DNA from: Blastococcus sp. CT_GayMR19
GTDB taxonomy: Bacteria > Actinomycetota > Actinomycetes > Mycobacteriales > Geodermatophilaceae
Length of the DNA stretch: 64,000 bases
Reading direction: 5' to 3'
Assembly (NCBI RefSeq): GCF_004570385.1
Contig: NZ_SPQL01000009.1
Span: 62,001-126,000, forward strand
Part shown: piece by piece, positions 1-64,000 of the stretch
Layout: each line of letters starts with the position of its first letter
Position numbering within the stretch: the first letter of the stretch is position 1
Notes under the pieces: generated by a model
The model's input: only the letters and a program-made list of their open reading frames with translations
Databases searched by the model: none
Told to the model about the DNA's origin: nothing
Position numbers and translations under genes: made by a program

Positions 1-131
1 AGGGCCCGCCGGAGTTCCTCGCGACGGTCCCCGAGAGCCACACCGGCCGGTACCTCGCGAAGATCCTCGACCCGGACGCGGTCGCCGCGGCGGGCGCGCC
101 CAAGAAGCGGGTCCGCAAGAAGGCCAGCTGA
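1..131 (+). CDS. uvrA: UvrA excinuclease subunit A, C-terminal end only
   Basis: The reading frame enters from the left edge and gives 42 residues ending in a basic tail (KKRVRKKAS) before TGA at 129-131. The segment with SHTGRYL matches the extreme C-terminus of UvrA, the ATPase that finds bulky DNA lesions and loads UvrB in nucleotide excision repair. The identification rests on this short motif and on uvrC lying 1.6 kb downstream, a usual actinobacterial arrangement. The rest of the gene is outside the window. Confidence 0.8.
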   Translation, partial: GPPEFLATVPESHTGRYLAKILDPDAVAAAGAPKKRVRKKAS

Positions 132-142
132 TCCGCTCGACC

Positions 143-174
143 GTCCGCCCCGGCACGGGTACGCCGGGGCGGAC
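143..174 (+). terminator. Hairpin terminator after uvrA
   Basis: A perfect 12-bp inverted repeat (GTCCGCCCCGGC at 143-154, its complement at 163-174) with an 8-nt loop starts 11 nt after the uvrA stop. No U-tract follows, which is common for high-GC actinobacterial terminators. It separates uvrA from the hydrolase gene. Confidence 0.75.
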
Positions 175-199
175 GCCCACCCGCTCGGGAGGTATCGCG

Positions 200-1129
200 A
201 TGACCGCCACGTCCGGCGAACCGAGGCTGCTGCAGCGTCCCGACGGCACGCGGCTGCACTTCCTGCGCTGGCTGCCGGACGGCGCGGTCCGGGGGACCGT
301 CCAGATCGTCCACGGCGCGTCCGAGCACTCCGGACGCTACGGCCGGCTGGCGACGGCGCTGGCCGGCCGGGGGCTCGCCGCCTACGCGATGGACCTGCGC
401 GGTCACGGCCGGACGGCGGAGAGCACCGGCGTCGGCCGGTTCGGACCGGGGGGCGTCGACGCCGTCCTGGAGGACGTCCGTGAGATGAACCTCCTGATCG
501 AGGAGGCGCACCCCGGCGTGCCGAGGGTCCTGCTCGGGCACTCGATGGGGTCGATCATCGCGCTGGCGGCCGCCGAGCGGGCGGGCGGCGACCTCGTCGG
601 CCTGGTGCTCTCCGGCCCGATCGGGGCGGCTCCGCACCTCGCGGACACAGTCACCGCACTGGACGAGGCCGTGGCCGCCGGCGCGGGGGACAACGCCCTC
701 GATGCGCTCGGCGCGTTCAACCAGCCGTTCGAGCCGGCCCGCACCCGGTTCGACTGGCTCTCGCGCGACCCGGCCGAGGTGGACGCCTACATCGCCGACC
801 CGCTCTGCGGTGACGACATGCCGCTGACCGCCGGCTACGCGGCCGGGGTGTTCCGGCTCGCGGTCGGGAGCGCCACCCCCGAGGCGATCACCCGGCTGCC
901 CGACGACCTGCCGGTGCTGCTCCTCTCGGGCCACCTGGACCCCGTGGGCGGCGCCGGGGCGGCCCAGGTCACCGCGCTCGCCGAATTGCTCCGCGCCCGC
1001 GGCCTCCCCGTCGAGCAGCACGTCTATCCCGACGCCCGGCACGAGGTGTTCAACGAGACCAACCGCGACGAGGTGACCGGCGACCTGCTGACCTGGCTCG
1101 ACCGGCGCGTGGGCGCGCCGGCCCGCTGA
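200..1129 (+). CDS. Alpha/beta hydrolase, monoacylglycerol lipase / serine aminopeptidase (S33) type
   Basis: A 309-residue cytoplasmic protein starting with ATG after a GGGAGG ribosome binding site. It shows the hydrolase fold landmarks in order: an oxyanion strand with HGASEHSGRY near residue 38, the nucleophile elbow GHSMGS near residue 114, and a late Asp/His pair (LSGHLDPVGG and DARHEVFNE). These are typical of lysophospholipase or monoacylglycerol lipase-like enzymes, which hydrolyse ester bonds of lipids. There is no signal peptide. It stands alone between uvrA and a convergent gene. The natural substrate cannot be read from the sequence. Confidence 0.85.
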   Translation: MTATSGEPRLLQRPDGTRLHFLRWLPDGAVRGTVQIVHGASEHSGRYGRLATALAGRGLAAYAMDLRGHGRTAESTGVGRFGPGGVDAVLEDVREMNLLIEEAHPGVPRVLLGHSMGSIIALAAAERAGGDLVGLVLSGPIGAAPHLADTVTALDEAVAAGAGDNALDALGAFNQPFEPARTRFDWLSRDPAEVDAYIADPLCGDDMPLTAGYAAGVFRLAVGSATPEAITRLPDDLPVLLLSGHLDPVGGAGAAQVTALAELLRARGLPVEQHVYPDARHEVFNETNRDEVTGDLLTWLDRRVGAPAR

Positions 1130-1156
1130 GCAGCCCCTTCTCGGCTGGAGGGAGCG

Positions 1157-1672
1157 CTACCGGGCCCGTCGACGCGGCCGGCCGTCGTTCCGGGCCGGCG
1201 CCTTCCAGTCCACCGCCCACGTGTCGCCGGGCGCCAGCCGCGCCCACCGCGAGGCCGCGGACGCCAGCTCGGCGGCCGCGGCGCGCAGCGCCTCGACCGG
1301 ATGGCCGGCGCGGCCGGGCTCCCCGGGCAGCACGTCGTCGCCGCGCGCGAGCCTTCCCACGAGGTCGGCCAGGTGCTCGGCCGCCTGGATCGCCGCGGCG
1401 CGCTCCTTCTTGAGCCGCGCCGACCGCTCGGCGGCGTGCGGCGGCTGCCGGCCCGAGACGTGCCGCATGCTTCCCCAGACGACCCCGTCGGCCACGCAGC
1501 CCCAGATGCCGTCGGTCACCCGGAGGCTCTGCTCGACCAGCGCATGCACCAGGTCGTGCGGCAGGTCGGCGCCGCCGCCCGCGCCCCGCATCCGGAAGAC
1601 GACACCGTCGCCGCGCTCGACCAGCGTCTCGACGGGTCGCCGGTCCGCCATCCGCTCGAACGTGATCCGCAC
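1157..1672 (-). CDS. Conserved actinobacterial protein of unknown function
   Basis: A 171-residue protein with GTG at 1672 as first start; ATG at 1651 is an alternative because the GGAGG lies almost on top of the GTG. It has a predicted beta-rich N-terminus, then a segment with LPHDLVHALVE and GIWGCVADGVVWGSM, and an Arg/Lys-rich alpha-helical middle. I recall similar unnamed actinobacterial proteins with this LPHD-L-H plus G-W-G-ADG pattern but know no function. It is convergent with the hydrolase and divergent from uvrC. Confidence 0.65.
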   Translation of the reverse strand: MRITFERMADRRPVETLVERGDGVVFRMRGAGGGADLPHDLVHALVEQSLRVTDGIWGCVADGVVWGSMRHVSGRQPPHAAERSARLKKERAAAIQAAEHLADLVGRLARGDDVLPGEPGRAGHPVEALRAAAAELASAASRWARLAPGDTWAVDWKAPARNDGRPRRRAR

Positions 1673-1766
1673 GCCTCCAGGGTCGCCGGTGTGGTCAACC
1701 GAGAATTGCTGAGGCTGCCGTGACCGGTGGTGCGACGGGGCACGGCGGTCTGTCGGTCTCCCGACC

Positions 1767-1772
1767 TAATCT
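1767..1772 (+). promoter_or_regulatory. Candidate -10 box for leaderless uvrC mRNA
   Basis: TAATCT fits the actinobacterial -10 consensus TAnnnT and ends 6 nt before the uvrC ATG, so transcription would begin at or beside the start codon. The only GGAG is 2 nt from the ATG, too close to act as a normal ribosome binding site. No clear -35 box is visible. Confidence 0.45.
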
Positions 1773-1778
1773 GGAGCC

Positions 1779-3818
1779 ATGGCCGATCCGTCGACGTACC
1801 GCCCGGCGGTCGGCAGCATCCCCGAGTCGCCCGGGGTCTACCGGTTCCGTGACCCGTCCGGCCGGGTCATCTACGTCGGCAAGGCCAAGAGCCTCCGGCA
1901 GCGGCTGAACAGCTACTTCGCCGACGTCGCCGGCCTGCACCCGCGAACCCGCCAGATGGTGACGACGGCGGCGGCCGTGGACTGGACCGTCGTCGGCACC
2001 GAGGTGGAGGCCCTCCAGCTCGAGTACAACTGGATCAAGGAGTTCGATCCGCGGTTCAACGTCCGCTACCGCGACGACAAGAGCTACCCGAGCCTCGCCG
2101 TGACGCTCAACGAGGAGTACCCGCGGCTGCAGGTCATGCGCGGGCCCAAGAAGAAGGGCGTCCGCTACTTCGGGCCCTACGCCCACGCGTGGGCCATCCG
2201 CGAGACGCTCGACACCCTGACCCGCGTCTTCCCCGCCCGGACCTGCTCCAACGGCGTCTTCAAGCGGGCCGGCCAGATCGGCCGGCCCTGCCTGCTCGGG
2301 TACATCGGCAAGTGCGCGGCCCCGTGCGTCGGCCGGGTCGATGCCGAGGAGCACCGGAAGATCGTCGACGACTTCTGCGACTTCATGGCCGGCCGCACCG
2401 AGGCCATGATGAAGCGGCTCGAGCGGGAGATGGCCGCGGCCGCCGAAGGGCTCGAGTACGAGAGGGCCGCCCGGCTCCGGGACGACCTCGGCGCCCTCAA
2501 GCGGGCGATGGAGAAGCAGGCGGTCGTCCTCGGCGACGGCACGGACGCCGACGTCGTCGCCTTCGCGCAGGACGAGCTGGAGGCCGCCGTCCAGGTCTTC
2601 CACGTCCGCGGCGGGCGGGTGCGCGGCCAGCGCGGCTGGATCGTGGACAAGGTCGAGGCCGTCACCACCGGCGAGCTGGTCGAGCAGTTCCTCCTCCAGG
2701 TCTACGGCGGCGTCGACGAGCAGACCGGCGTCGGCGAGGCGGGGGAGGCGGTGCCCCGCGAGGTGCTCGTCCCCGAGCTCCCTGAGGACGCCGACGTCTA
2801 CACCGAGCTCCTCGAGGAGCTGCGCGGCGGCAAGGTCTCGCTGCGGGTGCCCCAGCGCGGCGACAAGCGCAACCTGATGGAGACCGTCGAGCGCAACGCC
2901 AAGGAGGCATTCGCCCGTCACCGGGTGAAGCGCGCCAGCGACCTCACCGCCCGCTCCCTGGCACTGGCCGAGCTGCAGGAGGCCCTCGAGCTGCCCGACG
3001 CGCCGCTGCGGATCGAGTGCATCGACGTCTCGCACGTCCAGGGCACCAACGTCGTCGCCAGCATGGTCGTGTTCGAGGACGGGCTGGCCAAGAAGTCCGA
3101 CTACCGCCGGTTCTCCGTCACCCACGGAACCGACGACACCGCGGCGATGGCCGAAGTGGTGCGGAGAAGGTTCGCCCGGCACCTCAAGGAGGAGGCGGAC
3201 CGCCTCGACGAGCAGGGCGTCGCCGCCGAGGCGGGCCGGCCGCGCCGCTTCGCGTACCCGCCGAACCTCCTCGTGGTCGACGGCGGCGCACCGCAGGTCG
3301 CGGCGGCCAGCCGGTCGCTCGCCGAGCTGGGCATCGGCGACGTCGCCGTCTGCGGGCTGGCCAAGCGCATGGAGGAGGTGTGGCTGCCGGGCGATCCCGA
3401 CCCGCTGATCCTGCCGCGCACCTCCGAGGCGCTCTACCTGCTCCAGCGGGTCCGGGACGAGGCCCACCGCTTCGCCATCACCTATCACCGGCAGAAGCGG
3501 TCCACGGGCATGCTGGTCTCGCTGCTGGACGACGTCCCCGGGCTCGGGGAGTCGCGACGGAAGGCACTGATGAAGCAGTTCGGATCCCTCAAGCGGCTGC
3601 GGGCCGCGACCACCGAGGAGCTCATGACCGTCCCGGGCATCGGCCGGCGGACGGCCGAGGCGGTGCAGGCCGCGATCGCGGAGCCCGTCGAGCCCCGGCC
3701 GGGGGAGGGGGAGCCGCCCGCCCCAGGGTCGGTGACCGCGCCGCAGGGACCGGCGGAGCGGGGCACGCCGCGCGCCGGCACCGGGGAGACCGCCGAGGTC
3801 GGGCTGGTGGCCTCGTGA
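1779..3818 (+). CDS. uvrC: UvrC excinuclease subunit C
   Basis: A 679-residue nuclease that makes both incisions around a lesion in nucleotide excision repair with UvrAB. The N-terminal GIY-YIG domain is clear ([22 protein letters not shown], residues about 15-95), followed by a UVR helix hairpin ([12 protein letters not shown], about 225), the RNase H-like C-terminal nuclease ([18 protein letters not shown] and LVVDGG) and a tandem helix-hairpin-helix DNA-binding end ([12 protein letters not shown] and [12 protein letters not shown]). A Pro/Gly/Glu-rich tail of about 50 residues follows. Length is normal for Actinobacteria. It begins the uvrC-rapZ-yvcK-whiA set. Confidence 0.97.
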
Positions 3819-3849
3819 GCCGCCGTCCCGGCGTTCACGGGGGGCCCGA

Positions 3850-4797
3850 GTGACGACGGACGACGGCCGGCCCGCGGACGGCGGCGCCGGGCCGCAGCGC
3901 GATGTCCCGCCGAGCCTGGACCCGACCTCGACGGAGACCCAGCCGCTCGAGGTCGTCGTCGTCACCGGGCTGTCCGGGGCGGGGAAGAACAGCGCGGGCC
4001 GGGTGCTCGAGGACCTCGGCTGGTTCGTGGTCGACAACCTGCCACCGGCGCTGCTGCAGCCGATGGTGGAGCTCGGCGCCCGCGGCGACCTGCGCCGCTT
4101 CGCCGCCGTCGTCGACGTCCGCAGCCGCGCCTTCTCCAGCGACCTGCAGGAGGCGATCCGGGTCCTGTCGGAGGCCGGTCACCGCCCGCGGGTGGTCTAC
4201 GTGCACGCCCGCGACGAGGTGCTTGTCCGCCGGTACGAGTCGAACCGCCGGGAACACCCCCTGCAGGGCAACGGGACGCTCACCGACGGGATCGGCGAGG
4301 AGCGGGCGCTGCTCACCGGCATCGCCGGCGAGGCCGACCTCTGGGTCGACACCAGCGACCTCAATGTCCACCAGCTGCGCGCCACGCTGGAGAACGCGTT
4401 CGCCCGGGAGGGCCGCACCCCGCCCCTGACCGCCACGGTCATGAGCTTCGGCTTCAAGTACGGCCTGCCGCTGGACGCCGACCTCGTGGTCGACGCCCGG
4501 TTTCTCCCCAATCCGCACTGGATCCCGGAACTGCGGCCGCGCACCGGGCAGGACCCGGACGTCCGCGACTACGTGCTGGGGCAGCCCGACGCCGACGAGT
4601 TCCTCGACCGGTACACCGACGTGCTGCGCCTGCTGATCCCCGGCTACCGGCGCGAGGGCAAGCGGTACCTCACCCTCGCGGTGGGCTGCACCGGGGGGAA
4701 GCACCGCAGCGTGGCGATCGCCGAGGAGTTCGCCCGGCGCCTGTCCGTCGAAGGCCTCACCGCAGCCGCTCGTCACCGCGACCTGGGCCGCGAGTAG
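3850..4797 (+). CDS. rapZ: RapZ-family nucleotide-binding protein (RNase adapter)
   Basis: A 315-residue P-loop protein from a GTG start. In E. coli, RapZ guides RNase E to the GlmZ RNA; in Actinobacteria the role is not settled. The N-terminal P-loop region reads GLSGAGKNSAG followed by LEDLGWFVVDNLPP, and the C-terminal half has the family signatures SFGFKYGLP, DARFLPNPHW and GCTGGKHRSVAIAE. The residue after the P-loop Lys, normally Ser, is Asn. The gene ends in the TAG that overlaps the yvcK GTG by one base, so the two are probably translationally coupled. Confidence 0.93.
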   Translation: MTTDDGRPADGGAGPQRDVPPSLDPTSTETQPLEVVVVTGLSGAGKNSAGRVLEDLGWFVVDNLPPALLQPMVELGARGDLRRFAAVVDVRSRAFSSDLQEAIRVLSEAGHRPRVVYVHARDEVLVRRYESNRREHPLQGNGTLTDGIGEERALLTGIAGEADLWVDTSDLNVHQLRATLENAFAREGRTPPLTATVMSFGFKYGLPLDADLVVDARFLPNPHWIPELRPRTGQDPDVRDYVLGQPDADEFLDRYTDVLRLLIPGYRREGKRYLTLAVGCTGGKHRSVAIAEEFARRLSVEGLTAAARHRDLGRE

Positions 4798-5780
4798 TGG
4801 GCTCCGAGCCGGTGGACCCGGAGAGCAGTGCCGGGGGTCCGCCGCGGGTGGTCGCGTTCGGCGGAGGGCACGGCCTCGCCGTGGCCCTGGCGGCCTGGCG
4901 GCGGATCACGCCCGCGCTGACGGCCGTGGTCACCGTCGCGGACGACGGCGGGTCCTCCGGCCGGATCCGCCGCGAGATGCCCGTCCTGCCCCCCGGTGAC
5001 CTCCGCATGGCCCTGGCCGCGCTGACCGGCGACGGCGAGCGCGGCCGGGAACTCGCCGCGTTGCTCCAGCACCGGCTGGGCGGCACCGGCGTCCTCGCCG
5101 GGCACCCGGTGGGGAACCTGGTGCTCACCGGGCTGACCGAGATCCACGGCGGGGACGCCGTCGCCGCCCTCGACGCGCTCGGGGCGATGCTCGGCTGCCA
5201 CGGACGCGTGCTGCCCATGGCCGACGTCCCGCTCGATCTCGTCGCCCGCGTGGAGAGCACCGATCCCGACGATCCGGAGCGCACCCGCACGATCCGCGGT
5301 CAGGTGGCGATCGCCACCACGCCGGGGCACGTCCGCGAGATCGAGCTCTCGCCCCCGGACCCCCCGGTGAACGGCGCCGTCCTCGACGCGATCGCCGCCG
5401 CGGACCTCGTCTCCCTGGGCCCCGGCTCCTGGTACACGTCGGTGCTCCCGCACCTGCTCGTCCCGCGGCTGAGGGCGGCCCTGACGGCCTCGCAGGCCAG
5501 GGTGGTCGCGGTCCTCAACCTGCAGCCGCAGCCCGGCGAGACCGACGGATTCTCGCCGGAGGAACATGTCACCGTGCTGCAGGCGCATCTGGGCGGAGTG
5601 GCGTTGCACACGGTGATTGCCGACGCGGGATCGGTGGTTGACCGCCGTGGTCTGCTGTCAGCGGTACGTGGGTGTGGGGCCGAACTGGTCCTGGCTCCCG
5701 TGGCCGAGGCCACGGGCTCAGCACGGCACGATCCCGTGCGCTTGTCCGCCGCACTGGCCTCCGTGGTCGGAATGCGCTGA
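4797..5780 (+). CDS. yvcK: YvcK/CofD-like gluconeogenesis factor
   Basis: A 327-residue protein of the UPF0052 family that binds UDP-sugars and is linked to cell wall carbon allocation in Bacillus and Mycobacterium (CuvA). The family fingerprints are present: FGGGHGLAVAL near the N-terminus, TVADDGGSSGRIR, PPGDLRMAL, the GHPVGNLVL stretch and DLVSLGPGSWYTSV. GTG at 4797 uses the last base of the rapZ stop. The conserved rapZ-yvcK-whiA order strongly supports all three assignments. Confidence 0.93.
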   Translation: MGSEPVDPESSAGGPPRVVAFGGGHGLAVALAAWRRITPALTAVVTVADDGGSSGRIRREMPVLPPGDLRMALAALTGDGERGRELAALLQHRLGGTGVLAGHPVGNLVLTGLTEIHGGDAVAALDALGAMLGCHGRVLPMADVPLDLVARVESTDPDDPERTRTIRGQVAIATTPGHVREIELSPPDPPVNGAVLDAIAAADLVSLGPGSWYTSVLPHLLVPRLRAALTASQARVVAVLNLQPQPGETDGFSPEEHVTVLQAHLGGVALHTVIADAGSVVDRRGLLSAVRGCGAELVLAPVAEATGSARHDPVRLSAALASVVGMR

Positions 5781-5802
5781 GAGAGAACGGAGGACCGGTC
5801 GG

Positions 5803-5833
5803 GTACCGGAACGATCAAGCACCTGATCGGTAC
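5803..5833 (+). promoter_or_regulatory. Imperfect inverted repeat between yvcK and whiA
   Basis: The arm GTACCG-gaac-GATCA pairs with TGATCGGTAC across a 6-nt loop, with a 4-nt bulge on the left side. It begins 23 nt after the yvcK stop and 144 nt before the whiA start. It could terminate the upstream transcript, attenuate whiA, or be a protein-binding palindrome; the sequence alone does not decide. Confidence 0.35.
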
Positions 5834-5976
5834 GAGGGGGAGAGGGGACGCCGCAGGATGGCGCCTGACATGGCAGCGTGCAGCACAGCGCGCACGATCG
5901 AGTGCGCGGCCGTGTGGACGACGAGGACCCGAAGGTCGGGGACGGTTTGCCCCGGGGGAACGTGGGGGTGGACGAC

Positions 5977-6927
5977 GTGGCGATGACGGCCATGGTCAAG
6001 GACGAGCTGTCCCGGGTGGAGTGCACCAAGACCTCCGAGCGCAAGGCCGAGGTGACGGCCCTGCTGCGCTTCTCGGGCGGCCTGCACATCGTGGGCGGGC
6101 GCGTGGTCATCGAGGCGGAGCTGGACACCGGCTCGGTGGCCCGTCGGCTGCGCCGCGACATCAGTGAGGTCTACGGCTACACCAGCGGCGTGAGCGTGCT
6201 CGCGGGCGGCAACATCCGCCGCGGCGTGCGGTACCTCGTCCGCATCGCCAAGCACGGTGAGGGGCTGGCCCGTCAGACGGGCCTGGTCGACCAGCGGGGC
6301 CGGCCGGTCCGCGGGCTGCCGCCGTCGGTCGTGTCGGGCGGGATCAACGACGCCGAGGCCGCCTGGCGCGGCGCGTTCCTGGCGCACGGATCGCTGACCG
6401 AGCCCGGCCGGTCGTCCTCGCTGGAGGTCACCTGCCCGGGCCCGGAGGCGGCGATGGCGCTGGTCGGGGCGGCCCGCCGGCTCGGCATCCCGGCCAAGGC
6501 CCGGGAGGTGCGCGGCGCCGACCGGGTCGTCATCCGGGACGGCGACGCGATCAGCGCGCTGCTCACCCGCATGGGCGCGCACGACGCCGTCCTCGCGTGG
6601 GAGGAGCGGCGGATGCGCCGCGAGGTCCGGGCGACCGCCAACCGGCTGGCCAACTTCGACGACGCGAACCTGCGCCGTTCCGCCCGCGCCGCCGTCGCCG
6701 CCAGCGCCCGGGTCGAGCGGGCGCTGGAGATCCTGGCCGACGACGCCCCGGAGCACCTGCTCGTCGCCGGGCGGCTGCGGCTGGAGTTCGGGCAGGCGTC
6801 GCTGGAGGAGCTGGGCCAGCGCGCCGATCCACCGATGACCAAGGACGCGGTGGCCGGTCGCATACGGCGTCTTCTGGCTATGGCCGACAAGCGCGCCAAG
6901 GACCTCGGCATCCCGGACACAGAATCC

Positions 6928-6957
<30 letters not shown>
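5977..6957 (+). CDS. whiA: WhiA sporulation/division transcriptional regulator
   Basis: A 326-residue DNA-binding protein of the LAGLIDADG-derived WhiA family, which with WhiB controls cell division genes in Streptomyces. The chosen GTG ([11 protein letters not shown]) matches the start seen in relatives; the frame stays open upstream to 5878 without family resemblance. Conserved blocks include [50 protein letters not shown] and the C-terminal HTH region [17 protein letters not shown]. The protein ends VVTDDMLAQ, and its last codons are duplicated 77 bp downstream. Confidence 0.95.
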
Positions 6958-8173
<1,216 letters not shown>

Positions 8174-8174
<1 letters not shown>

Positions 8175-9379
8175 TGCGTGCTGTCGACGACCTCATCGCC
8201 GAGGGCGTCTCCGGCCGGCGCGTGCTGGTGCGCACCGACCTGAACGTCCCGCTGGACAAGGAGACCGGCGCGATCACCGACGACGGCCGGATCCGCGCCA
8301 GCCTGCCCACGCTGCAGGCCCTCCGCGACGCCGGCGCACGGGTGATCGTCGCCGCCCACCTGGGCCGTCCGAAGGGCGCCCCCGACCCGAAGTTCTCCCT
8401 CGCGCCGGTCGCGGCCCGGCTGGGCGAGCTGCTCGGGACGACGGTGCCGCTCGCGGCCGACGTCGCGGGCGACGACGCCCGGGCGAAGGCCGGCGCGCTG
8501 GCCGACGGCGACGTCCTGCTCCTGGAGAACGTCCGCTTCGAGGCGGCGGAGACGTCGAAGGACGACGCCGAGCGGGGCGAGCTCGCCGAACGGCTGGCCG
8601 CCCTCGCCGAGCTCTACGTCGACGACGCGTTCGGGGCCGTGCACCGGAAGCACGCCTCGGTCTACGACGTCGCCGCGCGGCTGCCGCACGCCGCCGGCCG
8701 GCTGGTGGCACGGGAGCTCGACGTGCTCACCCGGCTCACCACCGACCCGGACCGGCCCTACGTCGTCGTCCTCGGCGGCTCGAAGGTCAGCGACAAGCTG
8801 GCGGTCATCGAGGCGCTGCTGCCGAAGGTCGACCGGCTGCTCGTCGGCGGCGGCATGTGCTTCACGTTCCTCGCCGCCCAGGGCCACGGTGTCGGCGGAT
8901 CCCTGCTGGAGGCCGACCAGGTGGACACCTGCCGCCGGCTGCTGGCCGAGGCCGGGGACCGCATCGTGCTGCCGGTCGACATCGTGGCCGCGACGGCGTT
9001 CAGCGCCGAGGCGGAGACCCGCGTCGTCCCGGTGGAGGAGATCCCGGACGGGCTCATGGGCCTCGATGTCGGGCCCCGCACGGTCGAGGTCTTCGGCTCG
9101 GCGCTCGGCAACGCCCGGACCGTTTTCTGGAACGGCCCGATGGGCGTCTTCGAACTGGCCCCCTTCCAGGCGGGCACCCGCGGGGTCGCCTCGGCGGTCG
9201 CCGCGGTCGACGGGCTCTCCGTCGTCGGGGGCGGGGACTCCGCGGCCGCCGTCCGCCAGCTGGGCCTCGACGAGGAGGCCTACGGCCACATCAGCACCGG
9301 CGGCGGCGCGTCGCTGGAGTACCTCGAGGGCCGGGAGCTCCCGGGCCTCGCGGTGCTCGCCGATCGATCGGGGACCTGA
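8174..9379 (+). CDS. pgk: Phosphoglycerate kinase
   Basis: A 401-residue monomeric kinase that makes ATP from 1,3-bisphosphoglycerate. It carries [12 protein letters not shown] near the N-terminus (substrate site), [18 protein letters not shown], the nucleotide-site [11 protein letters not shown] and the C-terminal GGGDSAAAV. The ATG at 8174 overlaps the gap stop, and the longer in-frame opening upstream lies inside gap in another frame. Normal family length. Confidence 0.97.
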
Positions 9380-9380
9380 G

Positions 9381-10208
9381 ATGGCACGCAAGGACCGGAC
9401 GCGCGCTCCCCGCGAGGGCCGGCGGCCGCTGATCGCGGGCAACTGGAAGCTGCAGATGACCCACCTGGAGGCCATCGGGCTGGTCCAGAAGGTGGCCTTC
9501 TCCCTGAACGAGGCCCAGCTGGACGCGGCGGAGGTGGTCGTGCTGCCGCCGTTCACGGCGCTGCGCAGCGTGCAGACCCTGGTGACCGGCGACAAGCTCG
9601 CGATCGGCTTCGGCGCGCAGGACCTCTCGGCCCACGACGCCGGCGCGTACACCGGTGAGGTCAGCGGCGGCATGCTCGCCGCCCTGGCCTGCTCCTACGT
9701 GGTCGTCGGCCACTCCGAGCGACGGGCGATGCACGCCGAGGACGACGCCGTCGTCGCGGCCAAGGTGCAGGCCGCGCTGCGGCACGGCCTGGTCCCCATC
9801 CTCTGCGTGGGGGAGGGGCTGGAGATCCGGCAGGCCGGGCAGCACGTACCGCACACCACGGCTCAGCTCGACGCCGCCCTCGAGGGCGTGACCGCCGAGC
9901 AGCTGGCCGCGGGCGACGGCGGTGGCGTCGTGATCGCCTACGAGCCGGTCTGGGCGATCGGCACGGGCGAGGTCGCGACCCCCGAGGACGCGCAGGAGGT
10001 CTGTGGGGCACTGCGCTCGCGGCTCGCCGAGCGGTTCGGCCCGGATACGGCCGCCGTCGTCCGTATCCTCTATGGCGGGTCGGTGAAGGCCGCGAACACG
10101 GCCGGGATCCTGGCCGGGCCGGATGTCGACGGTGCTCTCGTGGGCGGTGCCAGCCTGGACGCCGACGAGTTCGCGCAGATCTGTCGGACCGCCGCCGACG
10201 GCAGCTGA
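9381..10208 (+). CDS. tpiA: Triosephosphate isomerase
   Basis: A 275-residue (beta/alpha)8 barrel that interconverts dihydroxyacetone phosphate and glyceraldehyde-3-phosphate. It begins one base after the pgk stop. Key motifs: GNWKLQ with the substrate Lys, the catalytic His in GHSERR, the catalytic Glu in [11 protein letters not shown] (the first residues of flexible loop 6 follow it), and the phosphate-binding YGGSVKAAN. About 15 extra basic residues precede the fold. Confidence 0.97.
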
Positions 10209-10260
10209 ACTCCCGCTGACCGCCGCCGGCCGAGCACGGGTGGGGGCGGAGCAGCAGGCA

Positions 10261-12042
10261 GTGGCAACCAGTTCTGAGCGGTCGACGAGCCGGGGCCCGG
10301 CATGGGCCCGCGGCTGGTCCCGTCGCCGGATCGTCGCCGTCGCGGCCGTCGTCGTGCTGGTGGTCGTCCTCGCGGTCAGCTTCGGGGGCGGTGCCGGTGG
10401 GCGGGCCGACGTGCCCGTCCTGGCCGACGGCGCGGACGTCGGCGTGACCGGGGTGCGGTCGCCGTCGGAGCGGGCCGGCGGCACCCTGCGGGTGGCGGCG
10501 CCCGTCATCGACAGCCTCGATCCGCAGCGGTCCTACACGCCCGGCGTGTGGAACCTGATGCGGCTCTACGCCCGCACGCTGGTCACCTACTCCTCCGAAC
10601 CCGGGGCGACCGACCAGCTCGTCCCCGACCTGGCGACCGACCTCGGCACACCGTCGGACGACGGCCTGAGCTGGACCTTCACCCTCCGCGAGGGGGTGCG
10701 CTTCCACACCGGCCGGCCCATCACCTCTCGCGACGTCAAGTACGGGATCGAGCGGACCTTCGCCTCCGACGTGATCGTCGGCGGCCCGACCTACGTCGTG
10801 GACCTGCTCGACGACCCGGCCAACCAGTACGCCGGCCCGTACCAGGACGAGGCGGCGGACCGGCTCGGCCTTGCCTCGGTCGAGACCCCCGACGACGCCA
10901 CGATCATCTTCCGGCTCCGCGCTCCGCAGTCGGACTTCCCCTTCGTCCTGGCGCTGCCCTCGAGCAGCCCGGTGCCCATCGAGTCCGACACCGGCGAGGC
11001 GTACGGGAACGCCCCCATCTCCTCCGGCCCGTACGTCATCACGTCGATCGACGCGGCGACCGGCATCCTCCTGGAGCGCAACGACCAGTGGGACCCGGCC
11101 ACCGACGGCGTGCGGACCGCCCTGCCCGACCGCGTCGTCGTCCGCACCGGGATGTCGGGTCTCGAGCGGGACCAGGCGGTGCTCGCCGGTTCCGCCGACA
11201 TCGACCTCTCCGGGACGGGAGTACAGCCGGCAACGACGTCCCGGCTGGCGATCGAGGACGACAACCCGCTGCGCGAGCGCGCCGACGACCTGACCACCGG
11301 GGCGATCCGGATGCTGGCGCTGCCCACCGACGTGGCCCCGATGGACAACCCGGCCTGCCGGACGGCGGTCGCGGCCGCGGTCGACCGGCACGCGGTGCAG
11401 GAGGAGCTCAGCCGCCAGGGCAACGCGGTGCGCAGCTCACGGCTGTGGCCACGGGCTCTCGGCGACGGGCCCGAGGAGAGCGACCCGCGGCCGGACCAGG
11501 CTGCCGCCCGCGCCGCGCTCGCTGACTGCGGGCAGCCGGAGGGCTTCGACACCGTGCTCGCCGTGCTGGACAGCCAGCTCAGCGTCAAGGTGGCCGAGGA
11601 GGTGGCGGGCCAGCTCGCCGAGGTGGGCATCCGGGCGGAGGTCCGACCGCTGGACGGCTCCACCTTCTACGCCACGGACGTCGGGAATCCCGACAACGTG
11701 GCGGCCAACGGCTACGGCATCATCCTCACGACCTGGACGGCGGACTTCCCGACGCCGGGGTCGTTCCTGGCGCCGCTCGTCGACGGACGGACCATCAGCT
11801 CTGCCGGGAACACCAACTACGCCCGGTTGAACGACCCGGGGATCAACTCGCTGGTGGACTCCGCCCGCGCCACCGGTGAGGACGCCGCCTGGCGCGAGGT
11901 GGCCGTGACGGTCGGCTCGGCGAGCGTGTACGTGCCGCTCGCGGAGACCCGTGTGCAGCTGGTCAGCGGGCAGCGCCTGCGCAACGGCCTGGTGATGCGG
12001 CCCTACATCGGGTACGACCTCGCCACGGCCGGCGTGCGCTGA
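10261..12042 (+). CDS. Extracytoplasmic solute-binding protein, family 5 (peptide/nickel type)
   Basis: A 593-residue ABC transporter binding protein. GTG at 10261 is preferred because GGAG lies 10 nt before it; GTG at 10240 is an in-frame alternative. An N-terminal basic stretch and one hydrophobic helix (VAVAAVVVLVVVLAVSF) act as a membrane anchor; there is no lipobox Cys. Family landmarks are GGTLRVAAP, the DPQRSY start, TFTLREGVRFHTGRPITSRDVKYGIER and RLNDPGINSLVDSA near the end. No permease or ATPase genes adjoin it, so its partner must be elsewhere. It sits between tpiA and secG, which are usually adjacent. Confidence 0.85.
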   Translation: MATSSERSTSRGPAWARGWSRRRIVAVAAVVVLVVVLAVSFGGGAGGRADVPVLADGADVGVTGVRSPSERAGGTLRVAAPVIDSLDPQRSYTPGVWNLMRLYARTLVTYSSEPGATDQLVPDLATDLGTPSDDGLSWTFTLREGVRFHTGRPITSRDVKYGIERTFASDVIVGGPTYVVDLLDDPANQYAGPYQDEAADRLGLASVETPDDATIIFRLRAPQSDFPFVLALPSSSPVPIESDTGEAYGNAPISSGPYVITSIDAATGILLERNDQWDPATDGVRTALPDRVVVRTGMSGLERDQAVLAGSADIDLSGTGVQPATTSRLAIEDDNPLRERADDLTTGAIRMLALPTDVAPMDNPACRTAVAAAVDRHAVQEELSRQGNAVRSSRLWPRALGDGPEESDPRPDQAAARAALADCGQPEGFDTVLAVLDSQLSVKVAEEVAGQLAEVGIRAEVRPLDGSTFYATDVGNPDNVAANGYGIILTTWTADFPTPGSFLAPLVDGRTISSAGNTNYARLNDPGINSLVDSARATGEDAAWREVAVTVGSASVYVPLAETRVQLVSGQRLRNGLVMRPYIGYDLATAGVR

Positions 12043-12198
12043 GCGCCGCGAGCCACGCGTAGCGCGGGTTGCACGGTGGACGTCGGTTAGGCTCGTAGTC
12101 CAGAGCCCGGCGTCCGTCGCCGGCCGCCGGGCATCCCGGTCCGCCCCGCGGGGCGGAGTCCACGAACCGAAACCCGCTGCCGCGGGGCAGGAGAGGTC

Positions 12199-12438
12199 AT
12201 GATCGAGCTGGTCCTGAACGTGCTGCTGGTCATCAGCAGCGCGCTACTCATCGTGCTGATCCTGCTGCACCGTGGCAAGGGTGGGGGCCTGTCCTCGATG
12301 TTCGGTGGCGCCGCCTCCTCGTCGCTGTCCGGTTCCTCCGTGGTCGAGAAGAACCTCAACCGGCTGACGGTGCTCATCGCCTTCATCTGGACGATCTGCA
12401 TCATCGGGCTGGGCATCCTGCTCAAGGCGACCACCTGA
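12199..12438 (+). CDS. secG: Preprotein translocase subunit SecG
   Basis: A 79-residue membrane protein with two hydrophobic helices (about residues 4-22 and 52-74) joined by the loop RGKGGGLSSMFGG, the conserved SecG cytoplasmic loop. It assists SecYE in protein export. ATG with GGAGAGG upstream. Position downstream of the triose phosphate genes is the usual one. Confidence 0.95.
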   Translation: MIELVLNVLLVISSALLIVLILLHRGKGGGLSSMFGGAASSSLSGSSVVEKNLNRLTVLIAFIWTICIIGLGILLKATT

Positions 12439-12503
12439 CCGGCTCCCTGAGCGACCGCTCGAACCCGCGCGAAATCGTGACCGGAGATCGCACCTCCAGG
12501 CCC

Positions 12504-12509
12504 TAGACT
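12504..12509 (+). promoter_or_regulatory. Candidate -10 box of rbpA
   Basis: TAGACT fits TAnnnT and lies 55 nt before the rbpA GTG. In Streptomyces rbpA is partly driven by sigma-R (GGAAT and GTT boxes); I do not see those boxes here, so this looks like a housekeeping-type site. Confidence 0.35.
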
Positions 12510-12564
12510 GCCCGCGCGGCGGTGATCTGCCGCACGACCCGGACCGCTGATTCAAGGGGCGCTC

Positions 12565-12906
12565 GTGGCAGGTGGCAACGCGATCCGGGGGACCCGGGTC
12601 GGAGCAGGTCCGATGGGTGAGGCAGAACGCGGTGAGGCCGCACCACGGAACCGGATCCCCTTCTGGTGCGCGAACCTGCACGAGACGCGGGTGGCGTTCG
12701 CCTCCGAGGCCGACGTCCCGGAGCTGTGGGACTGCCCCCGGTGCGGGCTGCCCGCGGGGCAGGACCAGCAGAATCCGCCCGCGGCGCCGCGTACCGAGCC
12801 CTACAAGACCCACCTGGCGTACGTGCGTGAACGGCGCAGCGACGCCGACGGCGACGCGCTTCTCGAGGAGGCCCTCACCCGGCTGCACCGGCGGCGCGGC
12901 GTCTGA
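12565..12906 (+). CDS. rbpA: RNA polymerase-binding protein RbpA
   Basis: A 113-residue actinobacterial transcription factor that binds the principal sigma factor and stabilises the open complex. The family pattern is clear: an N-terminal arm with GNAIRGTRVGAGP, a central core with FWCANLHE and WDCPRCGLPA, the basic linker EPYKTHLAYVRERRS and the sigma-interacting helix LLEEALTRLHRRRG. GTG start at 12565. The gene stands alone. Confidence 0.95.
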   Translation: MAGGNAIRGTRVGAGPMGEAERGEAAPRNRIPFWCANLHETRVAFASEADVPELWDCPRCGLPAGQDQQNPPAAPRTEPYKTHLAYVRERRSDADGDALLEEALTRLHRRRGV

Positions 12907-12930
12907 TCCCGGGCGGGGTTCCTCGCGACC

Positions 12931-13161
12931 TCAGTCGCCCGCGCGCTCCTGGGGTGCGTGCGAGTGCCAGCACGCGGTGGTGAGGTCCCAGTACTCCGTC
13001 CGGGGGCGGGCCCCGTCGGCCGACCGCCACGGCTCCGGCCAGGGGAACGCTGCCTGCGTGCGCGCCGGCCCGGCGGGCGCAGCGGCGGCGTCCGTCCCGG
13101 CAGCGCGAGGGCGAGGGATCGGCGGGCTGCTGACCGCAGGGGGGGCGTCGGAAGCGCTCAT
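12931..13161 (-). CDS. Small protein of unknown function
   Basis: A 76-residue protein with ATG at 13161 after AGGAG, 8 nt upstream. The first half is Pro/Ala-rich and low in complexity; the C-terminal part (RTEYWDLTTACWHSH) is rich in aromatic residues plus Cys and His and looks like the conserved part. No function recognised. It follows the PIG-L gene on the same strand. Confidence 0.5.
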   Translation of the reverse strand: MSASDAPPAVSSPPIPRPRAAGTDAAAAPAGPARTQAAFPWPEPWRSADGARPRTEYWDLTTACWHSHAPQERAGD

Positions 13162-13294
13162 CGGAGGTCTCCTGACCGGGTCGTCGGGACGGCTGGTGGA
13201 GCTGCCGGACGGACGGATGGTCGACCGTTCCGCTCCGGAGGAGTGCGCAGGCCGCGATACGGATGCGGACGGACGGACGTGCCCCGGCTGGTCC

Positions 13295-14131
13295 TCACGT
13301 CGCGTGCCCGTCCGCGCGACCCCCGGTGAGCAGCGCCGACCCGGGGGCGACGCGCACCAGGTGGTCGGCGGTCAGGAAGGCCCGGCGCAGTTCGTCGCTG
13401 AGGCCGTCGAAGGGTGAGGCCTGCGAGCGGTGCTCCGCCATCGCCGCCTCCCTCAGCGCCAGCACGCCGCTGCCGTCCACCACGTCGGTGATGTCCTCGT
13501 CGGCCCGGCCCAGGTCGGCAGGGTCGAGGGAGTGGTAGGCCGTGCCGGGCCGCAGCGAGCGCATCTCGTCCAGCCAGCGGCGCATCAGGGCGTTGGGCAG
13601 GCAGTGCTCGTAGAGCTGCGGGGTCCCCTCCGCCGCCCCGTCCCCGGTCGGGGCGGCGGCCAGGGCCGCGTGCACGGCGGCCCGGACATGGCGGTGGTCC
13701 CGGTGTCCGTCGCTGCCGTCGAGGACCACCACGACCGCGGGGCGCAGGTCCGTGATCAGCCGCTCCAGCACCCCGGCCACGGCGTCCAGGGGTGCCGCGC
13801 ACAGGGAGCCCGGCGGCGGTGCGCCGTCGAAGCCCGAGTCGCGGTAGCCCAGCAGCTCGACGCGGGTGACGCCGAGCAGCGCGGCGGCCCGGTGCAGCTC
13901 CGCCTCCCGGACGGCCCCGAGGTCCCCCGTCGAACCGGGCGTCGGTTCGCCGGCCTCGCCCCGGGTCGCGCAGGCGACGGTGACCTCGGCGCCCAGCGAG
14001 GTGGCCCGCGCGATCACCGAACCGCAGCCGAAGGTCTCGTCGTCGGGATGGGCGACGGCGACCAGCCACCGGTCGCCGGGCCGGACGTCGCGCAGGAGGT
14101 CGCGCTCGCCGGCGCGGAGGTTCTGGGTCAC
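13295..14131 (-). CDS. PIG-L family N-acetyl sugar deacetylase
   Basis: A 278-residue LmbE-like zinc enzyme. The metal-binding motif AHPDDETFG is near residue 27 and the second motif DGHRDHRHV near residue 145. Members include MshB and Mca of mycothiol metabolism and antibiotic deacetylases. Which of these applies cannot be told from context; the neighbouring genes are sugar phosphate enzymes. It lies 61 bp downstream of pgl on the same strand. Confidence 0.85.
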   Translation of the reverse strand: MTQNLRAGERDLLRDVRPGDRWLVAVAHPDDETFGCGSVIARATSLGAEVTVACATRGEAGEPTPGSTGDLGAVREAELHRAAALLGVTRVELLGYRDSGFDGAPPPGSLCAAPLDAVAGVLERLITDLRPAVVVVLDGSDGHRDHRHVRAAVHAALAAAPTGDGAAEGTPQLYEHCLPNALMRRWLDEMRSLRPGTAYHSLDPADLGRADEDITDVVDGSGVLALREAAMAEHRSQASPFDGLSDELRRAFLTADHLVRVAPGSALLTGGRADGHAT

Positions 14132-14192
14132 GGCGTCATCGTGGGCGCCCGTCCTTGCGGCGGACTTGCGAACGACTAGCAGCGGCGCCCGG

Positions 14193-14963
14193 TCAGGGCG
14201 GCGGCACCGGCAGCCGGCCCGCCCCGGCGGCGTCGAGCAGCCACCGCGTGGCCCGCCGGCCGTGCACCCCGGCGGCGGGGAGCTCCACCGGGTCCGCGCC
14301 CGCCACGGCGCGCGCGACCGCGGGTGCCTTCTCCGCCCCCGCGACCACCAGCCACACCTCCTCGGCCGTGTTGATGGCCGGGAACCCGAGGCTCACCCGG
14401 GTCGGGGGTGGCTTCGGGCAGTTCCGGACGGAGAACACCGGTCGCTCGTCGTGCGCGGCGGGCGACGCCGGGAAGATCGAGGCGGTGTGCCCCTCCGCGC
14501 CGATGCCCAGGAGCAGCACGTCGAAGCGGGGGAGGTCGCTGCCCGGTGCGGCCGCGGCGCCGAGTTGGTCCGCGTACCAGGCGGCGGCCTCCTCGGGCGT
14601 GGCGAACCCGCCGTCCGACGGGGGCATGGGGTGCACGCGCGCGGCCGGGACCCCGACCACGTCGAGCAGCGCCCGTCGGGCGGCCTTCTCGTTGCGGTCG
14701 TCGGAGTCGGCGGGCACGAAACGCTCGTCCCCCCACCACACGTCCACCGCCGTCCAGTCGACGCCCGCACCGTCCGATCCGGTCGCGAGAGCGGCGACCT
14801 GCTCGAGGACGGCGGTCCCGACACCCCCGCCGGTGAGCACGACCGAGGCGCTGCCGTGGGCCGCCTGGGCCGCGGCCAGCTGCGCGACGAGCTCCGCGGC
14901 GACGGTCCGGGCGAGCGAGTCGGCGTCCGGCTCCACCACGACGTCGGGCGCGGGACGGGTCAC
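14193..14963 (-). CDS. pgl: 6-phosphogluconolactonase
   Basis: A 256-residue enzyme of the NagB/SOL fold that hydrolyses 6-phosphogluconolactone after Zwf. Motifs: LTGGGVGTAVLE (phosphate loop), VWWGDERFVP and LLGIGAEGHTASIFP. GTG at 14963 is chosen because it overlaps the opcA stop in a GTGA arrangement, although the frame is open further upstream. Last gene of the zwf-opcA-pgl unit. Confidence 0.95.
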   Translation of the reverse strand: MTRPAPDVVVEPDADSLARTVAAELVAQLAAAQAAHGSASVVLTGGGVGTAVLEQVAALATGSDGAGVDWTAVDVWWGDERFVPADSDDRNEKAARRALLDVVGVPAARVHPMPPSDGGFATPEEAAAWYADQLGAAAAPGSDLPRFDVLLLGIGAEGHTASIFPASPAAHDERPVFSVRNCPKPPPTRVSLGFPAINTAEEVWLVVAGAEKAPAVARAVAGADPVELPAAGVHGRRATRWLLDAAGAGRLPVPPP

Positions 14964-16006
14964 GAGTCCTTGCCCCCCTTGGCCGCCCGCTTCCTCGGGC
15001 GGGCGCCGTTGTCCTCCTCGGCCGGGTCGAACCACTGGTGCTCCCGCTCCGGCGAGCGCTTGGCCAGCCCGGTCACGCCGGTCGTGACCTCCAGCGCCTC
15101 CTGGTACGGCTCGTCGCAGTCCAGCCGGCGCAGTTCCTCGCTGAGCAGGTCGCCGAGCGCGCGGTCGGGGAGCGCGACGGTCGCGTCAGGGCGGAACGGC
15201 TGCGAGATCGTGGCGCCACCGCGCCGGTCGGCCTGGATCCGGACCTCCTCCTTCTGGTCCAGCTGGAGGACGACGGAATCCACCCCGCTGGCCCCCGGGA
15301 CACGTCCACCCGCCTCCACGGCGATCGGCCGCCCGGTCCGCGACGACAGCCAGCCGCCCAGCAACTGGGCGCTCGCGTTCGCCGGATCGCCCTCGATGAG
15401 CCCGCCGGTGATCTCCACGGGTTCGCCCCGGCGGCCGGCGACCGCGTCGACGGTGGAGGCCAGGATCGCCCGCCACGACGTGCAGCGGGTCCAGGCCAGG
15501 TCGGTGTCCCCGGGGGCGAAGTCCGTCGCGCGGGTGCGCAGTGCGGCGAGGGAGTCCTCGGGGATCGAGCTGTCCGTGATCCGCCGGTCGGCGAACACGG
15601 CCAGCGCGTCGGTCGCCAGCTTGTCCGGGGGAGCGGCGTGCCACCAGGCCACGACCGGGGCGTCGGCGGCGAGCAGCGGCAGGACGACGGATTCCGCGTG
15701 CAGCCCGAGCCGGCCGTACATCCGCATGACCACAGCCTCGCCCGGACCGAGCCGGCCGCCGATCAGCACCTCGGCGTCCAGCCGGGGCGCGGGCGCGTCG
15801 ATCTGCCGGCGCACGACGACGAGGATGCGGCACGGGTGGGACTCGGCGGCCTGTGTCGCGGCCTCCTCGGCCTCGCCGACCCGGGCCTCGTCGGCGACGA
15901 CCACCAGCGTCAGCGCCACACCGGAGAGCACCGCGCCGCCGGTGCGCCGCTGGGCCGCCAGCTCCTTCACCACGGCCGAGCCGGTGGTGTCCCAGAGGGT
16001 GGTCAT
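14960..16006 (-). CDS. opcA: Glucose-6-phosphate dehydrogenase assembly protein OpcA
   Basis: A 348-residue protein that in Actinobacteria and cyanobacteria activates and redox-tunes Zwf. MTTLWDTTG at the N-terminus and the CRILVVV and VVAWWHAAPP segments are characteristic. The ATG at 16006 gives the expected N-terminus; the longer frame upstream lacks similarity. A Lys/Arg-rich tail ends the protein. It lies 46 bp after zwf and overlaps pgl by 4 bases. Confidence 0.93.
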   Translation of the reverse strand: MTTLWDTTGSAVVKELAAQRRTGGAVLSGVALTLVVVADEARVGEAEEAATQAAESHPCRILVVVRRQIDAPAPRLDAEVLIGGRLGPGEAVVMRMYGRLGLHAESVVLPLLAADAPVVAWWHAAPPDKLATDALAVFADRRITDSSIPEDSLAALRTRATDFAPGDTDLAWTRCTSWRAILASTVDAVAGRRGEPVEITGGLIEGDPANASAQLLGGWLSSRTGRPIAVEAGGRVPGASGVDSVVLQLDQKEEVRIQADRRGGATISQPFRPDATVALPDRALGDLLSEELRRLDCDEPYQEALEVTTGVTGLAKRSPEREHQWFDPAEEDNGARPRKRAAKGGKDS

Positions 16007-16052
16007 GGGGTGTCCTCTGCTCGGATGCGGGTCGGGGTGGCGGTGGGGCCGG

Positions 16053-17570
16053 TCACGGTCGCCGCCACCGGCGGCCCTCGGCGGCCAGCATCTCGTCGGC
16101 GGCGCGCGGCCCCCACTCACCGGCCCGGTAGGGCTGCGGCGTCGTCCCCTCCCAGAACTCCTCCAGCGGGTCGATCACCACCCACGAGGCCTCGACCTCG
16201 GCGTTCCGCGGGAAGAGCGTGGCGTCGCCGAGGAGGACGTCGAGCAGCAGCCGCTCGTAGGCCTCGGGGCTGGTCTCGGTGAACTGCTCGCCGTAGAGGA
16301 AGTCCATCGACACATCGCGGACCTCCATCACGCTGCCCGGGACCTTCGACCCGAACTTGAGCGTGACCCCCTCGTCGGGCTGTACCCGGATCACCAACTG
16401 GTTGTTGCCCAGTTCCTCGGTGTCGGTGTCGGCGAAGGGCAGGTGCGGAGCCCGCTTGAACACCAGGGCGATCTCGGTGACCCGGCGGGGCAGCCGCTTG
16501 CCGGTCCGCAGGTAGAAGGGCACGCCCGCCCAGCGGCGGGTCTCCACCCCGAGCCGGACCGCGGCGAAGGTCTCGGTCGTGGAGTCGTCGGCGACGCCGT
16601 CCTCCTGCCGGTAGCCGTTGGCCCGCTGGCCGGCCAGCCAGCCCGGCTCGTACTGGCCGCGGACGGCGAACGTCTCCTTGTCCTCGGGCACGGAGATCGC
16701 GCGGAGGACCTTGAGCTTCTCGGTGCGGATCTCCTCGGCGGAGAACTCGACCGGCTCCTCCATGGCGGTCAGCGCCAGCAGCTGGAGCAGGTGGTTCTGC
16801 AGCACGTCGCGGGCCGCGCCGGTCTTCTCGTAGAACGCCGCCCGCCCGCCGATGCCGACGTCCTCGGCCATGGTGATCTGCACCGAGTCGACGTGGTGGC
16901 CGTTCCAGATGGGCTCGAAGAGCGTGTTCGCGAAGCGCAGGGCCAGCAGGTTCTGGACCGTCTCCTTGCCGAGGTAGTGGTCGATCCGGAAGACGTCGTC
17001 GGCGCCGAAGACGGAGTCGACCAGCTCGTTCAGCTCCCGGCTGGAGGCCAGGTCCTCCCCGAAGGGCTTCTCGACCACGACCCGGCGCCACCGGTCGGGG
17101 GTGCTCTCGGCCATCCCCGTGCGCTGCATCTGCTTGAGGACGACGGGGAACAGCGACGGCGGGATGGAGAGGTAGAACGCCGCGTTGCCGCCGATCCCGT
17201 GGCTGCTCTCCAGTTGCCCGAGGGTGTCGGCGAGGGAGTCGAAGGCGTCGTCGTCGTCGAAGGCGCCCTGCACGAACGTGATGTCGGCGGCCAGCTGCTC
17301 CCACACGTCCTCGCGCCAGGGGGTGCGGGCGTGCTTCTGTGCGGCCGTGCGGGACAGCTCGGCGAAGTCCTGGTCCTCCCAGTCGCGCCGGGCGAAGCCC
17401 AGCAGCGCGAAGTTGGTCGGCAGGAGGCCGCGGTTCGCGAGGTCGTAGACGGCCGGCAGCAGCTTCTTGCTGGCCAGGTCGCCGGTGATGCCGAAGACGA
17501 CGAGAGCACACGGCGCGGGCACCCGGGGCAGCCGTCGGTCCCGCGGATCGCGCAGCGGGTTGGAGATCAT
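16053..17570 (-). CDS. zwf: Glucose-6-phosphate 1-dehydrogenase
   Basis: A 505-residue NADP-dependent enzyme, the entry step of the oxidative pentose phosphate pathway. VFGITGDLASKKLLPA is the dinucleotide-binding start (residues about 25-40), RIDHYLGKE holds the catalytic region and VEKPFGEDL the substrate Lys region. Normal length for the long bacterial form. A very strong hairpin lies between pgi and this gene, so it may have its own promoter. Confidence 0.97.
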   Translation of the reverse strand: MISNPLRDPRDRRLPRVPAPCALVVFGITGDLASKKLLPAVYDLANRGLLPTNFALLGFARRDWEDQDFAELSRTAAQKHARTPWREDVWEQLAADITFVQGAFDDDDAFDSLADTLGQLESSHGIGGNAAFYLSIPPSLFPVVLKQMQRTGMAESTPDRWRRVVVEKPFGEDLASSRELNELVDSVFGADDVFRIDHYLGKETVQNLLALRFANTLFEPIWNGHHVDSVQITMAEDVGIGGRAAFYEKTGAARDVLQNHLLQLLALTAMEEPVEFSAEEIRTEKLKVLRAISVPEDKETFAVRGQYEPGWLAGQRANGYRQEDGVADDSTTETFAAVRLGVETRRWAGVPFYLRTGKRLPRRVTEIALVFKRAPHLPFADTDTEELGNNQLVIRVQPDEGVTLKFGSKVPGSVMEVRDVSMDFLYGEQFTETSPEAYERLLLDVLLGDATLFPRNAEVEASWVVIDPLEEFWEGTTPQPYRAGEWGPRAADEMLAAEGRRWRRP

Positions 17571-17595
17571 GGTCCGTCCTCGAGGTCGGAGAGAG

Positions 17596-17635
17596 TCCGC
17601 CGTCCGGCCCGGGTGCGGGGCCGGACGGCGGGACT
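17596..17635 (-). terminator. Very strong hairpin between pgi and zwf
   Basis: A perfect 14-bp inverted repeat (17597-17610 with 17618-17631) with a 7-nt loop, extended by further pairs across a bulge. It begins about 42 nt after the pgi stop and lies about 26 nt before the zwf start on the minus strand. It should end or attenuate transcription coming from tkt-tal-pgi. Confidence 0.7.
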
Positions 17636-17676
17636 GATCATGACGCGGTTCGTGCGGTTCGGGCCCGGTCGCGGGG

Positions 17677-19275
17677 TCAGGCCAGCGCCGCCAGCAGCTG
17701 CTCGAGGCCGGCGGAGCGGTCGGTCAGGTGCAGGTGCAGCAGCGGCCGGCCCCGGTCGGCGAGTGCCTTCCGGTCCCCGGCGGCCTGGGCGGCCTGCAGG
17801 GTGCCGAACGTGTAGGCCTGGTCGGGCACCTGCAGGTCCGTCGCCACGGCGCCGGTGACCTGCAGGAACGCGCCGGTCTGGGGGCCGCCCTTGTGGTACT
17901 GGCCGGTCGAGTGCAGGAAGCGGGGGGCCCAGCCGAAGGTGACGGCCTGCTCGGTGCGGCGGGCCAGCGCGGCGCGCAGCGCGTGGGCGTCGGCGTCCCG
18001 CTCGCGGTCGAGATAGGCCATCAGCGCGAGGTAGCCCCGCGGCGGGATCGCCGCCAGCAGCGCGTCGAGGGCCAGCCGGACGCCGTCGACGCGGGACAGG
18101 TCGACCCCGTCGAGGACGCCACCGCTCCCGCGGATCTCGATCGCACCCTGGACGGCGGCCGGCCGCTCGTCCGGCAGGCCCTCGCCGAGGATGCGGGAGG
18201 TGTTCTCCTTGCTCTCGGTGACGTTCGGCTGGTCGAAGGGGTTGATGCCGAGCATGCGGCCGGCCACCGCGGTGGCGTACTCCCAGGCCAGGAACTGCGC
18301 GCCCAGGGGACCGGTCGCACCGAGCGACGGGCCGGGGGACGGCGCCGGGCCGCCCACGACCGCGAGCACCGCGTCGGCCGCGGTCGCGCCCGGGGCGTCG
18401 ACCGACTCCACGACGACGGGCAGGATCCCGACGCCCTGCTTGCCCGTGGACTCGGCGATGAGCTGCTCGGCCCAGTCCCCGAAGCCGGTGATCGCGGAGT
18501 CGCCGTCCGCGAGCGTGAGCTTGTCCCGGCCCGCCTGCGCGGCGGCGCCCATCGCGAGCCCCAGCTCCAGCGCCGGGTTGTCGGGGGAGTTCAGGTGCTC
18601 GGCCAGCTCCTCGGCCTCGTCGAGGAGCGCGCCCACGTCCGCGCCGGCCAGCGCCGACGGCACCAGGCCGAACGCCGAGAGGGCGCTGTAGCGACCGCCG
18701 ACCGTGGGGTCGGCCAGGAAGACGGCGCGGGCGCCCATCGCCGCGGCGGTCTCCGACAGCGGGGACCCGGGATCCGTGACGACGACGAAGCGCGCCCCGG
18801 CCTCCTTCTCGTCGAGCCCCGCGTCCGCGAAGGCGGCGAGGAAGGCGCGGCGCTGGCTCTCGGTCTCCACCGTGCCGCCCGACTTGGAGCTGACGACGAC
18901 GACCGTCCGCCCGAGCTCGGTCATCGCCGCGCTCACCTGCCCGGGGTCGGTGGTGTCGAGGACCACCAGGGGCACCCCTGCCGTCCGGCAGATGACCTCC
19001 GGAGCCAGCGACGAGCCGCCCATGCCGCAGAGGACGATCCGGTCCAGTCCCTCGGCGGCCAGCTCGGCCCGCAGCTCCGCCAGGCGGCCGACCAACTCCC
19101 GGGAGCTCGCGGGCAGGTCCAGCCACCCCAGCCGCACCGCGGCCTCGTCCTCGGCCTCGGGGCCCCACAGCGTCGCGTCCTTGCGGAGCAGCCGGGCCGC
19201 GACGTCGTCCGCGCCGAGCTCGCTGCGGGCGGCGTCGGGGATCTCCAGGCCGGCGCTGGTGACCGAGAGGCTCAC
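17677..19275 (-). CDS. pgi: Glucose-6-phosphate isomerase
   Basis: A 532-residue enzyme interconverting glucose-6-phosphate and fructose-6-phosphate. Signatures include GMGGSSLAPEV (phosphate site), VVSSKSGGTVETES, VGGRYSALSAFG and GINPFDQPNVTESKE. GTG at 19275 follows a clear GGAGG at about 8 nt; the frame is open upstream but without similarity. It sits between tal and zwf, directing hexose phosphate into the same cluster. Confidence 0.95.
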   Translation of the reverse strand: MSLSVTSAGLEIPDAARSELGADDVAARLLRKDATLWGPEAEDEAAVRLGWLDLPASSRELVGRLAELRAELAAEGLDRIVLCGMGGSSLAPEVICRTAGVPLVVLDTTDPGQVSAAMTELGRTVVVVSSKSGGTVETESQRRAFLAAFADAGLDEKEAGARFVVVTDPGSPLSETAAAMGARAVFLADPTVGGRYSALSAFGLVPSALAGADVGALLDEAEELAEHLNSPDNPALELGLAMGAAAQAGRDKLTLADGDSAITGFGDWAEQLIAESTGKQGVGILPVVVESVDAPGATAADAVLAVVGGPAPSPGPSLGATGPLGAQFLAWEYATAVAGRMLGINPFDQPNVTESKENTSRILGEGLPDERPAAVQGAIEIRGSGGVLDGVDLSRVDGVRLALDALLAAIPPRGYLALMAYLDRERDADAHALRAALARRTEQAVTFGWAPRFLHSTGQYHKGGPQTGAFLQVTGAVATDLQVPDQAYTFGTLQAAQAAGDRKALADRGRPLLHLHLTDRSAGLEQLLAALA

Positions 19276-19348
19276 TGGTCCTCCTCGCCGGCGCTCGCCG
19301 GCCGCGTGCGCGGGGCCGCCCTGCCCATCCGTGAACGCGCAGGCTCGT

Positions 19349-20449
19349 TCACTTCTTGGCCTCCAGCTCGGTGCGCACCGACTCGGTGAGCTCGTCCCAC
19401 GAGTCCACGAACTTCTGCACGCCCTCGTCCTCGAGGACGCGGAAGACGTCGTCGAGGTCCACCCCGGCATCGGCGACCGCCTGCATGACCGCGGCGGCGT
19501 CGTCGTAGGACTTCTGCACGGGCGTGCCGGCCTCGCCGTGGTCCGCGTAGGCGTTCATCGTCTTCTCGGGCATCGTGTTGACGGTGCCGGGGGCGATGAG
19601 CTCGCTGATGTACATCGTGTCGGAGTACTCGGGGTTCTTGACGCCCGTCGACGCCCACAGCGGCCGCTGCGGCACGGCGCCCTTCGCCTCCAGGGCCCGC
19701 CACCGGTCGGAGGAGAAGACCTCCTCGTAGGCCTGGTAGGCCAGCTGGGCGTTGGCGATCCCGGCCTTGCCCTTCAGGGACGGGTCGGCACCGGCCTTGT
19801 CCAGCCGCTTGTCGATCTCGGTGTCCACGCGGGAGACGAAGAACGACGCCACCGAGGCGATGCCCTCCAGCGAGCCGCCGTCGGCCACCCGCTTCTCCAG
19901 GCCGGAGAGGTACGCGTCCATGACCGCGCGGTACCGCTCGAGGCTGAAGATCAAGGTGACGTTGACACTGATGCCCTTGGCGATGGTGTCGCTGATCGCC
20001 GGCAGGCCGGCCTCGGTCGCCGGGATCTTGATGTAGAGGTTGGGCCGGTCCACCAGCCACCACAGGTGCTCGGCCTCGGCCTCGGTGGCCTCTGTCTCGT
20101 GCGCCAGGCCCGGCGCCACCTCGAGGGAGACCCGGCCGTCACCCGGCTGCCGCTCGTGCACCGGCCGCAGCAGGTCGCAGGCGTCGCGGACGTCGGTGGC
20201 GGTGACGGTGCGCAGCGCCTCCTCGACGCTGACCTCCCGGATCGCCAGGGCGTGCAGCTGGTGGTCGTAGGACTCCGAGCCGTGGATCGCCGCGGCGAAG
20301 ATCGTCGGGTTGGTGGTGACGCCGACGACGCCGGACTCGTCCACCAGCGACTGCAGGTTCCCGCTGCGGATGCGGTCACGCGACAGGTCGTCGAGCCAGA
20401 CGGCGACCCCGGCGGCGGACAGCTCGGCCAGCTTCTCGTTCTGTGCCAT
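19349..20449 (-). CDS. tal: Transaldolase
   Basis: A 366-residue class I aldolase of the long actinobacterial type, moving a dihydroxyacetone unit in the non-oxidative pentose phosphate pathway. The Schiff-base Lys is in [20 protein letters not shown] and GVTTNPTIF mark the N-terminal barrel; [16 protein letters not shown] is also conserved. ATG at 20449. It is 43 bp downstream of tkt. Confidence 0.96.
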
Positions 20450-20492
20450 GGCAAGTGCCTCTCAGGCTGGGTGGATCGGGACGACGACCGCG

Positions 20493-22703
20493 TCAGCGGT
20501 CGCCGGTGGGACTGTCGAGCCCCCCGTGGGACGCTCCCGGACCGGCCGGGACCGCCGCGTCGGACGCGGCGGCCTCCAGGCTCTCGCGGGCGGCGCCGAC
20601 GACGGCGTCCGCCGTGAGGCCGAACTCCTCGTAGAGCACCGTGTAGGCGGCGCTGGCGCCGTAGTGGTTGAGGCCGACGATGCGCCCGGCGTCACCGACG
20701 AACTCGCGCCAGCCCATCGGGACCGCGGCCTCGACGCTCACCCGGGCGCGCACGGACGGCGGCAGCACCTCGTTGCGGTAGCTCTCGTCCTGGTCGGCGA
20801 ACCACTCGACGCAGGGCAGCGACACCACGCGCGTCGGGACGCCGTCGGCCTCCAGTGACTCCCGGGCGGCGACGGCGATCTGCACCTCGGACCCGGTGCC
20901 CATGAGGATCACCTGGGGGGTGCCCGACGAGGCCTCCGCGAGCACGTAGCCACCGCGGGCGACGCCCTCGGCGGAGGCGAACTCGCCGCGGTCGAAGACC
21001 GGCAGGTTCTGCCGGGACAGGATGATCCCGGCCGGCCGGTCGTTGTGCTCCAGGATCGTCCGCCACGCGACGGCGACCTCGTTGGCGTCGGCCGGCCGGA
21101 CGACGTCCAGACCCGGGATGGCCCGCAGCGCGGCGAGGTGCTCGATCGGCTGGTGGGTCGGCCCGTCCTCACCGAGACCGATGGAGTCGTGGGTCCACAC
21201 GTAGGTGACCGGCAGCTGCATGATCGCCGCCAGCCGGACGGCGCCGCGCATGTAGTCGGAGAACGTGAGGAAGGTGCCGCCGTAGACGCGGGTGCCGCCG
21301 TGCAGCGCGATCCCGTTCATGATCGAGCCCATCGCGTGCTCGCGGACCCCGAAGTGCAGCGTGCGGCCGTAGGGACCGCCGGACCACATCTTCGTCTGCC
21401 GGTTCGCCGGCAGGAACGACGGTTCGCCCTTCACGGCTGTGTTGTTGCTCTCCGCCAGGTCGGCCGACCCACCCCAGAGCTCCGGCAGCGCCGGGTAGAT
21501 GGCGGCGAGGACCTCGCCGGACGCCTTGCGCGTGGCGACGCCCTTGGGGTCGGCGTCCCAGCTGGGCAGCGTCTCCGCCCAGCCCTCGGGCAGCGTGCGG
21601 GTCGTCATGCGCTCCAGCAGTGCCGCGGCGTCCGCCTTGCCCTGCTGCCAGGCGTCGAAGCGGTCCTGCCAGGCCGCGTGCTCCTTCTGGCCGCGCGCCA
21701 CGACCTTCCGGGCGTGCTCGATGACCTCGGGGGCGACGTCGAAGGTCTTCTCGGGGTCCAGGCCGAGGATCTCCTTGGTGGCCCTGACCTCGTCGTCGCC
21801 CAGCGCCGAGCCGTGGGCCGCGCCGGTGTTCTGCTTGTTCGGGGCCGGCCAGGCGATGATCGTCTTGAGCTGGATGAACGACGGGCGACCCGTCTCCGCC
21901 TTGGCCGCCGCGAACGCCGCGTCCAGGGCGGCGAGGTCCTCGCCGTCGTCGACCCGCTGCACGTGCCAGCCGTAGGCCTCGTACCGCTTGCCGACGTCCT
22001 CGGTGAAGGCGACGTTCGTGTCGTCCTCGATCGAGATCTTGTTGTCGTCGTAGACGAGGACCAGGTTGCCGAGCTGCTGCGTGCCGGCCAGCGACGACGC
22101 CTCGCCGCTGACGCCCTCCTCCAGGTCGCCGTCGGAGGCGAAGACCCAGATGGTGTGGTCGAAGAGGCTCTCACCCTCCGGCGCGTCCGGGTCGAGCAGA
22201 CCGCGCTCCCGGCGGGCGGCCATCGCCATGCCCACCGCGTTGCCGACGCCCTGGCCCAGGGGACCGGTCGTCGTCTCCACGCCGGGGGTGTGGTTGACCT
22301 CGGGGTGGCCCGGGGTCTGCGAGCCCCAGGTGCGCAGCGCCTTGAGGTCGTCGAGCTCCATGCCGTAGCCCGACAGGTACAGCTGGACGTAGAGCGTGAG
22401 GCTCGAGTGCCCCATCGACAGCACGAACCGGTCGCGGCCGACCCAGTTCGTGTCGCTGGGGTCGTGCCGGAGCCACTTCTGGAAGAGCAGGTAGGCGGTG
22501 GGCGCCATGCTCATCGCCGTCCCCGGGTGGCCGTTGCCCACCTTCTGGACGGCGTCCATCGCGAGCACCCGGGCGACGTCGATCGCCCGGCGGTCGAGGT
22601 CGCCGAAGCCCTCGGGGAGGGTCGGGTTCGGCTGGGCCGGGCTGCCGGTGGGCGCGTCGCTCGCGGCCTCTGCCGGGGCCTCGGGCTGGGTGCTCTGCGT
22701 CAT
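20493..22703 (-). CDS. tkt: Transketolase
   Basis: A 736-residue thiamine diphosphate enzyme. It shows NGHPGTAMSMAP (ThDP site), the metal-binding FASDGDLEEGVSGEA, the glutamate region GVREHAMGSIMNG and the pyrimidine domain THDSIGLGEDGPTHQP. ATG at 22703 is preferred because GAGGAG lies about 9 nt upstream; a longer frame to 22835 lacks similarity. It is the first gene of the tkt-tal-pgi run and is divergent from ctaB. Confidence 0.96.
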   Translation of the reverse strand: MTQSTQPEAPAEAASDAPTGSPAQPNPTLPEGFGDLDRRAIDVARVLAMDAVQKVGNGHPGTAMSMAPTAYLLFQKWLRHDPSDTNWVGRDRFVLSMGHSSLTLYVQLYLSGYGMELDDLKALRTWGSQTPGHPEVNHTPGVETTTGPLGQGVGNAVGMAMAARRERGLLDPDAPEGESLFDHTIWVFASDGDLEEGVSGEASSLAGTQQLGNLVLVYDDNKISIEDDTNVAFTEDVGKRYEAYGWHVQRVDDGEDLAALDAAFAAAKAETGRPSFIQLKTIIAWPAPNKQNTGAAHGSALGDDEVRATKEILGLDPEKTFDVAPEVIEHARKVVARGQKEHAAWQDRFDAWQQGKADAAALLERMTTRTLPEGWAETLPSWDADPKGVATRKASGEVLAAIYPALPELWGGSADLAESNNTAVKGEPSFLPANRQTKMWSGGPYGRTLHFGVREHAMGSIMNGIALHGGTRVYGGTFLTFSDYMRGAVRLAAIMQLPVTYVWTHDSIGLGEDGPTHQPIEHLAALRAIPGLDVVRPADANEVAVAWRTILEHNDRPAGIILSRQNLPVFDRGEFASAEGVARGGYVLAEASSGTPQVILMGTGSEVQIAVAARESLEADGVPTRVVSLPCVEWFADQDESYRNEVLPPSVRARVSVEAAVPMGWREFVGDAGRIVGLNHYGASAAYTVLYEEFGLTADAVVGAARESLEAAASDAAVPAGPGASHGGLDSPTGDR

Positions 22704-22990
22704 GTGCTGGTGCTCCTCAGAAGTAGGCCCTGCGTCGTGCGGCTGAGCGGTCGGCCCGGACCGGCGCCGGCCCGAGGGCACCGTCGTCGTCGACGTCGGC
22801 CCTACCCGCTGCACGCGCGGCATCAACGTGATCAACCCTAGTCATCCGCGCCCGAGGGGGGACGGTCGCCGGATGCCCCGCGGGCTACAGTTGCCCACGT
22901 TCTCGTCCCCGGTCGGAAAAGGGCCCCCGTGCTGTTCAGTTGCCCGGCAGTGCCCTGCCGCACGAGCGCCTCCGCGCCCGGGGTCGCCCG

Positions 22991-23923
22991 GTGACGGCGC
23001 TGTCCGAGCGCCAGACCGAACCCGCTCGCCGCCTGCCCGCCGTGCTCCGTGCGCGCGTGGGTGCCTACGTCGCGCTCACCAAGCCCCGGATCATCGAGCT
23101 CCTGCTGGTCACCACGGTGCCGGCGATGATGCTGGCCGCCCGCGGCTGGCCGTCCCTCTCGCTGCTCCTGCTCACGCTCCTCGGGGGCACGCTGGCGGCC
23201 GGCGCGGCCAACGTCTTCAACTGCTACTTCGACCGCGACATCGACCGCCTGATGCACCGCACCCAGAAGCGGCCGCTGCCGATGGGCGTCATCTCGCCGC
23301 GGTCGGCCCTGATGTTCGGCGCCGTCCTCACCGTGTCCTCCATCGCGCTGCTGGCGGCGACGACGACGCTGCTCGCCGCGGCTCTCGCCGCGGGCGCGAT
23401 CTTCTACTACGCCGTCCTCTACACGATGGTGTTCAAGAGGCACACCCGGCGCAGCACCGAGTTCGGTGGGGTGCCCGGGGCGGCGCCGGTGCTGATCGGC
23501 TGGGCGGCGGTGACCGGGTCGCTGGACTGGCCGGCCGTCGTCGTCTTCGGGATCGTCTTCTGCTGGCAGATGCCGCACTTCTGGGCGCTCGCGATGCGGT
23601 TCAAGGCCGATTACGCGCGGGCCGACGTCCCGATGCTGCCGGTGGTCACCTCGGAGCTCTCGGTCGGCCGGCAGACCGTCGCCTGGAGCTGGGTGACCGT
23701 CGCCGTCTCGCTGCTGCTCTGGCCCGTCGGGTACGGGCAGGGGATCGGCCTGGGCTACACCGTTGCCGCCGCTGCGCTGGGCGCCTGGTTCATCGTCGAG
23801 GCGCACCGCCTGCTCCGCCGGATCGCGCGGGGCGGCGACACCAAGCCGATGCAGCTGTTCCACGTCTCGATCTCGTACCTGGCGCTGCTGTCGGTCGCGA
23901 TCATCGTCGACGCCATCGTCTGA
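22991..23923 (+). CDS. ctaB: Protoheme IX farnesyltransferase (heme O synthase)
   Basis: A 310-residue UbiA-type prenyltransferase with about nine membrane helices, converting heme B to heme O for cytochrome oxidase. The first Asp-rich motif NCYFDRDIDRLMHRT and KRPLP, and the second loop KRHTRRSTEFGGVPGA, are characteristic. GTG at 22991 is chosen for length; TTG at 22940 is an in-frame alternative. A TACAGT box at 22886-22891 is a possible -10. ctaA, its pathway partner, lies just downstream on the other strand. Confidence 0.94.
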   Translation: MTALSERQTEPARRLPAVLRARVGAYVALTKPRIIELLLVTTVPAMMLAARGWPSLSLLLLTLLGGTLAAGAANVFNCYFDRDIDRLMHRTQKRPLPMGVISPRSALMFGAVLTVSSIALLAATTTLLAAALAAGAIFYYAVLYTMVFKRHTRRSTEFGGVPGAAPVLIGWAAVTGSLDWPAVVVFGIVFCWQMPHFWALAMRFKADYARADVPMLPVVTSELSVGRQTVAWSWVTVAVSLLLWPVGYGQGIGLGYTVAAAALGAWFIVEAHRLLRRIARGGDTKPMQLFHVSISYLALLSVAIIVDAIV

Positions 23924-24023
23924 GCACGTCGCCGTCGAGATCCGCCCCGGGCCGGTGTCGACCGGCGCGGACACCGGCCTCACCCGGATCTCGGCGCCCC
24001 GCCCCGCCGGTAGCGTCCGGGGC

Positions 24024-24308
24024 GTGCGCAGGGATCTCGCCAACGCACGGATGGGGCAGCTGGTCGGATGGGACGGCCGCACCTACGCCATTCGCACGCC
24101 GCGGATCGAGGTCGCCGAGGTCGAGGCGCTGATCGAGTCGGGGTGCCCGGTCGTCACCTACTTCCCGGGCGGGCGGCTGGTCTGGCACGACGAGGACGAC
24201 GCCTGGCCGACCTGGGCCGACGCGCGGAGTGCGGCGGAGACGGTGACCGGCGGGCGGTGGGAGTCACCGGACGGATCGCTCGCGGTGGTGCTCGTCTGGC
24301 ACGACTGA
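24024..24308 (+). CDS. Small protein of unknown function
   Basis: A 94-residue acidic, Trp-containing protein. GTG at 24024 is preferred because a TAGCGT box at 24011-24016 ends 7 nt before it, which suggests a leaderless transcript; ATG at 24051 is an alternative. Visible features are ARMGQLVGWDGRTYAIRTPR and a C-terminal VVLVWHD. No domain recognised. It is convergent with ctaA. Confidence 0.5.
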   Translation: MRRDLANARMGQLVGWDGRTYAIRTPRIEVAEVEALIESGCPVVTYFPGGRLVWHDEDDAWPTWADARSAAETVTGGRWESPDGSLAVVLVWHD

Positions 24309-24338
24309 GGATCGCTGCCGACGGAAGCCGGGTTCCGA

Positions 24339-24444
24339 CGAGTGGGGGGCCGGAGGCCTCCCCGAGGAGGGACGGCTGGGCTCAACGAAGCTCGGGGACG
24401 GCTCGTGGCCGCGGTGCCGTCCGGTAGGACGGCAGTGTCACAGC
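24339..24444 (+). repeat. Dispersed structured repeat, copy A
   Basis: About 106 bp. The core at 24395-24444 has a 22-bp block identical to copy B, then a perfect 6-bp hairpin (CCGTCC-GGTA-GGACGG) and an identical TGTCACAGC end. Copy B has TCGGCC-GATA-GGCCGA at the same place, so both arms changed together. Outer parts share GAGTGG and a GGAG/CTCC palindrome. This copy covers the 3' end of ctaA and its downstream region. Confidence 0.75.
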
Positions 24445-25317
24445 GCCGCGCACGGACCACACGAGCCGCGCCGTGAACGCGGTGATCAGGACCGCGCCGA
24501 GCATGTGCACGAGCACCAGCGCGATCGGCAGGTCGGTGAAGTACTGCACGAAGCCGACGACGCCCTGGGCGAGCTGGACGATCAGCAGGTCGCGCACGGC
24601 CCGCCGGATCCGCCCGGGGGAGTCGGTCGCGGACAGGGCGAGCAGCAGCGCCACGGTCAGGCCGACCAGCAGGAAGACGAGATCGGCGTGCAGCTGACTG
24701 ACCGTCTCCGGGTCGAAGTCCATCCGGTCGGCCGCGTTCCTGTCGCCGCTGTGCGGTCCGGCGCCGGTGACGACGGTGCCCAGGACGAGGACCGCGGCTG
24801 TCACGGCCGCGATGCCGTGGATCAGCAGCTCGAACGGACGCCGGAGCAGCGGCTGCCCGACGCCCGGTTCGCGGGAGCGCAGCCACAACGTCGTCGCGAC
24901 GGCGACCAGGACCATCGACACCAGGAAGTGCGCGGCGACGGTCCACGGGTTGAGCTCGGTCAGCACGGTGATGCCGCCGAGCAGCGCCTGCGCGGGGATG
25001 CCCAGGAAGCTGACGACGGCCAGCGGCCGCAGGTCCCGGCGGGCCGATCGCCAGACCACGATCACGGTGGCGATCGCGACCGCGGTGAGCACGAAGGTCA
25101 GCAGGCGGTTGCCGAACTCGATCGCCCCGTGCGCGGCGAGCTCCGGAGTCGCCACGAAGCTCTCGTCGGTGCAGCGCGGCCAGGTCGGGCACCCGAGGCC
25201 CGATCCGGTGAGCCGCACCAGCCCGCCGGTGACGACGATCGCGCCGTTGGCGACGACGTTGGGCAGCGCGACCCGGGAGGCGGTGGCGGGGGAGAAGGCG
25301 GTGGGCAGGACCGGCAC
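24382..25317 (-). CDS. ctaA: Heme A synthase (COX15/CtaA family)
   Basis: A 311-residue membrane protein with eight predicted helices that oxidises heme O to heme A. Family marks are NGAIVVTGGLVRLTGSGLGCPTWP with the conserved Cys, EFGNRLLTF, AHFLVSMVL and QLHADLVFLLVG, whose His residues bind heme. GTG at 25317. The last roughly 20 residues (VTLPSYRTAPRPRAVPELR) are encoded by the dispersed repeat and have no role in the fold that I can see. Confidence 0.93.
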   Translation of the reverse strand: MPVLPTAFSPATASRVALPNVVANGAIVVTGGLVRLTGSGLGCPTWPRCTDESFVATPELAAHGAIEFGNRLLTFVLTAVAIATVIVVWRSARRDLRPLAVVSFLGIPAQALLGGITVLTELNPWTVAAHFLVSMVLVAVATTLWLRSREPGVGQPLLRRPFELLIHGIAAVTAAVLVLGTVVTGAGPHSGDRNAADRMDFDPETVSQLHADLVFLLVGLTVALLLALSATDSPGRIRRAVRDLLIVQLAQGVVGFVQYFTDLPIALVLVHMLGAVLITAFTARLVWSVRGAVTLPSYRTAPRPRAVPELR

Positions 25318-25420
25318 GCCCCGATGCTAGGTGGTGGCCGCGGTGGTGAGGTCGGTCACGGATCGGCGGTCGGAGGCGGGATTCCGGACCCCCGTGCTTG
25401 CGACTCCGCCGAAATAGGAC

Positions 25421-25430
25421 ACACTCGTGT
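25421..25430 (+). promoter_or_regulatory. Palindromic operator candidate at the sufR start
   Basis: ACAC-TC-GTGT is a perfect 4-bp inverted repeat ending one base before the sufR GTG, next to TAGGAC at 25415-25420. SufR proteins in other bacteria repress their own operon from short palindromes overlapping the promoter. The role here is inferred from position. Confidence 0.4.
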
Positions 25431-25431
25431 T

Positions 25432-26250
25432 GTGGAAACAAGCGCGGTGCAGTCCCGCCCGTCGGCGGTCGCCGACGACGGGCGCACGCGCGACCGCGTC
25501 AGCGCCCTGCTGCTGGAGCACGGCCCGCAGACCGCGACGGAGCTCGCGGGACGGCTGGGCATCTCGCCGGCCGCCGTCCGCCGGCACCTCGACGCCCTGG
25601 TCGCGACCGGCCGGCTCGAGGAGCGCCCGACGCGCGACGCGCACCGCGGTCGCGGCCGTCCCGCCCGGCAGTTCCACCTCACCGACGCCGGCCGCTCGGC
25701 CTTTCCGCACGCCTACGACGACCTCGCGCTGACCGCGCTTCGCTACGTGGCCGCCGCCGGTGGTCCCGACGCTGTGCGGGCCGTGGCCGAGCAGCAGCTC
25801 GCCGGCCTCGAGGCGCGGTGCTCCACCGCCGTCGAGCAGGCCGTCACCGGCCGCGCCGGGGCGCCCGTGGACCGCGCCCAGGCCCTGGCCGCGGCCCTCA
25901 CGGCCGAGGGCTACGCTGCCACGGCCTCGGCGCTCTCCGGCGGCGGGCAGCTGTGCCAGCACCACTGCCCGGTGGCGCACGTCGCCGCCGAGTTCCCGCA
26001 GCTGTGCGAGGCGGAGACCGCCGTCATCGGCCGGCTGGTCGGCACCCACGTGCAGCGGCTGGCCACCATCGCCCACGGCGACGGCATCTGCACCACACAC
26101 ATCCCCGGACCCCACGTGCCGGGGAACAGAACGGCCCCCGCACGACCTGTACTCGGTGAGCGTGCAGCGCACCGGACCGCAGCCGGAACCCGCACCGCAC
26201 CGTCCACGAGCTCTACCCCCACGATCGACCGGGAGAGGACGCCCGCATGA
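25432..26250 (+). CDS. sufR: SufR-type iron-sulfur cluster-sensing repressor
   Basis: A 272-residue regulator with an N-terminal winged HTH ([32 protein letters not shown]). The Cys-rich segment [21 protein letters not shown] carries the Cys ligands for the [Fe-S] cluster known in SufR. With the cluster bound it represses the suf operon. GTG at 25432; the frame is open far upstream but that part is antisense to ctaA. A disordered Thr/Ala/Pro tail of about 40 residues ends it. It overlaps sufB by ATGA. Confidence 0.92.
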
Positions 26251-27686
26251 CCACCACCCAGCCGGTGACCAGCACGCCGTTGACGCAGGACGAGCAGATC
26301 GACCAGCTCGGCCGCTACAAGTACGGCTGGGCGGACGTCGACACCGCCGGCGCGTCGGCCCGCCGTGGCATCAACGAGGAGGTCGTCACCGACATCTCCC
26401 GTCGCAAGGGCGAGCCCGAGTGGATGCTCGAGCGCCGGCTCAAGGCGCTCAAGCTCTTCGGCAGGAAGCCCATGCCCGACTGGGGCTCGGACCTCTCCGG
26501 CATCGACTTCCAGAACATCAAGTACTTCGTGAAGTCGACCGAGGCGCAGGCCGCGTCGTGGGAGGAGCTCCCCGAGGAGATCCGCAACACCTACGACCGG
26601 CTCGGCATCCCCGAGGCGGAGAAGCAGCGCCTCGTGTCCGGCGTCGCGGCCCAGTACGAGTCCGAGGTCGTCTACCACAAGATCCGTGAGGACCTCGAGG
26701 AGCAGGGCGTCCTGTTCCTGGACACGGACACGGCCCTGCGCGAGCACGAGGACATCTTCAAGGAGTACTTCGGCTCCGTGATCCCGTCCGGCGACAACAA
26801 GTTCGCCGCGCTGAACACGGCCGTGTGGTCCGGTGGCTCGTTCATCTACGTGCCGAAGGGCGTGCACGTCGAGATCCCGCTGCAGGCCTATTTCCGGATC
26901 AACACCGAGAACATGGGCCAGTTCGAGCGGACCCTGATGATCATCGACGAAGGCGCGTACGTGCACTACGTCGAGGGATGCACCGCGCCGATCTACAAGA
27001 GCGACTCGCTGCACTCGGCGGTCGTCGAGATCATCGTGAAGAAGAACGCGCGCTGCCGGTACACGACCATCCAGAACTGGTCGAACAACGTCTACAACCT
27101 GGTCACCAAGCGGGCCGTGGCCCACGAGGGCGCGACCATGGAGTGGGTCGACGGCAACATCGGCTCCAAGGTGACGATGAAGTACCCCGCCGTCTGGATG
27201 ACCGGCGAGCACGCCAAGGGCGAGGTGCTCTCGATCGCCTTCGCCGGCGAGGGCCAGCACCAGGACGCCGGCGCCAAGATGGTGCACGCCGCGCCGCACA
27301 CCTCCTCGACGATCATCAGCAAGTCCGTGGCGCGTGGCGGCGGCCGCACGTCCTACCGCGGGCTCGTGCAGATCGACGAGGGCGCCTACGGCTCGAAGTC
27401 GACGGTCAAGTGCGACGCGCTCCTGGTCGACACGATCAGCCGCTCCGACACCTATCCCTACGTCGACGTCCGCGAGGACGACGTGTCGATGGGCCACGAG
27501 GCGACCGTCTCCCGCGTCAGCGACGACCAGCTCTTCTACCTGATGAGCCGCGGCCTGTCCGAGGACGAGGCCATGGCCATGGTGGTGCGCGGGTTCGTGG
27601 AGCCGATCGCCCGCGAGCTGCCCATGGAGTACGCCCTCGAGCTGAACCGGCTCATCGAACTGCAGATGGAAGGTGCCGTCGGCTGA
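26247..27686 (+). CDS. sufB: Fe-S cluster assembly scaffold SufB
   Basis: A 479-residue subunit of the SufBCD complex, where new clusters are built. The beta-helix core is conserved throughout ([55 protein letters not shown]). There is no intein, unlike some mycobacterial SufB. ATG overlaps the sufR stop, and the stop overlaps the sufD ATG. Confidence 0.97.
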
Positions 27687-29035
27687 TGAGTCCTGACACC
27701 ACCAGCACGACCACCACCAGCACGACCGACCTGACCACCGACTCGGCCGACCTCGCCGGGGAGCTCTTCGCCCCCGGCGTGGGCGCCCAGGCGGGCCCCC
27801 CGACCACCCCGGCCGCCGGTACCGGCAGCGCCGGTCAGGCCTCGCCGGGCGCGCACTCGCACGGCGGTGCTGCGCCCTCAGGTGCAGTCCCGACCGGGTC
27901 GCCGGCCGAGCGGTTCACCTCGCTCGACCCGGACGCCTTCGGCGTGCCGACGGGCCGCGAGGAGACCTGGCGCTTCACGCCCATGAAGCGGATCCGTCCG
28001 CTCCTGGACGGCGCCGCCTCCGACGCGCACCTCACCTGGGTGACCGACCTGCCCGAGGGCGTCGAGCTGACCAGCGTCGACGCGGACGACCCGCTGCTCA
28101 AGGGCCTGCCCGAGCCGGCCGACCGGCTGGCGGCGCTGGCCCGGCAGCGCAGCGACGGTGCCGCGGTCATCCGGATCGCCGCCGAGGCGCAGCTTGACCG
28201 CCCCGTCACCCTCGGCCTGTCGGGCACCGGCAGCGACGAGGTCGTCTGGGGTCAGCTGGTCGTCGAGGTCGGCAACTTCGCGAAGGCGACGGTCGTCCTC
28301 GACCACAGCGGCCTGGCGCGCTACGCCGGCGGGGTCGCCGTCCTGATCGGGGACGGCGCGTCAGTCACGCTCGTCTCCGTGCAGGACTGGGCCCCCGGCG
28401 CCGTCCACGGCGCGCAGTACGACGCCGTCGTCGGCCGGGACGCGACGTATCGGCAGGTCGTGGTCACCCTCGGCGGCGACCTCGTCCGGCTGGTCAGCAA
28501 CGTGCAGTACTCCGGTCCCGGCGGGTCCGCGGAGCTCTTCGGCGTCTACTTCGCCGACGAGACCCAGCACCAGGAGCACCGGCTCTGGGTCGACCACGGC
28601 GTGCCGAACTGCCGCAGCAACGTCAAGTACAAGGGCGCGCTGCAGGGCGAGGACGCCCGCACGGTCTGGATCGGCGACGTCCGCATCCGCCCGGCGGCCA
28701 CCGGCACCGAGACCTACGAGCTCAACCGCAACCTGGTGCTCACCGACGGGGCGCGCGCCGACTCGGTGCCCAACCTGGAGATCGAGACCGGCGAGATCGT
28801 CGGCGCCGGCCACGCCAGCGCCACCGGCCGGTTCGATGACGAGCAGCTCTTCTACCTCTGCTCCCGCGGCATCGACGCGGAGACCGCCCGCCGCCTCGTC
28901 GTCCGTGGGTTCTTCGCCGACGTCGTCCAGGAGATCGGGCTGCCGGAGCTGCAGGACCGCCTGATGCGGGTCATCGAGACCCGGCTCGGTGCCCTGCCGG
29001 GCCTGGAGGAACAGCCGGTGGAGCAGGCCTCATGA
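27686..29035 (+). CDS. sufD: Fe-S cluster assembly protein SufD
   Basis: A 449-residue paralogue of SufB. After a Thr/Ser/Ala/Gly-rich N-terminus of about 70 residues come the conserved RFTSLDPDAFGVPTGREETWRFTPMKR start and the beta-helix with NCRSNVKYKGAL and GHASATGRFDDEQLFYLCSRGI. It starts on the last base of the sufB stop and overlaps the next gene by ATGA. Confidence 0.96.
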   Translation: MSPDTTSTTTTSTTDLTTDSADLAGELFAPGVGAQAGPPTTPAAGTGSAGQASPGAHSHGGAAPSGAVPTGSPAERFTSLDPDAFGVPTGREETWRFTPMKRIRPLLDGAASDAHLTWVTDLPEGVELTSVDADDPLLKGLPEPADRLAALARQRSDGAAVIRIAAEAQLDRPVTLGLSGTGSDEVVWGQLVVEVGNFAKATVVLDHSGLARYAGGVAVLIGDGASVTLVSVQDWAPGAVHGAQYDAVVGRDATYRQVVVTLGGDLVRLVSNVQYSGPGGSAELFGVYFADETQHQEHRLWVDHGVPNCRSNVKYKGALQGEDARTVWIGDVRIRPAATGTETYELNRNLVLTDGARADSVPNLEIETGEIVGAGHASATGRFDDEQLFYLCSRGIDAETARRLVVRGFFADVVQEIGLPELQDRLMRVIETRLGALPGLEEQPVEQAS

Positions 29036-29385
29036 GCTTCGAGCGGGTCTGCGCACTCTCCGACGTCACGGAGCCCGGTTCCCTGCGGGTCGAGCTCGCC
29101 GACGTCGACATCGCGGTCGTCCGGTACGAGGGCGAGGTCTACGCGATCGAGGACCTCTGCTCGCACGCCGAGGTGCCGCTGAGCGAGGGCGACGTCGAGG
29201 AGTTCAAGGGCGCACCGACCATCGAGTGCTGGCTGCACGGGTCGTGCTTCGACCTGCGCACCGGCGAACCCACCAACCTGCCGGCCACCGAGCCGGTGTC
29301 CGTCTACCCGGTCCGCGTGGAGGGGGAGGACGTGTACGTCGATGTCGCCATCGATGACAGCCTCCCCGCCGCGGCCAGCAACTGA
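29032..29385 (+). CDS. Rieske-type [2Fe-2S] ferredoxin of the suf operon
   Basis: A 117-residue soluble Rieske protein. The cluster ligands are in LCSHAEVPLSEG and ECWLHGSCFDL (C-x-H and C-x2-H). In many actinobacterial suf operons such a protein lies between sufD and sufC, presumably as an electron donor or cluster carrier; its exact role is not known. ATGA overlap with sufD; sufC follows after 9 bp. Confidence 0.93.
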   Translation: MSFERVCALSDVTEPGSLRVELADVDIAVVRYEGEVYAIEDLCSHAEVPLSEGDVEEFKGAPTIECWLHGSCFDLRTGEPTNLPATEPVSVYPVRVEGEDVYVDVAIDDSLPAAASN

Positions 29386-29394
29386 GGAGAGCGA

Positions 29395-31552
<2,158 letters not shown>

Positions 31553-31553
<1 letters not shown>

Positions 31554-32014
31554 TGCAGCTCGAGTCGATGTACCAGGAGATCATCCTGGACCACTACCGG
31601 CACCCGCACGGGCGCGGCCTGCGCGAGCCGTTCGAGGCCGAGGTGCACCACGTCAACCCGACCTGCGGCGACGAGGTGACCCTGCGCGTGCACCTCGAGG
31701 GCGACACGATCGCCGACGTCTCCTACGAGGGCATGGGCTGCTCGATCAGCCAGGCGTCGGTGTCGGCGATGTACGACCTGGTCATCGGCAGGACGGTGCA
31801 GCAGGCGCTGGAGACCGGCGAGCACTTCAGAACGCTGATGCAGGCGAAGGGCGACCTGTCGGTCGCCGAGAAGCTCGAGGACGAACTGGAGGACGCCGTG
31901 GCGTTCGCCGGGGTGTCGAAGTACCCCGCGCGCATCAAGTGCGCGCTGATGAGCTGGATGGCCTTGAAGGACGCCAGCGCCCGAGCCCTGTCGACGGCTG
32001 GAGGCCAGTCATGA
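31553..32014 (+). CDS. sufU: SufU sulfur acceptor / scaffold
   Basis: A 153-residue zinc protein that accepts sulfur from SufS in Gram-positive-type suf systems. The three conserved Cys are in NPTCGDE, GMGCSISQAS and RIKCALMSW, with the Asp of CGDE as fourth ligand. The Arg/Gly insertion typical of SufU rather than IscU is present. ATGA overlap with the next gene. Confidence 0.95.
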
Positions 32015-32400
32015 GTGAGACCACCGAGAACGCTGCTCCCGCTGAGGAGACCCCGGCGGAGCTGCCGGCGTACAAGTCGGCGCTGCTCGAGGACCTCGAG
32101 GAGGCCATGCGCGACGTCGTCGACCCCGAGTTGGGCGTCAACGTCGTCGACCTGGGCCTCGTGTACGGCATCGACGTCGACGAGTCCAACGTCGCCATCC
32201 TGGACATGACGCTGACCTCGGCGGCCTGCCCGCTGACCGACGTCATCGAGGACCAGTGCCGCCAGGCGCTGACCGGCGGCCCCGGTCCCGGGCTGGTCGA
32301 CGACATCCGGATCAACTGGGTCTGGATGCCGCCGTGGGGTCCCGACAAGATCACCGACGACGGCCGCGAGCAGCTCCGGGCGCTCGGCTTCCGCGTCTGA
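32011..32400 (+). CDS. sufT: SufT-like metal-sulfur cluster factor (MIP18/DUF59)
   Basis: A 129-residue protein with the DUF59 core VVDPELGVNVVDLGLVYGI and a conserved Cys in TSAACPLTD. In Staphylococcus and Mycobacterium SufT aids maturation of Fe-S proteins under high demand. It closes the suf operon, overlapping sufU by ATGA. Confidence 0.92.
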   Translation: MSETTENAAPAEETPAELPAYKSALLEDLEEAMRDVVDPELGVNVVDLGLVYGIDVDESNVAILDMTLTSAACPLTDVIEDQCRQALTGGPGPGLVDDIRINWVWMPPWGPDKITDDGREQLRALGFRV

Positions 32401-32419
32401 CAGTTCTCCCCGCACCGAT

Positions 32420-32457
32420 GACGGCGCTGTGACCTCGAGAGTGGTCCCGGCGCCGTC
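32420..32457. terminator. Bidirectional hairpin between suf operon and convergent membrane gene
   Basis: GACGGCGC at 32420-32427 pairs with GCGCCGTC at 32450-32457 across a 22-nt loop. It lies in the 78-bp space between two converging stops and could serve both. The large loop makes it only a moderate candidate. Confidence 0.45.
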
Positions 32458-32478
32458 CTCGACTCCGGGTAGGGCGGG

Positions 32479-34263
32479 TCAGCGCAGGGCGGCTAGCCGG
32501 GTCCCGTAGAAGGGCACCGGCCGGCGTTCCCGGCGCATCCCCTGCGCCGCCAGGAGGGCACCGACGACGAGGGCGGTGGCGAGCGGCCAGGGCAGCGCCC
32601 GCACGGTGAAGCCGAACGCGATCCACAGCTCCGTCGCGGCACCGATCACCAGCGGCGCCCGCACCCCCGTCCGGGAGGCGATGACCATCGCGAGCGCCGC
32701 GACGAGGATCACGCCCACGGCCCGCCCGGCGTCCGGCCGGACCACCGCGATGAGCGCGGACGGAACGGCCGCCGTCAGCAGGCCGGGTCCCCAGGCCGGC
32801 CCGGAGGCGCCGCGGAGCAGCTTCGGCCCGGCGGCGATCAGCAGCCCGACCGCCGCCGTCAGCGAGTACCACTCGACCTGGGTGATGTCGAGAGCCGCCC
32901 CGGCGACCCAGAGGCCGAGGACCAGCTGGCCGGCTCCCACCCGCCACGCGACCGACGGCAGGCCGGCCGCGCGAGGACGGCGCCGGGTCCGCCACGCCCA
33001 CAGCAGGGTGAACGCCCCGAGAGCGAGGAGCACGGCCGCCAGCGGGCCCTGCTCGCCCTGAGCGCGCAGCAGCACGGCCGCCGCTACCGCGCACACCGCC
33101 GCGGCCCGGGCCGTCGCCAGCCGGGAGGGCGGGTCCAGCCGCGACCCGACCGCCATGGCCGCGCCGTAGAGCGCCGTCAGCCACATGGCGGCCGCCACCG
33201 GTGTGAGCAGCCCGTCCGGCAACGCGAGCAGGATCGCCCCGGCCAGGCAGCCTACCGCCGTCGGCACCGCGACCGGCTGGTCCTCGGGATGCCGGACGGC
33301 GACCACCACGGTGGGAAGGGCGGTGAGCAGGAGCAGCAGGCAGAGCTGCGACCACCGTTCGGCGGCGACGAGCTGCACCACGCACAGCAGGGTCATGACG
33401 ATCCCGGCGGTGAGCGCCACCGGGAGCAGCAGGCCCCGCCGCCAGCCGGTCAGGTAGGCCGCCGACAGGGTCGCGAGCAGCACGCCGGCGTAGCCGGTCA
33501 GCGTCGTCGCGAGCGCACCCAGGGAGGAGAACGCCCCTGCCGTGGCCGCACCGGCCACCAGTCCCGCGACCACGGGCACCACCCGGGGCGGGCCCAGCAG
33601 CGGATCGAGCTCCTCGCGCAGCCGGGCGACGAGCAGACCGAAGGCGGCGGCGATCATCAGCCCCGCGGCCAGCCATCGCTCGGCGCCGGATGCCGTCCAG
33701 GCGCTCGTCGAGCCCCGGAAGACCCCGACGAGCCACCACGGCGCGGCGGTGAGCAACGCGACCCGCGCCACCAGGGGCCGTCCCGAGAGGGCGATGCCCA
33801 GACCGACGAGGGCGACGGCCAGGCAGGTCGCGGTGCGCAGCTGATCGGGCACCGAGTCGAGTGCCCGCAGCACCGCGAGCTGGAGGGCTGCCCAGGACGC
33901 GAGCGGCCAGACGGCGGTCGTCGGCGCGAGGCGTCGGTGGTGCAGGGCGAGGAAGACGACGGCGAGCACGGCGGGGGTCCCCGGGTCACCCTCCAGGACC
34001 GGGCCGCCGAGGTCGCTCCCGGCGATGACGAGCCCGGCAGCCGAGACGGCGAGGATCTCCTCCGAGCTGCGCAGCCCGGCCCACGCGGCCAGGACCGAGC
34101 AGACGGCGGCAGCGGCGGCGACGACGAGGAGGAGCCACCGGAGGGGCGCGCCACCGTAGGCGGACGCGACCGCGACCCCGGCGCTGACGAGCAGGACCGC
34201 GCCCACGGCGAGCAGGACCTGGAACGGCTTGGCCCAGTACAGCAGCACCGGCCGACGGCCCAT
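32479..34263 (-). CDS. Polytopic membrane protein of unknown function
   Basis: A 594-residue protein made of roughly 20 short hydrophobic helices rich in Ala, Leu and Val, with no catalytic motif I recognise. It ends with APLVIGAATELW and a basic tail. The second membrane protein at 43481-45637 has the same end pattern (APFVIGAATLLV) and the same helix-dense build, so the two are probably paralogues of the SCO7613-like group. It lies 80 bp downstream of the response regulator on the same strand. Confidence 0.6.
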   Translation of the reverse strand: MGRRPVLLYWAKPFQVLLAVGAVLLVSAGVAVASAYGGAPLRWLLLVVAAAAAVCSVLAAWAGLRSSEEILAVSAAGLVIAGSDLGGPVLEGDPGTPAVLAVVFLALHHRRLAPTTAVWPLASWAALQLAVLRALDSVPDQLRTATCLAVALVGLGIALSGRPLVARVALLTAAPWWLVGVFRGSTSAWTASGAERWLAAGLMIAAAFGLLVARLREELDPLLGPPRVVPVVAGLVAGAATAGAFSSLGALATTLTGYAGVLLATLSAAYLTGWRRGLLLPVALTAGIVMTLLCVVQLVAAERWSQLCLLLLLTALPTVVVAVRHPEDQPVAVPTAVGCLAGAILLALPDGLLTPVAAAMWLTALYGAAMAVGSRLDPPSRLATARAAAVCAVAAAVLLRAQGEQGPLAAVLLALGAFTLLWAWRTRRRPRAAGLPSVAWRVGAGQLVLGLWVAGAALDITQVEWYSLTAAVGLLIAAGPKLLRGASGPAWGPGLLTAAVPSALIAVVRPDAGRAVGVILVAALAMVIASRTGVRAPLVIGAATELWIAFGFTVRALPWPLATALVVGALLAAQGMRRERRPVPFYGTRLAALR

Positions 34264-34343
34264 GGCGTTCCTCCCCCATCCGGCGCCGGCTCAACAGTAG
34301 GGGGCCGGCTCCGGGTCGCCGGGGCGGGCGGCCCGGGACGGAC

Positions 34344-35090
34344 TCAGGGTGCGGACCGCGCCCCTCCGTCCAGGCGGGTCGACCGGAGGGAACGGGGGCC
34401 CGCGTCCTGGGCCGGGGGAGCGTCGGCCGTCCCGGGCCGGACGAGCTCGTGCTCGTAGGCGAAGACGACGAGCTGCACCCTGTCGGTGAACCCGAGCTTC
34501 GCGAGCAGGTGTCCCACGTGGGTCTTGACGCTGCTCGGCGCCAGGTCCATCTCCATGGCGATGTCGGCATTGGACAGTCCGCGGGCCGCCAGCTTCAGGA
34601 CCGTCATCTCGCGGGCCGTGATCGACGAGAGCGCCGAGTCCCGCGAGGCGGTGGGGACGGGCAGGAGGGTCCGCGCGCGGAGGTCCAACAGGCGGCGGGT
34701 CACCGACGGTGCCAGCAGGGCCTGCCCGGCCGCGAGGAGCCGGACCGCGTGGACCAGTTCCTGTGGAGCCGAGTCCTTCACCAGGAAGCCGCTGGCCCCG
34801 GCGCGCAGGGCCCCGATGATGTACTCGTCGAGGTCGAAGGTCGTCATCACGAGGACCCGTGGCATCTCCCCGGGCAGCTCGGCGAGCCTCCGGGTGGCCT
34901 CGATCCCGTCCATGATGGGCATGCGCACGTCCATGACCACGACGGCCGGCCGCAACTGCTGGACCAGCCGCACCGCCGCCGCGCCGTCGGCGGCCTCCCC
35001 GACGACCTCGATGTCCGGTTCGGCCTCCAGGCAGGTGCGCAGCGCTCCCCGCATGAGTGGCTGGTCGTCGGCGATCACCACGGTGATCAT
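34344..35090 (-). CDS. NarL/LuxR-type two-component response regulator
   Basis: A 248-residue regulator. The receiver domain has acidic pair D8-D9, the phosphoacceptor D54 in VVMDVRMP and the Lys in FLVKDSAP; the C-terminal LuxR HTH reads ITAREMTVLKLAARGLSNADIAMEM followed by SSVKTHVGHLLAKL. ATG at 35090 overlaps the kinase stop (ATGA), so both are made together. Probable targets are its own operon and the divergent RND genes, by position only. Confidence 0.93.
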   Translation of the reverse strand: MITVVIADDQPLMRGALRTCLEAEPDIEVVGEAADGAAAVRLVQQLRPAVVVMDVRMPIMDGIEATRRLAELPGEMPRVLVMTTFDLDEYIIGALRAGASGFLVKDSAPQELVHAVRLLAAGQALLAPSVTRRLLDLRARTLLPVPTASRDSALSSITAREMTVLKLAARGLSNADIAMEMDLAPSSVKTHVGHLLAKLGFTDRVQLVVFAYEHELVRPGTADAPPAQDAGPRSLRSTRLDGGARSAP

Positions 35091-36349
35091 GACAAGGCCG
35101 CCTTCTCGGCCGGCGGCCGTACCGCCTCGTCCATCGACGATTCGAGGTCCGGCGTCACCGACGGGTGGTCCTCCTCCGGGATCGGCAGCCAGGCACACAC
35201 CACGAACCCGGGCTCGGAGGGCTCGGCGATCAGCCGTCCGCCGAGCATCGCCGCACGCTGTTGCATGCTGATGAGCCCGTAGCCGGCCGACGGGCTCGCG
35301 GCGCTTCCGCGGCCCTGGTCTCGCACCACGACGCGGAGGTGGTCGTCCGCGTAGTCGAGGACGACGGTCGCCCTCGTGGGGCCCGCGTGCTTGAGGACGT
35401 TCGTCAGCGCCTCCTGCACGATGCGGAAGGCGTTCAGTTCCACGGTCGCCGACAGCGCGCGTGGCCGGCCGCGGATCGTGAGGTCGACCGGCAGGCCGGC
35501 GCGCTGGACCTGGGCCAGCAGCAGGGGCAGCCGCTCCATGCTGGGCTGAGGTGACCTCTCCGACTGCTCCACGTCCGTCCGCAGCAGGGTCACGAGCCGG
35601 CGGAGACCGTCGAGAGCATCCCTGCCGACGGCCTCGATCGCCCCGAGGGCGACCGCAGCCGTCTGCGGCCTGGTCTCGAAGACGCGCCGGGCGGCTGCCG
35701 CCTGCGCGACGATGACACTCACGTCGTGGGCGACGATGTCGTGGACCTCGCGGGCGATGCGCGCCTGCTCCTGCGCCACGGCGGCCTGGGTCCGCCCCTC
35801 CTGCTCCCGCGCCAGCTCGGCGGCCCGCTGCTCGGCCAGACCTGCGCGCGCGTGCCCGAGCGCGACCCCGTAGCCGACCATCACGGTGGCCACGACCGAC
35901 ACGAGATCGATGTAGAACTGGTCGTCGGTCAGCGGCGCCCACCCCGTCAACGCCCCGACGGTGAACGCGACCACGTATGCGGTCGCGGCCAGGCTGGCGA
36001 CCAGCGGCCGCCGGAGGACCGTCACGGTGTAGAGGGCGACGAGCACGCCCACCGGAAGCGGCTCCGGTCGCAGGCCCAGTGCCTGGTAGGCCATGGACGC
36101 CCCCGCGGTCAGGCCCAGCACGGTCAGCGGGGCGATCCGGCGGAGGGTCAGCGGCAGCGACCCCGCCAGGACGAGGAGTACGACGTCGGGGCGGGGGACC
36201 CCCGGCCAGCCGTCGTCCGCGGTCAGCGACACCTCGAAGTCGTCGTCCAGGGAGACCCCGGAGCCGACCAGGAGCAGCAGCGCGACCAGCAACGCCAGGC
36301 GGAGGTCGTGCGCGAGGACGGAGCGCTCCTCCGGATGCTGCGTCGCCAC
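35087..36349 (-). CDS. Sensor histidine kinase, NarL-type (HisKA_3)
   Basis: A 420-residue membrane kinase with about five N-terminal helices (residues 15-165), a coiled linker, the phosphoacceptor His in IAREVHDIVAHDVSVI, and a C-terminal ATPase domain (IVQEALTNVLKHAG, VRDQGRGS). GTG at 36349 is preferred because GGGGAG ends 6 nt before it; GTG at 36355 is directly against that site. No periplasmic sensor domain is present, so the signal is probably sensed in or at the membrane. The stimulus is unknown. Confidence 0.92.
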   Translation of the reverse strand: MATQHPEERSVLAHDLRLALLVALLLLVGSGVSLDDDFEVSLTADDGWPGVPRPDVVLLVLAGSLPLTLRRIAPLTVLGLTAGASMAYQALGLRPEPLPVGVLVALYTVTVLRRPLVASLAATAYVVAFTVGALTGWAPLTDDQFYIDLVSVVATVMVGYGVALGHARAGLAEQRAAELAREQEGRTQAAVAQEQARIAREVHDIVAHDVSVIVAQAAAARRVFETRPQTAAVALGAIEAVGRDALDGLRRLVTLLRTDVEQSERSPQPSMERLPLLLAQVQRAGLPVDLTIRGRPRALSATVELNAFRIVQEALTNVLKHAGPTRATVVLDYADDHLRVVVRDQGRGSAASPSAGYGLISMQQRAAMLGGRLIAEPSEPGFVVCAWLPIPEEDHPSVTPDLESSMDEAVRPPAEKAALS

Positions 36350-36364
36350 GCTCACCTCCCCTCG

Positions 36365-36404
36365 CAGGGGGAGGCCGATCTCCCCCTGTGGTACCGGTCC
36401 ACAG
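36365..36404 (-). promoter_or_regulatory. Two overlapping hairpins in the kinase leader
   Basis: CAGGGGGAG (36365-36373) pairs perfectly with CTCCCCCTG (36380-36388), and CTGTGG (36386-36391) pairs with CCACAG (36399-36404). They share three bases, so only one can form fully. They lie just upstream of the kinase ribosome binding site and in the 215-bp divergent region with the RND operon. Confidence 0.4.
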
Positions 36405-36564
36405 GTCCGAACGGGTGGTCCCGACCGGCCCGCAGGGTGACGCGGCCGGGAACGAAGGTCAATACGGTTCGGCGCCGTACCAGCAGAACTGTTGCGGCGG
36501 CGAGCATGCCTTTTCCGCCTGGCGGGGCTGCGGAGACATGCGCCAGAGAACGGGGAGGTGCCCA

Positions 36565-39500
36565 GTGGTGGGTGCGTTGGTGGATTCCGCGGTGCGGATG
36601 CGGCGACTCGTGGTGGCCGGCGTCGTCGCCCTCCTTGCGCTCACGGTGGTGCAACTGGACGACGCTCCGCTCGACGTCTATCCGGAGTTCGAACCGCCGG
36701 CGGTCCAGGTGCAGACCGAGGCCCTCGGCCTGTCCGCCGAGGAGGTCGAGGAACTCATCACGACGCCGTTGGAGCAGGACCTGCTCAACGGCATCCCGTG
36801 GCTGAAGACCATCGAGTCGCAGTCCATGCCGGGACTCTCCGCGATCGACATGACGTTCGAGGAAGGCACCGACCTGTACCTCGCCCGCCAGATGGTGGCG
36901 GAGCGGATGACCCAGGCCGCCGCGCTGCCGAACGTCGGCACCCCGCCGGTCATGGTCCAGCCCACGGCGTCGACCAGCCGCGTCGCGATGGTGGCCATGC
37001 GCTCGGAGGACGTCTCCATGGTCGAGATGTCGGTGCTCGCCCGCTGGCAGATGCGGCCCCGGCTGATGGCGATCCCCGGCGTCTCGCAGGTCTCGATCTG
37101 GGGCCAGCGCGAGCGGCAGCTGCAGGTGCAGGTGGATCCCGCGCGCCTGCAGAGCAACCAGGTGACCCTCACCCAGCTGATCGAGACGACCGGCAACGCC
37201 CTGTGGGTCTCGCCGCTGAGCTTCGTCGAGGCGTCCACCCCCGGCACGGGCGGCTTCGTCGAGACCCCGAATCAGCGGATCGGCGTCCAGCACGTGTCGC
37301 CGATCACCACCTCCGACGAACTCGCCAACGTCACGATCGAGGGAACGGCCGGGGCGCCGAAGCGGCTCGGTGACGTCGCCGACGTGCTCGAGGACCACCA
37401 GCCGCTGATCGGTGACGCCACCCAGCAGGGCGAGCGCAGCCTCATGCTCGTCATCGAGCGCTTCCCCGACGCGGACGTGGCCGAGGTGACCGCTGACGTC
37501 GAGCAGGCCCTGCAGGCCATGTCCGCCGGCCTCACCGGGATCACCGTCGACACCGACGTGTACCGGCCGGCGAGCTACCTGGAGTCCGCGACGGCTCGGC
37601 TCGGCATCGCCGCCGGCGTCGGCCTGGTCCTCATGCTGATCGCGGTCGGCCTGCTCACCTGGTCCTGGCGCATGGCGCTGATCACGTTCGGCTCGGTCGC
37701 CACCTCGATGGCCGCAGCGCTGTACGTCCTGCGCCTCGGCGACACACCGCTGACCACGATCACCCTGCTGGGGCTGGCCACCGTGGCCGCACTGGTCGTG
37801 GACGACGTGGTCGGGGACGTGTCCGCCGTCAACATCCGGGCTCGGGAGCGCCGCGCGGCCGGGCACTCCGCCCTCACGGCACTGATCGGTGCCGCGGTCG
37901 TCGGCCGTCGCGGTCCGCTCGCCTACGCGACGCTCATCGCCTTCGTCGCGCTCGTGCCGCTGCTGTTCCTGACCGGACCGGCCGGCGCCTTCGCCCGGCC
38001 CGCACTGCTGACCTTCGTCCTCGCGGCGCTCGCCTCGTTCGTCGTGGCGCTCGTCGTCACGCCCGTCCTCGCCGTCCTGCTCGCCCGGCACGGCGAGGGG
38101 GAGCACCGTGCCGCACCGTTCAGCGGCTGGGTGCGGCGGGCCCACGACCGGGTGGTGCGGCCCAGCGTGGGGCGCGTCGTGCCCGCAGTCGTCGGCCTCG
38201 TCGTCCTGGTGGGGATCGTGCTGGCCGGACTGCCCAGCCTGGGCTCGGGTTCGCTCCTGCCGGGACTCGAGGACCGCAACGTCCTCGTCCGGCTCGAGGC
38301 GGCCGCCGGCACGTCGCTGGCCGAGATGGACCGCATCACCGGTATCGCGGCCGCCGAACTGAGCGAACAGCCCGGCGTCGCGTCGGTCGCCACACACGTC
38401 GGCCGGGCGGTCGGAGCCGACGAGGTGGTCGACGTCGACGCGAGCGAGATCTGGCTGACCGTCGACGACGCCGCGGACTACGCGGAGACGCTCGCCGGCG
38501 TGCGGTCGGCGGTCGCGGGCTACCCGGGCCTGCGCAGCACGGTCCGGACCTACGCCGAGGACCGGGTGGCCGAGGTCAGTGCCACGACCGGCGACCAGCT
38601 CGTGGTGCGGGTCTCCGGCGAGGACTACCCGACGCTCCAGGCGACCGCCGAGAACGTCCAGGAGGCGCTGAAGACCGTCGAGGGCGTCATCTCGCCCCAG
38701 GTCGAGGCGCTGGTGAGCCAGCCGACCGTGTCGGTGCAGGTGGACCTCGCGGCGGCGCAGGTCTACGGGCTCCGGCCCGGTGACGTGCGGCGCGAGGTCA
38801 GCGCCCTGGTCTCGGGACTGACCGTGGGCAGCCTGTACGAGCAGCAGGCGATCTTCGACGTCGTCATATGGGGCGGCCCGCAGACGCGCGACAACGTCGA
38901 GCAGATGAAGGAGATGCTCGTCCACACGCCGAGCGGTGTGCCGGTGCGCCTCGGGAACGTGGCGGCGATCGACGTCTCACCGACGCCGACGGTCGTCTCG
39001 CACGACGGCGTCCGGCGGAGTCTCGACGTGACCGCGGAGGTCCGCGGCCGCGACGCGGCGGAGGTGGCCGCCGACGCGACGGCGCGGCTGCGGCAGATGA
39101 CCTTCGAGGACGAGTACCTCGCCGAGGTGCTCGGGGACGCGGTGGAACGGGCGGACGCCGAGCGCAACGTCGTGCTCGCGGCGATCGCCGCGGCGGTGGT
39201 CGCCTTCCTGCTGCTGCAGGCCGGCACCAACAGCTGGCGCGGGGCCGCGACGCTCTTCATCTCCGCGCCGCTCGCGGCCGGGGGCGCGCTGATCGGCGGC
39301 TACCTGGTCGGCGGTTCCTGGTCGATCCCGGTGCTGGCCGCGATCGTCGCCGTGGTGGCGCTGGCGGTCCGCCAGTCGCTGGTGCTCGTCCGGCGGGCGC
39401 AGGTCCTGTTCGGGACCGGCCGGGGGAGCGATCCGGCCGACGCGCTGCGGTCCGCGGCACGGGAACAGGCGCCTCCGGTGATCATCGCCGTCCTCGTCAC

Positions 39501-40239
39501 CGCAGCGCTCTTCGTCCCGGCCGCGCTCATGGGCGGCGGGGCCGGGCTGGAGATCCTCCAGCCGTTCGCGGTCGCCCTCCTGTTCGGCCTGATCACGTCG
39601 ACCCTCGTGGTGCTCTTCCTCGTGCCGTCCCTGTTCGCGGCGGCCGGGGGGCTGCGGCCGACCCCCGTGGTCGGGCCGGACACCCCCGACGGAGAGCCCC
39701 TGGAGGCCCCGGCGGCGCCGGCGCGCGGCACGGTCCCGGCCGGAATCACCCACCACGACGACGTCACGTTCGGAAAGGGAGGTACAGCGATGAGGACCGC
39801 CCGCTCCTACGGCATCGCCTCGCTGTTCATGGCGGCCGGGCTCGGCCTGGCCGGTTGCCAGGTCTCCGCCTCGGGCTCCGAGGCCGAGGACGCCATCGCC
39901 GCGGCGGCGTCGGTGGAGCTCGATCCGGGCGGTGGGGCCGCGACGCTCACCCTCACCGAGGATGCCGTCCAGCGCCTGCGGCTGGAGACGTCGCCGGTGC
40001 AGGGCAGCGCGGGCGCGCTCACGGTGCCCTACGCCGCGGTCATCTACGACGCCGACGGCGCCACCTGGGCCTTCGTCGAACTCGAGCCGGGGGTCTACCA
40101 GCGGCAGGCCATCACGATCACGTCGGTCAGCGGGGACACCGTCGGGCTCAGCGCCGGTCCGCCACCCGGCACCGAGGTCGTGACCGTGGCAGCTGCCGAG
40201 CTGGTCGGCGTGGAGGCCGGCATCAGCGGTGGCGAGTGA
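36565..40239 (+). CDS. Heavy-metal-type RND permease fused in frame to an adaptor-like lipoprotein
   Basis: One uninterrupted frame of 1,224 codons. Residues 1-1075 are an HME/CusA-like RND permease: DVYPEFEPPAVQVQTEALGLS after TM1, two large periplasmic loops, GPLAYATLIAFVALVPLLFL, and a second half ending near TM12. The TM4 acidic motif is altered: D413-D414 remain but the Glu seen in CusA is Ser420. Residues 1076-1224 are the lipoprotein described separately. GTG at 36565 has GGAGG 6 nt upstream; ATG 36538 is an alternative. It is divergent from a two-component system and overlaps the second permease by TGATG. The substrate is unknown; the family suggests metal or small-molecule export. 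Confidence 0.8.
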   Translation: MVGALVDSAVRMRRLVVAGVVALLALTVVQLDDAPLDVYPEFEPPAVQVQTEALGLSAEEVEELITTPLEQDLLNGIPWLKTIESQSMPGLSAIDMTFEEGTDLYLARQMVAERMTQAAALPNVGTPPVMVQPTASTSRVAMVAMRSEDVSMVEMSVLARWQMRPRLMAIPGVSQVSIWGQRERQLQVQVDPARLQSNQVTLTQLIETTGNALWVSPLSFVEASTPGTGGFVETPNQRIGVQHVSPITTSDELANVTIEGTAGAPKRLGDVADVLEDHQPLIGDATQQGERSLMLVIERFPDADVAEVTADVEQALQAMSAGLTGITVDTDVYRPASYLESATARLGIAAGVGLVLMLIAVGLLTWSWRMALITFGSVATSMAAALYVLRLGDTPLTTITLLGLATVAALVVDDVVGDVSAVNIRARERRAAGHSALTALIGAAVVGRRGPLAYATLIAFVALVPLLFLTGPAGAFARPALLTFVLAALASFVVALVVTPVLAVLLARHGEGEHRAAPFSGWVRRAHDRVVRPSVGRVVPAVVGLVVLVGIVLAGLPSLGSGSLLPGLEDRNVLVRLEAAAGTSLAEMDRITGIAAAELSEQPGVASVATHVGRAVGADEVVDVDASEIWLTVDDAADYAETLAGVRSAVAGYPGLRSTVRTYAEDRVAEVSATTGDQLVVRVSGEDYPTLQATAENVQEALKTVEGVISPQVEALVSQPTVSVQVDLAAAQVYGLRPGDVRREVSALVSGLTVGSLYEQQAIFDVVIWGGPQTRDNVEQMKEMLVHTPSGVPVRLGNVAAIDVSPTPTVVSHDGVRRSLDVTAEVRGRDAAEVAADATARLRQMTFEDEYLAEVLGDAVERADAERNVVLAAIAAAVVAFLLLQAGTNSWRGAATLFISAPLAAGGALIGGYLVGGSWSIPVLAAIVAVVALAVRQSLVLVRRAQVLFGTGRGSDPADALRSAAREQAPPVIIAVLVTAALFVPAALMGGGAGLEILQPFAVALLFGLITSTLVVLFLVPSLFAAAGGLRPTPVVGPDTPDGEPLEAPAAPARGTVPAGITHHDDVTFGKGGTAMRTARSYGIASLFMAAGLGLAGCQVSASGSEAEDAIAAAASVELDPGGGAATLTLTEDAVQRLRLETSPVQGSAGALTVPYAAVIYDADGATWAFVELEPGVYQRQAITITSVSGDTVGLSAGPPPGTEVVTVAAAELVGVEAGISGGE
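39790..40239 (+). CDS. Adaptor-like lipoprotein, possible separate product of the same frame
   Basis: An internal ATG at 39790 has AGGGAGG 7 nt upstream and opens a 149-residue protein with a classic lipoprotein signal ending in the LAGC lipobox. The mature part (LTEDAVQRLRLETSPVQ, then VPYAAVIYDADGATWAFVELEPG and PPGTEVVTVAAAELVGVEAG) resembles the beta-barrel and membrane-proximal end of CusB/CzcB adaptors, without the hairpin and lipoyl parts. It is in frame with the permease and no stop separates them. Confidence 0.6.
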   Translation: MRTARSYGIASLFMAAGLGLAGCQVSASGSEAEDAIAAAASVELDPGGGAATLTLTEDAVQRLRLETSPVQGSAGALTVPYAAVIYDADGATWAFVELEPGVYQRQAITITSVSGDTVGLSAGPPPGTEVVTVAAAELVGVEAGISGGE

Positions 40240-43200
40240 TGGCGGGCCAGCGGGGAACGCTCATGGGCTGGACGGTCGCGACCAGCCTCCGGTTCCGGCA
40301 CCTCGTGGCGGCGCTCGGCGTCCTGATGATGGCCGTCGGCATCGTCGTCCTCCCGTCGTCGCGGCTGGACGTCTTCCCTGAGTTCGCTCCGCCGCGCGTC
40401 ATCGTGCAGACGGTCTGCCTCGGGCTGTCGACGGCGGACGTGGAGGAACTGGTCACCGTCCCGCTCGAGCAGGCGCTCAACGGCGTCGACGACCTGGACA
40501 TCCTCCGGTCGAAGTCGTCGCCGCAGCTGTCGAGCGTCGAGCTGATCTTCGACCGGGGCACCGACCTCATCGAGGCCCGCCAGCTCGTGCAGGAGCGGAT
40601 GACCGCGGTCAGCGCGACGCTGCCCACCTGGGCGGCGCCACCGGTGATGCTCGCGCCGGCCTCGGCGACCAGCCGCGCGGTCAAGATCGGGATGAGCTCG
40701 GACGACGGGTCGCTCATCCAGATGTCCATGACCGCCTACTGGACGGTGCGTGCGCGGCTGCTCCAGGTGCCGGGCGTGGCCAACGTGACCCTGTGGGGCG
40801 AGCGGCTGCAGATGCTGCAGGTGCAGGTCCGGCCCGACGCCATGGCCCAGCGGAACATCAGCCTGAACCAGGTCATGGAGACCACCGCGGAGGCGGTGGA
40901 CTCCGGGCTGCTGCTGCACGACGAGGGCTCGATCATCGGCCCCGGCGGGATCATCGAGACGCAGAACCAACGGCTCAACGTGCGCACGGTGCTGCCCATC
41001 ATCACGCCCAACGACCTGGCGCAGGTGCCGATCGAGACTCCTCCGCCACCGGTGAACCCGGCGGCGGAGGACCCCGACGCGGAGGACGCACCGGCAGAGC
41101 CGGCACCGATCGTCCGGCTCGGTGACGTCGCCGACGTCGTGGAGGGTCACCAGCCGCTGCTCGGCGACGGCGCGGTCAACGACGACCTCGGCCTGATGCT
41201 CATCGTCGAGAAACTGCCCTGGGCCGACACCGTCGAGCTGACCCGGGACGTGGAGGAGGTCGTCAAGACGCTGGAGCCCAGCCTGCCCAGCATCAAGTTC
41301 GACGCGACGATGTTCCAGCAGGAGAACTTCATCCAGACCGCCATCGACAACCTCAGCGACGCGATCATCCTGGGCTTCCTGCTCGTGGTGATCATCCTGG
41401 CGCTGTTCCTGTTCGAGTGGCGGGTGGCGCTGATCAGCCTGCTGACGATCCCGCTGTCGATCACGGCGACCCTGCTGGTCCTGTATGCGCAGGACCAGAC
41501 GATCAACACGATGACGCTCGCGGGGCTGGTCATCGCCCTGGGCGCGCTCGTGGACGACGCCATCATCGACGTCGAGAACATCGTCCGGCGGCTGCGACAA
41601 CACCGGTTGTCGAGCAGTGGTGTGTCGACGGCGAAGGTGATCCTGGACGCCTCGCTCGAGGTGCGGAGCCCGATCGTGTACGCGACGTTGATCATCGTCG
41701 CGGCGTCCGTGCCGGTGTTCCTCCTGCAGGGGCTCACCGGGGCGTTCTTCCAGCCGCTGGCGCTCGCCTACACGCTGGCCATCCTCGCCTCGCTGGTGGT
41801 CGCCCTGACGGTGACCCCTGCGCTGTGCCTGATCATGCTGCGGAAGGCACCGATCGAGCGCCGCGAGTCGCCGGTCGTGCGGAGCCTGCAGCGGCGATAC
41901 ACCAGCCTGCTGGTGAAGATCATCCACCGGCCGCGGCGGGTGTACGCCGCCACCGGTCTGTTGCTGGTGCTCGCCCTGGGAGTTCTCCCGACCCTCGGGC
42001 AGGCCCTGCTCCCGCACTTCAAGGAGCGGGACTTCCTGATGCACTGGGTCGCCCAGCCCGGGACGTCCGCCGTCGAGATGCAACGCATCACCCTCGCGGC
42101 CAGCGAGGACCTGATGGCCATCCCGGGCATCCGCAACTTCACGGCGCACCTGGGCCAGGCGTTCCAGGGCGACGAGCCGTACGGCATCAACTTCGGCGAG
42201 AACTGGATCAGCATCGATCCGCACGTCGACTACGACGAGACGATCGCGGCCATCGACGAGGTCGTCGCCGACTATCCGGGCCTGTTCCGCGACCGGAAGA
42301 CCTACCTCGACGAGCGCACCAAGGAGGTCGTCGCCGGCGGCAGCGACCCGATCGTCATCCGGTTGTTCGGCCCGGACCTGCACACGCTCGGGGAACGGGC
42401 GCAGGAGATGGAGGACATCCTCGGCGGCATCGACGGCGTGGTGAACGAGCACGTCGACCTGCACACCGACGTCCCGCAGCTCAACGTGACGGTCGACCTC
42501 GCGCGGGCCGCCCAGTACGGGCTCAAGCCCGGTGACGTGCGGCGGGCGGCGGCTGTCATGGTCGCGAGCGAGGAGGTGGGCGACATCTTCCGCGGGAACC
42601 GGGCGTACGACGTCGTGGTCTGGACCGTGCCCGAGGCCCGCGACAGCGTGCCGGACATCCAGAACCTGCTCATCGACACGCCGGCCGGGCAGAAGATCCG
42701 GCTCAGCGACGTGGCCACGGTGGAGCTGGAGCCGAGCCCGAACTCCATCGACCGCGAGGACGGGTCACGGCACCTGGACATCCTCGCCGACGTGGAGGGG
42801 GTCGACATCGGCACCGTGGGTGAGGAGCTCGAGGACCAGCTCGAGGCCTACGACTTCCCCCGCGGCTACCACGTGGAGCTGCTCGGCGAGTTCGAAGAGC
42901 AGCAGGCGGCGCAGACGAGGCTGTTCACCACGGGCGCCATCGCCCTGGCGGTCATCTTCCTGCTGCTCCAGGTCTCGCTCGGCAGCTGGCGGCCCGCCTT
43001 GCTGGCCTTCGTCACCCTGCCGCTGGCCCTCGTCGGCGGTGTGCTGGCCGCCTTCGCCACCGGTGGGATCCTCTCGATCGGATCCCTGGTCGGGTTCTTC
43101 ACCGTGTTCGGCATCGCCGCGCGCAACGGCATCCTGCTGATCAACCACGCTCAGCACCTGGAGCGGGAGGAGGGGCAGCCCTTCGGCGTCGACCTGGTGC

Positions 43201-43484
43201 TGCGGGCGGCCAAGGAGCGGCTGGCGCCGATCCTGATGACCTCGCTGGCGACCGGTCTGGCGCTGGTGCCGCTGGTCGTCCTCGGCGAGCGGCCGGGCCA
43301 GGAGATCGAGCACCCGCTGGCCATCGTGATCCTGGGCGGGCTGTTCACCTCGACGCTGCTCAGCCTGTTCGTCATCCCGTCGCTCTACCTGCGCTTCGGC
43401 AAGTCACGGCGCGAGCTGGAGTCCATCGGCGGGGACGACGGCGGCACGTCCCGACCGAGGGAGCCGGTGGGGAGTCCGGTCTAG
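40239..43484 (+). CDS. Heavy-metal-type RND permease (CusA/CzcA-like)
   Basis: A 1,081-residue membrane exporter subunit with twelve helices and two periplasmic loops. The TM4 motif is canonical (LGALVDDAIIDVEN, D439-D440 and E446), and the second half has GIAARNGILLINHAQHLEREEG and the ending VIPSLYLRFG. A Pro/Asp/Glu-rich insert (about residues 268-290) lies in the first loop. ATG overlaps the preceding stop. With the degenerate first permease it may form a mixed trimer or a divided-labour pair. Its TAG shares a CTAG palindrome with the converging gene. Confidence 0.93.
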   Translation: MAGQRGTLMGWTVATSLRFRHLVAALGVLMMAVGIVVLPSSRLDVFPEFAPPRVIVQTVCLGLSTADVEELVTVPLEQALNGVDDLDILRSKSSPQLSSVELIFDRGTDLIEARQLVQERMTAVSATLPTWAAPPVMLAPASATSRAVKIGMSSDDGSLIQMSMTAYWTVRARLLQVPGVANVTLWGERLQMLQVQVRPDAMAQRNISLNQVMETTAEAVDSGLLLHDEGSIIGPGGIIETQNQRLNVRTVLPIITPNDLAQVPIETPPPPVNPAAEDPDAEDAPAEPAPIVRLGDVADVVEGHQPLLGDGAVNDDLGLMLIVEKLPWADTVELTRDVEEVVKTLEPSLPSIKFDATMFQQENFIQTAIDNLSDAIILGFLLVVIILALFLFEWRVALISLLTIPLSITATLLVLYAQDQTINTMTLAGLVIALGALVDDAIIDVENIVRRLRQHRLSSSGVSTAKVILDASLEVRSPIVYATLIIVAASVPVFLLQGLTGAFFQPLALAYTLAILASLVVALTVTPALCLIMLRKAPIERRESPVVRSLQRRYTSLLVKIIHRPRRVYAATGLLLVLALGVLPTLGQALLPHFKERDFLMHWVAQPGTSAVEMQRITLAASEDLMAIPGIRNFTAHLGQAFQGDEPYGINFGENWISIDPHVDYDETIAAIDEVVADYPGLFRDRKTYLDERTKEVVAGGSDPIVIRLFGPDLHTLGERAQEMEDILGGIDGVVNEHVDLHTDVPQLNVTVDLARAAQYGLKPGDVRRAAAVMVASEEVGDIFRGNRAYDVVVWTVPEARDSVPDIQNLLIDTPAGQKIRLSDVATVELEPSPNSIDREDGSRHLDILADVEGVDIGTVGEELEDQLEAYDFPRGYHVELLGEFEEQQAAQTRLFTTGAIALAVIFLLLQVSLGSWRPALLAFVTLPLALVGGVLAAFATGGILSIGSLVGFFTVFGIAARNGILLINHAQHLEREEGQPFGVDLVLRAAKERLAPILMTSLATGLALVPLVVLGERPGQEIEHPLAIVILGGLFTSTLLSLFVIPSLYLRFGKSRRELESIGGDDGGTSRPREPVGSPV

Positions 43485-45637
43485 CGCATCTGGGCGACCC
43501 ACGCGACGGCTTCGCGGGCCTGCTGGCGCCGGCGCTCGTACGTGGCGCCCACGACGAGCAGCAGCAGGCCCACGGCGCCGAGCGTGACCCAGCGCGGGAG
43601 GAGGGGCGCGTAGGGGGAGAGGCGCCCGACCGTGACGACGAGCAAGGTGGCGGCGCCGATCACGAACGGTGCCTGCCGGTGCCGGAGCGTCCCGGTGACC
43701 GTGAGGGCGGCGGCGGCGAGGACGACGGCGACCAGGCGGAGGGCGGTCGGCTCGGCCACGACGACCACGGCGGACGGCACGAGGGCGACGCCGACCGCGG
43801 CGCCCTCCGCCGCCCACGAGCGGGCGCCGGCCCGCAGACGCGGGACGGCGATCAGCAGCAGCCCGGCCGCCGCCGGGAGGGTGTAGGCCTCCGCCGTCTC
43901 GATGCCGGCACCGCCGACGGCGATCCACACCGCGACCACCAGGTCGGCGACCGCCGCCACCGCCACCGCACCGCGGCGGGCGACCACCGCGTAGCAGCCC
44001 GCCGCCACCCCGGCGACGGCCAGCTGGACGGCCATCTGTCCCCAGGCACCCACGCTGCCGGTGGTGAGGCCGGCGGTGAGACCCGACACCGCGCCACCCG
44101 CCGCCAGCACCCACTCCTCGGGCTGCCCGGCACGCGCCGTCGCGGCGGCGAATGCCGCGGCCGCGAGCAGGGCCAGCAGCAGGCCGGCGACCGGCGCCGA
44201 GAGCACCCCCTCGGCCCAGAACAGGAGGACGGCGGCCCACGGTCCCAGCAGTGCCGCGCCGGTGGCCTGCGCGCGGAGCACCGGCAGTCGCACCGCAGCC
44301 AGGACGGCGGGCACCGCGGCGGCGAGAGCCACGACGGCGAGCTCGTCCAGCCGCAGGTCCTCGGCCAGCACGATCGCGTGCACACCCACCAGGGCCGCGC
44401 CCGACGCGACCAGACCGACGGCCGGTCCCAGCCGTCCGGCCAGCAGGACGGCGGCGGTCAGCAGCGCCAGGCCGAGCCCGCTGGCGATCCAGGAGCCGGG
44501 ATCGCCGACGGTCCGAAGCGAGAGGGCCACCGCGAGTCCGGCCACTACGCCGACCGCGCCGGGTACCACCTCCGGGAAGCGGGCAGGCCGTGCCGAGCGA
44601 TGGCCGAGGGCGAGCGCGCCCGCCCCCGCGACGAGGAGCACCGCGCTCGCGGTCCAGGAGTCTCCCGGATCGGACCCGGCCGCCGTCGACAGGCCGGCGA
44701 GCACGCCGGCAACGGCCCAGAAGCCGGCGAGGACCCTGGTCATGGGCTCGAGGAACCGCCGGATCCGCCGGGCTGCCGCCACGTCGGCCGCGGCCAGCGC
44801 GAGGGCGACCGCGACGCCCGCGGGGCCGGTCACGAGCTCCCCGGTCAGCAGCAGGAAGGGCAGCGGCTGCGCCGCCAGCAGCGCCACGAGGGGCCAGGTC
44901 ACCGTGCTGCGGGTCAGCCGGCCGAGGGCCACGCCGGCGAGCACGACCACGGCGCACGAGACCGCCCACCAGAGGCGGAGGGAGACGTCCTCCAGCCGGA
45001 AGAGGCCGAGCGCCCGCGCGGCACCCAGGTCCACGGCCAGCAGGGCCGCGCCTGCAGCGGCGAGGGCCTCCTCGGTCGCGCGCAGGCCCCGGCGCGCCGT
45101 CCAGGCGGAGCAGGCGCACAGGAGGGTGGTCACCGCGAGCATCACGCCGGCCTGGAAGACGAGGCCGAAGCGGGTCCAGGCGACCGCGACGAACGTGATC
45201 GCGGCGGCGACGACGAGCAGTGCGCCGAGACCCAGCAGCACCTCCTGCGGGCTGAGCCGCCGCCGCGGCGCGGGGCGTGACCAGCCAGGGAGGAACGGGG
45301 AGGGAGGCGGGGGGCCGGGCCGTCCCGGGCCGGCGGGCGCCGGGGGGACCCAGGGGAGGGGGCCGGGGGCCGGCGGGGGAGGCTGCGCAGCCGGCGCGGT
45401 CGGGGGAGTGGCGGTGCCGGCGGGTGCCGCACCGGGGGCGGCCGCACGCAGGGTGGCCAGCAGGGCGTCCCGGTCGCGGGCCAGGTCCGTCAGGGTCGCG
45501 CCGATCCGGGCCACGACGACGGCGGCCTGTCCGGCGCCCGGCAGCCCGCAGGCGGGGCAGGGGCGGGGGCCGAGGTCGTCCACCGGCCGCCCGCAGACCG
45601 GACAGGGCGGTCGCCAGCCACCCTCCTGCGCGGTCAT
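43481..45637 (-). CDS. Zinc-ribbon polytopic membrane protein, SCO7613-like
   Basis: A 718-residue protein starting with a zinc ribbon (C12-x2-C15 and C27-x2-C30), then a Pro-rich linker to about residue 125, then some 20 or more hydrophobic helices. The C-terminal part resembles the 594-residue protein at 32479-34263. Function unknown. ATG at 45637 follows GAGGA; TTG at 45661 is an in-frame alternative. Its stop shares four bases with the stop of the second RND permease. Confidence 0.7.
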   Translation of the reverse strand: MTAQEGGWRPPCPVCGRPVDDLGPRPCPACGLPGAGQAAVVVARIGATLTDLARDRDALLATLRAAAPGAAPAGTATPPTAPAAQPPPPAPGPLPWVPPAPAGPGRPGPPPPSPFLPGWSRPAPRRRLSPQEVLLGLGALLVVAAAITFVAVAWTRFGLVFQAGVMLAVTTLLCACSAWTARRGLRATEEALAAAGAALLAVDLGAARALGLFRLEDVSLRLWWAVSCAVVVLAGVALGRLTRSTVTWPLVALLAAQPLPFLLLTGELVTGPAGVAVALALAAADVAAARRIRRFLEPMTRVLAGFWAVAGVLAGLSTAAGSDPGDSWTASAVLLVAGAGALALGHRSARPARFPEVVPGAVGVVAGLAVALSLRTVGDPGSWIASGLGLALLTAAVLLAGRLGPAVGLVASGAALVGVHAIVLAEDLRLDELAVVALAAAVPAVLAAVRLPVLRAQATGAALLGPWAAVLLFWAEGVLSAPVAGLLLALLAAAAFAAATARAGQPEEWVLAAGGAVSGLTAGLTTGSVGAWGQMAVQLAVAGVAAGCYAVVARRGAVAVAAVADLVVAVWIAVGGAGIETAEAYTLPAAAGLLLIAVPRLRAGARSWAAEGAAVGVALVPSAVVVVAEPTALRLVAVVLAAAALTVTGTLRHRQAPFVIGAATLLVVTVGRLSPYAPLLPRWVTLGAVGLLLLVVGATYERRRQQAREAVAWVAQMR

Positions 45638-45754
45638 GAGCTCATCCTCGCGGGACGCCAACCTGCACGGGGGAGTTCCGCTCGATAAGCCCTCGGGCGG
45701 GTGATGCCGCCGACATCACCTCCGATGCATGCGTGGTAGCGCCCCGGGGACGCC

Positions 45755-45760
45755 TACCCT
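45755..45760 (+). promoter_or_regulatory. Candidate -10 box for leaderless ABC-F mRNA
   Basis: TACCCT ends 7 nt before the GTG at 45768, with no ribosome binding site between. The spacing fits a leaderless transcript. Confidence 0.4.
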
Positions 45761-45767
45761 GGGCTCA

Positions 45768-47369
45768 GTGATAACGACGACCGGCCTCGAGCTTCGTGCC
45801 GGCGCCCGCATCCTCATCAGCGACGCCGCGCTCCGCGTGCAGCCCGGCGACCGCATCGGGCTGGTCGGGCGCAACGGGGCCGGCAAGACCACCACCCTCA
45901 CCACCCTGGCCGGGGAGCGCGTCCCGCACGCCGGCAAGGTCGACGTCGTCGGCGAGATCGGCTACCTGCCGCAGGACCCGCGCAGCGGCGACCTCGACAT
46001 CACCGCCAGCGACCGGGTGCTGTCGGGCCGCGGCCTCGACGTCCTCAAGAACCAGCTCACCAAGGCCCAGGTGGCCATGGCCGAGCCGGCCGACGACGAC
46101 GAGCGCGACAAGGCGGTCCGCCGGTACGGCCGGCTGGAGGACCAGTTCGCCGCCATGGGCGGGTACGCCGCCGAGAGCGACGCGGCCCGGATCTGCACCA
46201 ACCTCGGCCTGCCCGACCGCGTGCTGGCCCAGCCGCTGCGCACCCTCTCGGGTGGTCAGCGCCGCCGCGTCGAGCTGGCCCGGATCCTGTTCTCCGACGC
46301 CGAGACGCTGCTGCTCGACGAGCCGACCAACCACCTGGACGCCGACTCGATCACCTGGCTGCGTGGCTTCCTGACCAGCCACCGCGGCGGGCTCATCGTG
46401 ATCAGCCACGACGTCGAGCTGCTCGAGGCCGTCGTCAACAAGGTGTGGCACCTCGATGCCAACCGCGCCACCGTCGACATCTACAACCTGGGCTGGAAGC
46501 GCTACCTCCAGCAGCGGGAGACCGACGAGCGCCGGCGCAAGCAGGAGCGGGCCAACACCGAGCGCAAGATCGACACGCTCAACGCCCAGGCCGACAAGAT
46601 GCGGGCGAAGGCCACCAAGGCCAAGGCCGCCAAGAGCATGGACAAGCGCGCCGAGCGGCTGGCCTCCGGGCTGGCCGACGTCCGCGTGCAGGACAAGGTC
46701 GCGAAGCTGCGCTTCCCGACCCCCGTCGCGTGCGGCAGGACCCCGCTCACCGCGGAGGGGCTGTCCAAGAGCTACGGCTCGCTGGAGATCTTCACCGATG
46801 TCGACCTCGCGGTGGACAAGGGGACCAGGGTGGTCGTGCTCGGACTCAACGGCGCCGGCAAGACGACGCTGCTGCGGATGCTGGCCGGCACCGAGAGTCC
46901 CGACACCGGCGAGGTCAAGGCCGGGCACGGGCTGCGGGTGGGCTACTACGCCCAGGAGCACGAGACGATCGACATGGACCGCAGCCTGCTGGAGGTCATG
47001 CGGTCCGCGGCGCCGGACAGCACGGACACCGAGCTGCGCCGGATCCTGGGCGCCTTCCTCTTCTCCGGCGAGACCGTGGACCAGCGGGCGGGCACGCTGT
47101 CCGGCGGGGAGCGGACCCGGCTGGCCATGGCCACGCTGGTGGTCTCGGGTGCCAACGTGCTGCTGTTGGACGAGCCGACCAACAACCTGGACCCGGCCAG
47201 CCGCGAGCAGGTGCTCGAGGCCCTGCGCACCTACGCCGGCGCGATCGTGCTGGTCACGCACGACGAGGGCGCCGTGCACGCGCTCAACCCCGACAAGGTC
47301 ATCCTGCTGCCCGACGGCACCGAGGACTCCTGGAGCGAGGACTTCGCCGACCTGGTGAGCCTCGCCTAG
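45768..47369 (+). CDS. ABC-F family ATPase (ribosome-associated type)
   Basis: A 533-residue protein with two ATP-binding cassettes and no membrane segments. Walker A motifs are GRNGAGKTTT and GLNGAGKTTL; signatures are LSGGQRRRVELAR and LSGGERTRLAMAT; Walker B motifs are LLLDEPTNHLD and LLLDEPTNNLD. The inter-domain linker is Lys/Arg-rich (residues about 240-310). ABC-F proteins act on the ribosomal E site in translation control or antibiotic protection; which applies here is open. GTG at 45768 is chosen from the -10 spacing. Confidence 0.93.
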   Translation: MITTTGLELRAGARILISDAALRVQPGDRIGLVGRNGAGKTTTLTTLAGERVPHAGKVDVVGEIGYLPQDPRSGDLDITASDRVLSGRGLDVLKNQLTKAQVAMAEPADDDERDKAVRRYGRLEDQFAAMGGYAAESDAARICTNLGLPDRVLAQPLRTLSGGQRRRVELARILFSDAETLLLDEPTNHLDADSITWLRGFLTSHRGGLIVISHDVELLEAVVNKVWHLDANRATVDIYNLGWKRYLQQRETDERRRKQERANTERKIDTLNAQADKMRAKATKAKAAKSMDKRAERLASGLADVRVQDKVAKLRFPTPVACGRTPLTAEGLSKSYGSLEIFTDVDLAVDKGTRVVVLGLNGAGKTTLLRMLAGTESPDTGEVKAGHGLRVGYYAQEHETIDMDRSLLEVMRSAAPDSTDTELRRILGAFLFSGETVDQRAGTLSGGERTRLAMATLVVSGANVLLLDEPTNNLDPASREQVLEALRTYAGAIVLVTHDEGAVHALNPDKVILLPDGTEDSWSEDFADLVSLA

Positions 47370-47419
47370 TAGTTCTAGCGGCGCCGTAGTTCTAGTGGTG
47401 CCGTAGTTCTTGTCGCGCC
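47369..47419 (+). repeat. Three 17-bp tandem repeats after the ABC-F gene
   Basis: GTAGTTCTAGCGGCGCC (47369-47385), GTAGTTCTAGTGGTGCC (47386-47402) and GTAGTTCTTGTCGCGCC (47403-47419) follow each other without spacers. The first begins on the last base of the ABC-F stop codon. The block ends exactly where dispersed repeat copy B begins. Confidence 0.9.
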
Positions 47420-47525
47420 GAGTGGAGGCCCGGAGGGTCTCCGCGCAGGCGCGACGCAGCGGCTCCGCTCAGGCCGGGACGGCTCGTGGCCGCGGTGTCG
47501 GCCGATAGGCCGACGATGTCACAGC
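47419..47525 (+). repeat. Dispersed structured repeat, copy B
   Basis: About 107 bp, same orientation as copy A. The core 47476-47525 agrees with copy A at 43 of 50 positions. Four of the seven differences are paired changes in the two hairpin arms (TCGGCC and GGCCGA), which keep the stem perfect. It begins 9 bp beyond the stop of the minus-strand hemerythrin gene. Confidence 0.75.
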
Positions 47526-47533
47526 CCGACAGA

Positions 47534-48262
47534 TCACATCGCGAAGCGCCAGGCCACTGCTTCACGACGGGCGTGGCGGGCGCGGGTGAGGACCAGCATC
47601 ACCCGCAGGCTCTGGCCGACGGAGCGGAACGCGGCCTCCAGCTGCTCCGGCGTCAGCCCGTCCGCGACCCAGGGCACGAGGAAGAGCAGGTCCCGGGCGC
47701 TCTTGCCCGAGCCGGCCGCGTTCTCGACCCGCTCCCACCCCTCGGCGGACAGCAGCCGCTGCACCAGCGGCAGCGCCTCGGTCTCCTCGTGCCCCATGTG
47801 GTGGGACAGGGTGTCGCGGGCGGTCTCCGTGGTGGCGGCCAGCCGGTCGCGGGTCGCGGCGTCCGGCCCCTGCGCCATCGCGGCGAAGCCGTCGGCGCAC
47901 GCCTGCAGCAACGGGTCGATGAGGTCGTGCTCGGCCTCCATGGCCTCGAGCGTCGCCCGGCCCTCGGCGTCCCCGGCCGCGTCGACGATCTCGAGCAGCT
48001 GGGGCCACAGGACGTCGTCCTCGGTGGTGTGGTGGTGGTGCAGGATCCCGCTGAACTGCTCCCAGCGGACCGCCAGTGCGCGCCAGACCTCGGTGGCGTC
48101 CATCGGCGTCTCCCGGGCGGCGACGGCGAAGCGGGCCAGGTCGCGGCGGAAGGCGTGGTGCGCCATGTACATGCCGTTGAGGTCCAGCGGTCCCTCGGCC
48201 ACGTGCGCCTGACCGGGCAGGTCCATCAGGGGGCCGGTCGCGGGCCGGGTGGTGGTGGTCAT
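47534..48262 (-). CDS. Hemerythrin HHE domain protein
   Basis: A 242-residue protein with a His/Glu-rich four-helix bundle: MYMAHHAFRRDLARF, FSGILHHHHTTEDDVLWPQL, MEAEHDLIDPLL and LSHHMGHEETEALPLV supply the expected di-iron ligands. Such proteins bind O2 or NO or act in redox sensing. ATG at 48262 is preferred because AGGAGAGGA lies upstream; the frame is open further. A C-terminal extension of about 75 residues follows the bundle. Confidence 0.9.
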   Translation of the reverse strand: MTTTTRPATGPLMDLPGQAHVAEGPLDLNGMYMAHHAFRRDLARFAVAARETPMDATEVWRALAVRWEQFSGILHHHHTTEDDVLWPQLLEIVDAAGDAEGRATLEAMEAEHDLIDPLLQACADGFAAMAQGPDAATRDRLAATTETARDTLSHHMGHEETEALPLVQRLLSAEGWERVENAAGSGKSARDLLFLVPWVADGLTPEQLEAAFRSVGQSLRVMLVLTRARHARREAVAWRFAM

Positions 48263-48661
48263 CGACGGGAGTCCTCTCCTACGGGCTGGGAGGACGTCGT
48301 GTCCTCCGGTGGCGACAGCGTCGGACGCACGACTTGAGCCGTACTTGGGAAGGACTTGGGGCGCTGCACTTCGTCGGCCTCCGTCCGACACCGCGACCAG
48401 GAGGCGTCCCCGGCCTGGGCCGAGCCGCTGCGTCGTGCCTGCCCGGGACCCTGCGGGCCCCACTCGGCACGAGCCGCTCCACTCACCTGTGGATACCGAC
48501 GGTTCTCGCGTGGCCGACGCGGGGAGCGTGGGTGATCATGGGCCGGGATGTCGCGGTCAGCGGGACGGCGGCGCCAGCAAGACGGACAGCCACCACCGGG
48601 CGCGCGTCGGACGACTCCGCCCGGGGTTGACATGGGCCGGCGGCTGACACGGAGGGAAGTC
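48263..48661. other. 399-bp divergent intergenic region (hemerythrin / HTH)
   Basis: No convincing gene. It holds a perfect 7-bp hairpin (GGAGGAC-gtcgt-GTCCTCC, 48289-48307) in the hemerythrin leader and three heptamers (ACTTGAG, ACTTGGG, ACTTGGG) at 48332, 48343 and 48354, exactly 11 bp apart. The ribosome binding site GGAGG of the HTH gene is at 48651-48655. Confidence 0.5.
48332..48360. promoter_or_regulatory. Three phased heptamers, operator candidate
   Basis: ACTTGAG, ACTTGGG and ACTTGGG start every 11 bp, one helical turn, 70-98 bp upstream of the hemerythrin start. Direct repeats with this phasing are typical of response-regulator or activator sites binding one DNA face. The regulator is unknown. 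Confidence 0.45.
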
Positions 48662-48892
48662 ATGGCCGAGGCGGGCACTGCGGACCTGGGCAAGGGCAAG
48701 CGGATCACCGGTGGGGACCGGTCGTCGCTGGCCGACGACCTGCGGAAGCGCTACGACGGGGGCGAGAGCATCCGCTCACTGGCCACGTCGACGAGCCGCT
48801 CCTACGGCTTCGTCCATCGGCTGCTCTCCGAGTCCGGGGCGACGCTGCGCAGCCGGGGCGGGGCCAACCGCAACGGCAAGAAGAAGGCGTGA
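48662..48892 (+). CDS. Small helix-turn-helix protein
   Basis: A 76-residue basic protein with one HTH (residues about 22-60): LADDLRKRYDGGESIRSLA then RSYGFVHRLLSESG, and a Gly/Arg/Lys tail. This is a widespread actinobacterial family that I know only as HTH domain-containing protein. ATG follows GGAGG at 6 nt. It overlaps the enoyl-CoA hydratase by GTGA. Confidence 0.85.
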   Translation: MAEAGTADLGKGKRITGGDRSSLADDLRKRYDGGESIRSLATSTSRSYGFVHRLLSESGATLRSRGGANRNGKKKA

Positions 48893-49665
48893 ACCCGGAC
48901 TCCTCCAACGGCTGGGTACGGACCGGGCAGGACGGCGCCGTCCTCACCGTCACCCTGGACCGGCCCGAGCGGCTGAACTCCCAGACCCCGAAGACGTGGA
49001 CGGCGCTGGCGGACATCGGCCGCTCGCTGCCCGACGACGTCCGGGTCGTGGTGGTCCGCGGATCCGGCCGCGCGTTCTCCGCCGGCCTGGACCGCAGCCT
49101 GTTCGACCCCACCCCGGGCACCGAGGACGGGCTCGGCGACATCGGCCGGCTGCCCGAGGAGCAGGCGCAGGAGCGGATCCGGGAGTTCCAGGCCGGCTTC
49201 CGGTGGCTGCGGTCGCCCGGCGTCGTCTCCATCGCGGCCGTCCAGGGGCACGCCATCGGCGCCGGCGCGCAGCTCGCGCTCGCCTGCGACCTCCGCGTCT
49301 TCACCGAGGACGCCGCTCTCCGGCTGCCCGAGGCGACGCTCGGCCTCGTGCCTGACCTGACCGGCACGAGCACCCTGGTGGAGCTCGTGGGGTACTCGCG
49401 GGCGCTGGAGATCTGCCTCACCGGGCGGGCCGTGAGCGCGGCCGAGGCCCGGGTCATCGGGCTGGCCAACCTCGTCGTCCCCGCCGCCGACCTGGACGCC
49501 ACGGTCGCCGACCTGATCGCGGCGATCACCGCCGTCCCCGTGGGCGCCAGCCGGGCGACCGCCGCCCTGGTCCGCTCGGCGGTGCGCAACGACCCGGCCG
49601 AGCAGGACGCCGCCGAACGGGCCGCCCAGGTGCGCCGGCTCCGGGAACTCGTCGGAGGCCGCTGA
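48889..49665 (+). CDS. Enoyl-CoA hydratase/isomerase family protein
   Basis: A 258-residue crotonase-fold protein. The oxyanion-hole motifs are RGSGRAFSAGLD and VQGHAIGAGAQLALACDLRVF, followed by LPEATLGLVPD. It probably acts on an acyl-CoA in fatty acid breakdown, but the position of the catalytic Glu residues does not fix the reaction. GTG at 48889 overlaps the small HTH gene, suggesting coupled translation. Confidence 0.88.
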   Translation: MNPDSSNGWVRTGQDGAVLTVTLDRPERLNSQTPKTWTALADIGRSLPDDVRVVVVRGSGRAFSAGLDRSLFDPTPGTEDGLGDIGRLPEEQAQERIREFQAGFRWLRSPGVVSIAAVQGHAIGAGAQLALACDLRVFTEDAALRLPEATLGLVPDLTGTSTLVELVGYSRALEICLTGRAVSAAEARVIGLANLVVPAADLDATVADLIAAITAVPVGASRATAALVRSAVRNDPAEQDAAERAAQVRRLRELVGGR

Positions 49666-49758
49666 CAGACTGACCCGGAACAGCCCGACCCGTCGCGGTG
49701 TTGGCCCGACGCGGTGTCGGCTCGACGTGGAGCCGGCCGGGCGTGTGAGGGAGGCGGT

Positions 49759-51657
49759 GTGGACGTGAGCCATCCCATGACCTCCATGGCTGCCATGAGG
49801 TCCTACCGGCGGGATCCGTCGGTGACCGAGCGCCAGCTCCCGAAGGGCACGGTCAAGCGGGTGCTGGGCATCGCCCGGAACTACCGGCGCGACCTGATCT
49901 GGTTCCTGCTGCTCGTCGTCGGCTCCTCGGTGATCGGTGTCGTGACGCCGCTGCTGGCCGGTGACATCGTCAACCGCGTCGCGCGGCTCGAGGGCACGCC
50001 CGGCGGCATCGTGCGGATCGCCCTGTTCATCGCGGGGCTCGCGGTGGTCGACGCAGGCATCTCCCTGGCCACGCGCTGGTACTCCTCGCGGATCGGCGAG
50101 GGCGTCATCTTCGACCTCCGGACCCGCGTCTACGAGCACGTGCAGCGGATGCCGGTCGCCTTCTTCACCCGCACCCAGACCGGTGCGCTGGTGAGCCGGC
50201 TCAACAACGACGTCATCGGTGCGCAGCGGGCGTTCACCTCGACGCTCTCGGGCGTGGTGTCCAACGTGATCGGCCTGGTGCTCACCGCCGGCGTGATGAT
50301 CGCGCTGTCGTGGCAGATCACCCTGTTGTCGCTGGTCATGGTGCCGCTGTTCGTGCTGCCGGCCCGCCGGATCGGGCGGCGGCTGCAGGAGATCACGCGG
50401 GAGTCCTACGAGCTCAACGCGTCGATGAACGCCACGATGACCGAGCGGTTCAACGTCGCCGGCGCCCTGCTGGTGAAGCTCTTCGGGCGACCGTCCGCCG
50501 AGGCCGAGTCCTTCCGCGGCCGGGCCGCCCGGGTCCGCGACATCGGCGTGCTCTCGGCCATGTACGGCCGCACCTTCTTCACCGCGCTCACCCTGGTCGC
50601 CGCGCTCGCCACGGCCCTGGTCTACGGGCTCGGCGGCTGGCTGGCGTTCACCGGCTCCCTCAGCCCGGGCGACGTCGTGGCGCTGGCCCTCCTGCTGTCC
50701 CGCCTGTACGGGCCGCTGACGGCGTTGGCCAACGTCCGTGTCGACGTCATGAGCGCCATGGTGAGCTTCGACCGCGTCTTCGAGGTGCTGGATCTCGAGC
50801 CGATGATCAAGGAGGCCCCCGACGCCGTGCCCCTCCCGGCCGGCGACCGATCGATCGAGTTCGACTCGGTGTCGTTCAGCTACCCCTCCGGCAGTGACGT
50901 CTCGCTGCCGTCACTGGAGGAGGTGTCGCTGCCCGAGCACGGCGGGCCGGTCGACGTCCTGCACGACGTGTCGTTCCGGATCGAGCCGGGCCACCTGGTT
51001 GCTCTCGTGGGGCAGTCCGGAGCGGGCAAGTCGACCATCGCCGGTCTCGTCTCACGGCTCTACGACACGACCGGTGGCAGCGTGCGCGTCGGTGGCGTCG
51101 ACGTCCGCCGCGCGACCCTGAGCTCGCTGCAGGACGCGATCGGCGTGGTCAGCCAGGACGCGCACCTCTTCCACGACTCGATCCGGGCCAACCTGCTCTA
51201 CGCCCGGCCGGAGGCGTCGGAGCAGGAACTGTGGACGGCGCTGGAGGGCGCGCGGATCGCTGATCTGGTCCGGTCGCTCCCCGAGGGCCTCGACACCGTC
51301 GTCGGTGACCGCGGCTACCGGATGTCCGGCGGCGAGAAGCAGCGGCTGGCGATCGCCCGCGTGCTCCTCAAGGGGCCGGGAGTCGTGATCCTCGACGAGG
51401 CGACGGCGCACCTGGACAGCGAGTCCGAGGTGGCCGTGCAGCACGCGCTCGACACCGCGCTGGCGGGCCGCACGTCGCTGGTCATCGCGCACCGGCTGTC
51501 CACGATCCGCAGCGCCGACCAGATCCTGGTGGTCGACGGCGGCCGCATCATCGAGACCGGGACGCACGAGGAGCTGCTGGCGCTGGGTGGCCGGTACGCG
51601 GACCTCTACCGCACGCAGTTCGCGGACAGCGGCAGCCGTACCGTCGACGCCGCCTGA
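49759..51657 (+). CDS. ABC transporter, fused permease and ATPase
   Basis: A 632-residue half-transporter of the exporter type. Six helices lie in residues about 45-320, then an ATPase domain with Walker A VGQSGAGKSTIAG, Q-loop VVSQDAHLFHDS, signature MSGGEKQRLAIAR, Walker B VVILDEATAHLD and H-loop IAHRLSTI. A short Ser/Glu/Pro insert sits at the beginning of the ATPase domain. GTG at 49759 (GGGAGG close upstream) or 49765. No partner gene adjoins, so it probably forms a homodimer. Substrate unknown. Confidence 0.93.
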   Translation: MDVSHPMTSMAAMRSYRRDPSVTERQLPKGTVKRVLGIARNYRRDLIWFLLLVVGSSVIGVVTPLLAGDIVNRVARLEGTPGGIVRIALFIAGLAVVDAGISLATRWYSSRIGEGVIFDLRTRVYEHVQRMPVAFFTRTQTGALVSRLNNDVIGAQRAFTSTLSGVVSNVIGLVLTAGVMIALSWQITLLSLVMVPLFVLPARRIGRRLQEITRESYELNASMNATMTERFNVAGALLVKLFGRPSAEAESFRGRAARVRDIGVLSAMYGRTFFTALTLVAALATALVYGLGGWLAFTGSLSPGDVVALALLLSRLYGPLTALANVRVDVMSAMVSFDRVFEVLDLEPMIKEAPDAVPLPAGDRSIEFDSVSFSYPSGSDVSLPSLEEVSLPEHGGPVDVLHDVSFRIEPGHLVALVGQSGAGKSTIAGLVSRLYDTTGGSVRVGGVDVRRATLSSLQDAIGVVSQDAHLFHDSIRANLLYARPEASEQELWTALEGARIADLVRSLPEGLDTVVGDRGYRMSGGEKQRLAIARVLLKGPGVVILDEATAHLDSESEVAVQHALDTALAGRTSLVIAHRLSTIRSADQILVVDGGRIIETGTHEELLALGGRYADLYRTQFADSGSRTVDAA

Positions 51658-51667
51658 ATCTCCGCGG

Positions 51668-51687
51668 CGAGCGGGAGTGATCGCTCG
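51668..51687 (+). terminator. Weak hairpin after the ABC transporter
   Basis: CGAGCG and CGCTCG form a 6-bp stem over an 8-nt loop, 11 nt after the ABC transporter stop. Weak on its own. Confidence 0.35.
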
Positions 51688-51842
51688 ACGGAGGCGCGCC
51701 GGTACGGAGCGTGTCGGGCGCTCGGGAGCGGTTCTCCGTTCGGCCGGCCGACCCACCCCGCGGACGGCGAGCGTCGAACGGTGCAGGCCGCCGGAGCACT
51801 ACCGTCACTCCAGTCCCAGCATCCGCAGAGGAGTCCGAGACC

Positions 51843-51923
51843 GTGACCGAGCTGGCGAGGTCACGCATCAAGCACAGCACCGTCGGCACATGTCCGACGA
51901 GCGCCAGCGAGGAGGACATGTGA
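51843..51923 (+). CDS. 26-codon leader ORF before the SgcJ-like gene
   Basis: GTG at 51843 has AGAGGAG 9 nt upstream and a TACCGT -10 candidate at 51800-51805. It codes a 26-residue peptide with KHSTVGTCP and the acidic end SEEDM. Its TGA overlaps the next GTG (GTGA), so ribosomes reading it would be passed to that gene. One Cys codon and a nearby sulfurtransferase gene hint at cysteine-linked control, but this is inference. Confidence 0.4.
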   Translation: MTELARSRIKHSTVGTCPTSASEEDM

Positions 51924-52384
51924 CCGCAGCACACCCGCACGACGCCCAGATCCGGGCGCTCTACGCCTCGTTCCTGGACGGCTGGAACCGGCGGAGCGGA
52001 GCGGCCGTCGCCGCCGGGTTCGCCGACGACGGGGACATCATCGGCTTCGACGGCACCCACCACCGTGGCCGGCTGTCCATCGCCGCCGACCTGCGCGCGG
52101 TGTTCGGCAGCCACCAGACGGCGGCGTACGTCGCCGTCGTGCGCTCGGTCCGTCCCGTGGCCGCGGACGTCGCGGTGCTCATCGCGAACGCCGGGATGAT
52201 CCCGCCCGGCGGCAACGACCTGGACCCGGACCTGCACACCGTCCACACGCTGGTCGCCGTCGACGAGGGCCGCGGCCGGTGGCGGATCTCGCTGTTCCAG
52301 GCCACGCCCGCCGCCTGGCACGGCCACGAGCACCTGCGCGAGGAGCTCACCGAGGAACTGCGCGGCCTGCTCGCACCGCAATGA
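51920..52384 (+). CDS. SgcJ/EcaC-like (SnoaL/NTF2 fold) protein
   Basis: A 154-residue NTF2-like protein: IRALYASFLDGWNRRSGAAVAAGFADDGDIIGFDG is the typical first half and WRISLFQATPAAWHG the end. Members carry the database name SgcJ/EcaC oxidoreductase, but the biochemical role is not firmly known. GTG at 51920 has GGAGG 4 nt upstream; ATG at 51890 is the alternative start. It overlaps the sulfurtransferase by ATGA. Confidence 0.8.
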   Translation: MTAAHPHDAQIRALYASFLDGWNRRSGAAVAAGFADDGDIIGFDGTHHRGRLSIAADLRAVFGSHQTAAYVAVVRSVRPVAADVAVLIANAGMIPPGGNDLDPDLHTVHTLVAVDEGRGRWRISLFQATPAAWHGHEHLREELTEELRGLLAPQ

Positions 52385-53226
52385 GCGTCCTGATCGACAC
52401 CGCCGGCCTGCGGGCGCGCGACCGGCCGGTCGTCCTGCTCGACGTCCGGTGGGCACTCGGCGACGACCGGGGCCGCGAGCGGTACCTGGCCGGTCACCTG
52501 CCGGGTGCGGTGTTCGTCGACCTCGAGACCGAGCTGGCCGATCCGCCCTCGGCCGGGCGCGGGCGCCACCCGCTGCCGTCGTTACAGCGACTGCAGGCAT
52601 CGGCCCGGCGCTGGGGGATCCGGCAGAACGACGCCGTGGTGGTCTACGACGCCTCGGGTGGGTTGGCCGCGGCCCGGGCCTGGTGGCTGCTCCGCTGGGG
52701 CGGGCTGAGCGACGTCCGTCTGCTGGACGGCGGACTCGACGCCTGGGTGCGCGCCGGAGGGCCGGTCGAGGCCGGCGACGTCGTACCCGAGCCCGGCGAC
52801 GTGACCCTGACCGGCGGCGGCATGCCGGTGCTGACGATCGACGAGGCGGCCGCGCTGCCGGCGGCCGGCGGGATCCTGCTGGACGCCCGCGCCGGTGCGC
52901 GGTACCGGGGCGAGGTCGAGCCGGTCGACCCGCGCGCCGGGCACGTGCCCGGCGCGGTGAGCGCCCCGACGGCGAAGAACCTGGCGGAGGACGGCACCTT
53001 CCGCCCGGCCGGGGACCTCGGCCGGCGGTTCGCCGACCTGGGCGTGGAGCCCGGGAGCACGGTCGGCGTCTACTGCGGCTCCGGCGTCACGGCGGCACAC
53101 GAGATCGCCGCCCTGGCCGTCGCCGGGATCGACGCGGCGCTCTGGCCCGGGTCGTGGTCGCAGTGGTCGGCCGACCCCGCCCTCCCGGTAGCGACGGGAC
53201 CCGCCCCGGTCAGTGCAGGAGCTTGA
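52381..53226 (+). CDS. sseA: Thiosulfate/3-mercaptopyruvate sulfurtransferase
   Basis: A 281-residue protein with two rhodanese domains. The first (residues about 5-130) lacks an active Cys; the second holds the active loop YCGSGVTAAH, whose CGSGVT pattern is the mercaptopyruvate type. It moves sulfane sulfur to cyanide or thiols. It is coupled to the SgcJ-like gene and overlaps the converging SMR gene by 17 bp. Confidence 0.92.
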   Translation: MSVLIDTAGLRARDRPVVLLDVRWALGDDRGRERYLAGHLPGAVFVDLETELADPPSAGRGRHPLPSLQRLQASARRWGIRQNDAVVVYDASGGLAAARAWWLLRWGGLSDVRLLDGGLDAWVRAGGPVEAGDVVPEPGDVTLTGGGMPVLTIDEAAALPAAGGILLDARAGARYRGEVEPVDPRAGHVPGAVSAPTAKNLAEDGTFRPAGDLGRRFADLGVEPGSTVGVYCGSGVTAAHEIAALAVAGIDAALWPGSWSQWSADPALPVATGPAPVSAGA

Positions 53227-53524
53227 GCCCGAGGACGCAGCCGACGATCCCGGCCAGCAACAGCACCTTGACCGCGGACACCGATTCCTCGCCGGACGCG
53301 ATCGCGATCGCGACCGTGAGCACCGCGCCGATGCCCACCCAGACGGCATACGCCGTGCCCACCGGGAGCTCCCGCATCGCGTAGGCGAGCCCGAGCATGC
53401 TCAGGACGAGCGCACCCGCGAAGACCAGCGACGGGGTGAGGCGGGTGAAGCCCTCGGACCGCCCGAGGGCGGTGGCCCAGACGGCCTCCAGGACGCCGGA
53501 CAGGACGAGCACGAGCCAGGACAT
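53210..53524 (-). CDS. sugE: SMR-family guanidinium exporter (Gdx/SugE type)
   Basis: A 104-residue, four-helix membrane protein. The essential Glu is in TM1 (LVLSGVLEAVWATALG, E13), and the ALGRSEGFTRLTPS and AYAVWVGIGAVLT segments fit the Gdx/SugE branch rather than the drug-exporting EmrE branch. It works as an antiparallel dimer driven by protons. ATG at 53524 with GGAGG 4 nt upstream. A guanidine-III riboswitch directly upstream supports guanidinium as substrate. Confidence 0.92.
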   Translation of the reverse strand: MSWLVLVLSGVLEAVWATALGRSEGFTRLTPSLVFAGALVLSMLGLAYAMRELPVGTAYAVWVGIGAVLTVAIAIASGEESVSAVKVLLLAGIVGCVLGLKLLH

Positions 53525-53535
53525 GACGCCTCCAG

Positions 53536-53578
53536 GGAGCCGTCTTGTCGCTGTCCGGGTACGGCACCACTCGTCCGG
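53536..53578 (-). promoter_or_regulatory. Guanidine-III riboswitch
   Basis: Read on the minus strand, the segment begins CCGGACGAG, continues with GCCGTACCCGG and ends ACAAGACGGC, the conserved blocks of the guanidine-III (former mini-ykkC) class, in the right order and size. It stops 11 nt before the SMR start codon, so the pseudoknot can control access to the ribosome binding site. Guanidinium binding is expected to switch the exporter on. Confidence 0.88.
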
Positions 53579-53601
53579 GGGACCGTTCCGGGCCCACCAC
53601 G

Positions 53602-53629
53602 ATTCTCTCCCCTCGGCGCCGGGGGGCAA
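53602..53629 (-). promoter_or_regulatory. Candidate promoter of the guanidinium exporter
   Basis: On the minus strand TTGCCC (-35) and GAGAAT (-10) are 16 bp apart and end 23 nt before the riboswitch. The match is fair, not strong. Confidence 0.4.
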
Positions 53630-53679
53630 GGGCGCCGTAGGTGATGTTCGCCGCTGGTCCGGAGCGCCATACTGCCGCC

Positions 53680-53955
53680 GTGGAGACCGTCACCCGCGCA
53701 CGCGGGCCCCTCGTCGTCGCCGGGCTCGCCGCTGTGCTGCACCTCGTCGTCGGCTACTTCTACCTGGCCGGCGGCCTTGTCATCCCGGGCTACGTCCTCT
53801 TCCCGCTGTGGGCGGTGTGGCTCCTCCTGGCGTGGTGGCTCGTGACCCTGGCCCGCCGGAACTCGTGGTGGACCCCGCTCGCCCCGGTCGCGGCGGCGGT
53901 CCTGTTCCTCGTCGTGATCACGGTCGGCGAGCAGGTCCTGGGCTGGCAGGGCTGA
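53680..53955 (+). CDS. Small integral membrane protein
   Basis: A 91-residue protein with three predicted helices (about 10-25, 30-58 and 68-85). GTG at 53680 is preferred because CATACT at 53668-53673 would be a -10 box for a leaderless transcript; the frame is open to 53641. No family recognised. It is convergent with the chelatase gene. Confidence 0.6.
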   Translation: METVTRARGPLVVAGLAAVLHLVVGYFYLAGGLVIPGYVLFPLWAVWLLLAWWLVTLARRNSWWTPLAPVAAAVLFLVVITVGEQVLGWQG

Positions 53956-53964
53956 GCCGACACG

Positions 53965-54729
53965 TCAGTCCTGGGGGACCGCGGCGTCGTAGCGGTCCAG
54001 CAGGACGGCGGCGATCCGGTCGTCGGGCAGCAGGGGAGCGGTGACCCAGTCCGCGCCCGCGCCCGCCAGCTTGTCGTGGAAGTGGCCCGGCGCCAGCAGA
54101 TAGGCGGCCACGACCACGCGCCGGGCTCCGGCGTCCCGGGCGGCCACGACCGCGTCGGGCACCGCCGGCGTCGCGGCCGACCCGTAGCCGGTGGTCACGG
54201 GCCCGGCCCACGAGTGCTGCAGCAGCGCCGCGGTGCTCTCCACGTCGGCGACCGCGCGGACGTCGCTCGACCCGGCCGCGGCCAGGACGACCGCCGTCGC
54301 CGGGTCGTCCGGGTCGGCGCCGGCCTGGACCAGCCGGTCGCGCAGCACCTCGACGAGCCGCGGGTCCGGGCCGAGCGGACGGGCCGCCACGGCCGCGTCG
54401 GAGCGGGCCACGGCCCCGGCGATGTCGACGTGCACGTGGTACCCGCCCGACAGCAGCAACGGGACGACGACCGCGGGTCGCCCGGCCGAGGACAGCTGTG
54501 CCACGACGTCGACCACCGTCGGCGGCTGGACGTCGACGAACGCGGCGGTCGTCACCAGGCCCGGCCGCAGGTGCCGCGCGGCGAGGGCCAGCTCGGCGAT
54601 CAGCCGGCGGCCGGTGGGGTTGCGGGTGCCGTGCGCGCACGCCACCAGCACCGGTGCGTCGGAGTCCCCACGACGCGCGACGGCGCCGTCCCCCGGCTCG
54701 GGCAGGGGGACGGCGCCGTCGGCGACCAC
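53965..54729 (-). CDS. Sirohydrochlorin chelatase-like protein (CbiX family)
   Basis: A 254-residue protein with two CbiX-type halves. The first has VACAHGTRNPTGRR with the metal-binding His and a second His in SGGYHVHVDI; the second has VVLAAAGSS and a His in YLLAPGHFHDKL. Such enzymes insert Co or Fe into sirohydrochlorin, or Ni in the case of CfbA. No other tetrapyrrole gene adjoins. GTG at 54729 has no clear ribosome binding site; it follows acnA by 17 bp. Confidence 0.85.
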   Translation of the reverse strand: MVADGAVPLPEPGDGAVARRGDSDAPVLVACAHGTRNPTGRRLIAELALAARHLRPGLVTTAAFVDVQPPTVVDVVAQLSSAGRPAVVVPLLLSGGYHVHVDIAGAVARSDAAVAARPLGPDPRLVEVLRDRLVQAGADPDDPATAVVLAAAGSSDVRAVADVESTAALLQHSWAGPVTTGYGSAATPAVPDAVVAARDAGARRVVVAAYLLAPGHFHDKLAGAGADWVTAPLLPDDRIAAVLLDRYDAAVPQD

Positions 54730-54746
54730 GTGGACCGGGCTGCCGG

Positions 54747-57578
<2,832 letters not shown>

Positions 57579-57685
57579 TGCTCTGCGCCTACCCCTCGGT
57601 GGTCCGCGACAAGATGTACTGCGCTCGTCTCTCGCACCGATCATCCCAGTTCGCCTCGGAGAACACCGGGTGGGGCGGGCAGCGT

Positions 57686-57715
57686 CTTCCCCGGTGAGGT
57701 CCGTCACCGGGGAAG
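57686..57715. promoter_or_regulatory. Perfect 12-bp inverted repeat in the acnA divergent region
   Basis: CTTCCCCGGTGA (57686-57697) and its complement (57704-57715) flank a 6-nt spacer. It lies between two divergent starts, 108 bp from acnA and 106 bp from the PAP2 gene, so it is not at a gene end. It could be an operator or a leader hairpin. Confidence 0.5.
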
Positions 57716-57821
57716 GAGAGGCGCTGCTCACCCGTCCCCGGTGCACCAGAGGGAACGCCGCGAGTGACATCTGCCCCGATGTGCTGGTCAGCGGCCCGTC
57801 GTGCCCATAGCGTCGCCCGCC

Positions 57822-58874
57822 ATGACCGCGGTCGAGTCCACGGCGCTTACCCGAGCGCTGCCCAGTCCCTGTGCTCCCGTGGCGGGGGCGGCAGAGCTGA
57901 CCGCGTTCGCCACCGTGTCGACGTCGCGGCTCCACGGCCGCACGACCCCGCGGGCACTGGTGCGGGCTGTCCTGCTGGCCGGCCTGGTGCTGGCGTTCGC
58001 GGTCACCTGCAGCCGGGAAGGACTGCCGACCGACCGCGTGGTCCTGCTGGGCTGGGTGATCGCCGGTCTGGCGGCGTACGCCGCCACCGACGGACTCCAC
58101 CGGGTCGGCCGGCTGCTCGTCGACTGGCTGCCCCTGGCGGTCGTGCTGCTGGCGTACGACGCCAGCCGTGGGCTGGCCGACGAGCTGGGGGCGACCGTGC
58201 ACGTCACGGAGCCGGCGGCGGCGGATCGATGGCTGGCCGGAGGCGCCCTCCCGACGGCCGTCCTGCAGCAGCACTGGGTCGCGGACTGGTGGCAGGCGCT
58301 CGCCGCCCTGGTCTACAGCAGCCACTTCGTGGTGACGCCGCTGGTCCTCGGCCTCCTGTGGGTGCGGAACCGGGCGCGCTGGGGGCAGTACGCCCGGCTC
58401 GTCGTCGGTCTGTCGGCGGCCGGGCTGGTCACCTACGTGCTCTACCCGGCGGCCCCGCCGTGGCTGGCGGCCAAGGACGGCGTCATCGAGCCGGTCCAGC
58501 GGCTGAGCGGAGTGGGCTGGGAGGTGCTCGGGCTGCCGCGCGCCGGGGCGCTGCTCGCGGACAGCCAGGGGCAGGTCAACCAGGTGGCGGCCGTGCCCTC
58601 CCTGCACACGGCCTTCGCGGTGCTCACCTGCCTCGTGCTCTACCCGGTCGCGACGCGGCTGTGGCAGCGGGCCGCCCTGGTCGCCTACCCGGTCGTGATG
58701 GCGCTCGTCCTGGTGTGGTCGGGAGAGCACTACGTCGTCGACACGCTGCTGGGCGCGGTGTACGCGGCCGGGGTCGTCGCCGTCGCGGCCCGGGCGCTGC
58801 CGGTTCTCACAGCGGTCGCGGGGAGCATCGCCGCCCGCCGCCGCCCCGCCGTCGTGCCGGGCGTGAGCGGGTGA
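57822..58874 (+). CDS. PAP2-superfamily membrane protein (IPC synthase-like)
   Basis: A 350-residue protein with about eight helices. The phosphatase motifs are [13 protein letters not shown] and [13 protein letters not shown], whose His residues are catalytic; the arrangement resembles fungal inositol phosphorylceramide synthase and bacterial relatives. It probably transfers or removes a phospho-group of a lipid. ATG at 57822 chosen; GTG 57801 is possible. Its TGA overlaps the sirtuin GTG. Confidence 0.85.
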
Positions 58875-59625
58875 CCGGCGCCGTCCCCCTGCCCGGCTGG
58901 CTGACCGGGGCGCGGAGGATCTGCGTCCTCAGCGGGGCGGGCATCTCCACGGACAGCGGGATTCCCGACTACCGGGGGCCGAACGGGCTGTGGACCCGCG
59001 ACCCGGACGCCGAGAAGCTGGTCACGCTCAGCTACTACCTCGCGGACCCGGAGATCCGGCGACGCTCCTGGCTCCTGCGGCAGGCGATGCGGGACGCCGA
59101 CCCGCGACCCAACGCCGGGCACGCCGCGCTGGTCGGCCTTGAGCGGCAGGGCCGGCTGCGCGCACTGATCACCCAGAACATCGACGGGCTCCACCAGGCC
59201 GCCGGCTCCTCGCCCGACCTGTCCTGGAGATCCACGGCACCGTGCACGAGGTGGTCTGCGTCGGCTGCGGCGACCGGACGGCGATGTCCGCCGCCCTCGC
59301 CCGGGTGGCGGCGGGTGAACCGGACCCGGCCTGCCTCGTGTGCGGCGGCGTCCTGAAGTCGGCGACCGTCTACTTCGGGCAGATGCTCGACGAGGACGTC
59401 GTCGAGGCGTGCACCGCGGCCGCGGCGGACTGCGACGTCTTCCTCGCCGTCGGCACGTCGCTGCAGGTGTGGCCCGCGGCCGGCCTGGCCGACATCGCCG
59501 TCGGCGCCGGGGCCCGGCTCGTCGTGGTGAACGCCGAGCCCACCCCGTACGACGACGTGGCCGACCTCGTCGTCCGGGAGCCGATCGGCACCGCTCTGCC
59601 GCGGCTGGTGTCGTCCGACGGCTGA
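58871..59625 (+). pseudogene. cobB: Sir2-family NAD-dependent deacylase, frameshifted
   Basis: The first frame (58871 to about 59221) has [20 protein letters not shown] and ITQNIDGLHQAAGSSPDL. The second frame (from about 59221 to 59625) continues with LEIHGTVHEVVCVGCG, the second zinc pair CLVCGG, SATVYFGQML and FLAVGTSLQVWPAAGL. The two parts make one full sirtuin of about 250 residues only if one G is added at about 59221. Without that the product stops at 59356 with unrelated sequence. It may be a real mutation or a sequencing error. Confidence 0.85.
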
Positions 59626-59730
59626 CCTGGGCTGCAGGGGCTCGTCGTCGTCGGCGGCTCCGGTTAGCGTGACGGTGACCACACCGAGCGGCCGGCAACG
59701 GAGTCGGCCGCGCAGAGCCCGGGAGCCGGC

Positions 59731-61266
59731 ATGCGCGTGCCCTTGACCACCCAGGACTTCCTCAGCCGGGCCGAGCTCGTCTACGCCGACCGGCTCGGCA
59801 TCGTCGACGAGCCCAGCCAGCCGGCCCCGTCGCTGGGCGAGGTGAGCTACCGCGAGGTCGCCCGCCGCGGGCGGGCCCTCCAGGCCGGGCTCGACGAGCT
59901 GGGCATCGGGGAGGGCGAGCGGGTCGCGATCGTCAGCCACAACTCGGCCCGCCTGCTGGAGCTGCTGCTCGCGGTGCCGTCGTCGGGCCGGGTGGCGGTG
60001 CCGATCAACTTCCGCCTCTCGCAGGAGGAGGTCAGCTACATCGTGGGGCACTCCGGCGCCCGCGTGCTGCTCGTCGACCCCGAGCTGGACTCCTCGCTCA
60101 AGGGCGTGGAGGCGGAGCACCGGTTCGGCACGGGGGAGGAGTACGAGCAGCTGCTGCGCTTCGACACGGAGCCGCGTCCCTGGTCCGAGCCCGACGAGGA
60201 CGCGACGGCGACCATCAACTACACGAGCGGGACGACGGCGCGGCCCAAGGGCGTGCAGATGACCCACCGCAACCTCTGGGTCAACGCCGTCACCTTCGGG
60301 ATGCACATGCAGGTGAGCGACCGCGACGTGTACATGCACACGCTGCCGATGTTCCACTGCAACGGGTGGGGGCTGGGGTACACGATGGCGGGGGTCGGCG
60401 CCACGCAGGTCGTCATCCGCAAGATCGACGGCGCCGAGATCCTGCGCCGGGTCGACCGGCACGGCGTCACGGTGATGGCCGGGGCGCCCGCGGTCTGGAA
60501 CGCCGTCCTCGAGGCCGCCGCCAACTGGGACGGCGAGATCCCCGGCCGTGACCGGGTGCGCATCATCGTCGCGGGCGCGGCCCCGCCCTCCAAGACGATC
60601 GCGCGGGTCGAGGCCGAGCTGGGCTGGGAGTTCAACCAGATCTACGGCCTCACCGAGACCGCGCCGCTGCTGACCATCAACCGGCCGCGGGCCGAGTACG
60701 AGCAGCTGGACGCCGACGAGCGGGCCAAGCGGCTGTCGCGGGCCGGCGTCCCGGCGCTGGGCACGCGGCTGCAGGTCAACGAGTCCGGGGAGGTGCTGGC
60801 GCGCAGCAACACGGTGCTCGCCGGCTACTGGCAGAACCCGGACGCCTCGGCGGAGGCGCTGGAGGACGGCTGGTTCCACACCGGCGACGGCGGCACCATC
60901 GACGACGGCGGCTACCTGACGATCTCCGACCGCAAGAAGGACGTGATCATCACCGGCGGCGAGAACGTGTCCTCGATCGAGGTCGAGGACGTCGTCTTCA
61001 GCCACCCCGCCGTCGCCGAGGTCGCCGTCATCGGCATTCCCGACGAGAAGTGGGGCGAGCTGGTCACCGCGCTCGTCGTCGTCGCGGAGGGCCAGCAGGT
61101 GACGGAGGACGAGATCATCGCGCACTGCAAGGCACGGATCGCCGGGTACAAGGCGCCCAAGCGGGTCGAGTTCCGCGACGAGCTGGCCCGGACGGCGACC
61201 GGCAAGATCCAGAAGTTCAAGCTCCGGGAGACCTTCTGGGCCGGATCGGAGCGCCAGATCAACTGA
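59731..61266 (+). CDS. Acyl-CoA synthetase (AMP-binding)
   Basis: A 511-residue ANL-superfamily ligase activating a carboxylic acid, probably a fatty acid, as acyl-AMP and then acyl-CoA. The AMP motif is NYTSGTTARPKGVQMTHRN, then QIYGLTETAPL, the hinge TGDGGTIDDGGYLTISDRKKD and the C-terminal catalytic Lys in TATGKIQKFKL. ATG at 59731; TAGCGT at 59665-59670 is a possible -10. A strong terminator follows. Confidence 0.93.
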   Translation: MRVPLTTQDFLSRAELVYADRLGIVDEPSQPAPSLGEVSYREVARRGRALQAGLDELGIGEGERVAIVSHNSARLLELLLAVPSSGRVAVPINFRLSQEEVSYIVGHSGARVLLVDPELDSSLKGVEAEHRFGTGEEYEQLLRFDTEPRPWSEPDEDATATINYTSGTTARPKGVQMTHRNLWVNAVTFGMHMQVSDRDVYMHTLPMFHCNGWGLGYTMAGVGATQVVIRKIDGAEILRRVDRHGVTVMAGAPAVWNAVLEAAANWDGEIPGRDRVRIIVAGAAPPSKTIARVEAELGWEFNQIYGLTETAPLLTINRPRAEYEQLDADERAKRLSRAGVPALGTRLQVNESGEVLARSNTVLAGYWQNPDASAEALEDGWFHTGDGGTIDDGGYLTISDRKKDVIITGGENVSSIEVEDVVFSHPAVAEVAVIGIPDEKWGELVTALVVVAEGQQVTEDEIIAHCKARIAGYKAPKRVEFRDELARTATGKIQKFKLRETFWAGSERQIN

Positions 61267-61302
61267 CCGTCCCGTCGGTCCACCTCTCCTGGCCCTCCCG
61301 TG

Positions 61303-61328
61303 GCGTCTCACCCCCAGGGGTGAGACGC
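61303..61328 (+). terminator. Hairpin terminator after the acyl-CoA synthetase
   Basis: GCGTCTCACCC pairs perfectly with GGGTGAGACGC over a 4-nt loop (CCAG), 36 nt after the stop. It isolates the acyl-CoA synthetase from the NlpC/P60 gene. Confidence 0.8.
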
Positions 61329-61452
61329 GTTCAACGGGCGGTCCGCATCGGTCGATCTACCGAGCAGTGGCGCCCTTCCGGGTGCCCGTTCGAATCGACA
61401 GCGCGGCCGGGTCCCCCGTGGGGAACGCCAGGGTTGCTGGAAGAGGTAGGAC

Positions 61453-62697
61453 GTGGACAGCGGTGCGCGGAGAACGTTCGTGCGGGCGGGCCTGCGGCTC
61501 GCCGGGACGTCCCTGGCCGTGCTCGCGGCCGTGGGGCTCACCCCCGCTGTCGCCGTCGCCGCGCCGACGAACGCGCAGGTCGCCGCCGCCCGGGCCGCGG
61601 CCGACGCCGTCACGGCGAGGATCGGTGAGCTCTCCGCGCAGTTGACCGCTGCCGAGGCGACCGTGGACGCGGCCCACGCCGCCGCGACGATCGCCCTCGA
61701 CGAGTACCAGGCGACGCAGGCGGCCGTCCAGGTCGCGCAGCAGGAGTCCGCCGCCGCCCAGGCCGCCGCCGCGCAGGCCACCGCGGACCTCGGGGTGGCC
61801 CGGAGCGCGGTCGTCGCCTTCGCCCGCCGCAGCTACATGCAGGGCAGCACGTACCCCGAGGCCGCCGCCCTGATCACGGCGACCGGCCCCGGTGAGCTGA
61901 TCGAGCGCGCCGCCCTCCTGGAGGCGGCGGGCACGCACCGGTCCGACGTGCTGGACACGGTCACCGTCCTGCAGCAGCAGGCCGCCTCCGCCGACGAGGT
62001 GGCCCGCACCGCGCTGGTGCAGGTCACGGTCCTGCAGGAGGCGGCCGCCGCGGCCCTGGCGACCGCCACGACCGCCGAGGTGTCCGCCCGGGCGCAGGCC
62101 GCCGAGCTGGCCACCCAGCAGGCGTCGCTGGAGACCGAGCTCGCCTCGGCGCAGGCGGAGCTGCAGGAGCTGGTCGGGGCTCAGGCCGCGGCCGCCCGCA
62201 CGGCGCAGGTCGCGCCGACGCCCCCCGCGCCGGTCGACGTCGCCCCCGCCCCGGCCGGCAATACCGCACGGGCCGGCGCCGGCAACTCCTCGGCGGCGCA
62301 GGTCGCGATCGACGCGGCGAAGTCCTACCTGGGTACGCCCTACGCGTGGGGCGGCGGGGGCAGCAACGGCCCCGGCCCAGGCCAGGCGCCGGACCTCGGC
62401 GTCATCGGCTTCGACTGCAGCGGGCTGACCCAGTACGCCTACGAGCAGGCCGGCATCAGCATCCAGCGCAACAGCCGGGCGCAGTACGCCTCGCTGCCCA
62501 AGGTGTCCAGCGACGACCTGCAGCCCGGGGACCTCGTCTTCTGGGCGACGAACCCGGCGAACCCGGGGACGATCCACCACGTCGCCATCTACCTGGGCAA
62601 CGGGCAGATCGTCGAGGCGCCCGAGAGCGGCGACGTCGTCAAGGTGTCGCCCATGCGGTGGGGGCACTACGCGGGTGCGGTGCGCCCCAGCGCCTGA
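61453..62697 (+). CDS. NlpC/P60 peptidoglycan hydrolase with coiled coil
   Basis: A 414-residue secreted protein. The signal peptide (residues about 8-37, ending AVAVA-A) is followed by a long Ala-rich coiled coil (about 40-250), a Pro-rich linker and a C-terminal NlpC/P60 domain with C322 in GFDCSGLTQYAYEQAG and H376 in TIHHVAIYLGNG. It resembles actinobacterial RipA-like endopeptidases that cut stem peptides at division. GTG at 61453. The 124-bp leader was checked for a c-di-AMP riboswitch without a convincing match. Confidence 0.92.
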   Translation: MDSGARRTFVRAGLRLAGTSLAVLAAVGLTPAVAVAAPTNAQVAAARAAADAVTARIGELSAQLTAAEATVDAAHAAATIALDEYQATQAAVQVAQQESAAAQAAAAQATADLGVARSAVVAFARRSYMQGSTYPEAAALITATGPGELIERAALLEAAGTHRSDVLDTVTVLQQQAASADEVARTALVQVTVLQEAAAAALATATTAEVSARAQAAELATQQASLETELASAQAELQELVGAQAAAARTAQVAPTPPAPVDVAPAPAGNTARAGAGNSSAAQVAIDAAKSYLGTPYAWGGGGSNGPGPGQAPDLGVIGFDCSGLTQYAYEQAGISIQRNSRAQYASLPKVSSDDLQPGDLVFWATNPANPGTIHHVAIYLGNGQIVEAPESGDVVKVSPMRWGHYAGAVRPSA

Positions 62698-63037
62698 CGA
62701 CAGCCCCGGGAGCATCGCAGCGAGGAACGAGCGAGGAGCAACGGGACGCCGGGCGTGATCACCGGCGGCCATGACGTAGGGGCGTCGGGCAGCCACGGGG
62801 GGAGCTGCCCGACGCGGAGCAAACGTTATCAGCCCCCGTCCTCCACGGGCAGGGGTTCTGCGCGCCTCGCCGAACAGTCCGGGATGTCGACCCGCACGCC
62901 GCCGTCCGGGGCGCACCGGAACGTCCGCGGGGTGGCTGCCGCGCGCCGGTGTAGGACACTGGGACGGGGCCGGTTCTGCCGCCCCGTCGACGGCCGCCAC
63001 CTCAGGGCGCCGTCGGCCGGTACGACCAGGGAGCCCC
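62698..63037. other. 340-bp intergenic region before moxR
   Basis: No supported gene longer than the leader ORF that follows. It holds the NlpC terminator at 62782-62815 and a TAGGAC box at 62951-62956, a possible promoter element of the moxR unit. The 66-codon minus-strand frame inside it lacks a ribosome binding site and protein-like composition. Confidence 0.4.
62782..62815 (+). terminator. Hairpin terminator after the NlpC/P60 gene
   Basis: GCGTCGGGCAG pairs perfectly with CTGCCCGACGC over a 12-nt loop, 85 nt after the stop codon. No U-tract. Confidence 0.7.
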
Positions 63038-63108
63038 GTGAGCCAGCTTGCGCGCGAACCGTTCTCCGCTGCGGCGGGAACGCAGCCGACCAGCGTCGAG
63101 GGGGCGGC

Positions 63109-63112
<4 letters not shown>
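63038..63112 (+). CDS. 24-codon leader ORF coupled to moxR
   Basis: GTG at 63038 with GGGAG about 5 nt upstream opens a 24-residue peptide (SQLAREPFS, ending SVEGAA). Its TGA at 63110-63112 overlaps the moxR GTG at 63109. It may be a translated leader or chance. Confidence 0.3.

Positions 63113-64000
<888 letters not shown>

Follow-up and report, generated by a model that had tools for sequence, protein, structure and literature searches.

A dispersed ~114-bp element with two hairpins at gene ends in Blastococcus and other Geodermatophilaceae

Introduction

The Geodermatophilaceae are radiation- and desiccation-tolerant actinobacteria of soil and stone. In one member of this family, Blastococcus sp. 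CT_GayMR19 (here the host), a 64,000-nucleotide stretch of DNA (the window) contains two similar sequences, designated copies A and B, which a first-pass annotation described as copies of a dispersed element of about 106 bp. The locus raises the question of what kind of element this is, how widely it is distributed, and why its copies lie where genes end.

Three copies of the element in the window

Copies A and B were found to belong to a family of dispersed, structured elements of ~114 bp, of which the window contains a third member, copy C, that had been overlooked in the first-pass annotation (Table 1). The identical 22-bp block that A and B had been said to share is indeed present (the core block of Table 1), as are the shared right ends TGTCACAGC (24436-24444 and 47517-47525) and the compensated arms, i.e., CCGTCC/GGACGG in copy A and TCGGCC/GGCCGA in copy B. 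The right-end coordinates of both copies were correct, while their left ends had been placed ~8 nt short because the 5' arm of an upstream nested hairpin, here termed H1, was missed. Chance is excluded as a cause of the resemblance, since the 22-bp block with up to three mismatches has 55 matches in the host genome versus 8 for a reversed control, and a 20-bp part of it occurs three times in the window versus a mean of 0.17 in shuffled sequences. The outer arms of H1 are degenerate in copy A.

Table 1. Positions of the element copies, their modules and neighbouring genes in the window (CM, covariance model; window offset 62000)
Feature	Position	Strand	Basis or remark
Copy A, whole	24331..24444	+	CM match G000:C42:86331-86440; right end extended to TGTCACAGC by end logo
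Copy A, nested hairpin H1 (variant arm class GGTTCC..)	24331..24373	+	sequence, alignment
Copy A, conserved core block	24395..24416	+	alignment; genome-wide pattern search
Copy A, hairpin H2 (CCGTCC-GGTA-GGACGG) and right end TGTCACAGC	24417..24444	+	sequence
COX15-CtaA-family gene	24382..25317	-	enters copy A and ends inside it, TGA at 24382-24384
ABC transporter ATPase gene, left (sense) neighbour of copy B	45729..47369	+	family match
Copy B, whole	47411..47525	+	CM match G000:C42:109411-109521; right end extended by logo
Copy B, nested hairpin H1	47411..47455	+	sequence
Copy B, conserved core block	47476..47497	+	alignment; genome-wide pattern search
Copy B, hairpin H2 (TCGGCC-GATA-GGCCGA) and right end TGTCACAGC	47498..47525	+	sequence
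Hemerythrin-domain reading frame, right (antisense) neighbour of copy B	47534..48463	-	ORF, domain match
Copy C	48366..48474	-	CM match G000:C42:110366-110474; 3-mismatch core match

The placement of A and B at the 3' end of a minus-strand gene was correct as far as it went. Plus-strand reading frames (ending at 24308 and 47369) also precede both copies, which therefore lie between convergent genes. The frame upstream of copy A has no Pfam match, and its end is conserved in relatives; on the other side, the COX15-CtaA gene of element-free relatives has a different, native C-terminus. Copy C sits between divergent genes and overlaps the listed start of the hemerythrin frame, whose true start is thus probably located downstream. 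This frame is bracketed by copies B and C in inverted orientation (47411-48474). In several congeners a lone element comes after the ABC-transporter gene; next to it is sequence that looks like the region upstream of an HTH_58 gene, and no hemerythrin gene was seen in the 330 nt examined. The hemerythrin cassette may have entered at, or together with, an element. Just upstream of copy B, at 47378-47404 on the plus strand, a hairpin with a tail rich in T resembles a terminator and may be the one native to the ABC-transporter gene. A scan for U-tract terminators returned none inside copies A, B or C, and an intrinsic terminator of this type was rejected as the nature of the element.

Modular architecture of the element

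The element is composed, in order, of the nested hairpin H1, a conserved core, a second hairpin, H2, and the end TGTCAYNGC. H1 has an 8-bp outer stem, a 7-bp inner stem and a GGA loop (plus-strand consensus TGTCGYGCC GAGTG GGGCCC GGA GGGYTCC GCGCA GGCRCGAC) and is followed by a linker that contains a nearly invariant GGCTC. The core has the plus-strand consensus GGGACGGCWCSTGGCCGCGGTG, and H2 has a stem of 7-8 bp with a GGA or GGNA loop (CGGTCC GGA GGACCG or TCGTCC GGA GGACGA and similar), beyond which the right-end consensus is CRRTGTCAYNGC. A logo of 102 right ends reads TGTCAYNGC, i.e., GCNRTGACA in antisense with the tag RTGAC, while that of 82 left ends reads KGTCG.. and is not the reverse complement of the right end. 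Each letter of TGTCA is kept in 13 to 18 of the 20 copies without an antisense right gene, indicating that the end belongs to the element and not merely to the neighbouring gene. Conservation of columns over 70 sites is ~15 times more uneven than binomial, the strongly conserved segments including GGCTC and the core, which points to continuing constraint. A long core helix (GCGGC/GCCGC) was considered and found to be unsupported by eye.

Either hairpin can be repeated, H2 in steps of 31 nt and H1 at the locus of the ribose-phosphate diphosphokinase gene (prs), and whole units occur in tandem at a spacing of 84-87 nt. At loci L160, L305, L307 and L310 the region from prs to the next gene contains H1-like modules in tandem, two or three in number, of which the extra ones are devoid of a core. 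H2 was rejected as a standalone unit, since 101 of 108 H2 matches overlap a full element or lie within 250 nt of one; the other seven are located farther away.

Distribution of the element

The first-pass annotation had proposed a search of the whole genome and of relatives for further copies at gene ends with compensated stems, and many such copies were found. A covariance model built from 27 host copies identified 95 units at 75 sites in the host genome, with two to five tandem units at 12 of these sites. Copies are present in 47 of 57 sampled Geodermatophilaceae genomes (46 of the 51 of good quality), several of which carry at least ~67 copies, with up to 67 candidates scored per genome. 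The ten genomes without copies are nine many-contig drafts of genera g6, g9 and g11 (with a completeness of 90% or more in four) and G040, a 99% complete genome in which no copies were detected and whose sampled congeners have them. In an order-level sample 18 of 150 genomes matched, all of them Geodermatophilaceae, and in a phylum-level sample of 296 genomes the only match was the host itself; these searches, each over 40 genomes (family, order and phylum), used stricter filters by which weak matches are lost. An exact scan of a genome collection with the core pattern returned at least 117 stretches; among the matches listed, 79 of 80 loci were titled Blastococcus, Geodermatophilus, Modestobacter (all genera of the Geodermatophilaceae) or Geodermatophilaceae bacterium, the remaining one being titled as an unverified Bacillus. 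As far as sampled, the element is restricted to the Geodermatophilaceae.

A plasmid search with one host copy returned no match, and viral carriage was rejected, as the lone exact core match in viral contigs had no H1 or H2 around it by eye and was taken as chance. A known Rfam RNA was likewise rejected, no family matching the element in the window or at three host loci: at the gathering score the window has a single match, to a Guanidine-III riboswitch (RF01763, 63.1 bits, 53534-53598, minus strand) outside the element, and at E values up to 1 the three loci yielded only a weak IRES match, also outside it. A search of the open-access literature found no such repeat family described for Geodermatophilaceae or Blastococcus; in the available portion of PMC9686282, for example, 'palindrom' is used only for CRISPR.

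Covariation of the hairpins and the folded strand

Covariation was assessed on hand-picked host copies without large indels (28 for H2 and 22 for H1) against 500 shuffles. For H2, 97.8% of cells are paired (84.2% when shuffled) and 36 cells are double-changed (12.4 when shuffled); pairing, double-changed cells and the covariation score were unmatched in all 500 shuffles, while two of the five measures stood at shuffle level, i.e., pairs with a double change (5 versus 4.0) and pair types (9 versus 8.5). For H1, where 96.7% of cells are paired (88.4% when shuffled) and 22 are double-changed (5.3 when shuffled), all five measures were unmatched. The copies are related, so that these cells are non-independent events, and template switching in quasi-palindromes could yield compensated stems without selection. 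In both hairpins the signal was lost when partners were slid as a control.

In a wider set of 166 copies, H2 could be parsed in 147 and H1 in 124, the apex pairs being invariant by selection because parsing required a CCGG(N)AGG-like apex. Of the 1029 cells in the seven inner pairs of H2, 989 are Watson-Crick, and the remainder shows a slight strand bias (16 G-U and 4 A-C). This bias is far stronger in the inner stem of H1, where the plus strand has 138 G-U versus 2 A-C cells (168 versus 9 under a looser parse), and weaker in its outer stem (47 G-U and 22 A-C, with arms placed by score). As a G-U pair on the plus strand corresponds to A-C on the other, the ratio of 138 to 2 implies that the plus strand folds, either as RNA or as single-stranded DNA. 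The same inner-stem bias is observed where the left gene is not in sense orientation (57 G-U versus 5 A-C), which suggests that it originates with the element itself and not with host mRNAs. Furthermore, gene orientation has only a weak effect on hairpin integrity, H2 being paired in 95.7% of cells with an antisense right gene versus 92.4% without, and H1 in 90.3% versus 87.2%, which argues against a purely host-mRNA role.

Gene context and stop codons

Copies are found predominantly downstream of genes. The neighbouring genes of 99 copies from the host and its relatives are convergent in 54 cases, codirectional in 42 and divergent in 3; this set derives from 106 copies (76 from relatives and 30 from the host), seven of which were dropped for short flanks, and it omits 13 of the relatives' 89 CM matches (tandem neighbours, partial or weak copies). 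For 90 of the 95 host copies, tandem units included and five lacking flank sequence, the corresponding numbers are 47, 32 and 11. By comparison, a rough gene call of the window gave 12 convergent, 25 codirectional and 11 divergent pairs among 48, and the depletion of divergent pairs is smaller in the host copies (11/90) than in the mixed sample (3/99).

Where the right gene is antisense (122 copies), its stop codon falls exactly on the first three antisense bases of the element in 42 (38 TGA and 4 TAA). In the others it is located 3 nt before the end (10), otherwise at most 12 nt before it (19), farther before it (38), or inside or beyond it (13). Before 18 of these 42 stops the final sense codon has A as its third base, as against 1.0% over the preceding 38 codons, and this codon is therefore largely element sequence. 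The antisense end of the element (GCN[A/G]TGACA) thus often supplies the last codon and the stop of the abutting gene. At five loci (L050, L042, L084, L090 and L047), each from a different genome of Blastococcus, Geodermatophilus or one further member of the family, the element adjoins the native stop of a carboxyltransferase-like gene ending in KKHGNIPL, which we take to be pccB/accD. The structure of the 60 nt past the gene end was not clearly different between empty and filled ends, z being below -2 in 14 of 46 and 7 of 16, respectively, under mononucleotide shuffles.

Orthologous gene ends and the history of the copies

Six host gene ends with an element at the stop were compared by eye with 80 orthologous ends from congeners, the genes being, by family search, dnaA, pafA, prs, glpX, the beta subunit of a 2-oxoacid:ferredoxin oxidoreductase and a helicase-like gene. 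The same stop of the helicase-like gene is occupied in two of 11 relatives, the others sharing the same native last codons and stop, beyond which the sequence is unrelated. At pafA an element is located at the stop in two of 13 relatives, and in a third it directly follows the stop in the opposite orientation. A full copy is fused at the stop of prs in seven of 14 relatives, and a single copy is found near glpX in one of 15. Downstream of dnaA, copies occur in several orientations and at several distances, and in one of the 12 relatives a full copy directly adjoins the stop. About six tandem 13-nt repeats span the stop-codon region of dnaA at locus L282 (G057). The oxidoreductase gene has an element in four of 15 relatives, two of which carry short tandem repeats between the stop and H2; the carriers end in a CAA or CGA codon and a stop, like the end of the element, and several non-carriers end one or two residues later. 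The tandem repeats (L328 in G059 and L338 in G058) are ~15 nt long, of the type ACACGGTGCACATCG, and resemble the right end of the element.

The sites of copies A and B themselves are also variably occupied. At site A the host and G038 have an element in the same position and G059 has one 26 bases away; inspection by eye revealed none in the remaining 11 of the 14 aligned genomes. Site B, downstream of the ABC-transporter gene, is occupied in one orientation in six of 15 genomes, including the host, and in the other orientation in two. At three of the ABC-transporter ends (L210 in G063, L212 in G062 and L221 in G043) a different palindrome class, CGTGGTCATCAG-N-CTGATCGCCACGAG, was seen, the element not being visible by eye. 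When copies at orthologous sites were compared with 77 parsed host copies, the host copy at the same site was the nearest in four of 24 comparisons, fourth or better in nine, and 22nd or worse in nine. The comparison of the host with G038 at site A ranks last among the 77, while at the oxidoreductase site of G038 the copy at the stop, beside which lies a degenerate tandem neighbour, ranks 18th. These mixed ranks, together with the patchy presence, indicate that the occupancy of sites is partly inherited and partly reflects revisiting or overwriting. Among the 77 parsed host copies no dispersed pair exceeds 90% identity, while tandem pairs reach 99%, so that spread within the host genome is not recent. 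At the empty sites inspected, where flanks are too diverged to read them, no target-site duplications were recognised.

Comparison with known repeat families

The element was filed under small non-autonomous structured repeats. The BOX elements of Streptococcus pneumoniae are modular, their end modules differing from each other and their repeated modules varying in number. The present element is like BOX in this description and differs in that either end module (H1 or H2) is repeatable. Mycobacterial interspersed repetitive units (MIRU) are also actinobacterial and intergenic, occur both in tandem and dispersed, and overlap stop and start codons at DTGA sites; compared by description rather than sequence, the present element differs in being a hairpin element found most often between convergent genes. 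The Rickettsia palindromic elements are structured repeats of 100-150 bp that join neighbouring reading frames, as described in the available portion of PMC2229807; in contrast to these, which insert inside ORFs and encode an internal peptide, the present element caps the C-terminus with a last codon and stop.

The closest comparison is with the GTAG- and CGTC-tagged REPs and BIMEs, as described in part of PMC3733652, which likewise are short, covarying, end-tagged hairpins, dispersed mostly downstream of genes, with G-T pairs in their stems and one end that often gives a stop codon, the GTAG end being reported to supply stop codons. The element differs from them in being a 114-bp two-hairpin unit with a conserved core, whereas the GTAG REP unit is a single palindrome of 20-40 bp, and in its tag RTGAC, which provides a TGA or TAA stop. 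CGTC-tagged REPs, for which the same text reports no dedicated transposase, have a terminal CGTC/TGTC, a stem of 8-9 bp, a loop of 4-5 nt and a CCA tail, as against the H2 stem of 7-8 bp, the GGA/GGNA loop, the end TGTCAYNGC and a consensus without a CCA tail. The words Actinobacteria, Geodermatophilus and Frankia are absent from the main text of that paper.

A TnpA_REP-like transposase, which the first-pass annotation had suggested as a partner, was not encountered: the Y1/HUH transposase family PF01797 has matches in none of the 57 family genomes, as against five of 14 control genomes, and the element is consequently not a RAYT-mobilised REP. Membership of the GTAG REP/RAYT class was rejected on tag, transposase and unit size. 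Nor was an autonomous partner found between H1 and H2 in the host. The best candidate stretch, C1:148117-149334, was rejected because it encloses an ordinary reading frame, which we take to resemble a NUDIX hydrolase.

Discussion

The reading that we regard as probable, judging from sequence comparisons, is that these copies form a family of ~114-bp non-autonomous REP/BOX-like elements which would spread in single-stranded form to gene ends, and whose hairpins would act at transcript ends. Copies would be propagated as single-stranded DNA or RNA by an enzyme other than a detectable Y1 transposase, and would land at gene ends or only be tolerated there. The hairpins may then form, between adjacent and often convergent genes, a transcript-end structure that works in termination or as a barrier to 3'-5' decay, and this may help the element to be retained. 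The strand bias of H1, seen regardless of host gene direction, appears to favour a mobility intermediate, while the gene-end location, the depletion between divergent genes and the long-term constraint would favour a tolerated or useful transcript-end role; the two are compatible and can both be true. The initial proposal of a selected structure, be it a REP-like element, a terminator or stability element, or a non-autonomous mobile element, is thus supported, and although these three options are not fully separable, a dispersed element that is non-autonomous and probably acts at transcript ends agrees best with the data.

Among the other explanations, two are possible, if distinctly less likely. 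One of them views the element as an old, domesticated host structure, i.e., a bidirectional terminator or RNA-stability hairpin that is inherited vertically, homogenised by recombination and no longer mobile. The low identity of dispersed host copies next to near-identical tandem ones, the strongly uneven column conservation, the orthologous-site copies that rank nearest or fourth or better, and the native KKHGNIPL stop occupied across genera are all consistent with this view; the patchy presence at orthologous ends, the differing orientations and offsets downstream of the same gene, and the nine of 24 comparisons in which the orthologous-site copy ranks 22nd or worse argue against it. The other, to which we would give similarly limited credence, is a mobile 'stop-codon cap', whose insertion would be aimed at stop codons by a system other than Y1/RAYT, the end of the element carrying the last codon and stop. 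If this were true, the same stop would be hit repeatedly in different species, and C-termini would be rewritten and a structured 3' end installed in a single step.

A classical REP, i.e., a GTAG-type palindrome moved by a RAYT (TnpA_REP, Y1 HUH) transposase, would account for hairpins beside a short terminal tag, for the location at gene ends and for the provision of stop codons to neighbouring ORFs, which is reported for REPs in the available text of PMC3733652, yet it is very unlikely given the lack of PF01797 matches in the family, a tag that is not GTAG, and a ~114-bp unit with two different hairpins of which H2 stands alone in just 7 of 108 matches. Hardly any more credible is the view that the copies encode, on the plus strand of the element, an independent family of small RNAs or riboregulators; the strand-specific G-U bias in H1 and conserved segments such as GGCTC and the core would suit it, but tens of copies per genome, a location tied to gene ends, the lack of a promoter-like site near A or B in a scan for sigma-70 type promoters, and the lack of an Rfam match to the element do not. 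Size and copy number would also fit a MITE, dependent on a cut-and-paste (DDE) transposon and marked by terminal inverted repeats and target duplications, but this is the least probable explanation of all, since the ends (KGTCG.. on the left and TGTCAYNGC on the right) are not mutual inverted repeats; no duplications were recognised, in flanks at the inspected empty sites that are too diverged to decide.

These copies bring to the Geodermatophilaceae, for which the literature search found no such family described, an abundant family of structured repeats, and with it a dispersed element that is fused to gene ends with codon precision, those of dnaA and prs included. As orthologous ends with and without the element can be compared across many species, two questions become testable, i.e., how REP-like repeats without a RAYT spread, and whether they are kept for a function at transcript ends.
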